Source: Comamonas sp. lk (GTDB taxonomy: Bacteria > Pseudomonadota > Gammaproteobacteria > Burkholderiales > Burkholderiaceae_C). From it: a stretch of DNA of 64,000 bases. The notes below the pieces were generated by a model. That model was given only the letters and a program-made list of their open reading frames with translations, searched no databases and was not told the origin of the DNA. The stretch is from positions 27,379 through 91,378 of the forward strand of contig CAMBFO010000001.1 in assembly GCA_945865675.1 (NCBI GenBank), written 5' to 3'. Numbering within the stretch: position 1 is the first letter of the stretch; each line of letters begins with the position of its first letter. Shown one piece after another: positions 1 to 64,000 of this stretch. Both the position numbers and the translations under genes were made by a program.

Positions 1-157
1 GGTAGCTCTGATAAGTTGCCGTTAAAGCCTTCGCTTAGACCTTTTCGATCTCAGTAAAGTTCGCGGAATTTCGCTGAGCTACAGCTTTGAGATGGTTAAA
101 GGCAGTAACACAGGGGTGCAGTACACCACGAACCCCATGATACGCGTGCGCGAACCC

Positions 158-535
158 TCAACGAAGGTGGTTTGGAACGATGCCAAAGAACGTGTAGAGC
201 GGGTTACGCTTCCAGTGCCGCCAAGCCATTTGCTTGGAGCGCTTTTCCCTGCCACCGGCATCTAACCAGGCCCCGAGCCCCGCCAGAGCCTTTTCCTTGC
301 CTCCTGAGGCCATACGGTGCCTAGTAGCCTGGGAGATGGCATTGCGGCCTTCTAGCGTCTTTGGGCCGGTGCTCAAACCACCATGGTTGCGGCAACGGCC
401 ATTGGGGAGCGCCTTGGCCCGACAAGGCTCACCTGTGCTGCGGGCATGGGCACCGCACCTTGGCGCGTCTGGATTGGCCCCATTCAGCAACCAGGGCAAG
501 TGCAAATTGTCTTGACGATGGTCAGTTTGGCTCAT
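158..535 (-). CDS. HGGxSTG-family small protein (hypothetical)
   Basis: A 125-residue protein that carries the HGGxSTG signature, seen in small proteins of unknown function common in prophages and integrated elements. Visible are Cys27, Cys38 and Cys48 followed by His51 in NGRCRNHGGLSTGPKT (residues 45-60), then a basic helix-like stretch (LEGRNAISQATRHRM). The C/C/C/H spacing could bind a metal, but this is inference. The start is an ATG at 535 without a clear Shine-Dalgarno. The last 25 residues do not resemble what I know of the family, so the 3' end may be diverged or broken. It stands alone, pointing away from the tRNA-Thr, beside the TACCCCC repeats, which suggests the end of an integrated element. 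Confidence 0.6.
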   Translation of the reverse strand: MSQTDHRQDNLHLPWLLNGANPDAPRCGAHARSTGEPCRAKALPNGRCRNHGGLSTGPKTLEGRNAISQATRHRMASGGKEKALAGLGAWLDAGGREKRSKQMAWRHWKRNPLYTFFGIVPNHLR

Positions 536-570
536 GAAATTGGGCTAATAAAGCCTCAATGTTACCGAAA

Positions 571-610
571 TACCCCCAACATTTTTCACGTTACCCCCAA
601 AAATACCCCC
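571..610. repeat. cluster of TACCCCC repeats
   Basis: Three copies of TACCCCC (GGGGGTA on the other strand) lie at 571-577, 592-598 and 604-610, spaced 21 and 12 bases apart. A degenerate GTTACCG precedes them at 561. Short direct repeats of this kind are often seen close to tyrosine-integrase genes and attachment sites of integrated elements. Here they lie between a phage-type small ORF and a tRNA gene. A binding-site role is inference. Confidence 0.45.
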
Positions 611-690
611 ACCTTTCACGAGATAAAGCTAAACTTAATTTGACGTTCAAAGACGCTAATCAAGAATTTCCCCAATGAAAGCAAGGCTAG

Positions 691-728
691 AAAAGAAAAA
701 ACCAGCCATCGCAAAGCGATGCTGGCTT
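691..728 (-). terminator. Rho-independent terminator after tRNA-Thr
   Basis: On the minus strand, directly after the tRNA 3' end, the sequence folds into CCAGCATCGC-TTT-GCGATGGCTGG (one bulged C), followed by TTTTTTCTTTT. This is a standard intrinsic terminator and closes the sspA-sspB-tRNA-Thr direction of transcription. Confidence 0.85.
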
Positions 729-734
729 TCAAAA

Positions 735-810
735 TGGTGCCGATTATCGGATTCGAACTGATGACCTACCGCTTACAAGGCGGTTGCTCTACCAACTGAG
801 CTAAATCGGC
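735..810 (-). tRNA. tRNA-Thr (anticodon TGT)
   Basis: A 76-base cloverleaf including an encoded CCA. The acceptor stem pairs GCCGATT with its partner before the discriminator A. The D-arm region GCTCAGTTGGTAGAGC and the T-loop GTTCGAATC are present. The anticodon stem ACCGC/GCGGT closes the loop CTTGTAA, giving anticodon TGT, which reads ACA. The 3' end faces the window's left edge, where phage-like DNA begins; tRNA 3' ends are common integration sites. The gene is intact. Confidence 0.95.
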
Positions 811-888
811 ATTGGGTGAATTCTAACGTAGGGACCGCAAGAAACATTGCACTTGAAGGTCTCGCACCAAGCCTTGCGCAAGCCCAGC

Positions 889-1395
889 TTATTTGATGCG
901 CGTCAGCGCCGGGCGCGGACTGCCGCCCGGGGGCTTGGGGTCTTGGCGCGCGTTCTCGCCCGACGGAGCCCGCTTGGATTTGGTGGCGCTAGGTTTTGCA
1001 GGTACACCACTCAAGATAGGCCCTGCTGCCACAGGCTGCGCGGGCGAGGACGCTTCGGGCTTGGCGGCTACGACCTCGATGGGGAAGGTCATGCCCTGCC
1101 CGTTTTCACGCGCATAGATGGCCGACACGCGCCCCATGGGCACGCTGATCTCACGCGCCACGCCGCCAAAGCGTGCTTTGAAATCAATATAGTCATTGCT
1201 CAGCGTCAGGCTGCTAGTCGCGCCCATGCTGATGTTGAGCACAATTTCACCATCGCGCACAAACTCCGTTGGAACGCGCACACTGGCATCTACGGCCACC
1301 ACGATAAACGGGGTAAGTTGGTTATCCACACACCAGTCGTACATGGCGCGCACCATGTACGGCCTCGTGGAACTGACAACGGGACTTTGCGACAT
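889..1395 (-). CDS. sspB: ClpXP protease specificity-enhancing factor SspB
   Basis: Adaptor that binds ssrA-tagged peptides and delivers them to ClpXP. The N-terminal folded domain (residues 1-110) has the family pattern: STRPYMVRAMYDWCVDN, then TPFIVV, VLNIS and ARFGG. A long Pro/Ala/Lys-rich linker follows, ending in a basic tail; the C-terminal tail docks on ClpX in this family. I chose the ATG at 1395 over the GTG one codon upstream. The length of 168 residues is usual. It lies 31 bases downstream of sspA in the same direction, as in many proteobacteria. The stop is 78 bases from the tRNA-Thr. Confidence 0.93.
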   Translation of the reverse strand: MSQSPVVSSTRPYMVRAMYDWCVDNQLTPFIVVAVDASVRVPTEFVRDGEIVLNISMGATSSLTLSNDYIDFKARFGGVAREISVPMGRVSAIYARENGQGMTFPIEVVAAKPEASSPAQPVAAGPILSGVPAKPSATKSKRAPSGENARQDPKPPGGSPRPALTRIK

Positions 1396-1426
1396 CACTG
1401 GCGCTCTATGGCTAGGTCAGAGGGCC

Positions 1427-2038
1427 TTATTTACGCATGACCTTTTCGGAGGGCGTCAACGCTTCAATATAGGCGGGGCGCGAAAAAATGCGCTCGGCAT
1501 ATTTGAGCAAGGGCGCCGCGTTTTTGCTCAGATCGATGCCGTAGTACTCCAAGCGCCATAACAGCGGCGCGATCGCAACGTCGAGCATCGAGAAGTTCTC
1601 GCCCATCATGAATTTGTTTTTCAGGAATACCGGCGCTAATTGGGTCAAGCGGTCGCGAATGTGGGCGCGGGCTTTGTCCAAGGCCTTGTCATTGTTCTTG
1701 CTGCCACGCGACTCCAAGGTCGTCACATGCACAAACAATTCTTTCTCGAAATTGAGCAGGAACAAACGCACACGGGCGCGGTCCACCGGGTCACCGGGCA
1801 TCAGTTGGGGGTGCGGGAAGCGCTCATCGATGTACTCATTAATGATGTTCGATTCGTACAAAATCAGGTCGCGCTCAACCAAAATCGGAACCTGCCCGTA
1901 GGGGTTCATGACGTTGATATCTTCGGGCTTGTTGTACAAGTCCACGTCGCGGATTTCAAAGTCCATGCCTTTTTCAAAAAGCACAAAACGGCAGCGGTGA
2001 GAAAAAGGGCAGGTTGTTCCTGAATACAGCACCATCAT
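1427..2038 (-). CDS. sspA: Stringent starvation protein A (GST-fold regulator)
   Basis: RNA-polymerase-associated protein with a glutathione-S-transferase fold. It is needed for starvation and acid-stress transcription in other bacteria. The N-terminal thioredoxin-like domain opens with VLYSGTTCPFSHRCRF and contains the NPYGQVPILVERD and LYESNIINEYIDERFPHPQLMPGDP segments typical of SspA. The helical C-terminal domain follows from about residue 90. Length is 203 residues. AGGAG lies about ten bases before the first of two consecutive ATGs. It is separated from petC by a strong terminator, so it probably has its own promoter near that terminator, and it is likely cotranscribed with sspB. Confidence 0.94.
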   Translation of the reverse strand: MMVLYSGTTCPFSHRCRFVLFEKGMDFEIRDVDLYNKPEDINVMNPYGQVPILVERDLILYESNIINEYIDERFPHPQLMPGDPVDRARVRLFLLNFEKELFVHVTTLESRGSKNNDKALDKARAHIRDRLTQLAPVFLKNKFMMGENFSMLDVAIAPLLWRLEYYGIDLSKNAAPLLKYAERIFSRPAYIEALTPSEKVMRK

Positions 2039-2050
2039 GGCGGGGGACTC

Positions 2051-2092
2051 CTAAAAATTAAAAAGAGTGGGTGCGCTTTGCAGACCCACTCT
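2051..2092 (-). terminator. Rho-independent terminator of petABC
   Basis: A perfect 9-bp stem AGAGTGGGT/ACCCACTCT (2064-2072 with 2084-2092) with an 11-base loop. On the minus strand it is followed by a T-rich tract (TTTTTAATTTTTAG). It lies between petC and sspA and should end the pet operon transcript. Confidence 0.85.
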
Positions 2093-2143
2093 GACACTTG
2101 GCACCGGTCTGACTAGCAAACCGGCGCACATTGCACCTTTGAA

Positions 2144-2899
2144 TTACTTCACGTCTTTCCAGAAGGCAGCATTGAGGCGCCAGGTGAATACGGTCATCAC
2201 GGTCAGGAAGATCAAGACCCAGACGCCTACCTGCACGCGCTTGCTTTGCGACGGCTCGGACATCCACTGCAGATAGCCCACCAGGTCGCCCACCATGTGG
2301 TCGTATTCCAGCGGGGTCATCTTGCCGGGGCTCACTTGCTCCCAACCCTTAAAGATTTCCGTCTCATGGCCGTGGACGACTTCTTTGCCATAGACCGGCA
2401 CGCGCTTGCCCTGCAATTCCCACAACACATGGGGCATGCCCACGTTAGGAAATGCCAGGTTGTTCCAGCCCGTCGCCTTGGTGTCGTCCGGGTAGTAGCT
2501 GCGTAAATAGGTATAGAGGTAATCAGCACCGCTACCCTGGCCCGAAGAGCGCGAGCGCGCTATCACCGTCAGGTCCGGTGGATTGCCGCCAAACCATTCT
2601 TTAGCCTGGCGCGGGTCCATAGAGACCTTCATGGTCTCACCCACTTTATCGGTCGTGAACAAGAGGTTGTCTTTAATCTGTTGCTCGGTCAGGCCAATGT
2701 CCGTCAAGCGGTTAAAGCGCATAAAAGCCGCTGCATGGCAGTTGAGACAGTAGTTGACAAACACTTTGGCGCCGTTTTGCAAGGAGCCCATGTCGTTCAG
2801 GTTGTTGGGCGCTTTGTCCCACGTGATGCCGCCGGTGCCAGCCTGTGCGCCCGAAACCAGGGCGAACACAGTCAAAAAGCTGAGTACAAATTTTTTCAT
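2144..2899 (-). CDS. petC: Ubiquinol-cytochrome c reductase cytochrome c1
   Basis: Heme c subunit of the bc1 complex. It passes electrons from the Rieske centre to soluble cytochrome c in the periplasm. The signal peptide ends near SGAQA. The heme motif CLNCH is at about residues 50-54. The segment GMPHVLWELQG contains the usual Met axial ligand. A C-terminal membrane anchor (VWVLIFLTVMTVFTW) lies near residue 235. I start at the ATG at 2899, which is preceded by GGGAGAT; a longer reading frame upstream has no such support. It is the third gene of petA-petB-petC, 16 bases after petB. Confidence 0.96.
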   Translation of the reverse strand: MKKFVLSFLTVFALVSGAQAGTGGITWDKAPNNLNDMGSLQNGAKVFVNYCLNCHAAAFMRFNRLTDIGLTEQQIKDNLLFTTDKVGETMKVSMDPRQAKEWFGGNPPDLTVIARSRSSGQGSGADYLYTYLRSYYPDDTKATGWNNLAFPNVGMPHVLWELQGKRVPVYGKEVVHGHETEIFKGWEQVSPGKMTPLEYDHMVGDLVGYLQWMSEPSQSKRVQVGVWVLIFLTVMTVFTWRLNAAFWKDVK

Positions 2900-2915
2900 T
2901 TTCAATATCTCCCGC

Positions 2916-4328
2916 TTAGTGCGCAGCAAAAACAACACGGCTTGGCACCGGTTTGGATTGGCCGATTTGGCTCCACCAGGGCATTAGCAGGAAAAATCCG
3001 AAATAGAACAGGGTTCCCACTTGCGACACCCGCTCGCCAATTTGCGAAGGTGGTTGCACGCCCAGGTAAGCAAGAATGACGAAGTTGATGACAAAAACAC
3101 CGTACATGTACTTATGCCAATCGGGGCGGTAGCGGATGGACTTGACGTCGCAATTGTCCAGCCAGGGCAAGAAAAACAAAATCACCACCGCGCCACCCAT
3201 AACCACCACACCCCAGAACTTGGCGTCGGTGTTGAGCATCATGACGGTGACAGCCGCCGCCGCACCGAGCGCGACCACTTTGAACAAAGCGGCGAATTTG
3301 CCACGGGTTACGGCCAGTAGCGCAGCAAGCCAGATACAGCCGATCAGCACATAGACCATTTCAGCAGTGATGGCGCGCAGCATCGAGTAATAAGGCGTGA
3401 AGTACCAGACCGGCGCAATATGCAAAGGGGTTTTGAGCGGGTCGGCCGGTATGAAATTGTTGTACTCCAAGAAGTAGCCGCCAAATTCAGGCGCAAAAAA
3501 GATGATGGCAGTGAACACCATCAGAAACATGCTGACTGCAAAAATGTCGTGCACTGTGTAGTAGGGGTGAAAAGGGATACCGTCTAAAGGTTTGCCTTTG
3601 GCGTCCTTGGGGGCGTTGGGGCCCTTGATTTCAACGCCATCGGGGTTGTTGGAACCCACGTCGTGCAGAGCGAGCAAATGCGCCACCACCAATCCCAGCA
3701 AAACCAAAGGCACGGCGATCACGTGGAAAGCGAAGAAACGGTTGAGCGTGGCGTCGCCCACCACGTAGTCACCACGGATCAGCAGCGCCAGGTCGGGACC
3801 AACGAAAGGCACGGCGGCGAACAAGTTCACGATCACTTGCGCACCCCAGTAGCTCATCTGGCCCCAGGGCAGCAGGTAGCCCATAAAGGCTTCGGCCATC
3901 AGGCACAAAAAGATGGCGCAACCAAACAACCAGACCAGTTCGCGCGGCTTGCGGTAGCTGCCGTAGATCAGGCCGCGAAACATATGCAGGTACACCACGA
4001 CAAAGAAGGCCGAGGCGCCGGTGGAGTGCATATAGCGTATCAGCCAACCCCAGGGCACATCACGCATGATGTATTCGACGGAGCCGAAGGCCAGAGCGGC
4101 ATCAGGCTTGTAATGCATGACCAGGAAGATACCGGTCACGATCTGGATCACCAGCACCAGTATCGACAAGCCGCCAAAAATATAAAAAAAGTTGAAGTTT
4201 TTGGGCGCGTAGTATTCAGACAGATGAACGCGATAGGCGTCAAAGGCCGAAGGAAAACGGTTTTCTAGCCAGTTGCCCAGCTTGGCGCCGGCAGGCGCAT
4301 TGGGGGAGATTTCTTTGAATTCAGCCAT
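2916..4328 (-). CDS. petB: Ubiquinol-cytochrome c reductase cytochrome b
   Basis: Membrane subunit of the bc1 complex with two b hemes and both quinone sites. The protein has 470 residues with about eight hydrophobic segments plus an extra C-terminal membrane stretch (VFVINFVILAYLGV). The heme-ligand helices are present (YMHSTGASAFFVVVYLHMFRG and FFAFHVIAVPLVLLGLVVAHL). The Qo-loop motif reads PVWYF rather than PEWYF, a known variant in beta- and gammaproteobacteria. It starts at 4328 in the short gap behind petA and is part of petABC. Confidence 0.96.
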   Translation of the reverse strand: MAEFKEISPNAPAGAKLGNWLENRFPSAFDAYRVHLSEYYAPKNFNFFYIFGGLSILVLVIQIVTGIFLVMHYKPDAALAFGSVEYIMRDVPWGWLIRYMHSTGASAFFVVVYLHMFRGLIYGSYRKPRELVWLFGCAIFLCLMAEAFMGYLLPWGQMSYWGAQVIVNLFAAVPFVGPDLALLIRGDYVVGDATLNRFFAFHVIAVPLVLLGLVVAHLLALHDVGSNNPDGVEIKGPNAPKDAKGKPLDGIPFHPYYTVHDIFAVSMFLMVFTAIIFFAPEFGGYFLEYNNFIPADPLKTPLHIAPVWYFTPYYSMLRAITAEMVYVLIGCIWLAALLAVTRGKFAALFKVVALGAAAAVTVMMLNTDAKFWGVVVMGGAVVILFFLPWLDNCDVKSIRYRPDWHKYMYGVFVINFVILAYLGVQPPSQIGERVSQVGTLFYFGFFLLMPWWSQIGQSKPVPSRVVFAAH

Positions 4329-4350
4329 GGTGTGCTCCGAAGGCGTAGGG

Positions 4351-4965
4351 TCAAGCTTGTTTGTCTTCGCCGATCAGCAACTTGCTGTCGGAGATGTACA
4401 TATGCGGCGGCACCTCAAGATTGTCCGGCGCAGGCTTGTTTTTAAAGACGCGGCCGGCCATGTCAAAGGTCGAGCCGTGGCAAGGGCACAAAAAGCCGCC
4501 ATTCCAGTCATCGGGTAGCGACGGTTGTGCGCCAATTTGAAACTTGTCCGAAGGCGAACAGCCCAGGTGGCTGCAAATACCGACCACTACCAGAAACTCT
4601 GGTTTGATGGAGCGCGCCGGGTTGCGGGCGTATTTGGGAGTGAGTTCGTTAGGATTGCGCTGCGATTGAGGATCGGCCAATGCACCATCGAGCGATTCCA
4701 GTGACGCCAACTGTTCTGGCGTGCGTCGCACGATCCACACCGGCTTGCCACGCCATTCAACCGTCAGCTTTTCACCGGGCTTGACCGCCGAAATATCGAC
4801 TTCAACCGCTGCGCCGGCGGCTTTGGCACGCTCGGAAGGTTGGAAAGAACTGACAAAGGGCACTACGGCAGTCAAAGCACCGGCTGCGCCTACGCAGGAA
4901 GAGGCGATGAGCCAGGTCCGTTTGCTCGAGTCGTGGGATGGGGTACTGGCGAGGGTGTCGCTCAT
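4351..4965 (-). CDS. petA: Ubiquinol-cytochrome c reductase Rieske iron-sulfur subunit
   Basis: Rieske [2Fe-2S] protein of the bc1 complex. Cluster-binding boxes CSHLGCSP and CPCHGSTFD supply the two Cys-His pairs. The N-terminus (SSKRTWLIASSCVGAAGAL) has a KR pair before a hydrophobic stretch, as expected for an uncleaved Tat-type signal-anchor; Rieske proteins are known Tat substrates and tatABC lies about 4 kb away. The ATG at 4965 is preceded by GAGGATTCTC. Length is 204 residues. It is the first gene of the pet operon. Confidence 0.96.
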   Translation of the reverse strand: MSDTLASTPSHDSSKRTWLIASSCVGAAGALTAVVPFVSSFQPSERAKAAGAAVEVDISAVKPGEKLTVEWRGKPVWIVRRTPEQLASLESLDGALADPQSQRNPNELTPKYARNPARSIKPEFLVVVGICSHLGCSPSDKFQIGAQPSLPDDWNGGFLCPCHGSTFDMAGRVFKNKPAPDNLEVPPHMYISDSKLLIGEDKQA

Positions 4966-5003
4966 GAGAATCCTCAGCAAAAATCACAAAAAGGTAACCG
5001 CTC

Positions 5004-5009
5004 ATTGTA
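5004..5009 (-). promoter_or_regulatory. Candidate -10 box for petABC
   Basis: TACAAT on the minus strand, 38 bases upstream of the petA start codon, in the only non-coding gap before the operon. No good -35 hexamer is visible at 17 bases, so this is a weak call from position and one hexamer. Confidence 0.3.
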
Positions 5010-5078
5010 GCTGAGCATCAGTTGCCCGATTTGCCCCGCTCGAGCGCAGCAAACCCGTCGGCGCGGTCGCAAAAGCCC

Positions 5079-6149
5079 TCAGCCCTGGGCTGCGCTGGCC
5101 CACTGGCGCGCCATCCGCACCGCGGCCAGCAGGCTGGAGGCATCGGCCTGTCCCTGGCCGGCAATGTCAAAAGCCGTGCCGTGGTCCGGGCTGGTGCGCA
5201 CAAAGGGCAGACCCAGCGTCAGGTTCACGCCCTGCTCCACCCCCATATATTTCACCGGAATCAATCCCTGATCGTGGTACATGGCAATCACGACGTCAAA
5301 GCGTACCTGCGCGCCGGTGGCACGCGCTTGCATAAAAACCGTGTCCGGCGGCCAGGGGCCACTGGCGTCGCAGCCTTCCTCCCGCGCAGCGGCAATTGCC
5401 GGGCCGATGATGCTGCGCTCCTCATCGCCGAATAAACCGCCCTCGCCCGCATGGGGGTTGAGCCCGGCCACGGCGATGCGCGGCGCCCGGCCCAACACCG
5501 GACGCAAGGCGGCGTCGGTAATGCGAATAGTCTCCAGCACCGCCAATTGCGTCACGGCCTCGATAGCCTGGCGCAAGGACAGGTGGATACTGACCAGTAC
5601 CGTACGCAAGTCCTCGTTGGCCAGCATCATGCGCACCGGCAGACGCGCCACCGGCAGACCCGCGTGCCGGGCGGCCAGCGCCTGCAAGATTTCGGTATGG
5701 CCGGGAAAATTATCAAACGGCGGCCCCGCAGCCGACAGACTTTGCTTATTCAGCGGCGCGGTCACCACGGCGGCGATTGCGCCATCGAGCGCCTGCTGCG
5801 CGGCCCATCGCACACAGCGGCCGGCAAACTCACCAGCCACCGCACTGACCTGGCCGTAGGGTACCGGCTGCATGGGCGCGCCCACTTGCAAAACGGCAAT
5901 ACAGCGAGGCGGCAGATGCAGGGCCTCTTGCGGATCGCTGATTTGCACTACCGGCCAGGCCAGCCCTTGGGCCCCCTGGGCCACCAGGGCGCTGGCGCGG
6001 CGCATGGCCTGGACGTCACCAGCTACAAAACTAGCGCGCATCTGCGCGGGCTGCGCGGCATAGGCTTTGGCAATAATTTCCGGGCCAATGCCTGCCGCAT
6101 CGCCCATGGTAATGGCCAAGGGTTTGGCCGGAAAAATCGATTGCGCCAT
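5079..6149 (-). CDS. pdxA: 4-hydroxythreonine-4-phosphate dehydrogenase
   Basis: NAD-dependent oxidation and decarboxylation of 4-phosphohydroxy-L-threonine in the DXP-dependent branch of pyridoxal phosphate synthesis. Family markers include AITMGDAAGIGPEI at the N-terminus, VTAPLNKQSLSAAG, DNFPGHTEIL, GLNPHAGEGGLFG and MYHDQGLIPVKYMG (metal-binding His). I start at the ATG at 6149, giving 356 residues; the upstream extension of the frame runs back through the NIF3 gene and is not real. It lies 11 bases after the NIF3-family gene and ends about 110 bases before petA. Confidence 0.95.
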   Translation of the reverse strand: MAQSIFPAKPLAITMGDAAGIGPEIIAKAYAAQPAQMRASFVAGDVQAMRRASALVAQGAQGLAWPVVQISDPQEALHLPPRCIAVLQVGAPMQPVPYGQVSAVAGEFAGRCVRWAAQQALDGAIAAVVTAPLNKQSLSAAGPPFDNFPGHTEILQALAARHAGLPVARLPVRMMLANEDLRTVLVSIHLSLRQAIEAVTQLAVLETIRITDAALRPVLGRAPRIAVAGLNPHAGEGGLFGDEERSIIGPAIAAAREEGCDASGPWPPDTVFMQARATGAQVRFDVVIAMYHDQGLIPVKYMGVEQGVNLTLGLPFVRTSPDHGTAFDIAGQGQADASSLLAAVRMARQWASAAQG

Positions 6150-6160
6150 GCTGCGAGCCT

Positions 6161-6916
6161 TCAGGCCGGGTTGTCCACGTCGATGAAAGCGTGCGCAATG
6201 CCTACTTGCTGCGCCACCTGCCCCGCCACGGCAGGCGCGCCATAGCGCTCGCTGGCGTGGTGGCCACAGGCTATAAAAGTCACGCCGCACTCGCGGGCAT
6301 AGTGCGCCTGGGGCTCGGATATTTCGCCCGTGATAAACGCCTCGGCCCCGGCCGCAATCGCCGCCTCGAAATAGCCTTGGGCTCCGCCGGTACACCAGGC
6401 GATGCGTTGCACAGGCCCAGCCTTGCCCGCCACCATCACCACCGGGCGGCCCAGCACGGACTGCACATGGTCGGCCAACGCCTGCGAATGGGCCAAAGCA
6501 CCGGCCTGGGGTACACCCAGCCAGCCCAAGTCCTGCTCGCCAAAACGCGATTGGGCTTGCAAACCCAAACGCTGACCCAACTGCGCGTTATTGCCCCATT
6601 GCGGATGGGCGTCCAGGGGCAGGTGGTAGGCAAACAAGTGGATGTCATGGGCCAGCAACAAGGCCAAGCGCTGGCGCAGCCAGCCGGTCACCCGCCCGTC
6701 GTGGCCGCGCCAAAACAGACCATGGTGGACAAAAATCGCATCTGCATCCTGTGCGATGGCGGCCTCGATCAGCGCCAGGCTGGCGGTGACGCCGGAGACC
6801 AGTTTGCGCACCGGGCGGCGCCCCTCTACCTGCAAGCCGTTTGGCCCGTAGTCTTTGAAACGCTGGGGCTCCAACAGGGCGTCAAAAGCGGCAAGCAGTG
6901 TAAGGTGGTCGGTCAT
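6161..6916 (-). CDS. NIF3-family dinuclear metal-binding protein (GTP cyclohydrolase 1 type 2 homolog)
   Basis: NIF3/YbgI-like protein that forms hexamers with a two-metal centre; the physiological substrate is not firmly known. Metal-binding signatures are visible: DAIFVHHGLFW near residue 65, the YHLPLDAHPQWGNN segment near residue 95, and the C-terminal GHHASERYG. The length of about 251 residues is standard. I prefer the ATG at 6916 (MTDHL) over the one four codons upstream. It leads a two-gene unit with pdxA and is divergent from the DegS-like protease. Confidence 0.92.
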   Translation of the reverse strand: MTDHLTLLAAFDALLEPQRFKDYGPNGLQVEGRRPVRKLVSGVTASLALIEAAIAQDADAIFVHHGLFWRGHDGRVTGWLRQRLALLLAHDIHLFAYHLPLDAHPQWGNNAQLGQRLGLQAQSRFGEQDLGWLGVPQAGALAHSQALADHVQSVLGRPVVMVAGKAGPVQRIAWCTGGAQGYFEAAIAAGAEAFITGEISEPQAHYARECGVTFIACGHHASERYGAPAVAGQVAQQVGIAHAFIDVDNPA

Positions 6917-7108
6917 GGGCTGGCGCATAGGGTAGGTAGTTGTGCCGTAGGGGCGCTAGGGGCGGATTATCTGCGCCACGGACTCACACCGGAGGCGCAT
7001 GAGCCAGCCAAGGCTGGCACACAGCGACGTGACGAAGGCTCATGCATTGCCAAGCCTACAATTTGCCGCTTGTGCGCCGCCTTCCGGCGCAAGCCTTTGG
7101 GTAAGTTC

Positions 7109-8248
7109 ATGAAGCGTTACTGGTTACTTTTTGCCCAAAGCATCACCGTGCTGCTGGCAGCATATTTTGTGGTGCTGACCCTTAAGCCTGCCTGGCTGGC
7201 GCCGCAGGGCGCAGGCGTCATGGGCTTGGTGCAGGCACCGACCCTGGTCAAGGGCGAAGTACCGTTGGGCAGCTTTCGCACGGCCGCGCACAACGCAGCG
7301 CAGGCGGTGGTCAGCATCAGCGTCAGCAAAGGACAAACTGGCGATAAAAATACGCTGCCCCCCTGGGAACGCTTTTTCAACGACCCCGACGCCGACCCCG
7401 ATGAGCCGTCCTCGGGCATAGGCAGCGGCGTGATCGTCAGTAGCACAGGCTACCTGTTGACCAATAACCATGTGGTGGAAGGGGCGCAGCAGATTGAAGT
7501 CGTGCTCAACGACCGGCGCCGCACCCGCGCCAAAGTTATAGGCACCGATCCCGATAGCGATTTGGCGGTGCTCAAAATCGAGCTGGACAAACTACCGGTC
7601 ATGGTCTTGGGAGACTCGGAAAACGCCCAGGTGGGTGACCTGGTGCTGGCCATTGGAAACCCCTTCGGTGTGGGCCAAACGGTCACCAGCGGCATCATCA
7701 GTGCGCTGGGGCGTAACCAGCGCATCAACACATTTGAAAATTTCATCCAAACCGACGCCGCTATCAACCCCGGCAATTCGGGTGGCGCTTTGGTCGATAG
7801 CCAAGGGCGTTTGCTGGGCATAAATACCGCCATCTACTCGCGCTCGGGCGGCAGCTTGGGCATTGGCTTTGCCATTCCGATTTCCACCGCCAAGCAGGTG
7901 TTGGAAAGCATTGTGCGAGACGGTCAGGTCACGCGCGGCTGGATCGGCATCGAGCCCAATGAGCTGGCACCTGAAGTCGCCGAAGCCTTTGGCATCGTGG
8001 CCGAGCGTGGCGTCGCCGTCACGGGGGTGCTGCAAGGCGGCCCGGCGGGTAAAGCGGGCATGGCGCCGGGCGATGTGGTGTTGTCGATTGGCGGAACACC
8101 GGTAGAGGATGTAGCACATTTGCTATCGGCCGTGGCAGTGCTCAAACCCGGTGTACCCGCCACGGTTGAGATTCAACGCAAGAAAACCGTGCTGGCCCTG
8201 AGCATCACCCCTGGTGTTCGACCCAGACCGGGCAAGCTGCCGCGTTAA
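7109..8248 (+). CDS. Periplasmic DegS/AlgW-like serine protease (S1C family, single PDZ)
   Basis: Membrane-anchored HtrA-type protease that cleaves misfolded or regulatory envelope proteins. An N-terminal anchor (YWLLFAQSITVLLAAYFVV) precedes a trypsin-like domain with His in TNNHVVEGA, Asp in PDSDLAVLKI and Ser in INPGNSGGALVD. One PDZ domain lies at residues 275-365 (RGVAVTGVLQGGPAGKAGM). The length (379 residues) and single PDZ fit DegS/AlgW better than two-PDZ DegP. I start at the ATG at 7109; the frame is open further upstream but that part is the shadow of NIF3. TACAAT at 7057-7062 is a possible -10. Its stop overlaps the tatC stop by four bases in convergent orientation. Confidence 0.9.
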   Translation: MKRYWLLFAQSITVLLAAYFVVLTLKPAWLAPQGAGVMGLVQAPTLVKGEVPLGSFRTAAHNAAQAVVSISVSKGQTGDKNTLPPWERFFNDPDADPDEPSSGIGSGVIVSSTGYLLTNNHVVEGAQQIEVVLNDRRRTRAKVIGTDPDSDLAVLKIELDKLPVMVLGDSENAQVGDLVLAIGNPFGVGQTVTSGIISALGRNQRINTFENFIQTDAAINPGNSGGALVDSQGRLLGINTAIYSRSGGSLGIGFAIPISTAKQVLESIVRDGQVTRGWIGIEPNELAPEVAEAFGIVAERGVAVTGVLQGGPAGKAGMAPGDVVLSIGGTPVEDVAHLLSAVAVLKPGVPATVEIQRKKTVLALSITPGVRPRPGKLPR

Positions 8249-9054
8249 CTGCCGGTGTTGGATGCGCCTTCGGGCGCTGGCGGCTCTTCGGGTGCCTGGG
8301 TATGGCGGATGAAGATTTGGGCCGCAATAATGCCCAACTCGTAGAGCAGGCACATGGGGACCAGCAAGGCGATCATGGAGACCGGATCGGGCGGCGTCAC
8401 CAGGCCAGCCACCGCGGCCGCTGCAACAATGAAATAGCTGCGGAAATTACGCAGCTGCACGACCGTGACCACGCCCATACGCGCCAGAATCACCACCACA
8501 ATCGGCACCTCGAAGGCCACGCCAAAGGCGATGAACATGGTCACCACAAAGTCCAGGTAGGCCTCGATATCCGGGCTCACGGCGACCGACATAGGCGCCA
8601 TTTTTTGAATCGCCGGAAAGGCCTGGCCGAACACAAAAAAGTAGCAAAACGCAGCGCCGGTGTAAAAGAGCAAGGTGCTGGCGGCCACCAGCGGCATGAC
8701 CAGCTTTTTTTCATGCTTGTACAAACCCGGCGCCACAAAGGCCCACATCTGGTAAAAGATCCAGGGCAGCGCCAACGCGATCGAGGCCAGCACGGTCACT
8801 TTAATGGGCACCAAAAATGGCGACACCACACCCACCGCAATCATCTTGGAGCCTTCGGGCAAGGCCTTGACTAAGGGCATGGCCAAGTAGTCGTACAACT
8901 TGGACGGGCCGGGGAAAAAGGCCAGCACGGCAAATATCGCGGCGATGCCATAGACCGCGCGCAGCAAGCGATCGCGCAGCTCGAACAAATGCTGCACGAA
9001 AGGCTGCTCGGTGCCGGCCAGCTCGTCGTCAGGAGGCTTGTTATCGCTCATCAA
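8245..9054 (-). CDS. tatC: Sec-independent protein translocase TatC
   Basis: Polytopic receptor of the twin-arginine translocase that recognises the RR signal together with TatB. The 269-residue protein has six hydrophobic segments. It shows the conserved QHLFELRDRLLRAVYG start, the FVAPGLYKHEK loop and AFGVAFEVPIVVVIL. Acidic and Pro-rich residues form the tail. Its ATG overlaps the tatB stop by four bases, so translation is probably coupled. Several proteins in this window are likely Tat clients (Rieske protein and MsrP). Confidence 0.96.
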   Translation of the reverse strand: MMSDNKPPDDELAGTEQPFVQHLFELRDRLLRAVYGIAAIFAVLAFFPGPSKLYDYLAMPLVKALPEGSKMIAVGVVSPFLVPIKVTVLASIALALPWIFYQMWAFVAPGLYKHEKKLVMPLVAASTLLFYTGAAFCYFFVFGQAFPAIQKMAPMSVAVSPDIEAYLDFVVTMFIAFGVAFEVPIVVVILARMGVVTVVQLRNFRSYFIVAAAAVAGLVTPPDPVSMIALLVPMCLLYELGIIAAQIFIRHTQAPEEPPAPEGASNTGS

Positions 9055-9506
9055 AGGGCTTTAGGTGGCCGAAAGCGGGCCACACGCGCAGCACCGGAAA
9101 GCGCCCGTGTGCGCACACCGTTGCGCGCCTTGTACCAATTGGGGGTGGCGCCGATCTTGGCACGCCAGCGTTTTTTCACCGGACGGTAAAAGGAGTAATA
9201 AGGTACGGGTTCGCTATCGGCGTCCAGGGCAGTGGCCTGGGCAATGGTATTTTCGATAGCGGCAGTACTTTGGTCTAGGGAGCTTTGCACGGCCTGGGCT
9301 GCGTCTTGCAAGCTGGCCTGCGCCTTGCGCAACTCGTCCAGGTCCATGGAGCGGTTGACCTCCTCTTTGACATCGGCCACGTAGCGCCGCGCGCGACCCA
9401 GCATAGTTCCAAAGGTACGCGCCAGGCCGGGAAGTTTTTCCGGGCCAATGACGATCAAGGCAATGCCGCCGATGATGGCGATCTTGGTGACGCCAATATC
9501 AAACAC
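9051..9506 (-). CDS. tatB: Sec-independent protein translocase TatB
   Basis: Single-span TatB subunit. The N-terminus MFDIGVTKIAIIGGIALIVIGPEKLPGLAR is family-typical, with the GPEKLP hinge. It is followed by an amphipathic helix and a variable Ala/Gln-rich tail. At 151 residues it is within the usual range. The basic C-terminus (WRAKIGATPNWYKARNGVR) is seen in betaproteobacterial TatB proteins. It is the middle gene of tatABC, 44 bases after tatA. Confidence 0.95.
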   Translation of the reverse strand: MFDIGVTKIAIIGGIALIVIGPEKLPGLARTFGTMLGRARRYVADVKEEVNRSMDLDELRKAQASLQDAAQAVQSSLDQSTAAIENTIAQATALDADSEPVPYYSFYRPVKKRWRAKIGATPNWYKARNGVRTRALSGAARVARFRPPKAL

Positions 9507-9550
9507 TTAAATAAATCTCACACACAGGCGGCAGACCCACAGACCGGGGC

Positions 9551-9796
9551 TTAGTGCTTGGCCTTGGCTTCGACGTCGATCGCGTCTTTGTTGGCGGAGG
9601 GCGGGTTAGCAGCGACTTGCTGCGCTGGGGCAGCGGGCGCAGCTTCAGCCGGCTTGTCGCCGCTGTTACCCATGCCGTCTTTAAAACCTTTGACTGCGCC
9701 ACCCAGGTCCGAGCCTATGTTGCGCAGTTTTTTGGTACCGAAGATCACCACAATGATGACCAGAAAAATGATCAAGTGCGTTGTTGACAAACCCAT
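9551..9796 (-). CDS. tatA: Sec-independent protein translocase TatA
   Basis: Pore-forming Tat subunit of 81 residues. It has a transmembrane segment ([18 protein letters not shown]), then the [14 protein letters not shown] hinge and amphipathic helix with AVKGFKDGM, and an Ala/Pro-rich tail. AGGAGAACC lies just before the ATG at 9796. It follows the HIT gene by 64 bases in the same direction, so tatABC can be transcribed from the his direction. Confidence 0.95.
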
Positions 9797-9860
9797 ACGG
9801 TTCTCCTAAGTGAGGGGGAATTCTAGTCGCGCAGGATATGCCCGCGCCGTTTGCGTGTTT

Positions 9861-10238
9861 TCAGCCCCGCAGCCAGGGCCTGGGGCCACCCATGACGTGG
9901 AAATGCAGGTGGCGCACCTCCTGCCCGCCCTGGGCGCCGGTATTGGTTACCAGGCGAAAGCCCCCGTCCGGATAAGGGTTGCAGCCTTCCTGTGAGGCCA
10001 GCACCGGCACCAGGGCCATCATACGGCCCATCAGCGCCGCGTCACCCGGCCCGACCTGCGCCATAGACGGGATATGCAGCTTGGGAATGATCAGAAAGTG
10101 CACCGGCGCCCAGGGGGCTATGTCGTGAAAGGCATAAAAATCATCGTCCTCATACACGGCGCGCGAGGGAATCTGCTTGGCGACGATTTTGCAAAACAGG
10201 CAGTTGGGGTCGTGGGCGGTGTGCGAATGGGTGGCCAT
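9861..10238 (-). CDS. HIT-family (HinT-like) nucleotide-binding protein
   Basis: Histidine-triad hydrolase of the HinT branch, acting on nucleotide phosphoramidates. The CLFCKIVAKQIPS N-terminus and the triad motif HLHFHVMGG (last residues 112-120) are clear. The length of 125 residues is typical. I use the ATG at 10238 (MATHSHT). The gene sits between hisE and tatA, a common arrangement in Burkholderiales, and is probably in the same transcript. Confidence 0.93.
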   Translation of the reverse strand: MATHSHTAHDPNCLFCKIVAKQIPSRAVYEDDDFYAFHDIAPWAPVHFLIIPKLHIPSMAQVGPGDAALMGRMMALVPVLASQEGCNPYPDGGFRLVTNTGAQGGQEVRHLHFHVMGGPRPWLRG

Positions 10239-10297
10239 GGCGGGGATGCAAAACAATGCGGTTGTTGGACCGCACTATATTAAATCAGGGCTTTAAG

Positions 10298-10684
10298 TCA
10301 GGGCTCTTGGGCTTCGCGTTGCAGGGCTTTGCGCAGGGCTTTTTCTTCGATACCGCTAATGCCTTCGCGCCGGCGCAGCTCGGCGATCACGTCCGACGGG
10401 TGTAAACCGTAATGGGCTAGCGCCACCAGGCAGTGGAACCACAGATCCGCCACCTCGCCCACCAGCTTGGTTTTGTCACCGCCGTGGTCCACGTCTTTGG
10501 CGGCCATCACTACTTCGGTGGCCTCCTCGCCAATTTTTTTCAAAAAAGCGTCTGGACCCTTATGAAAAAGGCGGGCGACGTAGCTGGTCTGCGGGTCGCC
10601 ACCGTGTGCGACTTTGCGGCTTTCGATGATGGCGGCTAATTGGGCCAGCGCGTCTTGTGAAATTTCTTTGTCCGAACTGTCCAT
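10298..10684 (-). CDS. hisE: Phosphoribosyl-ATP pyrophosphatase
   Basis: Second step of histidine synthesis, hydrolysing PR-ATP to PR-AMP. The all-alpha MazG-like fold is seen in [16 protein letters not shown] (metal-binding Glu residues) and [15 protein letters not shown]. Length is 128 residues. Its ATG immediately follows the hisI stop without a gap, so the two are separate but coupled genes, unlike the fused HisIE of enterobacteria. Confidence 0.95.
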
Positions 10685-11083
10685 TTAATTGCCTTTGGGG
10701 TAAATCGTTGCAGGATCTTTGAGCACCGGTTCCACCGGCTGCCATTGCCCGTTTTGCAGCATGCTAAAAAAACAACTGTGGCGCCCGGTGTGGCAGGCAA
10801 TGCCAGGATCGTGGCCTTGTTGGGTGACAGTCAGCAGCACCACGTCAGCATCGCAATCTATACGAATCTCGTGCACCAACTGCACATGGCCGGATTCTTC
10901 GCCCTTGTGCCACAACTTGTTGCGCGAGCGGCTGAAATACACCGCACGGCCCAGCTCCACCGTTTTTTGCAGCGCCTGCCGGTTCATCCAGGCAAACATC
11001 AGAACGTCCTTGCTCCCCTGCTCCTGGGCAATAACAGGCACCAGGCCCTGGGCGTCCCATGTGATAGCGTCTAAATAAGTCAT
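10685..11083 (-). CDS. hisI: Phosphoribosyl-AMP cyclohydrolase
   Basis: Third step of histidine synthesis, opening the adenine ring of PR-AMP. Zinc-site features are present: DCDADVVLL and the [11 protein letters not shown] box. [12 protein letters not shown] and [16 protein letters not shown] are family-typical. Length is 132 residues. In related genomes hisI directly follows hisF; here it is separated from hisF by about 3.6 kb of accessory DNA, yet keeps direction and reading frame. Confidence 0.95.
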
Positions 11084-11281
11084 AAGGGGGGATGTTAAGG
11101 GCTGTTGTTCATCGGCTGCAGGCCTAGGCCATGGCCCGCTTCACCGCATCAAGGTCTGGCAATCGAACCTGTAATGCCACACCAATCGGGCAGCATCGCA
11201 TTTGATTAGGCAGGTGGGAAATAGATGGGTTAAGCCCATTCATTGGCGCCTCGTACAGCAGCGCTAATTATTTCATTCGCG

Positions 11282-11734
11282 CTATTTCGACCTGCGCGAC
11301 GACCAGTGAATTGAACGGATAACCCAGCCAGTAGGGTTTCTTGTGAGGACCATTAGCTCGGCACCAACCAGATTTACCGCCTTGGACTCGTAGGTGCCTT
11401 GCGTTACGCTCGTTGAAATTGCCCAGGCAACATCTCCACTCAGGGTCACGTCAATTTTGCTCTGGCGGGTGGGCACGGCCTGCGCAAACTTGATATCCGC
11501 CTGGAGGTGGTGTTCAAGGTATTCTTTTCTGGATTCACGATCGCCGCTCTCGAGGATCACCGCATCCGGCGCAAGGAGCCTAGAAACCGCCTGCGTGTCT
11601 GCCGCCAAAAGCGCAGCATGGTAGTTGCGAACTACCGCCGCAACTGCTGTAGCCTCGGAATCCCCACTCTGCGCTTGCGCCAGACATGTTGATGTCAGAA
11701 AGAGAAGGGCCACGATGCGGGGGATGTGAATCAT
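11282..11734 (-). CDS. Exported DUF4440/SnoaL-like (NTF2-fold) protein
   Basis: A 150-residue protein with a signal peptide (IPRIVALLFLTSTCLAQAQS) and an NTF2-like cone fold. VVRNYHAALLAADTQAVSRLLAPDAVILESGD is followed by a repeated strand pattern ending in GWVIRSIHWSSR, as in DUF4440 proteins. The substrate is unknown; these folds occur in isomerases, hydrolases and binding proteins. No Cys or clear catalytic residue beyond the pocket His/Asp can be assigned. It is the cassette-like gene nearest hisI, with an attC-like site upstream at 11766-11895. Confidence 0.7.
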   Translation of the reverse strand: MIHIPRIVALLFLTSTCLAQAQSGDSEATAVAAVVRNYHAALLAADTQAVSRLLAPDAVILESGDRESRKEYLEHHLQADIKFAQAVPTRQSKIDVTLSGDVAWAISTSVTQGTYESKAVNLVGAELMVLTRNPTGWVIRSIHWSSRRSK

Positions 11735-11765
11735 TGACGTACTTCTAAAGGAATAGATCTCCGCA

Positions 11766-11895
11766 GCCTAATGTGGGACCTGGGAGGACTGGTTAATCCA
11801 CATTATGGGGTGGCACTGCAACGCGCTGACTAAAGCTGGAAGTGAGACGTGCCTGGTGACCTGCCCTTGGGCCTCTCCTCGACAAGGGGTTAGGC
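11766..11895 (-). other. attC-like recombination site A
   Basis: The plus strand reads GCCTAAT at 11766-11772 and GTTAGGC at 11889-11895, an inverted pair 130 bases apart, with shorter internal complementarity (GAGGA with TCCTC). On the coding strand GCCTAAC contains the TAA stop of the upstream acetyltransferase, a hallmark of integron cassettes. The other end is a one-base variant, ATTAGGC. Confidence 0.55.
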
Positions 11896-12423
11896 CGCAT
11901 TCGCCGCAGCCAGGGCTGGCTTGACCAGAACCAGTTCGTCAGGCTCGTCTCGATGCTGGGCTGCCTGTTCGTTGCTGGCTGGGACAAAGCCCAGCTTGCG
12001 CAACAGAGCCTCCGAACGATAGTTACGTGCCTTCAGAACCGCGATGAAGGTTGCGACACCGTACTGATCGCGAAGCTCTTGGAGCACCGCCCGAACGGCG
12101 CTGCTTCCGATGCCTTGGCGCCAGTATTGACTATGGAGTTCGTACGCGACGTAAGCAGAACCGTCTTGAAATACCGTGGCTTGCACGTAGCCGGCCAGCT
12201 TACCGACTGGAAGACGAATGACCCAGTTGAGCCACTGTTGCGTCCCGTCGCTTGAGCCCCGACTTTCAAGGCCTGCGAAGCGCTTCCTCAGCCACTCTTC
12301 GTCGATCGGTGGTGCGTTCTCGAACTCGTAGATGGCCGGATCGCTCAGCACGGTGAACATCTCCTGCGCGTGCGCAGCGAGTTGGGGTTCTAGGACAAAG
12401 GGCGGTGCGGCTAGGGTTCGCAT
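11890..12423 (-). CDS. GNAT-family N-acetyltransferase (RimJ/RimL-like)
   Basis: A 177-residue acetyl-CoA-dependent acetyltransferase. The central strands and cofactor loop appear as AYVAYELHSQYWRQGIGSSAVRAVL (Q/R-x-x-G-x-G/A motif at RQGIGSSA), followed by VLKARNYRSEALLRKLGFVP, the usual acceptor-side helix. The N-terminal LSDPAIYEFENAPP resembles RimJ/RimL-type enzymes that modify protein or small-molecule amines. The acceptor is unknown. The ATG at 12423 lies just inside the neighbouring attC-like end; the stop is within attC-like site A. No Shine-Dalgarno is obvious. Confidence 0.8.
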   Translation of the reverse strand: MRTLAAPPFVLEPQLAAHAQEMFTVLSDPAIYEFENAPPIDEEWLRKRFAGLESRGSSDGTQQWLNWVIRLPVGKLAGYVQATVFQDGSAYVAYELHSQYWRQGIGSSAVRAVLQELRDQYGVATFIAVLKARNYRSEALLRKLGFVPASNEQAAQHRDEPDELVLVKPALAAANAA

Positions 12424-12426
12424 AGG

Positions 12427-12573
12427 GCCTAAGTTTGAAGGTGAGGCGCCGAAGCCAGTTGGCCGCTCGGAGCTGAAAATATACAGGCAGCGTAGCGCGG
12501 CCAGTTGACGGCGGACCACTCAAGCGACCGGTCAGACCGCGGCCTGGATTGGCTTCTGTTTCGCAAACTAGGA
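12427..12573 (-). other. attC-like recombination site B
   Basis: The plus-strand arm GCCTAAGTTTGAAG (12427-12440) is matched by the inverted arm TTCGCAAACTAGGA (12560-12573), 147 bases end to end. On the coding strand the 3' arm reads CTTCAAACTTAGGC, close to the classic TCAAGCGTTAGGC end of attC sites. The 5' arm again contains the stop codon (TAG) of the upstream ORF. The cores are degenerate, so confidence is moderate. Confidence 0.45.
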
Positions 12574-12789
12574 ACTCGCCCTAAGCAAGCGGCGGTAAAC
12601 CGCAGGAGCAAGCCACCACGAGACGGGGCCAAGAAACCCGGCGGAGACCACTGCGGCGGCAATGAACGAATGGTTGAGGATGCCCGCAAGAACTATCAAG
12701 ATCAGGCCCTCGACGGCGGCACATACGCACACCGTTTGAAGCGCTGCAGTGAAGCGGGGATTTTGTTCAAAGTAAGTCATAGGCGGCAT
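12568..12789 (-). CDS. Small membrane protein, unknown
   Basis: A 73-residue ORF with two predicted membrane segments (ALQTVCVCAAVEGLILIVLAG and FIAAAVVSAGFLGPVSWWLAP) and a basic tail. I do not recognise a family. The start is uncertain: the ATG at 12789 lies inside the GTTATGC core of the next attC-like site, and a second ATG at 12780 follows it. The open frame extends upstream across the whole recombination site, which is probably fortuitous. It stops inside site B. It is best described as the single ORF of a gene cassette. Confidence 0.5.
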   Translation of the reverse strand: MPPMTYFEQNPRFTAALQTVCVCAAVEGLILIVLAGILNHSFIAAAVVSAGFLGPVSWWLAPAVYRRLLRASS

Positions 12790-12895
12790 AACGTCGTAGT
12801 TCCGACACGAGTGGCGACTGGGCGCGGAAGGCAAGAATGAAATGAAGGCTTGGAGCGGCCAGCCGTTGCAAGCCGGATCGAACGCGAGGTTATGC
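12786..12895 (-). other. attC-like recombination site C
   Basis: This is the clearest palindrome of the set. GCGGCATAAC (12783-12792) and GTTATGCCGC (12889-12898) are perfect 10-base inverted repeats bounding about 116 bases. Inner segments also match after a short spacer (GTCGTAGTTCC against CTCGCGTTCGATCC). This arrangement of outer core, spacer and inner box is that of attC sites with a GTTATGC core. Confidence 0.6.
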
Positions 12896-12949
12896 CGCAC
12901 GAGCGTAGTTCCAAGCTAAGAAGTCAAAACTAGCGGCAAGATACGCATA

Positions 12950-13120
12950 TCAGGCTCGGAACAGCGTACCAAAGACCGCAATGCCGATCGCTGTGACCCA
13001 GAACACAAGTTCGACGATCGATAGCTTCCAAATCGCCCGCAGTGACAAGAGGCGATTTGCAATCCTCTCTCTATGGGAGGCCTCGGGCTTGCAGGGCATG
13101 TCTGGCTCTTTGCTTTGCAT
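12950..13120 (-). CDS. Small single-span membrane protein, unknown (56 residues)
   Basis: A short ORF starting at the ATG at 13120 with a good ribosome site (AAAGGAG, five bases upstream). It has a basic soluble N-terminus (CKPEASHRERIANRLLSLR) and one C-terminal hydrophobic helix (LSIVELVFWVTAIGIAVFG). No family is recognised. The frame is open further upstream through site D, but the strong Shine-Dalgarno fixes the start. It is bracketed by attC-like sites C and D, so it is probably a cassette gene. Confidence 0.55.
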   Translation of the reverse strand: MQSKEPDMPCKPEASHRERIANRLLSLRAIWKLSIVELVFWVTAIGIAVFGTLFRA

Positions 13121-13160
13121 CAAAACTCCTTTGCCGAACCCGTACTTATTCTTTCTTGCC

Positions 13161-13311
13161 GCATAACGTTGAAACACGTGAATGATCTGCATTTTTTTCA
13201 GGCACAAATGCTCCACAAAACTCGGCACCCCTTATTTGCAGTCCACTCGTCCGTCTAACCAAGAGCGCGCTGCTTGATCGAGTGCTTAAGGTCACTGGGG
13301 AGCGCTTATGC
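13161..13311 (-). other. attC-like recombination site D
   Basis: Plus-strand GCATAAC (13161-13167, extended GCCGCATAA) pairs with CTTATGC (13305-13311, extended TTATGCGGT), 151 bases end to end. On the coding strand the downstream end reads CAACGTTATGCGGC, the same core and flank as site C. An internal GTTAGAC (RC of 13253-13259) also fits the GTTRRRY core and could mark a shorter or composite site. Confidence 0.5.
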
Positions 13312-13374
13312 GGTGGCAGGGTGGTACTGCTCCGCTGTAGGGCGTTTGCAAACAGGCTCATCGGAGAAATATCC

Positions 13375-13734
13375 TCATGGAATAGTGCTGCTTGTGCTGT
13401 GCAGCATCTTTAAACCAACGATTCCTGCAACGATGGCGAAGATACAAACAATACGACCTGCGGAAGCGGGCTCATTGAAAAAAACTATACCTAAAATGGC
13501 TGCGCCTACAGCACCGATTCCTGTCCACACCGCGTAAGCAGTGCCAAGCGGAAGCGACTGCATCGCCATTCCGAGTAGCCAGAAGCTCAACCATGCGGCA
13601 ATGAAGGTAATGCCAGTGTATAGATGTTTGGTATAGCCGTCCGAGGCCTTCATGCTACAGGACCAAACGACCTCCAATACTCCCGCTATAAGCAGAAGGA
13701 TCCAAGCGGTGGTTGCGGTAGAAATTGACAGCAT
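13375..13734 (-). CDS. SMR-family exporter, Gdx/SugE-like (guanidinium or quaternary ammonium)
   Basis: Small multidrug resistance protein of 119 residues with four membrane helices. The essential membrane Glu is in IAGVLEVVWS. The segment SLPLGTAYAVWTGIGAVGAAILGIVFFNE matches the Gdx (SugE) branch, known to export guanidinium in exchange for protons, better than the EmrE branch. I start at the ATG at 13734, preceded by GAAAGGAT; the GTG three codons upstream is too close to that site. It lies 66 bases after a GNAT gene without an attC-like site between them, so the two may form one cassette or a remnant. SMR genes are common integron cargo. Confidence 0.88.
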   Translation of the reverse strand: MLSISTATTAWILLLIAGVLEVVWSCSMKASDGYTKHLYTGITFIAAWLSFWLLGMAMQSLPLGTAYAVWTGIGAVGAAILGIVFFNEPASAGRIVCIFAIVAGIVGLKMLHSTSSTIP

Positions 13735-13800
13735 GGCAATCACATCCTTTCGTTGAGGAGAAGAAAAAGCTTTGCAGGGAGGCCCTATGCATAAATAAGG

Positions 13801-14358
13801 TCACGCGACGGGCCGTTGCCAAGGGGCACGCTCTTTGAACCCTGCCAAACGGAAAGCACTGACCATGGGGTGATTGTTCGTACCGGTATCGCAGAACAGC
13901 CTCCAGCAGTTTGCAAGTTGGCTGGTGCGGACGGCCTCTTCCAGTAGTTCTTGGCCGTAACCGCGGCCTCGATAGGCTGGTAGCAAGCCCATGTAGAAGA
14001 TCGTCGCTTCCGGACGTCCGTCCTTCCAGGTCTCGTCTCCCTTGAATAGTACCGACAGTACAAATCCAACCCTGTTACTTTCTGCGTCCTTGGCTACTTG
14101 CCACCAGCCAGGCGGCATGTCGAAATATTGCGGCGCCATGGTGATGAGTTCGCTTGCCGCTTGATTTTGCCCGTTTTGTGAAACCGCGTAAATATCTGAC
14201 TCATCCAAGGAACTTGCCATCGTCTGCGCCACGGCAAACGTCAGCCACTCGCCATCAGCTACCCCATAGCTCAGACGTGAGCTAGCCTTGGGCGCCGGAC
14301 ACCCCTCTTCCCAGACAAAGGGAGTTTTCCAGTAGTGACCAGACCGAAGATCTTCCAT
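13801..14358 (-). CDS. GNAT-family N-acetyltransferase
   Basis: A 185-residue acetyltransferase. The acetyl-CoA site is seen in ATIFYMGLLPAYRGRGYGQELL (R-G-R-G-Y-G loop), followed by FCDTGTNNHPMVSAFRLAGFKE. The N-terminal half (VADGEWLTFAVAQTMASSLDESD) is less conserved and gives no substrate hint. AAGG lies six bases before the ATG at 14358. It is the first accessory gene after hisF and is on the same strand. It is unrelated in sequence to the other GNAT at 11890. Confidence 0.82.
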   Translation of the reverse strand: MEDLRSGHYWKTPFVWEEGCPAPKASSRLSYGVADGEWLTFAVAQTMASSLDESDIYAVSQNGQNQAASELITMAPQYFDMPPGWWQVAKDAESNRVGFVLSVLFKGDETWKDGRPEATIFYMGLLPAYRGRGYGQELLEEAVRTSQLANCWRLFCDTGTNNHPMVSAFRLAGFKERAPWQRPVA

Positions 14359-14661
14359 GTGAGCCTTACATCAATATTTTTATAAAATGTACTATATACT
14401 GAAAATTAATAATAGTTTCTAATTAACTTTGCCCGGCGTATTGAAGCAGGCTGCTTGTGAGGCTTTTTTTCATCCCGGAAGTTCGCCCAGGTTGTGTCCC
14501 GCGTATGTTCACCTTGGTGACGCGAGCCACGTACATCGCGTGATGTTTTCGGCCTAGTTGCTTGAGTATGCTTACTTGAGCGGTTGATTTTTTAATCTTC
14601 GAACGTTTCGCAGCCCTGCCGCTTTAGGATTCGTTCGAACATAGGGCGAAAAGTTCGTTGA
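14359..14661. other. Non-coding stretch between hisF and the accessory genes
   Basis: About 300 bases without a credible gene. The part next to the GNAT start (14370-14425) is AT-rich and may hold that gene's promoter. A weak attC-like arm (GGCCTAGTTGCTTGAG, RC similar to CTCAAGC..TAGGCC) begins at 14551, but its partner near 14632 is poor. No integrase fragment or terminator is visible. Confidence 0.4.
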
Positions 14662-15462
14662 TTACAACCTAACCGGAATCCCCCGCTCCCGCATCCTCGC
14701 CTTCGCCTGCCCTACGGTGTACTCACCGTAGTGGAAGATGCTGGCGGCCAGGACGGCATCAGCACCGCCTTGTTGGATGCCGTCGGCCAGGTGGTCCAGG
14801 TTGCCCACACCGCCCGATGCGATGACGGGCACGGGTACAGCGTCGCTGACTGCGCGGGTCAGCGCCAGATCAAAGCCGCTTTTGGTGCCGTCGCGGTCCA
14901 TGCTGGTGAGCAATATTTCTCCCGCGCCGTAGTCCGCCATTTGCGTGGCCCAAGCCACCGCGTCCAGGCCCACGTTTTTGCGGCCGCCGTGGCTGTACAC
15001 GTCCCAGCCCGGGCCAATAGGTAAACCATTCGCGCCGATGCGTTGCTCGTCTTCTGCGCTGCGGCGTTTGGCGTCGATAGCCACCACGATGCATTGCGCG
15101 CCGTACTTGGCCGAGGCGTCGCGGATGACTTGCGGGTTGGCAATGGCCGCCGAGTTAAAGCTGGTTTTGTCGGCCCCGGCGTTGAGCAATCTGCGCACGT
15201 CTTCGACGGTGCGCACACCGCCGCCCACGGTGAGCGGGATGAACACCTGGCTGGCCACGGCTTCGATGATGTGCAAGATCACATCGCGCCCGTCGCTGGT
15301 GGCGGTGATGTCCAAGAAAGTCAGCTCATCCGCGCCTTGCTCGTTGTAGCGGGCCGCGATTTCTACCGGGTCTCCCGCGTCGCGCAGTTCGACAAAGTTC
15401 ACGCCCTTGACCACGCGGCCACCGGTCACATCCAGGCAAGGGATGATGCGTTTAGCCAGCAT
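14662..15462 (-). CDS. hisF: Imidazole glycerol phosphate synthase, cyclase subunit
   Basis: TIM-barrel cyclase of the HisH-HisF complex; it makes imidazole glycerol phosphate and AICAR. The start [23 protein letters not shown] holds the catalytic Asp, and [30 protein letters not shown] and VIASGGVG are typical. Length is 266 residues. It starts three bases after the mutarotase gene. It is the last his gene before the cassette region. Confidence 0.96.
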
Positions 15463-15465
15463 GCT

Positions 15466-16344
15466 TCAAACCCCTAAAACGCGCAAACGCTGGCTGCCGC
15501 TCCAGTGACCGCCTGCCGCCACGGTAATAGGCTCGAACACTTGTGCCGCCTCCACGCACAGCATGCGTTCAAACGCGTCGGGCGTCATGTCAGGCATAAG
15601 AGCGCAGCCCGCTGCGCCAGGGTTCCACACCACGCAGTCTGCCCAGCCCGCGCTGTTGCTAATCTCCAAAGCACCAAGTGGGTCGTGTAAATGCATGGGC
15701 GCGGGCGGGGCGCTGTAGACCCGGTCAAACGGGCCCACGCATTGCAAACTGTCGGCAGCGCGCTGGTGCACGTCTGCGCGCGAATCCCATTCTTTTTGTC
15801 CGCCCAAACCGGATAGGCGCACTTGCGCAATATCGCTCACGGCCAGGTAGGAATGCAGCGCGCCGGTAAAGCGCAAAGCTTGCGTGCCCAGATTGCGCAC
15901 CTCCAGGGTTACGCAAAGTTGTTCTGGCAGCAAGTCCACGCGCAAGCGGGTTTCAAACTCGGCGGGCCAAATGGCGCGGGTGTTGTCATCTGCATTGAAG
16001 CCAAAGCACAAGCTGGCTGGTGACTCGCCCGCCTCTGCGTCCAGCAAGGCCCAGGGCAGATTGCGCACAAAACCATGTTTGGGTAAATCGCCGCGCTGGT
16101 TGAACTGCGGAAAGCAAATGGGGATGCCACCGCGAATCGCGGTGTGCCCGTCCCACACGGAATGGGGGCTGACGAACAGGCGCTCGCGCCCACCCTGGAG
16201 CCAAGAAATGACATGCGCGCCTTGCAGCGCCACCAGCACGCTGTCTCCATCGGCCAGCGTCAGGCGGTGGCAGGGCTGGCCTTGGAAAAGTTCTTCGCTG
16301 CGCGTGGCTAGGGCCGCGCCGGGCTCAGCCATTGCATTAGCCAT
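15466..16344 (-). CDS. D-hexose-6-phosphate mutarotase (YeaD-like aldose 1-epimerase family)
   Basis: Galactose-mutarotase-fold protein of about 292 residues, predicted to interconvert the anomers of hexose 6-phosphates. Signatures are [49 protein letters not shown] and [13 protein letters not shown], where the active-site His and Glu residues fall. The ATG at 16344 overlaps the hisA stop by eight bases (ATGGCTAATG), so it is embedded between hisA and hisF and translationally coupled. This is an unusual passenger in a his operon; a link to histidine synthesis is not established. Confidence 0.88.
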
Positions 16345-17077
16345 TGAGTTCGTCAGCGCGGGCTTGGCCGGCGGCAAAGTCCAGGTCGCCGGTGTAAATC
16401 GCGCGCCCGCAGATCACGCCCTCCACGCCTTCGTCTTCCACTTCGCACAGGGCTTCGATGTCGGCCATATTGGAGAGGCCCCCCGAGGCGATAACCGGAA
16501 TCGAGAGTGCTTGCGCCAGCGCCACGGTGGCCGGGATGTTGATGCCGGTGAGCATGCCGTCGCGGCCTATGTCGGTGTAGATGATGGATTCGACGCCGTA
16601 GTCTTCAAACTTTTTACCCAGATCGACTACATCGTGGCGGGTGAGTTTGCTCCAGCCGTCGGTGGCGACTTTGCCTTCTTTAGCGTCTAGGCCGACGATG
16701 ATGTGGCCGCCAAATGCGGTACAAGCATCTTGCAAAAAGCCGGGGTTTTTGACCGCGGCGGTGCCGATGATGACGTAGCGCAGGCCGGCGTCGAGATAGC
16801 GCTCAATCGTGTCCAGGTCGCGGATGCCGCCGCCGAGTTGCACATCGACTTCGCTACCGACTTCTTTGAGGATGCGACGAATGGCTGCCTCGTTTTTCGG
16901 GTGCCCGGCAAAGGCGCCGTTCAGGTCCACCAGATGCAAGCGCCTGGCGCCCTTGTCCACCCAGCTGCGCGCTATGGCGACCGGGTCTTCCCCGAAAGTG
17001 GTGGATTGATCCATATCGCCTTGTTGCAGGCGAACGCAGTGGCCGTCTTTGAGGTCAATAGCGGGGATAAGCAGCAT
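16337..17077 (-). CDS. hisA: ProFAR isomerase
   Basis: Isomerises ProFAR to PRFAR. TIM barrel of 246 residues with [21 protein letters not shown] at the start, [35 protein letters not shown] and VIASGGLSN. The catalytic Asp8 and the Asp of YTDIGRDG are present. It is separated from hisH by 88 bases, the largest gap inside the core his operon. Confidence 0.96.
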
Positions 17078-17165
17078 GGTGCAGTGGCGGTGGGTAGTAA
17101 AAATGAAAGGAAGGGATAAGAAAAACTAGGCGAACCATACACGCAAGCGGGCCAAATAGGGCCTT

Positions 17166-17822
17166 TCAAGGCTCCCAGCGCAGAAAATTGCGGTACAAGG
17201 CCAGGCCCTGGGCGGCGCTTTTTTCCGGGTGGAACTGCGTGGCGAAAATATTATCGCGGGCCAGTGCCGAGCAAAAACGCCCGCCGTAATCCGTCTGGCC
17301 AGCACAGTGCGCGGCGGTCTGCGGATCGGCGTAATAGCTGTGCACAAAATAAAAGTAACTGCCGTCGGGTACGCCCGCCCACACCGGGTGCGCGCCCTTT
17401 CCGTGATCGGCCTGCCAGACTTGGTTCCAACCCATTTGCGGTACTTTATAGCGACTGCCGTCGTCCTGCAAGCGCCCTTCTAGAAAAAATTTGCGCACCG
17501 TCCCGGGCATCAAGCCCAGGCCGGGCGTGTCCAATTCCTCGCTGTGGTCCAGCAGCATTTGCATACCCACGCACACACCCATGAGCGGTTTGTGCGCCGC
17601 AGCATGCAGCACCGCGGCCAGCATACCGCTGGCGCGCAGTTCGGCCATGCAGTCGCGCATACCTCCCTGGCCGGGCAGCACCACACGCTCGGCGTCCATG
17701 ACTTCTTGCGGGCTGCGTGCCCATATGGCTTGCACGCCTTCCTGCGCGGCGGCGTGCATGACCGCCTGGGTGACCGAGCGCAAATTACCCATGCCGTAAT
17801 CGACGATAGCAACGGATTTCAT
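17166..17822 (-). CDS. hisH: Imidazole glycerol phosphate synthase, glutaminase subunit
   Basis: Class I glutamine amidotransferase that feeds ammonia to HisF. The [14 protein letters not shown] start, nucleophile Cys in [16 protein letters not shown], and His/Glu pair in [13 protein letters not shown] are visible. I use the ATG at 17822 ([10 protein letters not shown]), giving 218 residues. It lies 36 bases after hisB. Confidence 0.95.
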
Positions 17823-17858
17823 GGCGGGGTGGCGCAAGCCTCCGGGCGGGGTGTCACG

Positions 17859-18506
17859 TCAGAGCGAACCTTTGGTGGACGGGATGGTGCCAGCGGCGCG
17901 CGGGTCGCGCTCCACCGCCATGCGCAAAGCGCGGGCAAAGGCTTTGAACACGGTTTCGCACTGGTGGTGCGCGTTCTCGCCTTTGAGGTTGTCTATGTGC
18001 AGGGTGGCACCGGCATGGTTGACAAAGCCTTGGAAAAATTCGTGCGCCAACTGGCTGTCAAAGCCGCCGATCATGCCGCTCTTGAAAGGCACGTCCATTT
18101 CCAAACCGGGGCGGCCTGAGAGGTCGATGACCACGCGCGAGAGGGCTTCGTCCAGCGGTACATAGGCGTGGCCGTAGCGGCGTATGCCTTTTTTCTCGCC
18201 CAGCGCCTTGGCAAAAGCCTGGCCGAGGGTGATGCCTACATCTTCCACGGTATGGTGGCCGTCGATATGCAAATCGCCTTGGGCTTGGATGTCCAGGTCG
18301 ATCAAGCCGTGGCGGGCGATCTGGTCGAGCATATGGTCAAAAAAGCCGATACCCGTGGACAACTGGGCCTGGCCGCTACCGTCCAAATTCAGGGCGACCC
18401 GGATGCGGGTTTCGGCGGTGTTGCGTGTCACTTCGGCGCTGCGGGCGCTGCCCTCACCCGTAGGCTGGGGCAGCACGCTTACCAGGCTGGAAGCTGTGTC
18501 AGTCAT
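17859..18506 (-). CDS. hisB: Imidazoleglycerol-phosphate dehydratase
   Basis: Monofunctional dehydratase (215 residues), without the N-terminal phosphatase domain of enteric HisB. Manganese-binding boxes are [13 protein letters not shown] and [11 protein letters not shown], plus [21 protein letters not shown] and [19 protein letters not shown]. Its start overlaps the hisC stop by four bases. Confidence 0.96.
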
Positions 18507-19609
18507 AAAGAGGCCTCGAGCGCTGCAAGGAGCAGCGTGTTTTCAGGGGCTGTGCCCACCGTCAGTCGCAGACAGTTGGCCAGCAGCGGATGCATTGTAG
18601 AAACGTTCTTCACCAAAATCTGACGCTTTTTCAGCGCCTCATGCAGACGCGCCGCCGCGCCGGGCTCGCCCGACACGCGCAGCAGAATCATATTCGCCTG
18701 GCTGGGAAAGGGCTGCAGGCCGGGCAGCGTGCCCAGGGCGGCCAGCAGGCGCTCGCGTTCGCTGCAGATTAATTGCGCCTGCGCGGCAAACACAGCCGCA
18801 TGCGCCAGGGCGAAGAGCGCGCATTCGGCATTGAGCACGCTGACGTTATAGGGCGGGCGCACTTTGTCCATCTGCGCCAGCAGGGCCGCCGGGGCTAACG
18901 CATAGCCCAGACGCACACCGGCCAGGCCGAATTTGGACAGGGTGCGCATGAGCACGACTTGCTTATTAGCAGCCGGATCGGCGCGGATTTCGTCCAGCCA
19001 GGTGCTGTCCGCAAAGGGCTGGTAGGCCTCGTCCACCACCACCAGCGCGCCGTAGGCGCTGGCTTGGGAAATAAGACGACGCAGCACTGCGGCGTCCCAC
19101 AAATTGGCGGTGGGGTTGTTGGGGTAAGCCAAGTACACGATGGCCGGTTGGTGCTGCGCGATGGCGGCGGACATGGCCGCTTCGTCCAGCGAAAAATCCG
19201 CCTTTAGGGGCACGCCTACAAAGCCCAAGCCCTGCAATTGCGCAGACATGGCGTACATCACAAAGCCAGGCTCGGGCGCAAGAATGCAAGTGCCGGGCCG
19301 GGCACAAGCCATGGCCAGCATGGAAATGAGCTCGTCCGAGCCATTGCCCAGCGTCAGCCCATAGCCTGCAGGCAGGTCCACATAGCGCGCCAAGGCGGCG
19401 TGCAAATCTTGGATGCGCGCGCCCGGGTAGCGATTCAGAGCGACCCGGCCCAAACGCTCGCCCAATTGCGCTTGCAAGTCTGGCGGTAAGGCGTAGGGGT
19501 TTTCCATGGCGTCGAGCTTGACCATGCCCGCGGCATCTTGCACCGCATACGCGTGCATGGCTTGCACATCGTCGCGGATAAAGCGCAAATCGGGTGTTAG
19601 CACTTTCAT
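18503..19609 (-). CDS. hisC: Histidinol-phosphate aminotransferase
   Basis: PLP-dependent class II aminotransferase of 368 residues that converts imidazole acetol phosphate to histidinol phosphate. The [15 protein letters not shown] cofactor region, [18 protein letters not shown] and the Lys loop [17 protein letters not shown] are present. It overlaps hisD and hisB by four bases on each side. Confidence 0.96.
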
Positions 19610-20997
19610 GCTTGGTTCCCGTGCATACGCATTTCTGCCGCGCGCGCATGGGCTTGTAAGCCTTCGCCATGCGCCAACACCGAAGCCGTCTGGCCCAGTG
19701 TTTGCGCACCCGCCTCGGACACCTCAATCAAGCTGCTGCGCTTTTGAAAATCGTAGACCCCCAAGGGCGAAGAAAACCGCGCCGTGCCGGAGGTGGGCAA
19801 CACATGGTTGGGGCCAGCGCAATAGTCGCCTAGGCTTTCGCTGGTGAAGGCGCCCAGAAAAATCGCGCCTGCGTGAATCAGCAAAGGCTCCCACTGGTGC
19901 GGGTCGCGGCTGCTCACTTCCAGATGTTCGGGTGCGATGCGGTTGCTGATGGCGCAGGCCTCTTGCATGCTGCGCGTGTGTATCAGGGCGCCACGCCCGT
20001 TGAGCGAGGCGGCGATGATATCGCGCCGGGGCATCTCGGGCAGCAGTTTGTCGATGGACGCTTGCACCGCATCCATATAGTCCGCATCTGGGCACAGCAA
20101 TATGCTTTGCGCCAGTTCATCATGCTCGGCCTGGCTGAACAAATCCATGGCTACCCAGTCGGGCGGCGTGCTGCCGTCAGCCAGCACGAGTATTTCTGAG
20201 GGTCCCGCAATCATGTCGATGCCCACCGTGCCGAACACGCGGCGCTTGGCCGCTGCCACATAGGCGTTGCCCGGCCCGGTGATTTTGTCGACGCGGGGCA
20301 CTGTGGCCGTGCCGTAGGCCATGGCGGCTATCGCTTGCGCGCCGCCGATGGTGAAGGCGCGGCTGACTCCGGCGACAAAGGCCGCAGCCAGCACCAACTC
20401 GTTGCGCTCGCCGCGCGCGGCTGTCTTACCGCTGCCCGCCGCGCCGCCGGTGGCTACGCTGCCGCGCACCGGGGTGGGCACCACCATGATGATTTCGCCC
20501 ACGCCGGCTACGTGCGCGGGAATGGCGTTCATGAGCAAGCTCGACGGGTAGGCCGCTTTGCCGCCGGGCACGTAAATACCGGCACGGTCCAGCGGTGTGA
20601 CTTTCTGGCCAAGCAAACTGCCGTCGGCGTCGCGGTACTGCCAGCTTTCGCCGCAGGCTTTCTTTTGTGCCTCGTGGTAGCTGCGTATGCGTGCAGCGGC
20701 GTCTTGCAAGGCGCGTTTTTGGGCTTCGGGTAGGCCATCGAAAGCGGCTTTGAAATCGGCTTGGTGCAACTCCAGCTCGGCCACAGCAGCGGCCTGCAAG
20801 CCGTCAAAGCGTGCGGTGTAGTCCAACACCGCAGCATCGCCACGCGCTTTCACATCGGCCAGGATGTCGGCCACGCGCTGCTCGATGGCCGCATCGGTAT
20901 CGGCCGACCAATGCAGGCGCTGTTGAAACAAGGTTTCGAAATCTGCCTGGGCAGTGGACAGGCGTAAGGGTCGGGCGTTCATGCTGGAGAGCACCAT
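19606..20997 (-). CDS. hisD: Histidinol dehydrogenase
   Basis: Zinc-dependent enzyme that oxidises histidinol to histidine in two NAD-linked steps. Markers are [50 protein letters not shown] and [20 protein letters not shown]. The length of 463 residues is slightly longer than usual because of a Gly/Ser-rich insert near residue 190 ([20 protein letters not shown]). The start may be the ATG at 20997 or the one five codons later at 20982; neither has a strong ribosome site. Confidence 0.95.
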
Positions 20998-21002
20998 GCT
21001 GT

Positions 21003-21677
21003 TTATGCGCCGCTGGGTCCGCTTGCGCCCACGACCACGCCAAAGGCGTCGATGATGCGGCGTATGGGTTCGCGCTTGAGCTTTAAAGCTGCCTGGTTGA
21101 CGATCAGGCGCGAACTGATGTCCATGATGCGCTCGACCTCGATCAAATTATTGGCACGCAAAGTGTTACCGGTGGACACCAAATCGACGATGGCATCGGA
21201 CAGGCCCACCAGGGGCGCTAGCTCCATACTGCCGTACAGCTTGATCAAGTCCACATGCACGCCTTTGCTGGCAAAAAACTCGCGCGCAATCGCCACGTAT
21301 TTGGTAGCCACGCGCAGGCGCGCACCCTGGCGCACGGCGTAGGCGTAATCAAAATCCGCGCGCACCGCCACGCTGATGCGGCACTTGGCAATTTGCAAAT
21401 CCAGCGGTTGAAATAAACCGGCGCTGCCGCCACCCCAATCGCCGCCATGCTCCAGCAAAGTATCTTTGCCAGTGATGCCCATATCGGCGCCGCCGAACTG
21501 CACATAAGTGGGTACATCAGTGGCACGCACCACCAGCACACGCACATCGGGCTGGTTGGTATCGAGAATGAGCTTGCGCGAACTTTCCGGATCGTCGAGC
21601 ACGCGGATGCCCGCCGACGCCAACAAGGGCACGGTCTCTTCAAAAATGCGGCCTTTGGACAAGGCGATGGTGATCAT
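21003..21677 (-). CDS. hisG: ATP phosphoribosyltransferase, short form
   Basis: First and committed step of histidine synthesis. At 224 residues it is the short form, which lacks the C-terminal regulatory domain and in other bacteria needs HisZ for activity and feedback. [34 protein letters not shown] and [15 protein letters not shown] are typical. No hisZ lies in this window. It begins 30 bases after murA, so his transcription probably continues from upstream rather than from a separate strong promoter. Confidence 0.95.
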
Positions 21678-21707
21678 GAATGGGCTTCTTTAAGTGGGCC
21701 AAACCAT

Positions 21708-22973
21708 TTAACGGATGCGCTCAATATCGGCGCCCAGGCCGCGCAGCTTGCTTTCCATGCGGTCGTAGCCACGGTCCAGATGGTAAATGCGGTCCACCAC
21801 GGTCTCGCCTTCGGCTACCAGCCCGGCAATGACCAAGCTGGCCGAGGCGCGCAAATCGGTCGCCATCACGGTGGCGCCAGACAAGCGTTGCACACCCTGC
21901 ACCACCGCCACTTTGCCTTCAATCTGGATATTGGCGCCCAGGCGCAGCAATTCATTGACATGCATAAAGCGGTTTTCAAAAATCGTCTCGGTGCTGCGCG
22001 AGGCACCTTCGGAAATACAGTTCAGGGCCATGAACTGCGCTTGCATATCGGTAGGAAAACCGGGGTACTCGGTGGTGCGAAAACTCTGCGCTTGCAAACG
22101 GCCCTGCGCCTGGATGCGGATACCGCCTTCCACCGCCTGTACCTGGGCACCGGCAGCTAGTAGCTTCTCGATCACCGCGTCCAAATGGTCGGCGCGCCCG
22201 TCTTTGAGAAACACCTCGCCACCGGTTGCGGCAACGGCGCATAAAAAAGTGCCCGCTTCGATACGGTCCGCCACCACCTGGTGGGTGCAGCCTTGCAAAG
22301 CCTCCACGCCCTGGATACGGATACGGCGGCTGCCGTGGCCTTCGATGCGCGCGCCCATGGCAATCAGCATTTCAGCCAGATCGGGAATCTCAGGCTCTTG
22401 TGCGGCGTTTTCCAAAATGGTCTCGCCTTCGGCCAGGGCTGCAGCCATCAAAAAGTTTTCGGTGCCCGTGACGGTAACCATGTCGGTAGTGATGCGCGCG
22501 CCTTTGAGGCGCTTGCGCCCGCCACCAATGCGCGCGATCATATAGCCATGTTCCACGGCAATCTCAGCGCCCATGGCCGTCAGGCCTTTGAGGTGCTGGT
22601 CCACCGGACGCGAACCAATCGCACAACCTCCGGGCAGGGAGACCTTGGCATGGCCGAAACGCGCGAGCAAGGGACCTAGCGCCAGCACCGAAGCGCGCAT
22701 GGTTTTGACCAACTCATAAGGGGCTTCGGGCGTGTGCAAGGTGCCGGCATTGATGCGTAGTTCGCTGCCAACCTGCTCACTCACCTGCACGCCCATGTTG
22801 AGCAAAAGCTTGCGCATAGTGGAGACGTCCTGCAAGCGCGGGACGTTGCGCAGGTGTACCGGCTCAGACGTCAACAGCGCGGCGCACAGCTCGGGAAGGG
22901 TGGCGTTTTTGGCGCCGGAAATCTGCACTTCGCCCTGCAGGCTGCGGCCACCGCGAATCAATAGCTTGTCCAT
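21708..22973 (-). CDS. murA: UDP-N-acetylglucosamine 1-carboxyvinyltransferase
   Basis: First committed step of peptidoglycan synthesis, adding enolpyruvate to UDP-GlcNAc. The 421-residue protein starts [27 protein letters not shown] and has the fosfomycin-target Cys in [13 protein letters not shown]. It lies 10 bases after the BolA-like gene and leads into hisG, as in many betaproteobacteria. Confidence 0.97.
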
Positions 22974-22983
22974 CGCCTCGGCC

Positions 22984-23226
22984 TTAAGAATTCTGGGCTG
23001 CCCACTCGGCAGGGGTGAAAGTTTTCATGGACAAGGCATGCACCTCATCGGTCTGCATGCGGGTGCCTAAGGTGGCATAAACCTGCTGGTGGCGCGCGAT
23101 CAGGCGTTTGCCTTCAAAGGCGCCCGACACGATCGTGGCATACCAATGGCGTCCGTCACCTTCGAGCGCAATATGGGTGCAAGGCAGGCCAGCGGTTATG
23201 AGGGCTTGGAGTTGTTCTGCGGTCAT
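22984..23226 (-). CDS. BolA-family protein, IbaG-like
   Basis: An 80-residue BolA/IbaG protein, a partner of monothiol glutaredoxins in iron-sulfur trafficking and acid response. The class I-like helix-turn segment [21 protein letters not shown] and the invariant His near [23 protein letters not shown] are visible. I start at the ATG at 23226 (MTAEQLQ). It sits between the ABC exporter and murA, a conserved place for ibaG. Confidence 0.9.
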
Positions 23227-23239
23227 AAAGAAAAAAGTT

Positions 23240-23995
23240 TTAGCTGCGGATTCTGTAACCGGTGCGCAGCAAATACAGCGCATTGGCGAAAACCAGCAGC
23301 GTAGAGCCGCCCACTACTGCCAGGCTTAACCAGGGCGATACATCGCTGACGCCAAAAAAGCCGTAGCGCAAACCATCAATCATGTAAAAGAAGGGATTGC
23401 AATGGCTGACGACTTGCCAGAACGGCGGCAGCGAGTGGATGGAATAAAACACGCCGCTCAAAAAAGTCATAGGCATGATCACGAAGTTTTGAAATGCCGC
23501 CAACTGGTCAAACTTCTCAGCCCACAGGCCGGCAATCAGCCCCAGTGTGCCCATCATGGCCGCGCCCATGACCGCAAACAGGAAAATAAACAGCGGCTGG
23601 GCAAAGCTGATCTGCGTGAAAAACGAAGCAATCGCATATACCCCCAAGCCCACCACCAGACCGCGCACCACGGCAGCGCCGACGTAGGCTACGAACCAGT
23701 GCCAGTACGACAAAGGCGTGAGCAGAATAAAGACCAGGTTACCCATCACTTTGCTCATGATGAGCGAAGACGAGCTATTGGCAAAGGCGTTTTGCAAGAG
23801 GCTCATCATCGCCAGGCCGGGCACCAAAAAGGCGGTGTAACTCACCTGGTCATACACTTTCACATGGTCTTCCAAGGCGTGGCCGAAGATCAGCAAATAC
23901 AGCATGGCGGTGAGCACCGGACCGGCGATGGTTTGGAAAGCGACTTTCCAAAAACGCAGCACTTCTTTGTAGAGCAAGGTTTGCCAGCCGTTCAT
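23240..23995 (-). CDS. ABC-2 type transporter permease
   Basis: Membrane subunit of an exporter, 251 residues with six hydrophobic segments. It has an ABC-2 motif region (LAAFQNFVIMPMTFLSGVFYSIHSLPPFWQVVSHCNPFFYMIDGLRYGFFG) as in YadH. Its start overlaps the stop of the ATPase gene by four bases. It belongs to the YadGH-type pair found beside mla genes; the substrate is not known. Confidence 0.9.
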   Translation of the reverse strand: MNGWQTLLYKEVLRFWKVAFQTIAGPVLTAMLYLLIFGHALEDHVKVYDQVSYTAFLVPGLAMMSLLQNAFANSSSSLIMSKVMGNLVFILLTPLSYWHWFVAYVGAAVVRGLVVGLGVYAIASFFTQISFAQPLFIFLFAVMGAAMMGTLGLIAGLWAEKFDQLAAFQNFVIMPMTFLSGVFYSIHSLPPFWQVVSHCNPFFYMIDGLRYGFFGVSDVSPWLSLAVVGGSTLLVFANALYLLRTGYRIRS

Positions 23996-24954
23996 GCTAC
24001 TGCCCCTGCGGTGGCTGTCACCGACTGGCCGGCTTTGCCCGAATGCTTTTGCATCACGTCCAAAAACACGTCTTCCAAATCGGCTTTGCGGATTTCCACA
24101 TCCTCGGCGTGCAGGCCGGCTTCGCGTACCGCTGCCAGATAACGCTCGATCTCCAGTGCATCATGCGCCGGGAACTGCACGATGCGCCCGGTGACACGCG
24201 CCTGCGCGCGCAAGGCCTCGGGCAGCACGCCCTCGACTTTGAAGCGCAGCACATTGCTGGAGGCTGCTTTGAGCAGTTCGCTGGTATGGTCCAGAGCCAC
24301 AATGCGCCCAGACTTGAGCATGGCGATACGGCCACACAGGGCTTCAGCCTCTTCCAGGTAATGGGTGGTGAGCAAGACGGTATGGCCTTGCTTATTGAGT
24401 TTGGCAATAAATTGCCACAAGGTTTGGCGCAATTCCACATCCACCCCAGCCGTCGGCTCGTCCAGCACAATGACCGGCGGCTTGTGCACCAGGGCTTGCG
24501 CCACCAGAAAACGCCGCTTCATGCCACCCGACAACTGGCGCATATTGGCCTGGGCTTTGTCGGCCAGGCCCAGGCTCTCCAGCAATTCGTCAATCCAGGC
24601 GTCGTTATTGCGCACGCCGAAATACCCCGACTGGATACGCAAGGCTTCGCGAATATTGAAAAAAGGGTCAAACACCAGCTCTTGCGGCACCACGCCGAGT
24701 TTGCGCCGGGCCTGTGCATAGTCGCGCTGTACATCGCTGCCCAGGACGCTGACGCTACCGGCGCTGGGTCGGGTCAGACCAGCGAGCATGCTGATCATGG
24801 TGGTTTTACCAGCGCCGTTGGGGCCGAGCAAACCGAAAAACTCACCTTGCTCAATATCCAGACTCACCTGGTCAACGGCTAGGAATGTGCTGCCTGGCGG
24901 GCCTTTGGGCGAGGCATACGCCTTGGAAATCGACTGGAAGGAAATGGCAAGCAT
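23992..24954 (-). CDS. ABC transporter ATP-binding protein (YadG-like)
   Basis: ATPase of 320 residues. Walker A is GLLGPNGAGKTT, the signature is LSGGMKRRFLVAQAL, and Walker B is VIVLDEPTAGVD; the H-loop follows in LLTTHYLEEAEAL. A C-terminal extension of about 90 residues (LRFKVEGVLPEALRAQARVTG onward) matches ABC-2 exporter ATPases. It lies 56 bases after mlaB and probably belongs to the same transcript. Confidence 0.92.
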   Translation of the reverse strand: MLAISFQSISKAYASPKGPPGSTFLAVDQVSLDIEQGEFFGLLGPNGAGKTTMISMLAGLTRPSAGSVSVLGSDVQRDYAQARRKLGVVPQELVFDPFFNIREALRIQSGYFGVRNNDAWIDELLESLGLADKAQANMRQLSGGMKRRFLVAQALVHKPPVIVLDEPTAGVDVELRQTLWQFIAKLNKQGHTVLLTTHYLEEAEALCGRIAMLKSGRIVALDHTSELLKAASSNVLRFKVEGVLPEALRAQARVTGRIVQFPAHDALEIERYLAAVREAGLHAEDVEIRKADLEDVFLDVMQKHSGKAGQSVTATAGAVA

Positions 24955-25010
24955 AAACGCCCGATTTTACGCCCGCAAGCCCAGCAGCCCTTTGTCGCCA
25001 GGCGAAAGGC

Positions 25011-25316
25011 CTAAAGCGGCGTGGGTTCCAAGCTTGTAGCGCTTGCTGGATCGCCGCTTTCGAGCAAAGCCCGCACGCCGTACAGTGCGGCCAAATGCAT
25101 CAGTCGCTCAGGCGCGCCTTGGATGTGCAGTTGCTTACCCCGGCGCAGGCAAGCGCGACGCAGCTCCAGCAAAACGGCCAGTGCCGACGAGTCGAAATCC
25201 TGTAGGGGCTGCGCATCGAGTACCACCTGCTTGGGGCCGGTTGAAATGCCGGCAGCCAACTGCTCCAGGCAGGGGCCGGCCTGGGCATGGGTCAGAACGG
25301 CGGGTAGGGCGAGCAC
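25011..25316 (-). CDS. mlaB: MlaB, STAS-domain subunit of the Mla phospholipid transporter
   Basis: A 101-residue STAS protein that binds MlaF and stabilises the MlaFEDB complex in the inner membrane. The typical pattern is VVLDAQPLQDFDSSALAVLLELRRACLRRG, with the Ser/Thr of the DSSALA motif. The start is a GTG at 25316, one base after the mlaC stop, so it depends on coupling. The C-terminal 15 residues are low in complexity. Confidence 0.85.
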   Translation of the reverse strand: MLALPAVLTHAQAGPCLEQLAAGISTGPKQVVLDAQPLQDFDSSALAVLLELRRACLRRGKQLHIQGAPERLMHLAALYGVRALLESGDPASATSLEPTPL

Positions 25317-25317
25317 C

Positions 25318-25956
25318 TCAATTCTTTTTCGTATTGGATTTATTGCGCGCTGCCAGCGATTCGATCAGGCCGTCCACGCCCTTGGCATTGATTTCCTGGG
25401 CGAACTGGCTTTTGTAAGTTTCGACCAACCAAACGCCCATCACGTTGATATTAAAAATCCGCCAGCCAGAGCCCTGGCCGGGCGTTTTTTCCAGGCGGTA
25501 ATCCAGCTGGATCGGCTCACCACTGCCGCGCACTTCGCTGCGCACCACCACTTCTTTGTCCTCGGGCGCAGCGCGCAAAGGCTTTAATGCGATGACCTGG
25601 TCGCTGATTTGGGACAGGGCCCCGGCGTAGGTGCGCACCAGCAAAATTTTGAACTCCTCTTGCAAGCGTTTTTGCTGCTCAGGCGTCGCCTGGCGCCAAC
25701 CCGGGCCTGTGGCCGAAGCCGTCATGCGCTGAAAATCCACATGCGGCATGATGCGCGTGTCCACCAGTGCAACCACTTTGGCGATGTCGCCGCTACGCAT
25801 GGACTTGTCCGCTTTGATAACGTCCAACACCTCGGTGGACATGCGCTTGATAAAGACATCAGCGGCCTCATCCTGCGCCCATGCGCTGCCAGCCGACAGC
25901 GCCCCCCAAAGAAGCATCAGTACTACGCCCAACTGCTTGAAATATCGAAAACTCAC
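25318..25956 (-). CDS. mlaC: MlaC, periplasmic phospholipid shuttle
   Basis: Carries phospholipids between MlaA and MlaFEDB (Ttg2D family). The signal peptide (QLGVVLMLLWGALSAGSAWAQ) is followed by VLDVIKADKSMRSGD, MPHVDFQRMTASATG and the WRIFNINVMGVWLVETYKSQFAQEI end typical of MlaC. The start is a GTG at 25956, supported by GGGAG eight bases upstream; the longer frame lacks such a site. Length is 212 residues. Confidence 0.93.
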   Translation of the reverse strand: MSFRYFKQLGVVLMLLWGALSAGSAWAQDEAADVFIKRMSTEVLDVIKADKSMRSGDIAKVVALVDTRIMPHVDFQRMTASATGPGWRQATPEQQKRLQEEFKILLVRTYAGALSQISDQVIALKPLRAAPEDKEVVVRSEVRGSGEPIQLDYRLEKTPGQGSGWRIFNINVMGVWLVETYKSQFAQEINAKGVDGLIESLAARNKSNTKKN

Positions 25957-26021
25957 TATTTTTCTCCCTGCGAATGGCGCCACTCAGGTTGACCCTTGCT
26001 TGTGCCGCATTTAGATGGATT

Positions 26022-26756
26022 CTACGGTCGATCTTCCATGCTACCTGCGCTTTCCCCGTCGTTTTGCAGATAGACCCTACGCTGCAAATAGGAATCCCGC
26101 TTAAAGGAATACTGATCCAGGGCCACCGCATTGACGACATCGTCAGCCTGCAGGTAGCTAGCCCGCAAATCGGTAAAGCTGACAGCCATCATCAGGTCGC
26201 GCAGCACCACATCGTCCACATGGTTGGCCAGGTTGCCCTTCCAGTCCAGGGGATAGACCACAACCTCGATCAAAGTACGCGGGCCCAGCAAGGGCACCAT
26301 GACAAAAGGCCCGGAGGGCACGCCCCAGCGGTTGAGCATCAGGCCGAAATCGGCCGGGTGCTTGTCGATGTCCAGCTTGCTAGCCACATCCACCAAGCCC
26401 AGCAAACCCACGGTGCTGTTGACTGCCACGCGCTTGATGCTGTCCACCGTGGCCTTGGGCCGCAAAGACAATGCATTGTTCGGTATCGACCAGACATCGG
26501 CCAGATTGCCAAAAAAATGGCTCACGCTATTGCGCATCCAGCGCGGCAGCAACTCGGTGTAAGCAATGGCTACAGGGCGCATCACCGCATGATCGAGCAC
26601 TTCATTGAAAGCGTAGATGCCGCGATTGATGCCTTCAAAAGGATCTACCAGATTGGCCGGCTTGGCCGTTTGCGCCCAAGCGCCGGATGCAGCACAAGCG
26701 ATGGCCCCGATACAGGCCCAGGACCGTAAGCGGCCAAGGAAATAAACACTAGGCAT
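26022..26756 (-). CDS. mlaA: MlaA (VacJ) outer-membrane lipid protein
   Basis: Removes mislocalised phospholipids from the outer leaflet and passes them to MlaC. VDPFEGINRGIYAFNEVLD, FFGNLADVWSIPNNAL, LDIDKHPADFGLMLNRWGV and GPFVMVPLLGPRTL are family hallmarks. The 244-residue protein has an N-terminal export signal; the lipobox Cys expected in many MlaA proteins is not evident, since cleavage seems to fall at AWAQ with Cys only inside the hydrophobic core (ACAASG). It overlaps mlaD by one base. Confidence 0.93.
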   Translation of the reverse strand: MPSVYFLGRLRSWACIGAIACAASGAWAQTAKPANLVDPFEGINRGIYAFNEVLDHAVMRPVAIAYTELLPRWMRNSVSHFFGNLADVWSIPNNALSLRPKATVDSIKRVAVNSTVGLLGLVDVASKLDIDKHPADFGLMLNRWGVPSGPFVMVPLLGPRTLIEVVVYPLDWKGNLANHVDDVVLRDLMMAVSFTDLRASYLQADDVVNAVALDQYSFKRDSYLQRRVYLQNDGESAGSMEDRP

Positions 26757-27235
26757 TAGTCTGCTTCTTTGGGCCCGGCGCTGGCTGCGGCTTTGCTATA
26801 CAAAAACTGGCTGATCAGGCTCTCCAGTACGACCGCCGATTGGGTGGTGGTGATCATGGCGCCAGCGGCCAAAATCGCCTCCTCGGCGCCCGCCTCAATA
26901 CCGAGGTATTGCTCTCCGAGCAAGCCGCTGGTCAAAATTTTGAGTGAGCTGTCTTTGGGGAAACGGTAACGACTTTCCATCGCAATATGCACCTGGGCCT
27001 GGAAACTTTTATCGTCGAACACAATTTTTTCCACCCGCCCCACGACCACACCCGCACTGCGCACCGCCGCTTTGGCTTTAAGGCCGCCCACATTATCGAA
27101 CTTGGCCGTCACTTTGTAGGTGGACTGGAAATTGAGACTGAGCAAATTGGCCGACTGCAAGGCCAGAAACAAAATGGCGACTGCGCCAATGAGCACAAAC
27201 AGGCCAACCCACAGATCATTTTTTGAGCGTTGCAT
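26756..27235 (-). CDS. mlaD: MlaD, MCE-domain substrate-binding subunit
   Basis: Inner-membrane anchored MCE protein that forms the hexameric lipid ring of MlaFEDB. It has one transmembrane helix (LWVGLFVLIGAVAILFLAL), then the MCE core VTAKFDNVGGLKAKAAVRSAGVVVGRVEKI and SSLKILTSGLLGEQYLGIE. Length is 159 residues. Confidence 0.95.
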   Translation of the reverse strand: MQRSKNDLWVGLFVLIGAVAILFLALQSANLLSLNFQSTYKVTAKFDNVGGLKAKAAVRSAGVVVGRVEKIVFDDKSFQAQVHIAMESRYRFPKDSSLKILTSGLLGEQYLGIEAGAEEAILAAGAMITTTQSAVVLESLISQFLYSKAAASAGPKEAD

Positions 27236-27261
27236 GCGAATTCTTTCTGGATAAGCGGTCG

Positions 27262-28044
27262 CTAAATCGTAAACATCATGGCGGTGAGGACAAAGTCCAT
27301 GACCAACACCGACAAAGAGGCCATCACCACGGTGCGGGTGGTGGCGCTGGCCACCCCTTCGGGGGTTGCTTGCGCGACATAGCCTTGCAATAGTGCGACG
27401 TAGGTAACGGCAAAACCAAAAATGATGCTCTTGATGATGCCATTGCCCACATCACGCCAAACGTCCACGCCGCCCTGAATCTGGCTCCAAAAGGAGCCGG
27501 AATCCACACCTATCATCACCACGCCGACCACCCAGCCGCCCACAATACCCATGGCGCTGAACACTGCGGCAAGCAAGGGCATGGCAATCACACCGCCCCA
27601 AAAGCGTGGCGCCAGTACCCGTAGCACGGGATCCACTGCCATCATTTCCATGACGCTGATTTGTTCGCCGGCTTTCATTAAGCCGATTTCTGCGGTCAGC
27701 GAGGTGCCGGCACGCCCGGCGAAAAGCAAAGCCGTGACCACCGGCCCCAACTCGCGCACCAGGCTGAGCGCCACCAGCAGGCCAAGGGCCTCGGAGGAGC
27801 CATAGCGCTGCAAGGTGTAGTAACCCTGTAAGCCAAACACAAAGCCCACAAACAAACCGGAAAACGCAATGATGACCAGCGAATAATTGCCCAAAAAATG
27901 AATCTGGTCGCGGATCAGTCCAAAGCGCTGCAAACTAGAGCGCAAGGTAAGCAGCAAACGCACAAACAAGCGCGCGCCGTAGCCGATGTGCGCCAACTTT
28001 TCGCGCACTGCAAAACCTAGATTGCGCAGGGCTTGGGCCATCAT
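27262..28044 (-). CDS. mlaE: MlaE, permease of the Mla phospholipid transporter
   Basis: Polytopic permease of 260 residues. Family segments are YSLVIIAFSGLFVGFVFGLQGYYTLQRYGS, LGPVVTALLFAGRAGTSLTAEIGLMKAGEQI and RFWGGVIAMPLLAA. Two consecutive ATGs open it; the first overlaps the mlaF stop by four bases. Confidence 0.95.
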   Translation of the reverse strand: MMAQALRNLGFAVREKLAHIGYGARLFVRLLLTLRSSLQRFGLIRDQIHFLGNYSLVIIAFSGLFVGFVFGLQGYYTLQRYGSSEALGLLVALSLVRELGPVVTALLFAGRAGTSLTAEIGLMKAGEQISVMEMMAVDPVLRVLAPRFWGGVIAMPLLAAVFSAMGIVGGWVVGVVMIGVDSGSFWSQIQGGVDVWRDVGNGIIKSIIFGFAVTYVALLQGYVAQATPEGVASATTRTVVMASLSVLVMDFVLTAMMFTI

Positions 28045-28856
28045 GGCGCTGTCTCCACGCCAAAGTCTTGCGCCATCTCGAGCGCGGGGTAGTGAAAGCG
28101 CACCGGGCCATCGGTCCGTGCATGTACGTACTGGTATACCAAGGGATCGGTGCTTTCGCGCACATGCTGGGGCGTACCTTCGGTGGCGACACGGCCATTG
28201 GCCAAAATTACCACATGGTCGGCAATACCAAAGGTTTGTTCCAACTCGTGGGACACAAAAATACTGGTCAGGCCCATGGTGTCATTAAGCTGGCGAATTA
28301 AATGCGCTGAGGTACCCAGGGAAATCGGATCCAGGCCGGAAAAGGGTTCGTCATACATCACCAGTTCCGGGTCGAGCGCTATCGCGCGCGCCAAGGCAAT
28401 GCGCCTGGCCATACCGCCAGAGACTTCGCTGGGCATCAGATCGCGCGCACCGCGCAGGCCCACGGCCTGCAACTTCATCAACACGATGTCCCGAATGAGC
28501 GGCTCGGGCAGCGCAGTGTGTTCGCGCAGGGGGAAAGCTACATTGTCAAAAACCGAAAGGTCTGCAAACAAGGCACCAAACTGAAAAAGCATACCCATGC
28601 GCCGGCGCGCTTCGTACAAAGCACTTTGCTCCATAGCGCAGATGTCCTGGCCATCAAAAAGTACCCGGCCGCTTTGGGCCCGGATTTGTCCGCCGATCAG
28701 GCGCAACAAGGTAGTTTTTCCGCCGCCGCTGGCACCCATCAGCGCCGTCACTTTACCGCGCGGCACGCTAAAACTAGTGCCATCCAAAATCAGGCGTTCG
28801 TGGTAGGCGAAGCTCAGATTGTCAATGCGTACAAGGGGGTCGGAGGCAGCAGGCAT
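28041..28856 (-). CDS. mlaF: MlaF, ATP-binding subunit of the Mla phospholipid transporter
   Basis: ATPase of the MlaFEDB complex. Walker A is LMGASGGGKTTLLR, the signature is SEVSGGMARRIALARA, and Walker B is LVMYDEPFSGLDP; the switch His follows in IFVSHELEQT. At 271 residues it has the C-terminal extension that contacts MlaB. It is the first gene of mlaFEDACB and follows a 118-base gap after gltD where its promoter should lie; no clear hexamers were seen there. Confidence 0.95.
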   Translation of the reverse strand: MPAASDPLVRIDNLSFAYHERLILDGTSFSVPRGKVTALMGASGGGKTTLLRLIGGQIRAQSGRVLFDGQDICAMEQSALYEARRRMGMLFQFGALFADLSVFDNVAFPLREHTALPEPLIRDIVLMKLQAVGLRGARDLMPSEVSGGMARRIALARAIALDPELVMYDEPFSGLDPISLGTSAHLIRQLNDTMGLTSIFVSHELEQTFGIADHVVILANGRVATEGTPQHVRESTDPLVYQYVHARTDGPVRFHYPALEMAQDFGVETAP

Positions 28857-28974
28857 GGTGCGATAGGGTAGGCTCGCATCATAAGGGCTAGGCCGACCTC
28901 TAACCCGCGCTTTGGCAGTCTTGGCGAAAAGTTAGGCCGGACATTTACTAAGATTTACACGCGCGGGCATGCGC

Positions 28975-30441
28975 CTAGCGCGGCAGCTCGCTCGTGCCCA
29001 TCAAAAATTCATCGATCGCGCGTGCCGCCTGGCGCCCCTCGCGGATCGCCCAAACCACCAAGGACTGACCGCGCCGCATATCGCCCGCGGCAAACACCCT
29101 GGGCAGGTTGGTGGCATAGGCGCTAGCGCCTTCGGTGGACGCTTTGGCGTTAGAGCGACCGTCCTTGACCACACCAAAAGCGTCCAGCACGCTGGCCACC
29201 GGATGCACAAAGCCCATTGCTAGCAGCACCAAATCCGCCTGGTAGGTTTTCTCCGTGCCAGGCACTTCCACCAACTTGCCGGCTTTCATTTCCACGTGCA
29301 CCGTGGTCAGGGTTTTGACCTTGCCTTTTTCACCGGAAAAGGACTTGGTGGACACCGCAAATTCGCGCCCGCAGCCTTCTTCGTGGCTGGAACTGGTGCG
29401 CAATTTCAGAGGCCAGTAAGGCCAGGTAAGAGGCCGGTCTTCCACTTCGGGCGGCTGCGGCATCACTTCAAACTGGGTGACACTGGCCGCGCCATGGCGG
29501 TTGCTAGTGCCTACGCAGTCCGAGCCGGTATCGCCGCCGCCAATAACGATGACATGCTTGCCGTCGGCACGCAATTGGCCGGGAAATTTATCGCCGGCGT
29601 TGACTTTGTTTTGCTGGGGCAAAAACTCCATGGCGAAATGGATTCCATCGAGCTCGCGGCCCGGCACCGGTAAGTCACGCGACTGCTCCGAACCACCGGC
29701 GAGCAATACCGCATCAAAGTCTTTTTGCAATTGTGCTGCGGACACCGTTTCTTGGGCCCAGTTGGTAACTTTGGAATCCTTGGGCAACTCGCCCACCAGC
29801 ACGCCAGTGCGCACGCTTACCCCTTCGGCCTGCAACTGCGCCATGCGCCGGTCGATATGGCCCTTGTCCATTTTGAAGTCCGGAATGCCGTAGCGCAGCA
29901 GGCCGCCGACGCGGTCATTTTTTTCAAACACCGTGACTGCATGGCCGACGCGCGCCAGTTGCTGCGCTGCTGCCAGACCGGCAGGGCCGGAGCCAATGAC
30001 AGCTACTTTTTTACCCGTCTGCTGCGCTGCGGGCTGGGCCTGCACCCAGCCCTCAGTCCAGGCGCGGTCGATGATGGCGTGCTCAATGGACTTGATCCCC
30101 ACCGCGTCGTCATTCACATTTAAGGTACACGCCGCCTCGCAGGGCGCGGGGCAGATCCGGCCAGTGAACTCGGGAAAATTATTGGTGCTGTGTAAGACCT
30201 CGATAGCCGCTTTCCAGTCGTCGCGGAACACCAGGTCATTGAAGTCCGGAATGATGTTGTTGACTGGGCAGCCGTTATTGCAAAACGGCGTGCCGCAATC
30301 CATGCAGCGCGCGCTTTGGGTCTTGGCCTGTCGGTCATTCAGACCGATCACAAATTCTTTGTAATTTTTGAGTCGCTCGGGCACAGGCGCATAGCCCTCT
30401 TGGACGCGTGCAAACTCCATGAATCCGGTAATTTTTCCCAT
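28975..30441 (-). CDS. gltD: Glutamate synthase (NADPH) small subunit
   Basis: Electron-input subunit of NADPH-GOGAT. It oxidises NADPH and relays electrons through two [4Fe-4S] clusters to GltB. Cluster Cys boxes are [17 protein letters not shown] and [12 protein letters not shown]. The FAD site is [17 protein letters not shown] and the NADPH site [19 protein letters not shown]. The length of 488 residues is standard. It follows gltB by 32 bases. Confidence 0.96.
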
Positions 30442-30473
30442 GATGCTGATCCTGTGTAATCGGTAATGCGCGC

Positions 30474-33400
30474 TTATACCGCTGCGCTGCGCTTGGCCTT
30501 GGCCGCGGTTGGAGTCTTAGCCACTGCGGATTTTTTGGCATGAATTTCGACCAGCGCACGCTTGTATTCCAGAGGGAATACCTTCACGAATTTTGCGCGC
30601 GCGCTGTCCCACTGGTCCAGCAATTCGCGGGCGCGCTTGCTGCCGGTCCAGCGGTTGTGGTCCTCCAGCAATTTACGCAATTGCGCTTCATCGGATTGAA
30701 CCCCGTGCCACACGGCTTTGTCGATCTGCGCTTCTTGCTCCTTGGCACTTAGCACCGGCTCCATGCTGACCATGGCGGTATTGCAGCGGCTGGCGAATTG
30801 ACCGTCCTCGTCATAGACATAAGCGATGCCCCCGCTCATACCGGCGGCAAAGTTACGCCCGGTTCTTCCCAAGACCAGCACGGTGCCGCCCGTCATGTAT
30901 TCGCAGCCATGGTCGCCGGTGCCTTCAACGACCGCCGTCGCACCCGATAGGCGGACCGCAAAGCGCTCACCGGCCACGCCGCTGAAAAAGGCTTCGCCGC
31001 TGGTGGCGCCGTACAGCACGGTATTGCCCACAATGGTATTGCGGATGGCTTCGCCCCGGAAATCAATGCTCGGGCGTACCACCACGCGCCCGCCGGACAA
31101 GCCCTTGCCGGTGTAGTCATTGGCGTCGCCTATCAGGTACAGCGTTACGCCCTTGCATAAAAAGGCGCCAAAGGACTGGCCGCCCGTGCCTTCGAGCTGG
31201 ATACGGATACTGTCATCAGGCAGGCCTTCAGGGTGCACCTTGGTAATCGCGCCCGACAGCATGGCTCCCACGGAGCGGTTCACATTGCGCGCCGCTTCCA
31301 TGAACTGTATTTTTTCGCCTTTGTCGATAGCGGCGCGGCTTTTTTCTATCAGACGCACGTCCAGCGCATTTTCCAGGCCATGGTCCTGCGCTTGATTTTG
31401 AAAACGGGACACGCTGGCAGGCACTTGCGGCTGCGCAAACAAGCGGCTGAAATCCAGGCCGCTGGACTTCCAATGGTCGATGCCCTTGCGCATGTCCAGC
31501 AGATCGGCCCGGCCAATCAAATCGTCGAACTTACGTATGCCCAGCTGCGCCATGATGTGGCGCACTTCTTCAGCCACGAAGAAAAAGTAGTTCACGACAT
31601 GCTCGGGCTTGCCGGAGAATTTTTTGCGCAGCACCGGGTCTTGCGTTGCCACGCCGACTGGGCAGGTGTTGAGATGGCATTTGCGCATCATGATGCAGCC
31701 TTCAACCACCAGCGGCGCAGTGGCAAAGCCGAACTCATCGGCGCCGAGCAAGGCGCCAATGGCCACGTCGCGGCCGGTTTTCATCTGGCCGTCTACCTGC
31801 ACCCGGATGCGGCTGCGCAAACGGTTAAGTACCAGCACTTGCTGCGTCTCGGCCAAGCCGATTTCCCAGGGGCTGCCCGCGTGTTTGATCGAGGACCAGG
31901 GCGAGGCACCGGTGCCGCCGTCATGCCCAGCAATCACCACATGGTCAGCCTTGCATTTGGCCACACCGGCCGCCACCGTGCCCACGCCGATCTCGGAGAC
32001 CAGCTTGACACTGATGTCGGAATGGGGAGCGACGTTTTTGAGGTCGTGAATCAATTGCGCCAGGTCTTCAATGGAATAAATATCGTGGTGGGGGGGCGGC
32101 GAGATCAGGCCGACACCGGGCACCGAGTAGCGCAGTTTGCCGATGTATTCGGACACTTTGCCACCAGGCAACTGCCCGCCTTCGCCGGGCTTAGCGCCTT
32201 GGGCCATCTTGATCTGAATCTGGTCGGCGCTGACCAGGTATTCCGCTGTCACACCAAAGCGGCCCGAAGCCACCTGCTTGATTTTGGAGCGCATCGAGTC
32301 GCCTGCTTGCAATTCGTAGTCGACCTCGAAAATTTCCTTGCCCAAGAGGTCGGACATGGTCTGTCCTTGCTGGATGGGAATGCCTTTGAGCTCATTGCGG
32401 TAGCGCAGCGGGTCTTCACCGCCTTCGCCGGTATTGCTCTTGCCGCCAATGCGGTTCATGGCCACTGCCAGCGTGCTGTGCGCCTCAGTAGAAATAGAGC
32501 CCAGCGACATCGCGCCAGTAGCAAAACGTTTGACAATTTCGGCCGCTGGCTCTACCTCGTCGATGGAGATAGCTTTGGCCGGGTCGATGCGAAATTCAAA
32601 CAGGCCGCGCAAAGTGAGTTGGCGGCGCGTCTGGTCATTAATGATTTGGGAGTACTCTTTATAGGTGCCCCAGTTGTTGGCGCGCGTACTGTGTTGCAGC
32701 TTGGCAATCGCGTCGGGCGTCCACATATGCTCTTCGCCACGCACGCGCCAGGCGTATTCGCCACCGGCATCCAGGGCCTGGGCCAGCACCGGGTCTTTGC
32801 CAAAGGCCAGTTTATGGGTGCGTATGGCTTCTTCAGCGATTTCAAAAACGCCTATGCCTTCAACGCGGCTGGGGGTGCCTGTGAAGTATTTGCGTGCAGT
32901 TTCGCTGGACAGGCCGATCGCCTCGAACAACTGCGCGCCGCAGTAGCTCATATAGGTGCTGACGCCCATCTTGGACATGATTTTGGACAGCCCTTTGCCC
33001 ACGGCTTTGACGTAGTTGTAGATCGCTTTGTCGGCACTGAGCGCACCGGGCAGGCCCTCGCTCATCTGCACCAGTGTTTCCATCGCCAAGTAAGGATGCA
33101 CCGCTTCGGCGCCGTAGCCGGCGAGCACCGCGAAATGGTGCACCTCGCGCGCGCTGCCGGTTTCCACCACCAGCCCGGCGGTGGTGCGCAAGCCTTCGAG
33201 CACCAGGTGCTGGTGGATGGCGGACAAAGCCAGCAAAGCAGGTATGGCGACCTGGGTAGCGCCCATGGCGCGGTCACTGACGATGAGAATATTGTTGCCG
33301 CTCTTGATGGCATCGACTGCCTCGGCGCACAGCGAAGCGAGTTTGGCCTCCACGCCTTCGCGGCCCCAGGCCAGCGGGTAGGTGATATCCAGGGTGTAGC

Positions 33401-35198
33401 TGCGAAATTTGCCCTGGGTGTGGCGCTCTATGTCGCGCAACTTGGCCATGTCGGTGAAGTCGAGCACAGGCTGGGAGACTTCCAGGCGCATCGGCGGGTT
33501 AACTTGGTTGATGTCCAACAAATTGGGCTTGGGGCCCACAAAAGACACCAAGGACATCACGATGGCTTCGCGAATTGGGTCAATCGGCGGATTAGTGACT
33601 TGGGCAAACAGCTGTTTGAAGTAGCTATACAGCGGCTTATTCTTGTCGCTCAGAACGGCCAAGGGGCTGTCGTTGCCCATCGAGCCCAAGGCCTCTTCAC
33701 CCAGACTGGCCATGGGGGCAATCAGGAACTTCAAGTCTTCCTGGGTGTAGCCAAAAGCTTGTTGGCGGTCGAGCAAGCTGGCCGCATGGGGCGCTACAGC
33801 CGGTGCGGCTTCTTCGCTCGCCACATGGTCGATCTTGATGCGCAGGTTTTCAATCCACTGCTTGTAGGGACGGCTATTGGCCAAACCCGATTTGAGTTCT
33901 TCGTCATCGATCATGCGGCCCTGTTCCAGGTCGATCAGGAACATCTTGCCTGGCTGCAAGCGCCATTTGCGCACGATTTTGTTTTCCGGCACCGGTAGTA
34001 CGCCGGATTCCGAGCCCATGATCACCAAATCATCGTCGGTAATGCAATAGCGCGAGGGGCGCAGGCCATTGCGGTCCAGCGTAGCGCCGATCTGGCGACC
34101 ATCGGTAAAAACGATAGAAGCCGGGCCATCCCAAGGTTCGAGCATGGCGGCGTGGTATTCGTAAAAAGCACGGCGGCGCTCGTCCATAGTGCCGTGGTTT
34201 TCCCAGGGCTCGGGGATCATCATCATCATGGCCTGGCTGATGGGGTAGCCGGCCATGGTCAGCAGTTCCAGACAGTTGTCAAAAGTGGCCGTGTCGGACT
34301 GACCGGCAAAGCTGATGGGATACAGCTTTTTCAGGTCGGCGGCGAGCACGGGCGAGGACATCACGCCCTCGCGGGCTTTCATCCAGTTGTAATTGCCTTT
34401 GACGGTGTTGATTTCGCCGTTATGCGCCACGTAGCGGTAAGGGTGGGCCAGCGGCCATTCCGGAAAGGTGTTGGTGGAAAAACGCTGGTGCACCAGGCCC
34501 AGTGCGGAAATGCAGCGCGCGTCTTCCAAGTCTTTGAAGTAGGTGCCCACCTGGTCAGCCAGCAGCAAACCTTTGTAGATCACCGTGCGGCTGGACATGC
34601 TGGGAACATAGTATTCCTTGCTGTGCTTGAGGTTGAGGTGCTGGATAGCGGCGCTGGCGGTTTTTCGGATCACATAGAGCTTGCGCTCGAGCGCGTCCTG
34701 CACAATCACATCGTTACCGCGTCCGATAAACACCTGGCGTATCACCGGCTCTTTATCCCGCACCGTGGGGGACATGGGCATCTCGGCATTGAGCGGCACA
34801 TCGCGCCAGCCCAAAAGCACCTGGCCTTCGGCCTTGATAGCGCGTTCCATTTCCTGCTCACAGGCCAGACGTGAGGCATGCTCTTTGGGCAGGAATATCA
34901 TGCCAACGCCGTATTCGCCAGCGGCGGGTAATTGCACCCCCTGGGCCGCCATTTCTTCGCGGTAGAGCGCATCGGGCAATTGAATCAATATGCCGGCGCC
35001 ATCGCCCATGAGTTTGTCTGCGCCCACCGCACCGCGATGGTCCAGGTTTTCCAGAATCTTGAGTGCGTTGCTGACAATGCTATGGCTCTTCTCGCCCCGG
35101 ATGTGCGCCACAAAGCCCACGCCACAAGCGTCATGCTCCTGCTCCCCCGCATACAAACCAAATTGCTGCAAATGCTCCCTCTCGGCCGCCGTGGTCAT
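30474..35198 (-). CDS. gltB: Glutamate synthase (NADPH) large subunit
   Basis: Glutamine:2-oxoglutarate amidotransferase, the main ammonia assimilation partner of glutamine synthetase. The N-terminal class II amidotransferase domain carries the nucleophile Cys in [12 protein letters not shown], exposed after removal of a short propeptide. A central domain, the FMN-binding synthase domain and the beta-helix GXGXG domain (from about residue 1290) follow. The 3Fe-4S Cys box is [15 protein letters not shown]. The length of 1574 residues is usual. AGGAG precedes the ATG at 35198. A large open frame on the opposite strand (31233-33998) is a composition shadow. Confidence 0.97.
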
Positions 35199-35264
35199 AA
35201 CCCGCTCCTGGAAAATTACAAAGGACGATAAGCATACTGCAATGCAGCATCTTTCATTGAAAAA

Positions 35265-35340
35265 TAATTGGGGTCAGATCCCAATTAAATCAAAAGGGAA
35301 CGGAATTCTGATTAATTGGGGACAGATTAAATTCACCGTT
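35265..35340. repeat. GGGG(T/A)CAGAT repeat pair with hairpin upstream of gltB
   Basis: The first copy folds as TAATTGGG-GTCAGAT-CCCAATTA (35265-35287), a perfect 8-bp stem. A second, non-hairpin copy AATTGGGGACAGATTAAATT follows at 35314. This AATTGGGGTCAGAT motif is often seen beside RAYT-type transposase genes and probably derives from the element. It lies between the gltB start and the end of the RAYT gene. Confidence 0.6.
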
Positions 35341-35373
35341 CAGTTCGCTGCCCGCAAATACCTAACTAAATAG

Positions 35374-35419
35374 GTGGGGCGGGCATCTCGGGCGGAGCAT
35401 GCATCATCCGCCGCCCCAC
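35374..35419. repeat. Bulged double-stem palindrome downstream of RAYT (REP-like)
   Basis: An outer stem GTGGGGC/GCCCCAC (35374-35380 with 35413-35419) directly abuts an inner stem GGCGGA/TCCGCC (35391-35396 with 35407-35412). There is a ten-base bulge on one side and loop GCATGCATCA. The long bulged hairpin shape and its position just 23 bases past the RAYT stop fit a REP-type element recognised by such proteins. Other genomic copies would be needed to prove it. Confidence 0.5.
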
Positions 35420-35441
35420 AGAAAATCGAGTGGGCAGGCAA

Positions 35442-36143
35442 TTACGGAATTTCGGGCCGCGCCGCAGCAGGCCTGCCGGCCTTGGACTTGCTGATGCGGC
35501 GGTCGGTTCGTTTTTGCAAATCTGCAACAAAATCCGGCTCACCCAGCGCCCAACCGCTGAGGGTTGCGTCGGTCAGGGCTTGCTGTGCGGCGCCATCCAC
35601 CCCGGATTGCACCCAGGCCTGGTAAGCAGCCTCGCGGGCGAAGGGGGTGTTGCCCATTTCCCAATACAGAGGGTGCGGGTTGACCAAGGGGTCGGCGCGC
35701 ACCCCGGTGTAATGCGCATACGAGGACCAGGGATAGTCTTGCGGCCCTGCCACCATGCCCGCGCGCACCGGGTTCAAGTCGATATAGGCCATGCACTGCA
35801 ATAAATAGCGCTCCGTTTGCAGCACGGTGGAGCGGTAACGCCCTTCCCATAAGGTGCCGGTACGCGCTTGTTTGCGGTTGAAATACTGCACATAGCTGCG
35901 GCCCACAGCTTGCATCATGCGCGGCAGGCCTTCGGATTCCTCGGGGGTGAGTAACAGATGGAAATGGTTGCTCATCAGCACATAGGAATGCACCGCCACC
36001 TGGCATTCACGGGCCTGCGTGCGCAGCAAGTCCAGCAAATAGCGGTAATCGGCGGCGCTGGTAAATATCGCCTGCCGGTTGTTGCCCCGCTGAATAATGT
36101 GGTGCGGGTAGCCGGACAGACTGAGGCGGGGTAGGCGGGCCAT
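35442..36143 (-). CDS. REP-associated tyrosine transposase (RAYT, Y1 family)
   Basis: Single-domain HUH/Y1 transposase-like protein of 233 residues, of the group that handles REP palindromes by single-strand cleavage. The start YPHHIIQRGNNRQAIF, HUH motif HSYVLMSNHFHLLLTP (His-Phe-His) and catalytic Tyr region in AVGRSYVQYFNRKQARTGTLWEGRYRST are intact, followed by YIDLNPVRAGMV and YPWSSYAHYTG. It appears functional. Hairpins lie close on both sides. The C-terminal tail is basic and Pro/Ala-rich. Confidence 0.93.
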   Translation of the reverse strand: MARLPRLSLSGYPHHIIQRGNNRQAIFTSAADYRYLLDLLRTQARECQVAVHSYVLMSNHFHLLLTPEESEGLPRMMQAVGRSYVQYFNRKQARTGTLWEGRYRSTVLQTERYLLQCMAYIDLNPVRAGMVAGPQDYPWSSYAHYTGVRADPLVNPHPLYWEMGNTPFAREAAYQAWVQSGVDGAAQQALTDATLSGWALGEPDFVADLQKRTDRRISKSKAGRPAAARPEIP

Positions 36144-36147
36144 AGGC

Positions 36148-36169
36148 GATGGGGTGGGTTTGCCCCATC
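36148..36169. repeat. Hairpin at the start of the RAYT gene
   Basis: GATGGGG-TGGGTTTG-CCCCATC (36148-36154 with 36163-36169) lies five bases upstream of the RAYT start codon. It differs in sequence from the palindromes on the other side but shares the G4/C4 stem. It could be the element's end or a hairpin that limits expression. Confidence 0.45.
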
Positions 36170-36217
36170 TTATCCCTAACCCGTCCCTAATTTACCGTGT
36201 CGGCCCGCGCCATCTCG

Positions 36218-36685
36218 TTAGCGTGGAGCCCGGGTCACGCGCACCTTGCCGCCGGAAGTCACGATGATGACAGCGTCACCCGCCAAAAGGGTTTCATTGC
36301 CCTTAGCCTGTACGATGGCACGGCGATCGCCATTGCGCAATTGGACGATGATTTCAACGGCCTCTTCCTTGGTTCCCATGCGCTCGATCGCATTGCCGAC
36401 TATTGCGCCGGCCACGCCGGCCAAGATACCAAGGCTGGTTTTTTCACGCTCAATGCTGCTGCCACCACTGCCGACCATGGCGCCAACCACACCGCCTGCG
36501 GCTGCACCCATACCGGACTGGCTACCGTCAACGGTAACGGGCCGGATGGTAATAATCACGCCGTCCTGCACCAGGGCGGCCACTTGGGCGTCTTGGCGGC
36601 TGATCACATCCGGACTGCTGGTAGCGCAGGCGCTCAGGATGGCCACCAAGGCCACCATACCAACACTTTGAACTATGTTTTTCAT
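36218..36685 (-). CDS. Glycine-zipper outer-membrane lipoprotein (SlyB/Pcp-like)
   Basis: A 155-residue lipoprotein of the 17 kDa antigen/SlyB type. The signal peptide ends in a lipobox (VALVAILSACATS, Cys near residue 20). A Gly-zipper 2TM region follows (GMGAAAGGVVGAMVG and LGILAGVAGAIVGNAIE), then a beta-rich C-terminus ending in VIIVTSGGKVRVTR. I use the ATG at 36685; the reading frame extends upstream without support. SlyB-like proteins stabilise the outer membrane. It stands alone between the RAYT gene and two strong hairpins. Confidence 0.85.
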   Translation of the reverse strand: MKNIVQSVGMVALVAILSACATSSPDVISRQDAQVAALVQDGVIITIRPVTVDGSQSGMGAAAGGVVGAMVGSGGSSIEREKTSLGILAGVAGAIVGNAIERMGTKEEAVEIIVQLRNGDRRAIVQAKGNETLLAGDAVIIVTSGGKVRVTRAPR

Positions 36686-36722
36686 AAGAATGCCTTTAGA
36701 TTTACAAAAATTCAATGACTGA

Positions 36723-36761
36723 CTTTCGCCATTGCACCGGTCCATGGTGCGATGGCGAAAG
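36723..36761. other. Long hairpin upstream of the lipoprotein gene
   Basis: CTTTCGCCAT pairs with ATGGCGAAAG (36723-36732 with 36752-36761) and, after one mismatch, GCACC pairs with GGTGC, leaving loop GGTCCAT. This near-perfect 16-bp stem lies 38 bases upstream of the lipoprotein start. It has no T-run, so it may be a 5'-leader structure rather than an intrinsic terminator. Confidence 0.5.
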
Positions 36762-36776
36762 CATACGGATTAAACG

Positions 36777-36794
36777 CGCCAGCCCGGGCTGGCG
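36777..36794 (-). terminator. Perfect palindrome after the methyltransferase gene
   Basis: CGCCAGCCCGGGCTGGCG, an 18-base perfect palindrome, begins five bases past the methyltransferase stop codon. On the minus strand it is followed by CGTTTAATCC, which is only weakly T-rich. It could be a terminator or an mRNA 3'-end stabiliser; as a duplex it could also bind a dimeric protein. Confidence 0.4.
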
Positions 36795-36799
36795 TTGTC

Positions 36800-37756
36800 C
36801 TAAGTATTTTCCGCCCGCCATGTAAAGCGCGTGTCAACCAGGGCTTTGAGGCCGAACTGCGTGCCGATTTCCTGTATGCGCTGCGCCGAGGCGTGCTTTT
36901 TCTGGCCGGTATACCGAGCCAAAATGAGTTCATTTTTCATGCTGTGTTCCCAGCCCACCAATTCGGTAACGGTGATCTGGTAGCCATTGGCCTCCAAATA
37001 GAGGCAGCGCAGCACATTGGTAATTTGGCTGCCTAGTTCGCGCGTGTGCAAAGGGTGGCGCCACAACTCGGCCAAAGGTGTGCGCGACAGCATCAGCGCT
37101 TTGCTACTGCCCAAATGGCGCGCCGCTTCGGCCTGGCAGCAAGGCACTAGCGCAAAAGCGCGCGCCTGCTTAGCTAAGCCAAAGGCAATGGCGTCGTCGG
37201 TCGCGCTATCGCAAGCATGCAAGGCGGTAACCAGATCGATGCGCGGCGGCAACAAAGCCGAATGCGCCGATTCGGCCACTGTTAGATCCAAAAAATGCAT
37301 ACGCGTAAACCCCAGCTGCGCGGCCAGCGCGCGCGACTTGTCCACCAGGTCACTGCGGCTCTCGATGCCATAGACATGCCCGCTGTCCAGATTTTTGAAA
37401 AACAAGTCGTAAAGAATAAATCCCAAATAGGACTTGCCTGCGCCATGGTCAGCCACGCTCAAGCCCGGCGCAACTTGCGCGCCCTCAGCAAGCCTGGACT
37501 GCGCCAATTCGCGCAACAGGGTTTCGATGAACTGGTACAGGTGATAAACCTGCTTGAGCTTGCGCCGCGAATCTTGGTTGAGCTGGCCTTCGCGGGTGAG
37601 TATGTGCAAATGCTGCAGCAAGGCAATGGACTGGCCGGGGCGCAGCAGTTCGGCGACTTGCTGATCGCGTGCCGCCTGACGCCTGCCTGGCGATACGGCT
37701 TGCACGGCTTGGCCCGCGCGCACTGCTTTGCCTGCAACCTTAGCGCTTGGCTTCAT
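36800..37756 (-). CDS. SAM-dependent methyltransferase (Methyltransf_32-like)
   Basis: A 318-residue Rossmann-fold methyltransferase. The SAM loop appears as LSVADHGAGKSYLGFILYDL, then GIESRSDLVDKSRALA (motif II acidic region) and TALHACDSATDDAIAFGL, with AFALVPCCQAEAARHL typical of the Methyltransf_32 group. The Cys pair in VPCCQ is conserved in that group. The target is unknown; relatives are suspected to act on RNA or protein. The first 35 residues are a low-complexity basic Ala/Gln region. It overlaps the DUF1415 gene by four bases. Confidence 0.8.
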   Translation of the reverse strand: MKPSAKVAGKAVRAGQAVQAVSPGRRQAARDQQVAELLRPGQSIALLQHLHILTREGQLNQDSRRKLKQVYHLYQFIETLLRELAQSRLAEGAQVAPGLSVADHGAGKSYLGFILYDLFFKNLDSGHVYGIESRSDLVDKSRALAAQLGFTRMHFLDLTVAESAHSALLPPRIDLVTALHACDSATDDAIAFGLAKQARAFALVPCCQAEAARHLGSSKALMLSRTPLAELWRHPLHTRELGSQITNVLRCLYLEANGYQITVTELVGWEHSMKNELILARYTGQKKHASAQRIQEIGTQFGLKALVDTRFTWRAENT

Positions 37757-38337
37757 GGTCTGCGCTCTTCTCTATTTGCAGGCGCGGCCACGTCTAGCGC
37801 AATCCAGCCGGCCGCACCCAAGTCGCGCAAGCGAGCGATATTGCGCTCATAAATCAAGGCGGCGTCGGGATAGGCCGCCACCGCGCGGTCCATGCTGTCT
37901 TCGCGCAGCAGATGCAAGATCGGGTAGGGCGCGCGGTTGGTGTAATGCGCCATGTCGCCCGCAGGTGTTTGCGCAAATTCGTACTGCGGATGAAAGCTGG
38001 CGATCTGCAAAGCCGAGTCCAGGCGCAGCGAACGCAGCAACTTGTCCGCCCTACCCACAAAGCCGTGGAAGTCCCAAAATTCGGGAAAAGCATGGGGTGC
38101 AATCAGCAGGGTCGTGTCACGCTGCTGCGGGTCTTTCGCTAGCAGCTCGTGCAAAGCGATGGCCAGATCGTCCAGCACATCCGCGGTGTCCTGTGACCAA
38201 GTCAGCGCGTAATGAATTTGCCCCTTGACATGCACCGCTTTGGCAAAAGGGCAAAGGTTGAGCCCGATGACCGCGCGCTCCAGCCAGCGTTCGGTGGTCT
38301 GCAGCACTTCGCCTGCGCGATCCTTTGGGGACTTCAT
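37753..38337 (-). CDS. DUF1415 domain protein
   Basis: A 194-residue DUF1415 protein. Family markers are TERWLERAVIGLNLCPFAK at the N-terminus, FPEFWDFHGFVGRADKLL, FHPQYEFA and NRAPYPILHLLREDSMDRAV. Function is unknown. It overlaps dgt upstream and the methyltransferase downstream by four bases each, so all three are probably translated together. Confidence 0.88.
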   Translation of the reverse strand: MKSPKDRAGEVLQTTERWLERAVIGLNLCPFAKAVHVKGQIHYALTWSQDTADVLDDLAIALHELLAKDPQQRDTTLLIAPHAFPEFWDFHGFVGRADKLLRSLRLDSALQIASFHPQYEFAQTPAGDMAHYTNRAPYPILHLLREDSMDRAVAAYPDAALIYERNIARLRDLGAAGWIALDVAAPANREERRP

Positions 38338-39494
38338 GCCAATAGCACGCGGCCCGTCAGGCGTTGGTGCTCGCGCGATGCAAAACGGTCGGTCATGCCG
38401 GCAATATAGTCGGCCACGCGCCGGTAAATCTGCGCTTGCGGCAAAGCGGCATCGGCGCCTGCTTGCATGGACGCCGGGTCGTTGACATAAGCCGCGAACA
38501 AATCACTGACCACCTGACGCGCTCTGTCCATGGTCTCTTGCACCCGAGGATGGCGGTACAGAGCCGCGAACAAAAAGGCTTTGAGCTGCGCAGTGTCCTG
38601 CTGCATTGCGGGGCTAAATTGCACCAGAGGCGGGCAAGCGCGCACGGCCTGCACATCCGCGGGCGCGGCCTGGGAGATCGCCGCCTGCGTACTGTCTATC
38701 AAATCGTAAATTTGGCTGCTGAGCATCAGGCGCACCGTTTCATACAACCAGCGCCGCGGTGTGTGTGCTAGGCGAGGATGGGCCTGCGCGGCCTGCTCGC
38801 TAAAGCGCGCAAACAAGGGCACTTGCTGCACTTGTTCCAGCGCTATCAAGCCCGAGCGCACGCCGTCGTCAATGTCGTGCGCGTTATAGGCAATCTCATC
38901 GGCCAGGTTGCATAACTGCGCCTCCAAACCGGGCTGCGCACGTCGTAAAAAACGCAGGCCCACGCCGCCCTGCCCATCGACGTAGGCGGGCTCTTGGGCT
39001 TCGATCAAGTCGGCATGGTGGCGAGAGCAATGTTTCAAGATGCCCTCACGGGTTTCAAAGCACAGGTTCAGGCCGTCAAACTCGGGGTAGCGTTCTTCCA
39101 AATGGTCCACCACGCGCAGGCTTTGCAAATTGTGCTCAAAGCCGCCATGCATGGCCATGCAGGCATCCAGCGCATCCTGCCCGGCATGGCCAAAGGGCGT
39201 GTGGCCCAGGTCATGCGCCAGGGCGATGGCCTCGACCAAATCTTCATCCAGTTCCAGGGTGCGCGCCATCGAACGGCCCAGTTGCGCCACCTCCAGGGAG
39301 TGCGTCAGGCGGGTGCGGAATAAATCGCCTTCGTGGTTAAGAAATACCTGGGTTTTATAAACCAGCCGGCGAAAGGCAGTGGAATGCACGATGCGGTCAC
39401 GGTCGCGCTGGAACTCGCTGCGCGTGGGCGCCGGGCTTTGCGGGTGGCGCCGCCCACGGCTGCGCGCCGGATCACTGGCGTAGGGCGCGCGCAT
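38334..39494 (-). CDS. dgt: Deoxyguanosinetriphosphate triphosphohydrolase-like protein (HD domain)
   Basis: HD-domain dNTPase of 386 residues that splits dNTPs to deoxynucleoside and triphosphate. DRIVHSTAFRRLVYKTQVF, TRLTHSLEVAQLGR, HDLGHTPFGHAG (metal-binding HD) and ADEIAYNAHDIDDGVR are clear. I prefer the ATG at 39494, which overlaps the aroB stop (TGATG), over an upstream TTG. It is one of the dGTPase-like family 2 proteins common in Burkholderiales. Confidence 0.92.
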   Translation of the reverse strand: MRAPYASDPARSRGRRHPQSPAPTRSEFQRDRDRIVHSTAFRRLVYKTQVFLNHEGDLFRTRLTHSLEVAQLGRSMARTLELDEDLVEAIALAHDLGHTPFGHAGQDALDACMAMHGGFEHNLQSLRVVDHLEERYPEFDGLNLCFETREGILKHCSRHHADLIEAQEPAYVDGQGGVGLRFLRRAQPGLEAQLCNLADEIAYNAHDIDDGVRSGLIALEQVQQVPLFARFSEQAAQAHPRLAHTPRRWLYETVRLMLSSQIYDLIDSTQAAISQAAPADVQAVRACPPLVQFSPAMQQDTAQLKAFLFAALYRHPRVQETMDRARQVVSDLFAAYVNDPASMQAGADAALPQAQIYRRVADYIAGMTDRFASREHQRLTGRVLLA

Positions 39495-40603
39495 CAAGCC
39501 GCGCAGCAACGGTCGATGACCGCGCGCACCAGGGCGTCCTCAGCGCCGCGCACGCAGGCGCGGCCCGGCCCGTCAACCAATACAAACCGGATGGCACCGG
39601 CTTCGGCTTTTTTATCGACACGCATCAGGGCCAGGTAGCGGCCAGCGTTATCTGCCGCATTCAACACCGGGCCGCGCACTGGCAGACCGGCAGCGGCGAT
39701 CAAGCGCGTCAAGCGCTGCACAAAGGCCTGGTCCACCAAGCCCATAGCCTGCGAAAGCTGCGCCGCCATCACCATGCCGCAGCCCACGGCTTCGCCGTGT
39801 AACCAATCGCCATAGCCCAGACCCGCTTCGATGGCGTGACCAAAGGTGTGGCCGAAGTTGAGAATGGCGCGCAAACCGCCTTCGCGCTCGTCTTGGGACA
39901 CCACCTGCGCCTTGATCTCGCAACTGCGCCGCACTGCATGGGCCAGGGCGTGGACATCGCGCGCCACCAGTTCGGTTATGTGGGCTTCGATCCAGTCCAA
40001 AAACCCGATATCCGCAATCGGGCCGTATTTGATGACCTCGGCCAACCCCGCGCTGATTTCGCGCGCGGGCAGGGTTTGCAGGGTGCCCAAATCGCACAGT
40101 ACGCGCTGCGGTTGGTAAAACGCGCCCACCATGTTTTTGCCCAGAGGATGGTTGATGCCCGTCTTGCCGCCCACCGAGGAATCCACCTGTGCCAGCAGCG
40201 TCGTCGGGACCTGCACAAAGGGCACGCCGCGCATGTAGCTGGCGGCGGCAAAACCGGTCATGTCGCCCACCACGCCCCCGCCCAGGGCAAATAGTACGGT
40301 TTTACGGTCACATCCGTTTTGCAGCAGCGCGTCGAAAATCAAATGTAAGGTTTGCCAGTCTTTATGCGCTTCTCCGTCGGGCAACACAAGCAAATACACC
40401 TGGGCATAGTGGTGCCGCAAAGCGCCTTGCAGTGCTTGGGCGTAGAGCGGGGCGACCGTGCTATTGCTCACGATCAGCGCCGCGGTCGCAGTCGGCAGGC
40501 CGGCAAAGCTAGCGGCATGCGATAGCAAGCCCATGCCGATTTGGATGGGATAACTGCGCTCGTCCAGCGCAATGGTGAGGGAGTGCAAAAGCGGGGACGT
40601 CAT
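39494..40603 (-). CDS. aroB: 3-dehydroquinate synthase
   Basis: Second step of the shikimate pathway, converting DAHP to 3-dehydroquinate with NAD and a divalent metal. [60 protein letters not shown] and [12 protein letters not shown] are present. The length of 369 residues is standard. It begins six bases after aroK. Confidence 0.97.
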
Positions 40604-40609
40604 AGCCTC

Positions 40610-41131
40610 TTAGTTTAGGCGCCTGGGCGCTGTGATGTGCAGTTGGCTCAGAATCGATTGCACCAGGCTGGACACCGAGGGGCGCCCGGTCTCGACGGTA
40701 TGGTGCGCCGTCTCGCGGTAAAGCGGATCGCGCTGTGCGAACAAATCACGCAAGCGCGCGACCGGATCAGCCACTTGCAATAAGGGGCGCTTATGGTCGT
40801 AGCGCAAACGGCGCATTAAGTCTTCGGGCTGCGACTGCAAGTACACCACGGTACCGGCAGCGCGCAAAGCATCGCGGTTGGCGGGTCGCAAAACAGCGCC
40901 GCCGCCGGTGGCCAGCACGCCCGGCGCCTGGGCGCAGAGTTGGGCGATCACTTCCTGCTCAATATCGCGAAATCGCGCCTCACCTTCGCGCTCAAAGAAT
41001 TCACGGATAGAGCAACCCAGGCGCGCCTCGATGACCTGGTCTGAATCGAGAAAAGGCTGCTGCAGGCGCCGGGCCAAATGCCGGCCTACGGTGGATTTTC
41101 CAGAACCTGGGAGGCCGACAAGGATGATCAA
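40610..41131 (-). CDS. aroK: Shikimate kinase
   Basis: ATP-dependent phosphorylation of shikimate. Walker A is IILVGLPGSGKSTVGRHLA; the shikimate-binding DSD region is FLDSDQVIEARLG, and LATGGGAVLRPANRDAL and the lid with RPLLQ follow. Length is 173 residues. The start is the ATG at 41131. It lies after pilQ with a gap of about 200 bases, which can hold its own promoter; the pilMNOPQ-aroKB order is widely conserved. Confidence 0.96.
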   Translation of the reverse strand: MIILVGLPGSGKSTVGRHLARRLQQPFLDSDQVIEARLGCSIREFFEREGEARFRDIEQEVIAQLCAQAPGVLATGGGAVLRPANRDALRAAGTVVYLQSQPEDLMRRLRYDHKRPLLQVADPVARLRDLFAQRDPLYRETAHHTVETGRPSVSSLVQSILSQLHITAPRRLN

Positions 41132-41340
41132 AATAGTGTGTGCCGTAAAAATGCTGGAAATGCGGCCAAGCGGATGCGCGAGTTTGCTAATAGGGCAAGA
41201 TTCAAGCGCTGCGGGCGCATTTTAGAATCATTCACGACCAGAAAATGCCTTGCAACTCGGCGGATTAAATATCGGCGATTGCAATTTTCCTCAGGTAGCT
41301 TATTTGAAGATCTCCTGTGCGCGTCATCGCCAGACCAACA

Positions 41341-43527
41341 TTAGCGGGTGCCTACCAGGTCACTAACTAATTTGGGCGTAATAAATACCAAGGTCTCGCT
41401 TTTCTTCGTTACTTTGGATTTGTTTTGAAACAATCGGCCCAAGCCGGGTAAATCGCCGAAGAAGGGAACTTTATTGTCCCTGTCTTGTTGCTCTTCGGTA
41501 TAGATCCCTCCGATCACTACGGTGCCTCCGTTGTCCACCAGCACCTGCGTTTTTATATGTTTGGTATCGATAGAGGGGCCGTATGCGGTGAGGGCGCCCA
41601 CACTGTCTTTGGAAACATCCAGTTCTAAGCTGATATTACCGTCTGGGGTAATTTGCGGCACGACGTCGAGCTTGAGTACGGCTTTGCGAAAGCTGACGGC
41701 CGTGGCACCGCTGCTGGTAGCCATTTGGTAAGGAATTTCAGTGCCTTGTTCAATGATGGCCTTGGTTTTGTCATAAGCGATGACGCGGGGACTGGAGATA
41801 ATTTTGCCGCGTCCGTCAGATTCCAGGGCCGACAATTCCAATGCCAGTACCCGGTTGGATGCCGCACTGAACAAGCTCACAGCAAATGTGGCCGCCGATG
41901 CGCCTGCGTAGGCGCCGGCAGGCAGGTTGACAAAGTTGCTACTGGCATCCATGGTCGTGGTAGCGCCCGAGGAGCCCAAAACATTGGCATAGTTGGTACC
42001 AAAAGCCACGCGGTTTTCACCCCCTAATTGAAAACCACCTTCGCCCCCCTTGACCGCGCGCATGTCCAATCCCCCCAATTTGACGCCCAGGTTTTTGGCA
42101 AAGTCGCTGCTCGCTTCCACTATCCGTGCTTCGATCAGCACCTGGCGCACTGGCACATCTACCTTGGCGATCAGCTGCGCCGCCTGGTCGAGCTTGATCG
42201 CCACGTCAGTAATGAACAGCTGGTTGGTCCGCGGCTCGGCAATCACACTGCCACGCGAACTCAGGATACGGCCTGCGGCGCCTTCGCCGCCGCCACCGCC
42301 AGCCATCAATTGCGGCGCGACCTCGGAGGCCTTGGCATAGTTCAGTTGAAAGGACTGCGTACGTGTGGGTTCAATTTTTTCATTGCTGATTTGCGACTCA
42401 AACTCCAGCTTTTCTTTGGCAGCGATTTCCTCCTTGGGTGCTACCCACAACACATTGCCGTTTTTGCGCATCGCCAGGCCTTTGCTGCGCATGATGATGT
42501 CCAGCACCTGGTCCCAAGGCACGTTTTGCACCCGTAAGGTCAGGGCTCCAGTGACCGAATCGGAAGCGACCACGTTGAAGTTGGTGAAATCCGCAATCAC
42601 TTGGAGTACCTGGCGCACATCAATGTTCTGGAAGTTCAGCGACAGCTTCTCACCGGTAAAAGCGTCCTTTTGCGAGGTCTTTTTTGGGTCTTGGTTCAGC
42701 GGGCGAATTTCAAGTACCAACTCGGTGTCGGTCTGGTAAGCGGTGTGCTCCCACGCGCCCAGCGCTGTGATTTGCATACGCACGCGCCCCGCGTTCTGGT
42801 CGGTGGTGATGGATTGGACGGGCGTGGCGAAGTCGGTCACATCGAGCCTTTTACGCAAACGATCGGGCAAGCTGACTTGGCCCAAGTCGACCACCAAATT
42901 GCTGCCCACCTGGCGCACATCAGCGCTGACGTGTTTACCCGGCAAACTTACCAGCACCCGTCCCGCCCCGTCGCTGCCTCGGCGAAATTCAATATCGCCC
43001 ATGGGCGCAGGCACGGCAAGGGCTGGGGCAGCAGCTTCTGCCGGGGGCACCGTACTGGATGGAGCGCTGAACGCTGCACTGACCGCTGGTGCGCCGGCGG
43101 TGGGCATCTGCGCTGGCGTTGCGCCACCCATCGGCTCCAAAGCCACCATCAGGCTTTTACCCACCACGTCCAGCCGGTAGGTGGCCGCTTGGCGCAGATG
43201 AATAACCACGCGGCTGCGCGCATCGGACTGGGCCACGATGGCGGAGTCCACCAAGGTTTGGGGCAGCGCGATGCGGCCCATGCCCACAGCACTGCCAAGA
43301 CCAGGGAAGTCCAGGACTATGCGCGCCGGGTTGCGGGTGGCAAAGGCCTTGGGCAAGGCTGTCAGTTCCTGGGCAAAGTCGATGCGCACTTGCTCAGAGT
43401 TGCTGGTGCGCTGGGCAGTGATGGCCATTACCGAGTTTTCAGCAAGGGCTAGCCTGGCCCCAAGAAGGCAGGTCCATAGGCAGGCCGTGCAAGCGGCAGC
43501 CCGTTTTAAGCGGCTCTTTATTGTCAT
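41341..43527 (-). CDS. pilQ: Type IV pilus secretin PilQ
   Basis: Outer-membrane secretin through which the type IV pilus passes. After a signal peptide there are two AMIN-like regions (about 30-280), an STN domain (KLSLNFQNIDVRQVLQVIADF near 310), Secretin_N (FQLNYAKASEVAPQLMAGG) and the C-terminal secretin domain with VPVRQVLIEARIVEASSDFAKNLGVKLGG and VIGGIYTEEQQDRDNKVPFFGDLPGLG. The length of 728 residues is typical. I use the ATG at 43527, which overlaps the pilP stop (TGATG). Confidence 0.96.
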   Translation of the reverse strand: MTIKSRLKRAAACTACLWTCLLGARLALAENSVMAITAQRTSNSEQVRIDFAQELTALPKAFATRNPARIVLDFPGLGSAVGMGRIALPQTLVDSAIVAQSDARSRVVIHLRQAATYRLDVVGKSLMVALEPMGGATPAQMPTAGAPAVSAAFSAPSSTVPPAEAAAPALAVPAPMGDIEFRRGSDGAGRVLVSLPGKHVSADVRQVGSNLVVDLGQVSLPDRLRKRLDVTDFATPVQSITTDQNAGRVRMQITALGAWEHTAYQTDTELVLEIRPLNQDPKKTSQKDAFTGEKLSLNFQNIDVRQVLQVIADFTNFNVVASDSVTGALTLRVQNVPWDQVLDIIMRSKGLAMRKNGNVLWVAPKEEIAAKEKLEFESQISNEKIEPTRTQSFQLNYAKASEVAPQLMAGGGGGEGAAGRILSSRGSVIAEPRTNQLFITDVAIKLDQAAQLIAKVDVPVRQVLIEARIVEASSDFAKNLGVKLGGLDMRAVKGGEGGFQLGGENRVAFGTNYANVLGSSGATTTMDASSNFVNLPAGAYAGASAATFAVSLFSAASNRVLALELSALESDGRGKIISSPRVIAYDKTKAIIEQGTEIPYQMATSSGATAVSFRKAVLKLDVVPQITPDGNISLELDVSKDSVGALTAYGPSIDTKHIKTQVLVDNGGTVVIGGIYTEEQQDRDNKVPFFGDLPGLGRLFQNKSKVTKKSETLVFITPKLVSDLVGTR

Positions 43528-44060
43528 CAATTGCCCCCTTGAAGCCGCAAATATGCATCGCGCTCCAACCACCTGCCATCGGCATCTTGCGCAACTTCCC
43601 GCAACGCAATGCCCGATTCATCCACGCGCCATACTTTGCCAAGATTTTTTCCAATGTACTGGCCGGGAAGCACCTGGTGCAAGATGCCATTGGCGCGTAC
43701 CAGTGCGACGTAACGCCCTTGCTTTTCCAGCATGCCCACCAAATGCATGGACTCCAAGGCGATGTCTTCCAAGGGCTGGCGTGCACGCGACTTATGCGAC
43801 AGGCTTGGGTGGGGGGTTGCCGGTTCGGCTTGCGCATTGGCCAGCGCGGGCAAGGAGTGCTTGGTGAACGGGTCCTTGCGCTCGCTTTGCGCATAGGGCA
43901 AGTGTTTGAACACTTGTGGCGCAACGAGGCTGCTAGCACCGGGTAGGCTGGCCTTGCGCTGCTCTTGCATCCATTGGTGCAAGTCATCCTGGCGCGAGGG
44001 CCCGCAAGCTATCAACCAGGAGCAGGCCACCAGTAAGCCAGCGCGCGACAGCCATCTCAT
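43527..44060 (-). CDS. pilP: Type IV pilus assembly lipoprotein PilP
   Basis: Inner-membrane lipoprotein that links PilNO to PilQ. The signal peptide ends in a lipobox (LVACSWLIACGPS, Cys near 19). The disordered linker is followed by the HR domain (LVGMLEKQGRYVALVRANGILHQVLPGQYIGKNLGKVW). Length is 177 residues. It overlaps both pilO and pilQ. Confidence 0.95.
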   Translation of the reverse strand: MRWLSRAGLLVACSWLIACGPSRQDDLHQWMQEQRKASLPGASSLVAPQVFKHLPYAQSERKDPFTKHSLPALANAQAEPATPHPSLSHKSRARQPLEDIALESMHLVGMLEKQGRYVALVRANGILHQVLPGQYIGKNLGKVWRVDESGIALREVAQDADGRWLERDAYLRLQGGN

Positions 44061-44722
44061 TTACCCACCTCTGCTCCCCTGGCCTGCGCCGCCAGCTCAT
44101 CCGGATCCAAATGGCGATAGGTTCGCACCGTGGCCTCCAACGTCAAAGCACCTTCCGACCTGGACCAGATAGCCATATTGCTCAGGGTGACGATACGCGC
44201 TAGGTTTGCAAGCTCTGCGGCAAAGCGGGCGAGGTCGTGGTAGCTGCCATGGGCCCGAAAGGTGACCGGGATGATGGCGTAGTACGGTTTATAAATCGGT
44301 GCTTCGGGCTTGAACAACTCTTGCTGCAGTTGCTGGTCACGCCCCATCTGGCTGATACTAAAAAGCAAACTAGACATTTCTGTGCTGTTGGGTAACTGCT
44401 TTTCCAAAGCTTCCACGGTAAGCGCAATTTCGTCACGCTGGTCTTTCAAAACCTTGAGATGCGCGGCTTTGCCCAACTTATCCGTAAATTCAACGCGCAA
44501 GTTTTTTTCTTTGTCAACCAGTTGGTGTAATTCTTCCGCGTGATTGTTTAAAGGGTACAAGCACAATAAGCCTACGGTCAGGCAATACAAGCCCATCAAC
44601 AAAAAAACGCGAGGCACCAGCGGCCATGCGTACGGATTGCCAAAATCTAAGCCGCGAAACGGTGCCCAAATTTTTGCGCCTAGTGGAGTCAAAAGGTTTT
44701 TGTTCATGGATAGTTCCGCCAT
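44057..44722 (-). CDS. pilO: Type IV pilus alignment protein PilO
   Basis: Bitopic protein that dimerises with PilN in the alignment subcomplex. The N-terminal helix (VFLLMGLYCLTVGLLCLYPL) is followed by a coiled coil (ELHQLVDKEKNLRVEFTDKLGKAA) and a ferredoxin-like domain with FKPEAPIYKPYYAIIPVTF and GSYHDLARFAAELANL. The start is probably the ATG at 44722 (MAELSMNKN), 14 bases after the pilN stop; a second ATG at 44707 is also possible. About 221 residues. Confidence 0.94.
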   Translation of the reverse strand: MAELSMNKNLLTPLGAKIWAPFRGLDFGNPYAWPLVPRVFLLMGLYCLTVGLLCLYPLNNHAEELHQLVDKEKNLRVEFTDKLGKAAHLKVLKDQRDEIALTVEALEKQLPNSTEMSSLLFSISQMGRDQQLQQELFKPEAPIYKPYYAIIPVTFRAHGSYHDLARFAAELANLARIVTLSNMAIWSRSEGALTLEATVRTYRHLDPDELAAQARGAEVGK

Positions 44723-44735
44723 CAATGCACAGCAC

Positions 44736-45368
44736 TCAGACTTTGGGCGCGCCTGAAGGGGCGGCTGCGGATGCTGCAATCGAAGGAAGCGCTGCGGCGA
44801 ACGCCGCCCTGTCACGCATGAAAGTGGCCTTCACGGTAAACTTAACCGCTTGGACAGGCAATTTACCGCCAGGGTTGATGTGCAGGGCTTCACTGACCAG
44901 AAGTTCAGGTTTAGAAAACCAAGCGCCAGCCTGTCCCAGTTTGTCCAGGAACTGTGACAAGTTCTCATTGGTTTGTGCCGTACCCTCAAGCGTAATTTCT
45001 TGGCCCTTTTGCGCTAGTTTGCTCAGGGCCACACCCGGGGGCAGGAGCTTGGCCAGCTCGGAGAGCAAGCGTACCGGTGAATTGCGATCGGCCTGAATAT
45101 CTTCCAACGCTTTTTGACGCGCGAGCAGCGCATCCAATTGCGTTTTCACACCCTGAATTTCAATCATCTGCGCTTCGTAACGCTTAATTTCTTGCTCCAA
45201 CACCGAAATATTGGCTTGTTGTGCGTCGATGGAGTAACGCAGTGAACCATACATCGCAAGCGCGGTAACTCCACCCAAAAAAAGGGTCAAGACCACAGCT
45301 GCATTGAACTGGTCTTGCTTGAATTTGCGTATGGCCTCGCGGCGCGGCAAGAGGTTGAACTGAATCAC
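44736..45368 (-). CDS. pilN: Type IV pilus assembly protein PilN
   Basis: Bitopic alignment-complex protein. The conserved cytoplasmic start INLLPRREAIRKFK (here IQFNLLPRREAI), which binds PilM, precedes a membrane helix (AAVVLTLFLGGVTALAMYG) and a periplasmic coiled coil and fold. The C-terminus is Ala-rich. Length is 210 residues. It overlaps pilM by four bases. Confidence 0.95.
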   Translation of the reverse strand: MIQFNLLPRREAIRKFKQDQFNAAVVLTLFLGGVTALAMYGSLRYSIDAQQANISVLEQEIKRYEAQMIEIQGVKTQLDALLARQKALEDIQADRNSPVRLLSELAKLLPPGVALSKLAQKGQEITLEGTAQTNENLSQFLDKLGQAGAWFSKPELLVSEALHINPGGKLPVQAVKFTVKATFMRDRAAFAAALPSIAASAAAPSGAPKV

Positions 45369-46438
45369 AGGCTAAACCTCCGCAAGGCCAAGCCACAAGC
45401 ACCGATAAAAAGTGGCGCGTTTTGCAGACTAGGGCTATTTCGCACTTGGGGCGCCAATCGCATGCCCTCAAAGGGGTTAATCAAAGTACAAGGCGACTGC
45501 ATTGCCGTAGAAATGGCAGCGGCCAAACCCGCAGGCATGGCACCGCCGCCGCTTAGAAAAATCCGACTCACTTTGCTATAGGGCGTACTGTTGAAAATGA
45601 ACTGTATGCCGCGCTGCAGTAGCTGTACGGTCGCGCAAACATAAGGCAGCAGTACCGATGATTCAAAATCGCGCGCCCATGCGCCCGCGATTTTTTTAGT
45701 TTCCGCCTCTTCATCGGACAAGCGGTAGTGCGCGGCAATGCGCTGAGTCAACTGATCACCTCCAAAGGCGAGCTCATGTTCATACACGATCGCTTCGCCT
45801 ACAGTCACCAGCATCAGCGTACGGCTTGCGCCTACTTTTAGCAAAAGCACCACCGCGCCTTGCTGCGCCGGCAAATGGATATCGGCCAGTCGCCTGGTCG
45901 CCAGACGCAAAGCATAGGATTGCACATCGACCACACTGGCTTCTAGTTCGGCCAATTCAACCAGTTCTTCTAGGCTTTCAACGCGGTCACGGCGGGCTGC
46001 GGCGATCAGCACATCCACCATTTCGGGGCGCTGTAGGTTGGGACCCAGAGTGCAAAAATCTAGGCTGACCTCGTCCAAAGGGAAGGGAATAGAGTGACGC
46101 GCCTCGTCCTCTACCTGCGCCTGCAAACCATCGGGGGGCAAATCCGCTTGCACCACGATTTTTTTGGTAATCACCGCAGACGATGGCAAAGCCAAAGCGA
46201 CTTTGTGGGCTCTTATCCGGTTTTCTTGCAACAAGGAACGCAGCGCCTGTGCTACCTGTTGCATCTTGACTATATGGCCGTCAACAATATGGCCGCTGGG
46301 CAGCCCGATACTGGCCAGTTGCTCCAAAACAGGCTGTTTCATGGATCCGCTGAGGCCAACAACTTTGATGCCCCAGGCGCTGATGTCCACTCCGAGAATG
46401 GCGTCCTGACGTCGGCCAAACAGTGCCTTCAAATCCAT
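45365..46438 (-). CDS. pilM: Type IV pilus actin-like ATPase PilM
   Basis: Cytoplasmic FtsA-like protein that binds PilN. ILGVDISAWGIKVVGLSG (phosphate 1), ALALPSSAVITKKI, DVQSYALRLATRR and IFLSGGGAMPAGLAAAI (adenosine region) are in order. The start is the ATG at 46438 (MDLKALFG), giving 357 residues; the frame is open upstream through the AT-rich leader. It is the first gene of pilMNOPQ and is divergent from mrcA. Confidence 0.95.
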   Translation of the reverse strand: MDLKALFGRRQDAILGVDISAWGIKVVGLSGSMKQPVLEQLASIGLPSGHIVDGHIVKMQQVAQALRSLLQENRIRAHKVALALPSSAVITKKIVVQADLPPDGLQAQVEDEARHSIPFPLDEVSLDFCTLGPNLQRPEMVDVLIAAARRDRVESLEELVELAELEASVVDVQSYALRLATRRLADIHLPAQQGAVVLLLKVGASRTLMLVTVGEAIVYEHELAFGGDQLTQRIAAHYRLSDEEAETKKIAGAWARDFESSVLLPYVCATVQLLQRGIQFIFNSTPYSKVSRIFLSGGGAMPAGLAAAISTAMQSPCTLINPFEGMRLAPQVRNSPSLQNAPLFIGACGLALRRFSL

Positions 46439-46493
46439 GACTTCAACCTCAATTGATGAAACTGTAGTTTTCTTCTCGTTAATATTTATTAAT

Positions 46494-46499
46494 AGTATA
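46494..46499 (-). promoter_or_regulatory. Candidate -10 box for pilMNOPQ
   Basis: TATACT on the minus strand, in an AT-rich stretch about 55 bases upstream of the pilM start, in the 240-base gap shared with mrcA. No convincing -35 box is seen; the call rests on the hexamer and position. Confidence 0.35.
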
Positions 46500-46678
46500 T
46501 TTAAACTCGGAAAATCTTGCATGCATCGCTGCGGATTTCCCCCTTCGCGGCTGCGCTACCATAGGGTTCCCGCTGTTTGCCGCGCTGTTTACAGCCCAGT
46601 GGTGGGAGTTTTCTGGCCATGGCCTTGCGCGCATCGCGAAAGAAGCTTTTGGTTTTTACTCTTTAGACCTTGGTATTC

Positions 46679-49072
46679 ATGGCCGAATCGCCCCCTCCTC
46701 CATCTGCTAAGCCGGCAAAGAAAAAAGCGTCCGACACGCGCACCATTTGGGGCTGGATGGGCTATGTGCTTCTGTCGCTGGCAGGGCTGGCGGCAGCCGG
46801 TGTGGCCTCGATTCTGTTGGTGGTCGCCATCGTAATGGCGCTGGCCTACCCTAATTTGCCCGATATTTCGGATTTGGAGGACTACCACCCCAAGCTTCCA
46901 TTGCGGGTGTTTTCATCTGAAGGGGACTTGATCGGGGAATTCGGCGAAGAGCACCGAACGCTCACGCCGATTAATGAAATCCCGCTGGTCATGAAAAACG
47001 CGATATTGGCGATCGAGGATGCGCGATTTTTTCAGCATGGTGGGGTGGATTATGTGGGCATGGTGCGCGCGGCGGCAGCCAATGTGGGGCGCTCGAAAAG
47101 CCAGGGCGCCTCGACCATCACCATGCAGGTGGCGCGCAATGTGTACCTATCATCCGAAAAAACCTTTACCCGCAAAATTTACGAGATATTGCTGACTTTT
47201 AAACTCGAACATAACCTCAGCAAAGACCAGATTCTGGAAATCTATATGAACCAAATTTTTCTGGGAAATCGTGCCTACGGATTTGCCGCTGCCTGCGAAA
47301 CCTATTTCGGCAAGCCCCTGAAAAATATCAGCATTGCCGAGGCCGCGATGCTCGCCGGTTTGCCCAAGGCACCGTCGGCGTACAACCCGATTAAGAACCC
47401 GCGCCGGGCGCGCATTCGCCAGCAATACATTATTGAACGCATGCTGGAAAACGGTTTTATTACGGCCGAGGAAGCCATAAGCGCTAAGGCCGAGGTCTTG
47501 CATGTGCAAACCGCCGCCAGCCGCCCGCAGGTGCATGCAGAGTTCTTGGCCGAGATGGTGCGCCAACTGATGTATGACCAATATGGCGATCAAACCTACA
47601 CCCGTGGTTTGGATGTAGTCACCACGGTCAGCAGTGCGCAGCAGGAGGCCGCTTACAAAGCGCTGCGCCGGGGCATCATGGACTTTGAACGGCGCCAAGT
47701 CTATCGCGGGCCAGAGAAATTCATCAAGCTGCCCAGCGATGCGCAGGAGTTGGAAGATGCGATTGACGAGGCGCTGGACGAGCATGCTGACAATGGCGAC
47801 GTGCTAGCTGCCGTAGTCTTGCAAGCCGATGGCAAGCGCGTACTGGCCCAAAGACAGGCCGGCGAGGTGGTAGAAATTAGCGGCGAAGGCCTGAAACCGG
47901 CCCAGTCAGGCCTGTCGGACAAGGCGGCGCCCAATATCAAAATCCGTCCGGGTGCCATCATCCGCGTGTCCAAGTCAGTCAAAGGCGCCTGGGAAATTAC
48001 CCAATTACCGGAAGTCGAGGGCGCTTTTTTTGCGATGGACCCGCGCGACGGCGCTATCAAGGCGCTGGTGGGTGGCTTCGATTACGGAAAGAACAAATTC
48101 AACCACGTGACCCAGGCCTGGCGCCAACCGGGCTCCAGTTTCAAGCCTTTCATCTATTCGGCGGCTTTGGAAAAAGGATTTACCCCCACCACGGTGATCA
48201 ACGACATGCCTTTGTTTTTTGATGCCGGCACCACCGGCGGGCAACCCTGGGAGCCGAAAAATTATGACGGAACGTTTGAAGGCCCCATGCCGCTACGCAA
48301 GGCACTAGCCAAGTCCAAGAACATGATTTCCATCCAAATTTTGCAGTCCATTGACACGCACTATGCGCAGGAATGGATAAGCCGCTTTGGTTTTGACGCT
48401 GAGAAGCATCCGCCCTATCTCACCATGGCCCTGGGCGCCGGCTCGGTCACCCCCATGCAACTGGCTACCGGCTACTCGGTGTTCGCCAACGGCGGTTATC
48501 GGGTCAGCCCCTGGCTTATTTCACGGGTCAGCGAACAGCGCGGCAAGATATTGCTGGAAACGGCTAGGCCCGTGTTGGGCGAAGCCAATGTCGCCATCGA
48601 GCCGCGCAATGCGTTTTTGATGTCCAGTCTCTTGCAAGAGGTCACGCGCTCAGGCACCGCGGCCAAGGCCCAGGCTACGCTAAAGCGCCCGGATGTTTAC
48701 GGCAAAACCGGTACTACCAACGACTCCATGGATGCCTGGTTTGCGGGTTACCACCCCACGCTAACCGCGGTCACCTGGATAGGTTACGACACGCCGCGCA
48801 AGCTCGGTGATAAAGAAACCGGTGGCGGTCTAAGCCTGCCAGTCTGGATCAGCTTTATGGAAACCGCTTTGAGAAACGTTCCCATAATGGAATCCGAGGC
48901 GCCCGAAGGCATTGTGCGTGTCAACAACGAGTGGTATTACGAGGAGTTTTCCAAGGGTACCGGCATAGGCGCTGTAGGCACTGGTGACAAAGCCCCTGCC
49001 GGGGCCCCGGCCTCCAGGCCGATGACGCCGGCCGAAGAACAGCGCAGTATTTTGGATTTGTTCAGAAACTGA
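46679..49072 (+). CDS. mrcA: Penicillin-binding protein 1A (bifunctional)
   Basis: Class A PBP with glycosyltransferase and transpeptidase activities. A membrane anchor near residues 25-55 precedes the GT51 domain (AILAIEDARFFQHGGVDYVGM, GASTITMQVARNVYL, NQIFLGNRAYGFAAACETYFG). The transpeptidase domain carries SxxK in QPGSSFKPFIYS, SxN in AKSKNMIS and KTG in VYGKTGTTNDSMDAWF. An OB-like insert lies between the two domains. The length of 797 residues is typical. I use the ATG at 46679. Its stop abuts the cyaY stop in convergent orientation. Confidence 0.96.
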   Translation: MAESPPPPSAKPAKKKASDTRTIWGWMGYVLLSLAGLAAAGVASILLVVAIVMALAYPNLPDISDLEDYHPKLPLRVFSSEGDLIGEFGEEHRTLTPINEIPLVMKNAILAIEDARFFQHGGVDYVGMVRAAAANVGRSKSQGASTITMQVARNVYLSSEKTFTRKIYEILLTFKLEHNLSKDQILEIYMNQIFLGNRAYGFAAACETYFGKPLKNISIAEAAMLAGLPKAPSAYNPIKNPRRARIRQQYIIERMLENGFITAEEAISAKAEVLHVQTAASRPQVHAEFLAEMVRQLMYDQYGDQTYTRGLDVVTTVSSAQQEAAYKALRRGIMDFERRQVYRGPEKFIKLPSDAQELEDAIDEALDEHADNGDVLAAVVLQADGKRVLAQRQAGEVVEISGEGLKPAQSGLSDKAAPNIKIRPGAIIRVSKSVKGAWEITQLPEVEGAFFAMDPRDGAIKALVGGFDYGKNKFNHVTQAWRQPGSSFKPFIYSAALEKGFTPTTVINDMPLFFDAGTTGGQPWEPKNYDGTFEGPMPLRKALAKSKNMISIQILQSIDTHYAQEWISRFGFDAEKHPPYLTMALGAGSVTPMQLATGYSVFANGGYRVSPWLISRVSEQRGKILLETARPVLGEANVAIEPRNAFLMSSLLQEVTRSGTAAKAQATLKRPDVYGKTGTTNDSMDAWFAGYHPTLTAVTWIGYDTPRKLGDKETGGGLSLPVWISFMETALRNVPIMESEAPEGIVRVNNEWYYEEFSKGTGIGAVGTGDKAPAGAPASRPMTPAEEQRSILDLFRN

Positions 49073-49402
49073 TTAGGGTGCAAACTGCAAGTGCACGCCC
49101 GCCTGCGCGCTGGCATCACTGGCTAACAGTGTAAAAAAATCACCCTGCCCTTTGGTATCCTGCCAGCGGCCTTCGCGCCATGAAAAATGGTATCCGCCCG
49201 AGCGCGAGGCCATCCAAACCTCGTGCAAAGGTTTTTGCAGATTGATGATGATCTGGCTGCGGTTGGCAAATACCAAAGTCACCATGGCGCCTACGCGTTG
49301 GTTGTCAATGTCGGCCGTGCCCTCATCATTGATCGCATCGCAGACGGTTTCAACGCTGCGCAAGAGGGATTCGGCCAGGTCCATGAACTCGGGGTCGGTC
49401 AT
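49073..49402 (-). CDS. cyaY: Iron donor/frataxin-like protein CyaY
   Basis: Bacterial frataxin, which modulates iron-sulfur cluster assembly by IscS. The acidic first helix ([25 protein letters not shown]), the strand region [25 protein letters not shown] and [13 protein letters not shown] are diagnostic. Length is 109 residues. Only 12 bases separate its start codon from that of lptM on the other strand, so the two promoters must lie inside each other's genes or further off. Confidence 0.94.
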
Positions 49403-49414
49403 TACAATTTCACC

Positions 49415-49600
49415 ATGTCAAAAACAAAAAAATTAAGAAGTACCTGGTGCTTGTGCCTAGCGGCCACTGTGCTACTGAGCGCCTGCGGGCAAAAAGGGCC
49501 CTTATTTCTGCCGCCTAAAGCAGCCAGCTTCAACAGCTCTTGCCAAACTCCTACAAGCCACACCATAACGGATCGGCAGCCTAGCTGCCGCGCAGCATGA
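49415..49600 (+). CDS. lptM: LptM-type small lipoprotein
   Basis: A 61-residue lipoprotein (YifL/LptM family) that assists LptD maturation in enterobacteria. The signal peptide ends in a lipobox with Cys near residue 24 ([18 protein letters not shown]); the CGQKGPL(Y/F)LP motif right after the lipidated Cys is the family hallmark. The stop overlaps the lysA start by four bases. The conserved lptM-lysA order beside cyaY supports the call. The frame extends upstream through cyaY, which is not coding on this strand. Confidence 0.88.
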
Positions 49601-50877
49601 ACAATACCTTGCCCGGAGCTCCCTATTTCCACTATGGCCACAAAGGCCTGATGGTGGAGGATCTCGCCCTTAACGCACTCGCCCGAGAACATGGAACGCC
49701 TTTGTATGTCTATTCCAAAGCGTCTATGGTGGGCGCGCTGGCCGCTTACCAGGCCGGGTTTGCTGGGCGCAAAGCGCAGATTTGCTATGCCATGAAGGCC
49801 AACTCCTCGCTGGGGGTATTGCAAGTTTTTGCGCGCGCCGGTTGCGGTTTTGACATTGTGTCGGGCGGCGAGTTGGCGCGGGTACGTGCGGCCGGTGGCG
49901 ACCCGGCCAAAGTCATTTTCTCGGGCGTCGGTAAAACCCGCCCTGAAATGCGCGAGGCGCTGACCGCGGGCATTGGCTGCTTCAATGTCGAAAGTGAAGC
50001 AGAGATCGAGGTCCTGAACGCCGTTGCCGTGTCTATGGGCGTGCGCGCGCCCATCAGCATCCGCGTCAACCCCAATGTAGACCCCAAAACCCATCCCTAC
50101 ATTTCCACCGGCCTCAAAGGCAGCAAATTCGGGATCGCCCACGATCGCACCCTGGCGACTTACCAACATGCAGCCACGCTACCGGGCTTGCGTATCGTGG
50201 GGATTGACTGCCATATTGGCTCGCAAATCACGGAAGAGGCGCCCTACTTGGACGCGGTAGACCGTATGCTTGATCTGGTGCAGGCGATTGAAGCGGCAGA
50301 CATTGCCTTAGAGCATATTGATTTCGGCGGTGGCTTGGGTATTCAATACCAAGACGAGGCGCCACCAACGGCCGATGCGCTGTGGGCCAAATTACTGCAA
50401 AAAATCGATGCGCGCGGCTTGGGCGACCACACCTTGATGATCGAGCCGGGTCGCTCCCTGGTGGGTAATGCTGGGGTGTGCCTTACTGAAGTGCTCTACC
50501 TCAAGCCCGGCGAGCAGAAAAACTTCTGCATCGTGGATGCCGCCATGAACGACTTGCCGCGCCCCGCGATGTACCAGGCCTACCACGCGATTGTTCCTTT
50601 GGAGCCGGCAAAAAACCCGGCCCAGACGAGCGTGTATGACGTGGTCGGACCGGTATGCGAAAGCGGCGATTGGATTGGCCGAGACCGGGCATTGGCGGTA
50701 CAGCCCGGCGAGCGGCTGGCGGTGATGTCCGCCGGGGCTTATTGCATGAGCATGGCCAGTAATTACAACACCCGCACCCGCGCCGCCGAGGTCTTGGTCG
50801 ATGGCGACCGGGCGACCGTCATCCGCCAGCGGGAGTCGCTTACGGACTTGTTCCGGGGCGAGCAGCTGTGCGCATGA
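49597..50877 (+). CDS. lysA: Diaminopimelate decarboxylase
   Basis: PLP-dependent last step of lysine synthesis. The Lys that binds PLP is in ICYAMKANSSLGVLQ. FDIVSGGELARV, CHIGSQITE, DFGGGLGIQY and MIEPGRSLVGNAG follow, with the substrate-site Cys in VVGPVCESGDW. The length of 426 residues is usual. The 3' end overlaps msrQ on the opposite strand by 38 bases. Confidence 0.96.
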   Translation: MNNTLPGAPYFHYGHKGLMVEDLALNALAREHGTPLYVYSKASMVGALAAYQAGFAGRKAQICYAMKANSSLGVLQVFARAGCGFDIVSGGELARVRAAGGDPAKVIFSGVGKTRPEMREALTAGIGCFNVESEAEIEVLNAVAVSMGVRAPISIRVNPNVDPKTHPYISTGLKGSKFGIAHDRTLATYQHAATLPGLRIVGIDCHIGSQITEEAPYLDAVDRMLDLVQAIEAADIALEHIDFGGGLGIQYQDEAPPTADALWAKLLQKIDARGLGDHTLMIEPGRSLVGNAGVCLTEVLYLKPGEQKNFCIVDAAMNDLPRPAMYQAYHAIVPLEPAKNPAQTSVYDVVGPVCESGDWIGRDRALAVQPGERLAVMSAGAYCMSMASNYNTRTRAAEVLVDGDRATVIRQRESLTDLFRGEQLCA

Positions 50878-51466
50878 ATCGGCGACGCAAGCGCCAGGCC
50901 AGCAATACCCCGATGATGGCGGCGTAAAGTGCCACCTCGTCAAAGTTGCGTTTGCCCGCGCGCATCCAGAAAAAATGCAAGATGGCCAGCAGAGCGATCA
51001 AATACACCGCCCGGTGCAGACTACGCCAGCGCGCCGCGCCCAACCATCGGATAGCGGCGTTAAAAGACGTCAGCGCCAAGGGCAGCAAGAGCAGCAAGGC
51101 CAGCAACCCGACAAGAATAAAAGGGCGCTTGGGAATATCGTGCAGGATGTCTTGCCATTGCCCGCTCTGGTCCAGCCAGGCATAGGCGAGAAAATGCAAG
51201 ATCGCATAGAAAAATACGAACAGGCCCAGCATGCGGCGAAAACGGGCCAAGCCCACCCAGCCCATAGCCTCGCGCAAAGGAGTCACCAGCAAAAGCACAC
51301 AGAGCATGCGCAGTGTCCACAGGCCCGTGCCGCGCAATAACGCTTCAGCCGGATTGGCCCCCAGGCCATCGTGCAACAAGGCAAACCACAAATAGGCCAA
51401 GGGCAGCAAGCCCAGCACAAAAACACAGGGTTTGGCATAGCGCCAAGCAAGGGCGCGCTGCATCAT
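50840..51466 (-). CDS. msrQ: MsrQ, heme-binding membrane subunit of the MsrPQ methionine sulfoxide reductase
   Basis: Six-helix b-type cytochrome of the ferric reductase-like fold that passes electrons from the quinol pool or flavin reductases to MsrP. Heme-ligand His residues are in YAILHFLAYAWLD, SLHRAVYLIALLAILHFFWM. I use the ATG at 51466 (MMQRALAWRY); an upstream TTG is also in frame. About 208 residues. It follows msrP by 21 bases. Confidence 0.93.
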   Translation of the reverse strand: MMQRALAWRYAKPCVFVLGLLPLAYLWFALLHDGLGANPAEALLRGTGLWTLRMLCVLLLVTPLREAMGWVGLARFRRMLGLFVFFYAILHFLAYAWLDQSGQWQDILHDIPKRPFILVGLLALLLLLPLALTSFNAAIRWLGAARWRSLHRAVYLIALLAILHFFWMRAGKRNFDEVALYAAIIGVLLAWRLRRRFMRTAARPGTSP

Positions 51467-51487
51467 CAAGGCGGACAAGAGCGGGGC

Positions 51488-52462
51488 TCAGTAGAACTTT
51501 TTCAAATCCAGGCCGGCGTACAACTGGCCTACCTGCGCTTGGTAGCCGTTAAACATCAGCGTCTTGCGCTTTTTGCCAAAAATGCCATCCTCGCCGAGCC
51601 GCCGCTCGCTGGCCTGGCTCCAGCGCGGGTGGTCCACTTCAGGGTTGACGTTGGAGTAAAAGCCATACTCTTGCGGCGCGGCCTTGTTCCAGGCGGTAGC
51701 CGGTTGGCGCTCGCTAAAACGGATTTTGACAATGCTCTTGGCACTCTTAAATCCATATTTCCAGGGCACCACCAAACGCACTGGGGCACCATTTTGGTTG
51801 GGCAATATTTCGCCATACATACCAAAGGCCAACAAGGTCAGCGGATGCATGGCCTCGTCCAAACGCAAGCCCTCGGTATAGGGCCAGTCCAGCGTGCGGC
51901 TACCCACAAAAGGCATGGTTTTGGGGTCCGCCAGGGTCACAAACTCCACATATTTAGCGCTACCCATTGGCTCAAGCCGCTTGATCAGCTCAGCCAGCGA
52001 GTAGCCTACCCAGGGGATGACCATGGACCAGCCTTCGACACAGCGGAGCCGGTAAATGCGCTCTTCCATGGGGCTTAGAGCCAGCAAGTCCTCCAAAGCC
52101 CAACGGCCGGGCTTTTTTACCAAACCCTCTATATCCACCGTCCAGGGCGTGGTTTTCAGGGTATGGGCATTGGCGGCCGGGTCGGACTTGTCGGTGCCGA
52201 ACTCGTAAAAATTGTTGTAGCCGGACGCGTCTTTGTAAGCCGTCGGTTTGTCCATGGCCTGCGCACCGGGCAGCGCGCTAGGCTTGGCAGGCAGCGGAGC
52301 CAATTTGCCAGGCCTTTGCGTCGGCGCCAGCGCTTGGGCTGCCCCGACGGACGGCATGGTGCCCAGGGCTAGGGCGCTGCTACTGGCGAGCAAATGGCGT
52401 AGCGCGCCACGGCGGCCTTGCACCAATTCGCGAGGGGTGATATCAGAACTTTGAAGTTTCAC
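51488..52462 (-). CDS. msrP: MsrP, periplasmic molybdopterin protein-methionine-sulfoxide reductase
   Basis: Repairs oxidised methionines in periplasmic proteins. A twin-arginine signal ([18 protein letters not shown]) marks it as a Tat substrate. The molybdenum-ligating Cys is in [35 protein letters not shown] and [16 protein letters not shown] are family-typical. The start is a GTG at 52462 with GGAG seven bases upstream; the longer TTG start lacks this. About 324 residues. Confidence 0.95.
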
Positions 52463-52532
52463 AGGGGCTCCAGGCAAAAAAACTATGCCGCCGCAAGCAC
52501 CCTATGGCCGGTATGCACCAGGGAAGGCACGC

Positions 52533-53165
52533 TTAACGCAGACCGGCCACGTAATCCGCTAGGGCTTTGATTTCGCGGTCATTGAGCTTGGCCGCAACCT
52601 GGCTCATTTGCAAGTTGTTTTTGCGCACGCCATCACGGAACGCGGTCAATTGGGCCGCCGCATATTCGGCATGCTGGCCACCGATGCGAGGGTACTGCGC
52701 AGGGATGCCAGCGCCATTGGGGCTGTGGCAACCGGCACAGGCCGGCACTTGGCGGTCAGCGATGCCGCCCCGGTAAATTTTTTCGCCTAAAGCCACATTT
52801 TCTCTGTCCTTGGCAAAACCGGTCTTCGCGGCTTTGCTTTCCAGCCAGAAAGAGATATTGCGCATATCGTCTTCGGACAAGGCGCTGGCAAAACCGAGCA
52901 TGATCGGGTTGGCACGCTTGCCAGATTTGTATTCCTGAAGTTGTTTCACCAAATATTGGGGGTGCTGCTGCGCCAGTTTGGGGAAAGTCGGCGTGCCCGA
53001 ATTACCGTCCGCCCCATGGCAGGCCGCGCATACTGCGGTGAAGCTGGCTTCGCCTTTTGCCAGATCGGGTTTGGCAGCTTTGGCAGACTCAGCGCTATGG
53101 GCCGGGGCAAAAAATGCGCCAGCGAGCATGGCTGCGACGAGAAACAAGGGGGCAAACAACTTCAT
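52533..53165 (-). CDS. Diheme cytochrome c4-like protein
   Basis: Periplasmic c-type cytochrome of 210 residues with a signal peptide (LFLVAAMLAGAFFAPAHSAE). It has two heme boxes, CAACHGADG near residue 45 and CAGCHSPNG near residue 143, each in a class I cytochrome domain. Met ligands are likely in PIMLGFASAL and NNLQMSQVAAKL. Cytochrome c4 usually donates electrons to terminal oxidases. It lies upstream of msrP on the same strand and is divergent from engB. Confidence 0.92.
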   Translation of the reverse strand: MKLFAPLFLVAAMLAGAFFAPAHSAESAKAAKPDLAKGEASFTAVCAACHGADGNSGTPTFPKLAQQHPQYLVKQLQEYKSGKRANPIMLGFASALSEDDMRNISFWLESKAAKTGFAKDRENVALGEKIYRGGIADRQVPACAGCHSPNGAGIPAQYPRIGGQHAEYAAAQLTAFRDGVRKNNLQMSQVAAKLNDREIKALADYVAGLR

Positions 53166-53249
53166 GGTGCTAGGGCTCTTTGGTAGGGCGAAAACCCCAC
53201 CATTCTACAATGCCACCTTGGGCCTGCCCGCCATCACAACCACAAGCCC

Positions 53250-53969
53250 ATGACCACTCCAAGCCCGCCCGCTCCTGCCCAGCCAGCCATCGCCACCGCC
53301 GCGCCCAAGAGCGCGGCCCTGCAAGCGCTGGGCTGGTTACACACGGCGCGCTTTTTGACCACCGCGCCGCAATTGCATTTTTTGCCGGAGTTGGACGTGC
53401 CGGAAATTGCTTTTGTCGGGCGCTCCAATGCCGGTAAATCCACCTGCATCAACACCTTAACCCAGCAAAAGCAACTGGCTTTTGCCTCCAAGCGCCCCGG
53501 GCGCACCCAGCACATCAACCTGTTTGCGTTGGGTAAACAAGGCGTGATGGACGCAGTGCTCACCGATTTACCCGGCTATGGCTACGCGGCCGTGCCCAAG
53601 CAGGACAAGATCCGCTGGCAACAGGTCATGGCCAATTACCTGGTCAGCCGCAAAAACCTGCAGGCCATTGTGCTGATGTGCGACCCGCGCCACGGGATGA
53701 CCGAATTGGACGAAATATTGCTCGACGTCATCCGCCCCCGGGTGGAAGAAGGGTTGAAGTTTCTGGTGGTACTGACCAAGGCTGACAAACTCACCCGCAG
53801 CGAGGGCGCGAAAGTCTTGTCGATTACCAAGTTACAAGCTGGCGGTGGCGAAGTACGGCTTTTTTCCGCCACCAAGCGCACCGGCTTGGAGGACGTGGCC
53901 ACGCTTTTGTGGGCTTGGGCCCACCCCGCTAGCGCAGTGGCACTGGCAGTCGAGCCGACAGCCGGTTAG
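53250..53969 (+). CDS. engB: Ribosome biogenesis GTP-binding protein YihA/YsxC
   Basis: GTPase needed for 50S assembly. G1 is FVGRSNAGKSTCINTL, G2 lies in RPGRTQHINLF, G3 is DLPGYGYAAVPK and G4 is VVLTKADKL; FSATKRTGLEDV forms G5. The length of 239 residues includes an N-terminal Ala/Pro-rich extension of about 25 residues. Confidence 0.96.
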   Translation: MTTPSPPAPAQPAIATAAPKSAALQALGWLHTARFLTTAPQLHFLPELDVPEIAFVGRSNAGKSTCINTLTQQKQLAFASKRPGRTQHINLFALGKQGVMDAVLTDLPGYGYAAVPKQDKIRWQQVMANYLVSRKNLQAIVLMCDPRHGMTELDEILLDVIRPRVEEGLKFLVVLTKADKLTRSEGAKVLSITKLQAGGGEVRLFSATKRTGLEDVATLLWAWAHPASAVALAVEPTAG

Positions 53970-53976
53970 CAGCAAG

Positions 53977-53990
53977 GCGGGCAAGCCCGC
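53977..53990. terminator. GC hairpin after engB
   Basis: GCGGGC-AA-GCCCGC (53977-53990) lies eight bases past the engB stop, between two convergent genes. It has no T-run on either side, so it may act as a weak bidirectional or processing hairpin. Confidence 0.35.
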
Positions 53991-54009
53991 TTCACAGCCT
54001 GGCCTAGCC

Positions 54010-54873
54010 TCAAGCGTAGAGGCTGGGCGCACCCGGCGGGCGTGTCTTAAAGCGCTTGTGTACCCAGTAATACTGGGCCGGGTCCTGGTCAATCCAATGT
54101 TCAATGCATTGGTTCATGCGCAAGGTATCGGCGTGCAAGTCCTCGCTGGGGAAATCCGCCCAGGCATCGCTCAAACGGACCTCATAACCACCGGGAACCA
54201 GGCGGCTGACCAAGGCGCAGACACGCGCCCGCCCAAGCTTGGCAAAACGCGCCAACGCCGGCACGGTAGCGGCAGGTACGCCGTAAAACGGAACCCATAG
54301 CGCCCCCTCGGCACCGAAGTCCATATCCGGCGACAAGTGCAGACGGATGCCTTTGCGCAGTCCGCGCAGCACCGGCTGGGGGCCGTCTTTGCGGGCAATC
54401 GAGTGCACGTTCCCGGACCGATTACGACCCTGCACCATCCATTCTTCGGCCCACACATTGCTCAAAGGCACGTAAATACATGCAGTGATGATTTGCTGCA
54501 ACTCGGTGAGTACCACGCCGCCAACATCCAGGCCCACCATGTGCGGGGCCAAAAATACCAAGGGCTCGGGGTTTTCCAGTTCAAGCAGCGCGCCCTCGAA
54601 TTGGATGCGTTGGCGCAGCAAGGCCGCCGGCGCGTGCCATAACCAGGCGCGGTCTAGCAAAGCTTGGGCAAAAAGACGGAAATGTCTGCGCGCAATAGCC
54701 CGGCGCTGCGCCAGGTCCAAGTGCCCAAAGCAGGCCGCAAGATTGGCCTGCACGACCGCGCGGCGGCGGCGGGCAAAGACATACAAGAGCATTCCCAAAG
54801 CGCTGCCTATGGCGCGCAAAATCGGCAGCGGCACATAAGCCAGCAACTGCATGACCCGGATCAAGGGGTTCAC
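54010..54873 (-). CDS. LpxL/HtrB-family lipid acyltransferase (HX4D type)
   Basis: Lysophospholipid-acyltransferase-fold enzyme of 287 residues. It has an N-terminal membrane helix (LIRVMQLLAYVPLPILRAIG), the acyltransferase motif LAPHMVGLDVGGV (His-x4-Asp), then FGAEGALWVPFYGVPAATVPALARFAKL and YYWVHKRFKTRP. It probably adds a secondary acyl chain to lipid A. The start is the GTG at 54873, with AGGAG upstream and a four-base overlap (GTGA) with the previous gene. Confidence 0.9.
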   Translation of the reverse strand: MNPLIRVMQLLAYVPLPILRAIGSALGMLLYVFARRRRAVVQANLAACFGHLDLAQRRAIARRHFRLFAQALLDRAWLWHAPAALLRQRIQFEGALLELENPEPLVFLAPHMVGLDVGGVVLTELQQIITACIYVPLSNVWAEEWMVQGRNRSGNVHSIARKDGPQPVLRGLRKGIRLHLSPDMDFGAEGALWVPFYGVPAATVPALARFAKLGRARVCALVSRLVPGGYEVRLSDAWADFPSEDLHADTLRMNQCIEHWIDQDPAQYYWVHKRFKTRPPGAPSLYA

Positions 54874-55706
54874 GCAAAAGACTCCTGCCGGGGTTGCTTG
54901 TAGCGTTCGTAGCCCCACAAGTACTGGGTCGGGCATTGGCGTACCAAGCCCTCCATGGCGCTATTGACCTGGGCCACCATGGCATCGAGATCTGCTTGCA
55001 AGTCCACCTCCAGCTTGCGGGCATGGATGCGATAGCCCTGTCCCCAGGGCAAGCGCTGGCCCCAGGCCACAACCACATCGGCGCCGGTTTGCAAGACCAG
55101 TTTGGCCGCCAGGGTCATGGTGTAAGCCGGGCGGCCCCAGACCGGTGACCAAATGCCCATGCCCAAGGGCGGCACCTGGTCGGGCAAGAGGCCAACGGCT
55201 TCGCCTTTACGCAAAGCCTTGAGCAATTTACGCACGCCCTGCAAATTGGTCGGCACGGTCAGCAGGCCCTGGCGGCTGCGCGAGGCCTGCAGCATGGCAG
55301 CCAACCAAGCTTGACGCGCCGGACGGTACAGCACCGTCATCGGTCCATAGCGCTCACCAAACAATGCCGCCGCACAGGGCGCTGTCACTTCAAAACAACC
55401 TAAGTGCGGGGTCAAAAAAATCACGCCGCGCCCGCTGGCGTAGGCGGCCTGAACCACCTCTTGCCCATCCCACTGCACCGGAACCGGCGCGCCAAACCAC
55501 AAGCGGGGCGATTCCAATACGCTGCAGCCGGCCTGCCCGATAGCGCCAAGGGCCTCGCGCCAGCCATAACCGGCCTGCCGCAATTGGGTGTGAAAACGAT
55601 GGCGGTAATCCTGCGAAAACCCATAGCTCAAATAACCCAACAGCCAACCGGCGCCATGCAATAGCCACAGAGGGCAGCGCGAGAGCAGTCGGATCAAAAA
55701 TGGCAT
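54870..55706 (-). CDS. LpxL/HtrB-family lipid acyltransferase (HX4E type)
   Basis: Paralogous acyltransferase of 278 residues. It has an N-terminal helix (LWLLHGAGWLLGYLSYG), the motif LTPHLGCFEVTAP (His-x4-Glu), then GLLPDQVPPLGMGIWSPVWGRPAYTMTLAAKL and LWGYERYK. Predicted to be an inner-membrane lipid A late acyltransferase. It is the first gene of a two-gene unit, divergent from metK; 178 bases separate its start from the metK ATG. Confidence 0.9.
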   Translation of the reverse strand: MPFLIRLLSRCPLWLLHGAGWLLGYLSYGFSQDYRHRFHTQLRQAGYGWREALGAIGQAGCSVLESPRLWFGAPVPVQWDGQEVVQAAYASGRGVIFLTPHLGCFEVTAPCAAALFGERYGPMTVLYRPARQAWLAAMLQASRSRQGLLTVPTNLQGVRKLLKALRKGEAVGLLPDQVPPLGMGIWSPVWGRPAYTMTLAAKLVLQTGADVVVAWGQRLPWGQGYRIHARKLEVDLQADLDAMVAQVNSAMEGLVRQCPTQYLWGYERYKQPRQESFA

Positions 55707-55716
55707 AGGGCTTTGC

Positions 55717-55722
55717 TAGAAT
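55717..55722 (+). promoter_or_regulatory. Candidate -10 box for metK
   Basis: TAGAAT, six bases upstream of the structured leader. The region 17 bases before (TCAAAA) is a poor -35. If used, transcription would start close to the first stem of the leader. Confidence 0.35.
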
Positions 55723-55728
55723 GAAAGG

Positions 55729-55853
55729 GTCGCCGAGTTAAACGAGCAACTTGCAGGGCGACGACACGATCGACCAGCCTTGCCGGCCAATTGTGCCTTG
55801 TCCTTGGGGACAAATCTGCTAAAGCGTTCGCCAGCTCCCGGGATTGGCAACGC
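55729..55853 (+). promoter_or_regulatory. Candidate SAM-II-like riboswitch in the metK leader
   Basis: P1 is GTCGCC/GGCGAC (55729-55734 with 55757-55762). Its loop holds GAGTTAAACG...CTTGCAG, close to the loop of SAM-II riboswitches as I know them (GAUUUAA...UUGCA). Loop bases AACG and AGCA (55741-55748) pair with CGTT (55825-55828) and TGCT (55817-55820), leaving AAAG bulged within GCTAAAGCG. This is an H-type pseudoknot with an A-rich strand, as in SAM-II. The connecting loop is long and contains its own hairpin TTGTCC-TTGG-GGACAA (55798-55813). A downstream stem GCGTT-C-GCCA/TGGC-AACGC (55824-55833 with 55845-55853) competes for the same GCGTT. The downstream metK gene fits. Assignment is inference from pattern. 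Confidence 0.6.
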
Positions 55854-55884
55854 ATGTCAACCTCACATTTTTTGGAGAGCAACC

Positions 55885-57063
55885 ATGGCGAACGATTTTC
55901 TTTTTACCTCCGAGTCGGTGTCCGAAGGACATCCCGACAAAGTATCCGACCAGATTTCGGATGCGATTTTGGACGCGATTTTCAAGCAAGACCCCAAGTC
56001 CCGCGTCGCCGCGGAAACCCTGTGCAACACCGGTCTGGTGGTGCTAGCCGGCGAAATCACTACCAACGCGCATGTGGATTACATCCAGGTGGCACGCGAC
56101 ACCATCAAGCGCATCGGCTACGACAACACTGAATACGGTATTGACTACAAGGGCTGCGCCGTGCTGGTTGCCTACGACAAGCAATCCAATGACATCGCCC
56201 AAGGCGTGGACCACGCCAGTGACGACCACCTCAACACCGGCGCCGGTGACCAGGGCCTGATGTTTGGCTACGCCTGCAATGAAACACCCGAGCTGATGCC
56301 CGCGCCGATTTACTATGCTCACCGCCTGGTCGAACGCCAGGCCCAGTTGCGCAAAGACGGACGCCTGCCCTTTTTGCGCCCGGATGCCAAAAGCCAGGTG
56401 ACCATGCGCTATGTCAACGGCAAGCCCCATAGCATTGACACCGTCGTACTGTCCAGCCAGCACAGCCCTGAGATGAGTAATGGCACGACCATGAAGCAAG
56501 AATTCATCGACGCGGTGATCGAAGAAATCATCAAACCGGTCTTGCCCAAAGAATGGCTGAAAGACACCCGCTACCTGGTCAACCCCACCGGCCGCTTTGT
56601 GGTCGGCGGGCCGCAAGGCGACTGTGGCCTCACCGGACGCAAAATCATTGTGGACACCTACGGCGGCGCCTGCCCGCACGGCGGCGGTGCGTTCTCCGGC
56701 AAAGATCCCACCAAGGTGGACCGCTCCGCAGCCTACGCCGCGCGCTATGTGGCCAAGAACATTGTGGCGGCCGGTCTGGCCACGCAATGCCAGATTCAGG
56801 TGGCCTATGCCATTGGCGTGGCCAAGCCCATGAACGTTACCGTCTACACCGAAGGCACCGGTGTGATTTCTGACGAAAAAATCGCCGCCTTGGTCAGTGA
56901 ACATTTTGACCTGCGCCCCAAAGGCATCATCCAGATGCTAGACCTGCTACGCCCGATTTACGAGAAGACCGCGTCCTACGGCCACTTCGGCCGTGAAGAA
57001 CCCGAATTCACCTGGGAACGTACGGACAAAGCGAGCGCGCTGCGTGCAGCGGCAGGCTTGTAA
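55885..57063 (+). CDS. metK: S-adenosylmethionine synthetase
   Basis: Makes SAM from methionine and [36 protein letters not shown] (ATP-binding hexapeptide region), [21 protein letters not shown] and [24 protein letters not shown] (P-loop-like) are all present. I use the ATG at 55885, preceded by TTGGAGAGC; this gives 392 residues, and the longer frame runs back through the structured leader. Confidence 0.97.
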
Positions 57064-57075
57064 AACAAGAGCTGC

Positions 57076-58326
57076 ATGAAGCTACAGACACAACGCCTGA
57101 TAGACCGCTGGCTGGGCCAGTTGCTATGTAGCTTGGTGTCGGGCTGGGTGGGGCTTAGCAGTTTATGGCGCAAGCCTGCGGTGATGCCGCAGGATGCGCG
57201 CCATATTCTGGTCATCCTCTTGTCGGAAATGGGCAGCATCGTGTTAGCTGGGCCGATGTTTGCCGCGCTGCGCCAGCGCTACCCGCAAGCGGCCATCCAC
57301 ATACTGCAACTGAAAAAAAACCAAGAAGTTACCCGCTTGCTCTCGCTCACCGAAGCGGCGCAGATGCATTCGATTGACGACAGCGGCGGCCTTTCGCTGG
57401 CGGGCGACATCCTGCGCGTGAGTGCAAAACTGCGCGCTTTGGGTATTGATGCGGTGATCGACTGCGAATTGTTTTCCCGCGTTAGCGCGCTGCTGTCTTT
57501 TGCCTGCGGCGCGCCGGTGCGCAGCGGTTTTACCCCGCATACACAGGAAGGCCTGTACCGGGGCAGCTTTATTACGCACGCGATTCCCTACAACCCTTAC
57601 CAGCACATCAGCTTGCAATTTTTATCGCTGGTCGATGCCCTGCAGGCCGGCAGCATGCCGCGCAATAAAGTAGCGCCAATCCGATCCGTGCCCCAAGACA
57701 GTGCTTTGTCCGTTGCGTTGACACCCGCAGAACTTTGCGCATACCGGGACACCTTAGGGCAGGACCATCCGGCCACCCAATCCAGACGCCTGGTGCTCTT
57801 GTATGCCGGTGGCGGCATCCTGCCCGAGCGCGCCTGGCCGCAAGCACACTATGCGCGCGTGGCCCAAGGCCTGTGCCACAAGGGCTATGCGGTCGGCTTG
57901 ATTGGCCTCAAAGACGATGCCGCTTTAGCGCAGCAGCTCAAGACCCAGGTCGGCAGTGATTTATGCATTGACCTGACCGGCTATACCGGTAGCATCCGCG
58001 AGCTCTTGATGTTGTTTTATGCCGCCGATTTGCTCATTACCAACGACGGCGGTCCTGGCCACTTCGCCACTTTGACACCGATCCAAACCATGGTCTTTTT
58101 CGGGCCCGAAACCGGCAAGCTGTATGGTCCGCTAGGTAAGCGCAATGTAGTGCTTGAATCAGGTATCGCCTGCTCGCCCTGCCTGAGCGCCTACAACCAT
58201 CGTCTGACGTTTTGCGATGGCGACAACCAGTGCCTCAAGCGCATTGCGCCGGACCCGGTGCTGGACCAGGCGCTGGCGTTTTTGCAAGCGCCAACCGGCG
58301 CTGTCGCTGCGGCGCCCGGCGCATGA
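57076..58326 (+). CDS. Glycosyltransferase family 9 (heptosyltransferase-like)
   Basis: GT-B enzyme of 416 residues related to ADP-heptose:LPS heptosyltransferases. ILVILLSEMGSIVLAGPMFAAL at the N-terminus and LLITNDGGPGHFATLTPIQTMVFFGPE at the donor-binding C-terminal domain are diagnostic. A Cys-rich segment near the end (SGIACSPCLSAYNHRLTFCDGDNQC) is seen in a subgroup of such proteins. It follows metK by 12 bases and overlaps gtrA by four. The sugar and acceptor are unknown. Confidence 0.88.
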   Translation: MKLQTQRLIDRWLGQLLCSLVSGWVGLSSLWRKPAVMPQDARHILVILLSEMGSIVLAGPMFAALRQRYPQAAIHILQLKKNQEVTRLLSLTEAAQMHSIDDSGGLSLAGDILRVSAKLRALGIDAVIDCELFSRVSALLSFACGAPVRSGFTPHTQEGLYRGSFITHAIPYNPYQHISLQFLSLVDALQAGSMPRNKVAPIRSVPQDSALSVALTPAELCAYRDTLGQDHPATQSRRLVLLYAGGGILPERAWPQAHYARVAQGLCHKGYAVGLIGLKDDAALAQQLKTQVGSDLCIDLTGYTGSIRELLMLFYAADLLITNDGGPGHFATLTPIQTMVFFGPETGKLYGPLGKRNVVLESGIACSPCLSAYNHRLTFCDGDNQCLKRIAPDPVLDQALAFLQAPTGAVAAAPGA

Positions 58327-58811
58327 ACGCGCAAGCCCTCTGGCGCGACCGCGCGCTGGCGCTGTTGCGCTGGCTGCTGGCTATCCGTTACATCAAATTC
58401 GGCATGGTCGGGGCCAGCGGCACCGTGGTCAATATCGCCGTGCTTTATCTGGGCCACGAATATCTGTTTCAAAGCCTGGAGGGACCGCAGGGCAAGCCTT
58501 ATGCCTCACTGGCACTGGCGATTGCGGTGGCCACCGTCAACAACTTCACCTGGAACCGCCTTTGGACTTGGGCCGACCGCATGCAGCAGATGCCCAGCCA
58601 AGCGGGCATAGACCCCCTGCCCCACGTCGGTTTGGGCGTCCAGTTGTTCCAATATGCACTGGCATCTTGGTTTGGCATCGGCCTGCAATACGTGCTCACC
58701 CTGTGGCTGGCGCACAGCATGCATTACATGCTGGCCAATGTGATTGCCATCGTCATCGCCAGCGTTAGTAATTTTTTAGCCAACGACCGCTGGACCTTTC
58801 GTAAACGCTAG
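58323..58811 (+). CDS. GtrA-family membrane protein
   Basis: Small polytopic protein of 162 residues with four hydrophobic segments. The GtrA pattern is RYIKFGMVGASGTVVNIAVLYLG, AIAVATVNNFTWNRLWTWAD and ASVSNFLANDRWTFRKR. GtrA proteins are thought to move polyprenyl-linked sugars across the inner membrane. Its start overlaps the GT9 gene stop (ATGA). It lies directly before the ArnT-like transferase, which suggests joint action in sugar transfer. Confidence 0.92.
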   Translation: MNAQALWRDRALALLRWLLAIRYIKFGMVGASGTVVNIAVLYLGHEYLFQSLEGPQGKPYASLALAIAVATVNNFTWNRLWTWADRMQQMPSQAGIDPLPHVGLGVQLFQYALASWFGIGLQYVLTLWLAHSMHYMLANVIAIVIASVSNFLANDRWTFRKR

Positions 58812-58821
58812 AGTGCTCCGC

Positions 58822-60615
58822 ATGGTGTCCATCACGCAGCCCCGCACATCCGCTACACAAGGCGCACTCTGGCCCTGGTGGGTCTTGCTTTTTTGCGCAG
58901 TGGCTCTGTATTTTTTCGGACTCGGCAGCCCTTATGCGCCGACCAATGGCGACGAAATGGTCTATATCCATATCGCCCGCCTCACAGCCGCTTCGGGGCA
59001 TTGGCTGCCGCTGGTATCGGACCTGGAGAATATGCGCAACACCAAACCACCCTTGCTGTTCTGGCAAGCCATCGCCAGCGGCGATTGGAGCGCACAAGGT
59101 AGTTTGTTTTCTCTGCGCTGGCCCAGCGTGGCCTACACCTTGCTAACCACCGCCGCTTTGGGCTCGATAGCACTGCGCATCAGTGGCCAATGGCGTACCG
59201 CGCTGCTGGCAGCGGTCATTTTTTTGGCCTTTTTTTCCACCTACCGCTATAGCCGGGTGTACCTGACCAGCGCGCCCGAAACTTTTTGGCTGGCCTTGCC
59301 TATGTGGTATTTGTTATGGCAACAAACTGCGCCTACCCCCAGTGCACAGCCAACGGCCGCCTTCGCTTCGCCGCCGGGCCCGTGGTCCGCTGCGGCCTAC
59401 CTGCTGACGGGCCTGGTCATGGGCGTGGGGCTTTTGTACAAGTCCTTCGCCCTCATCGCGCCAGCAGCAGCCACGCTGGGCTGCGCCTTGTGGCTGAGCC
59501 AAGGAAGTCCTCGCTTCAAACCCTTGGTACGCACGGCAGCGGGCGTGGGTTTGAGCGTGGTTGTCGCACTGGGCGTTTTCGCACTCTGGTTTGTGCTGGA
59601 CCCCGATCCGCGAGCGGTATGGCAGGAGTTCGTGATCGGCGAAAACGCCGGCAAGCTGCAAACCGGCGGCTATTGGCAAGCGGCCTTGAACGGGGACTAT
59701 CCTGTTTGGCAGCAAGCCTTGGCCTACCCGGAAAACGCCGGACTGCTGCTGCCCGTGGCACTGGGCCTGTGCTGGTACGCACTGCGCTGCGCTTGGCTTG
59801 GCCATTGGCGGGCCTGGGTCGGTCAACCCCAGGGCACGCTTTTGATCTGGCTGCTGGTGTGGCTGCTGGTCTTTAGTATCCCCAGCCAACGCTCAGCGCG
59901 CTACGTCATTGCGGCCATGCCGGCCTTTGCCATCCTGCTGGCGATGTACTGGGAGCGCCTGGCGCGCGGCTGGTTTTTTGCCGTTTTGCTGGTTGGCGCA
60001 ATCGCTTTGACACTGTTAGCCCGCATTGGCTGGGTCATGCACGCAATGGGCATAGGCACAGACCTGGAGGTAAGCATCACCTTGATGTGCGCAACGCTGG
60101 GTCTGGCCGCCTGCCTTGGCGGCATGCTGTATGCGCGCTGGACGCGCAACAGCGCCTTGGCCGCTACGCTCGCGCTATACGCCTGTTTCAGCGCCATGAC
60201 CGCACCACTTGCGAGCACGCAAGCGGGCTATAGCGCAGCGGTTGTGGCGCGCATGCAAAAGCTGCGCATCGCAGTGCCCAATGGCTTTAACGGGCAATAC
60301 GAGCGCTTTGCCTTTCTGCTGCCGGGCAGTACCTTGGTTCCCTATGACATCCAAGGCCGCAACACCGCAAGCCTGCGCCCGGATCTGCCTGCCGCAGAGC
60401 GTCTTGACTATTTGCTGGAACGCTTTGACGCGGTGGTGTGGATCGACGCCCAGACAGCGCAGACGCCCTTGACTTGCCTGCCGCACTGCGAGCTGATAGC
60501 GCAGCGCTGGCATGTGAAAAGCCGCCACCGCGCGGGGGAAGTGAGCTTATCCAATGTGTGGCAGCCCCAGGAGTGGTTGTTTGGCAAAGAGCTCTTAATC
60601 ATCAGCAAGCCCTGA
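58822..60615 (+). CDS. ArnT-like GT-C glycosyltransferase (PMT/GT83 superfamily)
   Basis: Integral membrane transferase of 597 residues with about twelve hydrophobic segments. The first periplasmic loop has YAPTNGDEMVYIHIARL (acidic catalytic pair position) and ENMRNTKPPLLFWQ, matching the DE and KPPL elements of ArnT. A periplasmic C-terminal domain follows (about 480-597). Such enzymes transfer a sugar from a lipid carrier to lipid A or protein. The start is the ATG at 58822; a GTG three codons earlier is possible. The donor is unknown; GtrA is upstream. Confidence 0.88.
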   Translation: MVSITQPRTSATQGALWPWWVLLFCAVALYFFGLGSPYAPTNGDEMVYIHIARLTAASGHWLPLVSDLENMRNTKPPLLFWQAIASGDWSAQGSLFSLRWPSVAYTLLTTAALGSIALRISGQWRTALLAAVIFLAFFSTYRYSRVYLTSAPETFWLALPMWYLLWQQTAPTPSAQPTAAFASPPGPWSAAAYLLTGLVMGVGLLYKSFALIAPAAATLGCALWLSQGSPRFKPLVRTAAGVGLSVVVALGVFALWFVLDPDPRAVWQEFVIGENAGKLQTGGYWQAALNGDYPVWQQALAYPENAGLLLPVALGLCWYALRCAWLGHWRAWVGQPQGTLLIWLLVWLLVFSIPSQRSARYVIAAMPAFAILLAMYWERLARGWFFAVLLVGAIALTLLARIGWVMHAMGIGTDLEVSITLMCATLGLAACLGGMLYARWTRNSALAATLALYACFSAMTAPLASTQAGYSAAVVARMQKLRIAVPNGFNGQYERFAFLLPGSTLVPYDIQGRNTASLRPDLPAAERLDYLLERFDAVVWIDAQTAQTPLTCLPHCELIAQRWHVKSRHRAGEVSLSNVWQPQEWLFGKELLIISKP

Positions 60616-60623
60616 AACGCCTG

Positions 60624-61337
60624 TCAGCTGCCCTGGCGTTTGCGGTAGCGTGCCAGTAGGTAGCCATGCAGGCCGACGAACAACCAGGGATCGAGCACCG
60701 CGTCCCACAAATTGCCGGTGGGCCAACGGGACACCCAAAACAAGGCCAGTACCGGCAGCAGCACTTTGGATGGTGCTTGCATCAGCGTCGCTGCGCGGCC
60801 ACTTGCGATCCAGGGCCACAGCGCCACCAGCAAAACCAAGCCAAAAGCCAGAGGATGAAAACCCCAGGCATACAGGCTCCAGGGTAAATAAGCAAAGACA
60901 TCGAGCAGCAGCAACCAGCCCATGGCGATGCCCACAAGCGCATAGCGGTCTTGCCATGCAAAGCTGCGCTGTCTGGAACTAGCAGGGTCAGGGTATTGCG
61001 CGCTTTGGGGCCATCGGCGCTGCACCAGACTGCGCCATAGGTAGCTTAGGGCCAAGCCAATGGCCATGAGACTGGGCGTCTGAAATGCCAGCCCCAACCA
61101 ATAACTCAGGCCCCAGGGGCCGGGAATGCAGGCCGCCAAGGCACACACCAGCGCCAGCAGGCGGGCCTTGTCGCGCACCCAGCGCGCATCAAAGCATTGC
61201 AGCAGGGCCATGACGAGCGCCCCCAACACCAAGGCCCAACCGGCATGTCTGAGCAGGGGCAACAAAGACGGCTGCGGCAACAGGGGTGCGGCATCCTGCA
61301 CCAGACGCATCCAATCAGGCCCACCCACCCAGTTCAT
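60624..61337 (-). CDS. Polytopic membrane protein, unknown
   Basis: A 237-residue protein with about six or seven hydrophobic segments (for example AGWALVLGALVMALLQ, ALVGIAMGWLLLLDVFAYLP and PLAFGLVLLVALWPW). No family motif is recognised. It overlaps the sialidase-like gene by four bases, so the two are translated together. It ends convergently eight bases from the ArnT-like gene. Confidence 0.7.
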   Translation of the reverse strand: MNWVGGPDWMRLVQDAAPLLPQPSLLPLLRHAGWALVLGALVMALLQCFDARWVRDKARLLALVCALAACIPGPWGLSYWLGLAFQTPSLMAIGLALSYLWRSLVQRRWPQSAQYPDPASSRQRSFAWQDRYALVGIAMGWLLLLDVFAYLPWSLYAWGFHPLAFGLVLLVALWPWIASGRAATLMQAPSKVLLPVLALFWVSRWPTGNLWDAVLDPWLFVGLHGYLLARYRKRQGS

Positions 61338-62545
61338 GGGCGACCTTTGTCAGGCGCTGCCCCGGGCTGCGGCACCCAGGCAAATCGCTGCCAGGCAATC
61401 GACTGGCGCTGGTCGGTATAGCTGACCCAGACCTGGCCATCGACCATGGCCATGGCCGGGTAGGAGTATTCGTGTCCGGGTGGCCCATTTTCTAAATCGA
61501 CCATGCTGCTCCATCGGCCTGCGTCCGCCGAGGACGCCATGCGCAGGCGGTCACGGCCGCTTTTTTGCGGGTTGTACACCAGCAGGTGCTGCCCGCCTGC
61601 CGTCAGCGTGGCGACGCTGGCATTGGGGTTATCCAGGGGCAAGTCTTGGGCGTCCGACCACTGCACGCCGCCATCGCGGGTCCGGGCCACGCGGATGCGA
61701 CCTGCGGGCCCGCTATCGCGCATCAAGGCGAGCCACTCGCGCCGGTCCAGTGCCAGCAAAGCCGGTTGCAGCATCTGGCCTTGGGTTGACATCGGCACCA
61801 TAGCGCGCAGCGCACCTTGCGCATCCAGGCGCAGGGCCACCGGGTATTTGCGCGCCAGTTCAAAGTAGGCTGGCAACACCAGACCGCCGTCGGCCAAGAG
61901 CAAAGGGGCGGTGCGCACCAGGTAGCTGGTATTCCAAAGCCAGGACAATGGCAACACCGCTACAGCGTCCCAGGCCCATGGCGCATCGGGCGTGGGTGCA
62001 GCCTGACGCAAATGCACCACCCGCCCTGCCGCCCAGCCACCTAAACCGGTGGCCACGACAAACAAATGCACTTGCCCCTGTCCATCCAGCCAGGCTACCG
62101 GATTGCCAAGCCGGCGGATGCCAAAGCCTAGCTGCGCGCCCATTTCCCAGCGGTCCACCACCATACGGGCGGGGGACCAGCTGCCGCTGGCACGGTCCAG
62201 CGCCGACATCGCGATCTGGACATTGGGCGCACTCTCGCGGTCGCCAGCAAACCAAAAAGCCAGCAGCGCCGAGGGATGCGCGGCCGGCATTGCGAGCAAG
62301 GCGCTGGCATGCGCGGCGGGCACGCCCTGGGGCATGGGGATATGGCCCTGCCCCGTACGCTCCCAACGTCCGCCCGCCAGCGCGGCTTGCCCTGGGCTTG
62401 GAGAAGCGTCCACCCCGTGCGCTGGGGCCATCTGGACGGCCTGCGCAGGCACCAGCTGCGCTCGCCGTCCGGCATCGACCAGACACAGCAGCGCGGCGAT
62501 GGCCAGCGCCAAAGCGGCGCGCAACAAGCGGGGGGGGAAACGCAT
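61334..62545 (-). CDS. Exported sialidase-like BNR-repeat protein
   Basis: A 403-residue beta-propeller protein of the BNR_2/exo-alpha-sialidase-like group. It has an N-terminal hydrophobic export or anchor segment (LLRAALALAIAALLCLVDA). Asp boxes are visible: TRDGGVQWSD (near 290) and SADAGRWSS (near 342). The C-terminal YSYPAMAMVDGQVWVSYTDQR is typical of the group. True sialidase activity is unproven; related proteins act on other sugars or are uncharacterised. It pairs with the membrane protein gene and faces an LPS-type glycosyl cluster. Confidence 0.82.
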   Translation of the reverse strand: MRFPPRLLRAALALAIAALLCLVDAGRRAQLVPAQAVQMAPAHGVDASPSPGQAALAGGRWERTGQGHIPMPQGVPAAHASALLAMPAAHPSALLAFWFAGDRESAPNVQIAMSALDRASGSWSPARMVVDRWEMGAQLGFGIRRLGNPVAWLDGQGQVHLFVVATGLGGWAAGRVVHLRQAAPTPDAPWAWDAVAVLPLSWLWNTSYLVRTAPLLLADGGLVLPAYFELARKYPVALRLDAQGALRAMVPMSTQGQMLQPALLALDRREWLALMRDSGPAGRIRVARTRDGGVQWSDAQDLPLDNPNASVATLTAGGQHLLVYNPQKSGRDRLRMASSADAGRWSSMVDLENGPPGHEYSYPAMAMVDGQVWVSYTDQRQSIAWQRFAWVPQPGAAPDKGRP

Positions 62546-62729
62546 TGGTGCATCTTAGCGGTCACGCCTACGACCACCCATCGCTTGCGGCCAAGCGCTG
62601 CATACAGATAGCGCGGCAGGCCCTGCCAATGCGCGACCTGAAAGATCTGCCGCTATGGAGCCGCCCGGCCACTAAACTGCGTGCTGCACGCGAGGTAGCG
62701 TGCCCCTGTGCAAACGAGACTATTTATCT

Positions 62730-63749
62730 ATGGCAAACCACAGTATTCTTGCAATCGCGCCTTTGGGATTTCCCTGGCAAACCATAGACCCGTTTTTGTT
62801 CTGCGTCCACCACGACGATGCCTATCCACCCGGCAACGCGCAGATGGGGCCCAAGGCCGATCTGGGTGGGCGCAATATAGGTCAGGACTTTGAGGGCAAA
62901 GACGGCTGGCGCATGTACCACGGCACCACGGTGCCAGGCTTTCCGGCCCATCCACACCGGGGTTTTGAAACCGTCACCATCGTGCGCCAGGGCTTTATCG
63001 ACCACTGCGACTCGCTCGGAGCCACTGCCCGCTTCGGGCCGGGCGATGTGCAATGGCTCACTGCGGGCAAAGGCATTGTGCACTGTGAGATGTTTCCGCT
63101 GCGCCAAAGCGAGGCCGCCAACCCGGCCGAGTTATTCCAAATTTGGCTCAATCTGCCGGCCCGTAAAAAAATGGCCGAGCCGCACTTCACCATGCTCTGG
63201 GCCGACAGTGTCCCATTGCTTGAGCTTGCCGACGCGAACGGGCGCAAGACTTCGGTCCAAGTGGTAGCCGGAACACTGGAGCAGTCGCGCGGCGCAGCGC
63301 CTCCGCCGGACTCCTGGGCCGCTGAGACGGACTCCGACCTGGCTATTTGGACTGTCCGCATGCAAGCCGGCGCGCAATGGACCATGCCGGGCGCCAGCCA
63401 CACGCAATCGCGGCGCAGGCTTTACTATTTTCGAGGTAGCGGGCTCACCGTCAATGGCCAGACGGTTGCATCGCAATCGGTAGTGGAAGTGCGGGCGCAA
63501 GATGCCCTCGCGCTGCAGGGCGGCGACGACGAGACGCAATTGCTGATGCTGCAAGGCCGCCCTATCGGCGAGCCGGTGGCACAGTACGGCCCCTTTGTCA
63601 TGAATACCCAGGCTGAAATCCACCAGGCCTTTGCCGATTACCGCCGCACCGAATTTGGCGGCTGGCCCTGGGGCCGCAGCGACCCGGTGCATCCGCGTGA
63701 CAAGGGACGCTTTGCCCAGCATGCCAACGGCCGCATCGAAGAGCGCTAG
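62730..63749 (+). CDS. Pirin-family protein
   Basis: Bicupin protein of about 339 residues. The metal-binding N-terminal cupin shows HPHRGFETVTIVRQGFIDHCDSLG and TAGKGIVHCEMF (His, His, His, Glu ligands). A pirin C-terminal domain with GRPIGEPVAQYGPFVMNTQAEI and FGGWPWGRSDPVH follows. Some pirins are quercetinases or transcription co-factors; the role here is unknown. I use the ATG at 62730 rather than a GTG ten codons upstream. Confidence 0.92.
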   Translation: MANHSILAIAPLGFPWQTIDPFLFCVHHDDAYPPGNAQMGPKADLGGRNIGQDFEGKDGWRMYHGTTVPGFPAHPHRGFETVTIVRQGFIDHCDSLGATARFGPGDVQWLTAGKGIVHCEMFPLRQSEAANPAELFQIWLNLPARKKMAEPHFTMLWADSVPLLELADANGRKTSVQVVAGTLEQSRGAAPPPDSWAAETDSDLAIWTVRMQAGAQWTMPGASHTQSRRRLYYFRGSGLTVNGQTVASQSVVEVRAQDALALQGGDDETQLLMLQGRPIGEPVAQYGPFVMNTQAEIHQAFADYRRTEFGGWPWGRSDPVHPRDKGRFAQHANGRIEER

Positions 63750-63803
63750 GGCGGCGGCGCTTGCTGCAAAATGCGCGACTTACCCGAAACGCTTGGATAC
63801 GCC

Positions 63804-64000
63804 ATGTCACTGATTCCCGCCACCATACTCACTGGATTTTTAGGTTCGGGTAAAACCACCTTGCTCAAACGCATACTGACCGAGGCGCACGGCCAAAAAA
63901 TCGCCGTCATCGAAAACGAATTCGGTGAGGAAAACATCGACAGCGATATTTTGGTCAGCGACACCCAGGAACAAATCATCCAGATGAGCAATGGCTGCGT
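63804..64000 (+). CDS. COG0523 (CobW/YjiA-like) GTP-binding metallochaperone, truncated by window end
   Basis: Only the first 65 residues lie in the window. Walker A is TILTGFLGSGKTTLLKRIL, the acidic box is IAVIENEFGEENID, and the sequence ends in MSNGC, the start of the CxCC metal-binding motif of COG0523 proteins. Members deliver zinc, cobalt or other metals; the type cannot be told from this part. It follows the pirin gene by 54 bases on the same strand. Confidence 0.9.
   Translation, partial: MSLIPATILTGFLGSGKTTLLKRILTEAHGQKIAVIENEFGEENIDSDILVSDTQEQIIQMSNGC

Follow-up and report, generated by a model that had tools for sequence, protein, structure and literature searches.

SAM-II riboswitches are already known in beta- and gamma-proteobacteria (PMC2258182, PMC2704228). 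Their SAM pocket is built from U10-U12 of loop L1, from U20, U21, G22 and C23, and from G42, C43, U44, A45, A46 and A47, with the triples U11-A45-U21 and U12-A46-U20; U44 reads the adenine and A47 the methionine end, A36/A37 of loop L3 dock on helix P1, and U10 is fully conserved in known members (PMC3764141). In SAM-V, the base equivalent to U10 hydrogen-bonds the equivalent of U44 and not SAM (PMC6061858). SAM-II riboswitches with long loops (RF01726) were described as Bacteroidetes and marine elements (PMC2864571), and tandem SAM-II systems have been published in which the first copy acts by terminator control and the second by ribosome-site control (PMC9481103). A metXZ RNA element of beta-proteobacteria was reported in 2014 as new and with an effector unknown, and in the same survey beta-proteobacterial metK was under no known methionine regulator and attempts to find one failed (Leyn 2014, PMC4239095). 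In the open-access literature searched, we found no SAM-II-type element described before metK of Burkholderiales. The metK leader analysed here lies in a 64,000-nucleotide stretch of the Comamonas sp. lk genome, referred to as the window, and the reading of this leader with the strongest support is a SAM-II-like riboswitch with an enlarged loop.

A SAM-II-like pseudoknot precedes metK

The metK-leader element, as read from the sequence, is an H-type pseudoknot whose whole aptamer spans 55729-55829 on the plus strand, as do all features given below. As the first-pass annotation had proposed, it lies ahead of the SAM synthetase gene: metK (55885-57063; 392 aa; TIGR01034, 586.9 bits; three Pfam S-AdoMet_synt domains) starts with an ATG at 55885, downstream of the pseudoknot. 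Helix P1 is formed by GUCGCC (55729-55734) and GGCGAC (55757-55762). L1 opens with GAGUUAAAC and its third strand GAGUUA (55735-55740) corresponds to G8, A9, U10 changed to G, U11, U12 and A13 of SAM-II (roles from PMC3764141 and PMC6061858). The 5' strands of the pseudoknot helix follow, namely GAGC of the outer helix P2a (55744-55747) and UUGCAG of P2b (55751-55756), in which UUGC corresponds to U20, U21, G22 and C23. Behind the 3' strand of P1 comes a 53-nt linker (55763-55815) with AAAU at its end, equivalent to an enlarged L3; it carries hairpin P3 (55765-55795), in which CACGAU (55765-55770) pairs with AUUGUG (55790-55795), and the perfect 6-bp hairpin P4, UUGUCC-UUGG-GGACAA (55798-55813). 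The 3' partner of the pseudoknot helix, CUGCUAAAGCGUUC (55816-55829), contains the P2b strand with the SAM pocket, CUGCUAAA (55816-55823; G42 to A47 of SAM-II are 55818-55823), and the P2a strand GUUC (55826-55829). The spacings of 3 nt from P2a to U20 and 2 nt from A47 to P2a are those of the SAM-II sequence 2QWY. The first-pass annotation had pointed out P1, a loop with UUGCA and a 3' pseudoknot strand; both P1 strands, the loop motifs GAGUUA and UUGCA, and the 3' strand UGCUAAAGCGUU are present in the window.

The element is widespread in Burkholderiales

In BLAST searches of 61 genomes, 30 yielded the leader: the one it comes from, 28 congeners and a single member of another family (L026); the same-genus copies sit immediately 5' of metK. 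A DNA pattern run on named genomes returned at least 118 stretches, from Comamonadaceae and Rhodocyclales among others; Rhodoferax, Variovorax, Curvibacter, Limnohabitans and Hydrogenophaga represent the former among the matches listed, and Zoogloea, Thauera, Azoarcus and Aromatoleum the latter. Most of the first 80 pattern matches lie 55-83 nt 5' of metK on the same strand. Stretches from sequences labelled Peptococcaceae (L102) and Rhodothermales (L115) had no metK at the right place and were discarded as chance matches. After parsing of all loci, 131 distinct leaders were obtained.

A covariance model built from the element, R1, in which only the P1 pairs are encoded, matched 118 of 300 sampled Burkholderiales genomes and 68 of 135 genera. 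The matches examined were mostly 5' of metK and included 43 metK leaders besides that of the window. Because class-wide matches were few (11 of 185 genomes, including the own genome and one of the same family), this form of the element is taken to be centred on Burkholderiales. R1 had a second match within the window, at 61880-61970 (17.3 bits), but the core is missing there and a gene on the opposite strand runs across it; we rejected this match as a false positive and therefore did not trust weak R1 matches alone.

Canonical relatives were also present. Of 94 genomes sampled from the class, 9 had matches to RF00521 (SAM_alpha) above its gathering threshold of 36 bits, and these matches together with weaker ones precede metZ/metY-like genes, metN, metF and metK, as named from translated open reading frames. 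R1 weakly recovered several RF00521 elements at the same coordinates, an overlap that we take as supporting only, because it is weak and a match of similar weakness in the window proved false. The own genome carries a compact SAM-II-like element 66 nt before metX (L060; G000:C141:3334-3410, minus strand; RF00521 26.3 bits, cut-off 36), which is of the canonical U10 type and is followed by a terminator-like hairpin and a T-run. This leader appears to be the metXZ element of PMC4239095, suggesting that the latter is a SAM-II relative; the metXZ element, with canonical U10 and a terminator, stands before metX or metZ, in contrast to the metK element.

SAM-II-type elements, often in tandem, were further noticed at loci L188-L190, L212-L213, L222, L229, L231, L235, L238 and L245 and at 1508-1668 of L026. 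In the tandems, a canonical GAUUUG copy comes first and a GAGUUA or GAUUUA copy second, and the gene downstream of the arrays encodes a MYDC/MFDC protein of about 100 aa, joined in several cases by a MATE-like transporter; the one small protein tested matched no Pfam family. Unlike the published tandem systems (PMC9481103), the window element is single. At L188 (1549-1726, plus strand), the model of the Burkholderia sRNA Bp2_287 (RF02424) matched the antisense of a canonical SAM-II leader with a sub-cut-off score of 30.1 bits, and RF02424 may thus describe the opposite strand of a riboswitch leader.

The SAM-II pocket is retained except for U10

Twelve of the 13 fully conserved pocket nucleotides of SAM-II (list from PMC3764141) are present in the window element: U11, U12, U20, U21, G22, C23, G42, C43, U44, A45, A46 and A47, and these are retained in the order-wide alignment A2 as well. 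The thirteenth, U10, is a G at 55737. Among the 43 metK leaders found by covariance model, L1 reads GAGUUA in 38 and GAUUUA, which keeps U10, in 5; GAGUUA occurs in 131 of the 131 pattern-parsed leaders, where the parse itself demanded GAGTT. By analogy with SAM-V, G may substitute for U10, because the equivalent base there contacts the U44 equivalent rather than SAM.

The first-pass annotation had assigned the leader to the SAM-II architecture, and the same topology and spacings, the 12 pocket nucleotides, covariation and the metK context all agree with it. The element shares with SAM-II (RF00521; 2QWY) the H-type pseudoknot with P1, the L1 third strand and P2a, the P2b pocket UUGC/GC-U-AA, the A-rich L3, nearly all pocket nucleotides, the spacing, and a methionine/SAM gene context (metK in most, and the metX copy in the own genome). 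It differs from SAM-II in the change of U10 to G in most members, in an L3 whose length often far exceeds that of the compact canonical form, and in the foot of P2b, where the paired bases are AG/CU, GG/CC and GA/UC. It also differs in how Rfam models respond to it. In a cmscan of the leader against all 4227 Rfam families at E<=10, as the first-pass annotation had advised, none of the SAM-II, SAM-V, SAM/SAH, SAM-I, SAM-III, SAM-IV, SAM-VI and SAH riboswitch models matched, and no riboswitch family matched the window element at gathering level. Compact metK leaders likewise had no Rfam SAM model match, and the relative in L026 scored 19.1 bits with RF00521, below the gathering threshold. With the pocket nearly intact, this suggests that the Rfam models miss the element because of one changed, otherwise fully conserved base and an often enlarged linker. 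Since it departs from RF00521 in both U10 and model score, the element is best called a SAM-II-type variant rather than a member of that family as defined. With SAM-V (RF01826) it has the SAM-II core fold in common but no Rfam match. It resembles RF01726 in concept, both being SAM-II cores with long loops, but comes from a different lineage; RF01726 matched none of 150 Pseudomonadota genomes and nothing in the window, while the control Bacteroides ihuae was matched.

The altered base could mean that an aptamer of SAM-II fold now recognises a different but related ligand, for instance SAH, decarboxylated SAM or methylthioadenosine, or that it distinguishes less strictly between SAM and SAH. The U10 equivalent in SAM-V bonds the base that reads adenine (PMC6061858), this very position is G in most metK leaders, and SAM-I offers a precedent of variant aptamers with new ligands, although the spermidine riboswitch was dropped as a SAM-II precedent, its variants belonging to SAM-I and not to SAM-II (PMC10853860). 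However, U11 and U21, which read the sulfonium through their O4 atoms, are unchanged, as are U44 and A47; G should be able to donate a hydrogen bond to U44 too, five metK leaders keep U10, and the downstream gene is the SAM synthetase gene. We therefore consider a changed ligand improbable.

The enlarged linker is variable and partly conserved

A loop enlargement of about 50 bases with an inner perfect hairpin, noted in the first-pass annotation, is confirmed as the 53-nt linker with its 6-bp P4, but it proved to be an insertion of variable length within L3, located after P1 and ahead of the A-rich segment, and not a defining feature. Linkers of metK leaders range from about 9 to 65 nt, and other genera of the same family have 9-12-nt forms in front of metK. 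Hairpins P3 and P4 of the long Comamonadaceae linkers together are 83.7% paired with 19 two-sided changes; P3 is 80.7% paired over 8 pairs with a constant 3' strand AUUGUGC, and P4 is 88.7% paired, 3 of its 5 pairs showing two-sided changes. RNAalifold predicted zero pairs from the linker alignment, though the named P3/P4 structure counts well. AUUGUGC (55790-55796 in the window) is constant in 47 of 47 aligned long Comamonadaceae-type linkers, which had been picked for containing TTGTG, and its partner strand varies through G-U pairs. On the reverse strand of a Rhodoferax contig (L105), a PfkB-family kinase gene is preceded by an element with a long linker and metK by a compact one (9-nt linker), the two elements lying at about 4475 and 5690.

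Conservation of the P3 strand AUUGUGC beyond the needs of pairing would suit a structured leader that senses no metabolite and is controlled through a protein or an sRNA, or serves simply as an mRNA-stability element. Such a leader seems very unlikely, given that the SAM-II pocket and topology are matched in detail and that canonical SAM-II copies precede other methionine genes in the same genome and class. We favour a SAM-sensing leader, and within the SAM-II type it is conceivable, if rather doubtful, that these elements form a separate subclass: G10 would change the affinity or specificity of the pocket, and the long L3 with its constant AUUGUGC strand would supply a second input, for instance a protein or a competing structure, by which SAM feedback on metK is adjusted.

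Covariation supports P1 and the SAM-II register of the pseudoknot

Two alignments were examined: A1, with 74 non-redundant leaders, and A2, with 43 rows, which holds metK leaders gathered across the order by covariance model together with the window. In A1, the pairs of P1 and the pseudoknot are 99.2% paired with 58 two-sided changes, which none of 500 shuffles reached, P1 alone is 99.5% paired, and pairing falls to 30-52% for every slid register. In A2, the same helices are 95.8% paired with 77 two-sided changes, again matched by none of 500 shuffles; the leaders share descent, and neither these changes nor the element counts are independent. The metK-leader alignment that had been suggested as a check thus revealed compensatory changes in P1 and in both halves of the pseudoknot helix across Burkholderiales. 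Two-sided changes affect 3 pairs of P1 in A1 and 5 in A2, and the 3' strands of P1 and P2a covary in both alignments.

The conserved pseudoknot pairing is GARC:GUUC plus UUGCAG:CUGC-U-AA. P2a varies as a unit with compensatory pairs (GAAC:GUUC, GAGC:GUUC, CGAC:GUCG), and the outer two pairs of P2b covary in A2 (CAG/CUG, CGG/CCG, CGA/UCG). The inner P2b, UUGC/GC-U-AA, is constant in A2, and its four invariant pairs give no covariation evidence because they never vary; GCUAAA is invariant among both the BLAST-found and the covariance-model leaders. In A1, the constancy of P2b is partly built in, because the pattern used for loci L061-L178 fixed CTTGCAGGG and CTGCTAAAGCGT, which make up much of the inner P2b. 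The free-energy fold of the single leader is not unusual (z = 0.24), which is uninformative because the structure is a pseudoknot, as expected. The H-type fold of the first-pass annotation is therefore real, but its eight-pair register, AACGAGCA with UGCU-AAAG-CGUU, is almost certainly wrong and was rejected for the SAM-II register: its strands can pair in the window and the leaders most similar to it (the whole register is present in 10 of 131, almost all of which resemble the window's form), but in A1 it has 57.6% paired cells and no two-sided change, equal to shuffles, and it would give pocket nucleotides G42, C43 and U44 other partners.

A predicted transcription start at P1 and two candidate output steps

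A TANNNT motif ends 3-9 nt, mostly 6-7 nt, 5' of P1 in 125 of 127 distinct leaders compared with 23 of 127 shuffled ones, and in the window it is the -10 element TAGAAT (55717-55722). A generic sigma-70 scan found no complete promoter. Because this box stands a few nucleotides ahead of P1 in nearly all leaders, transcription most likely starts at or next to 55729, so that the RNA would begin at P1.

Of 98 GUUC-type leaders, 89 have AACGC, the complement of GCGUU, downstream of P2a, against an expectation of about 9 from shuffling. In the window, AACGC closes a predicted anti-P2a hairpin, GCGUU-C-GCCA...UGGC-AACGC (55824-55853), that excludes P2a. A candidate anti-Shine-Dalgarno CUCC (55835-55838), weak in the window's own clade, is predicted to pair with the metK Shine-Dalgarno GGAG (55874-55877) as long as the aptamer occupies GCGUUC. 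In folding predictions for 88 leaders, the unpaired probability of the Shine-Dalgarno was 0.175 with GCGUUC held and 0.509 with the anti-P2a hairpin, against 0.35 for shuffled spacers. In the window's clade (L001-L005) it was 0.22-0.43 in the ON state versus 0.25 in the OFF state, and the two states are not clearly separated. A UCCCC...GGGGA-type terminator-like helix with a T-run behind it occurs in 21 of 23 Rhodocyclales-type leaders and in 0 of 23 shuffled ones. Shine-Dalgarno pairing and terminator-like helices would both fit an OFF switch; the output step stays a model, because the window's clade is ambiguous in folding and the leaders are phylogenetically dependent. Pairing of GCGUUCGC of the aptamer 3' strand with the metK start (AUGGCGAACG) is only suggestive: codons 2-3 of metK (GCG AAC; window 55885-55896) are 95% and 92% constant, and other codons are equally constant.

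Significance for SAM homeostasis in Burkholderiales

Taken as a whole, the metK leader is very probably a Burkholderiales-centred riboswitch of SAM-II type that would mediate feedback repression of metK. We infer that the ligand is SAM, that the switch is of the OFF type and that it acts through the outputs above, the output step being least clear for the window's clade. Transcription would begin at P1, and L1 would occupy, as a third strand, the major groove of the pseudoknot helix formed by P2b (UUGCAG:CUGC-U-AA) and P2a (GARC:GUUC), with SAM beside U11, U21, U44 and A47 as in SAM-II. One or two hairpins of the enlarged L3 would bulge from this core, 5' of the A-rich segment docking on P1. 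With SAM in place, GUUC would be engaged in P2a and the competing GCGUU...AACGC hairpin blocked; in Comamonadaceae-type leaders, metK would then be closed at its ribosome site, where (UUU)GGAG pairs with CUCC(AAA), and in Rhodocyclales-type leaders through the terminator-like helix. At low SAM, the GCGUU...AACGC hairpin would form and metK would be expressed.

The element offers a specific and testable answer to how metK is regulated in a large order, and it supplies a single aptamer core with naturally graded linker lengths, about 9 to 65 nt. Burkholderiales that carry it probably lower SAM production when SAM is plentiful.
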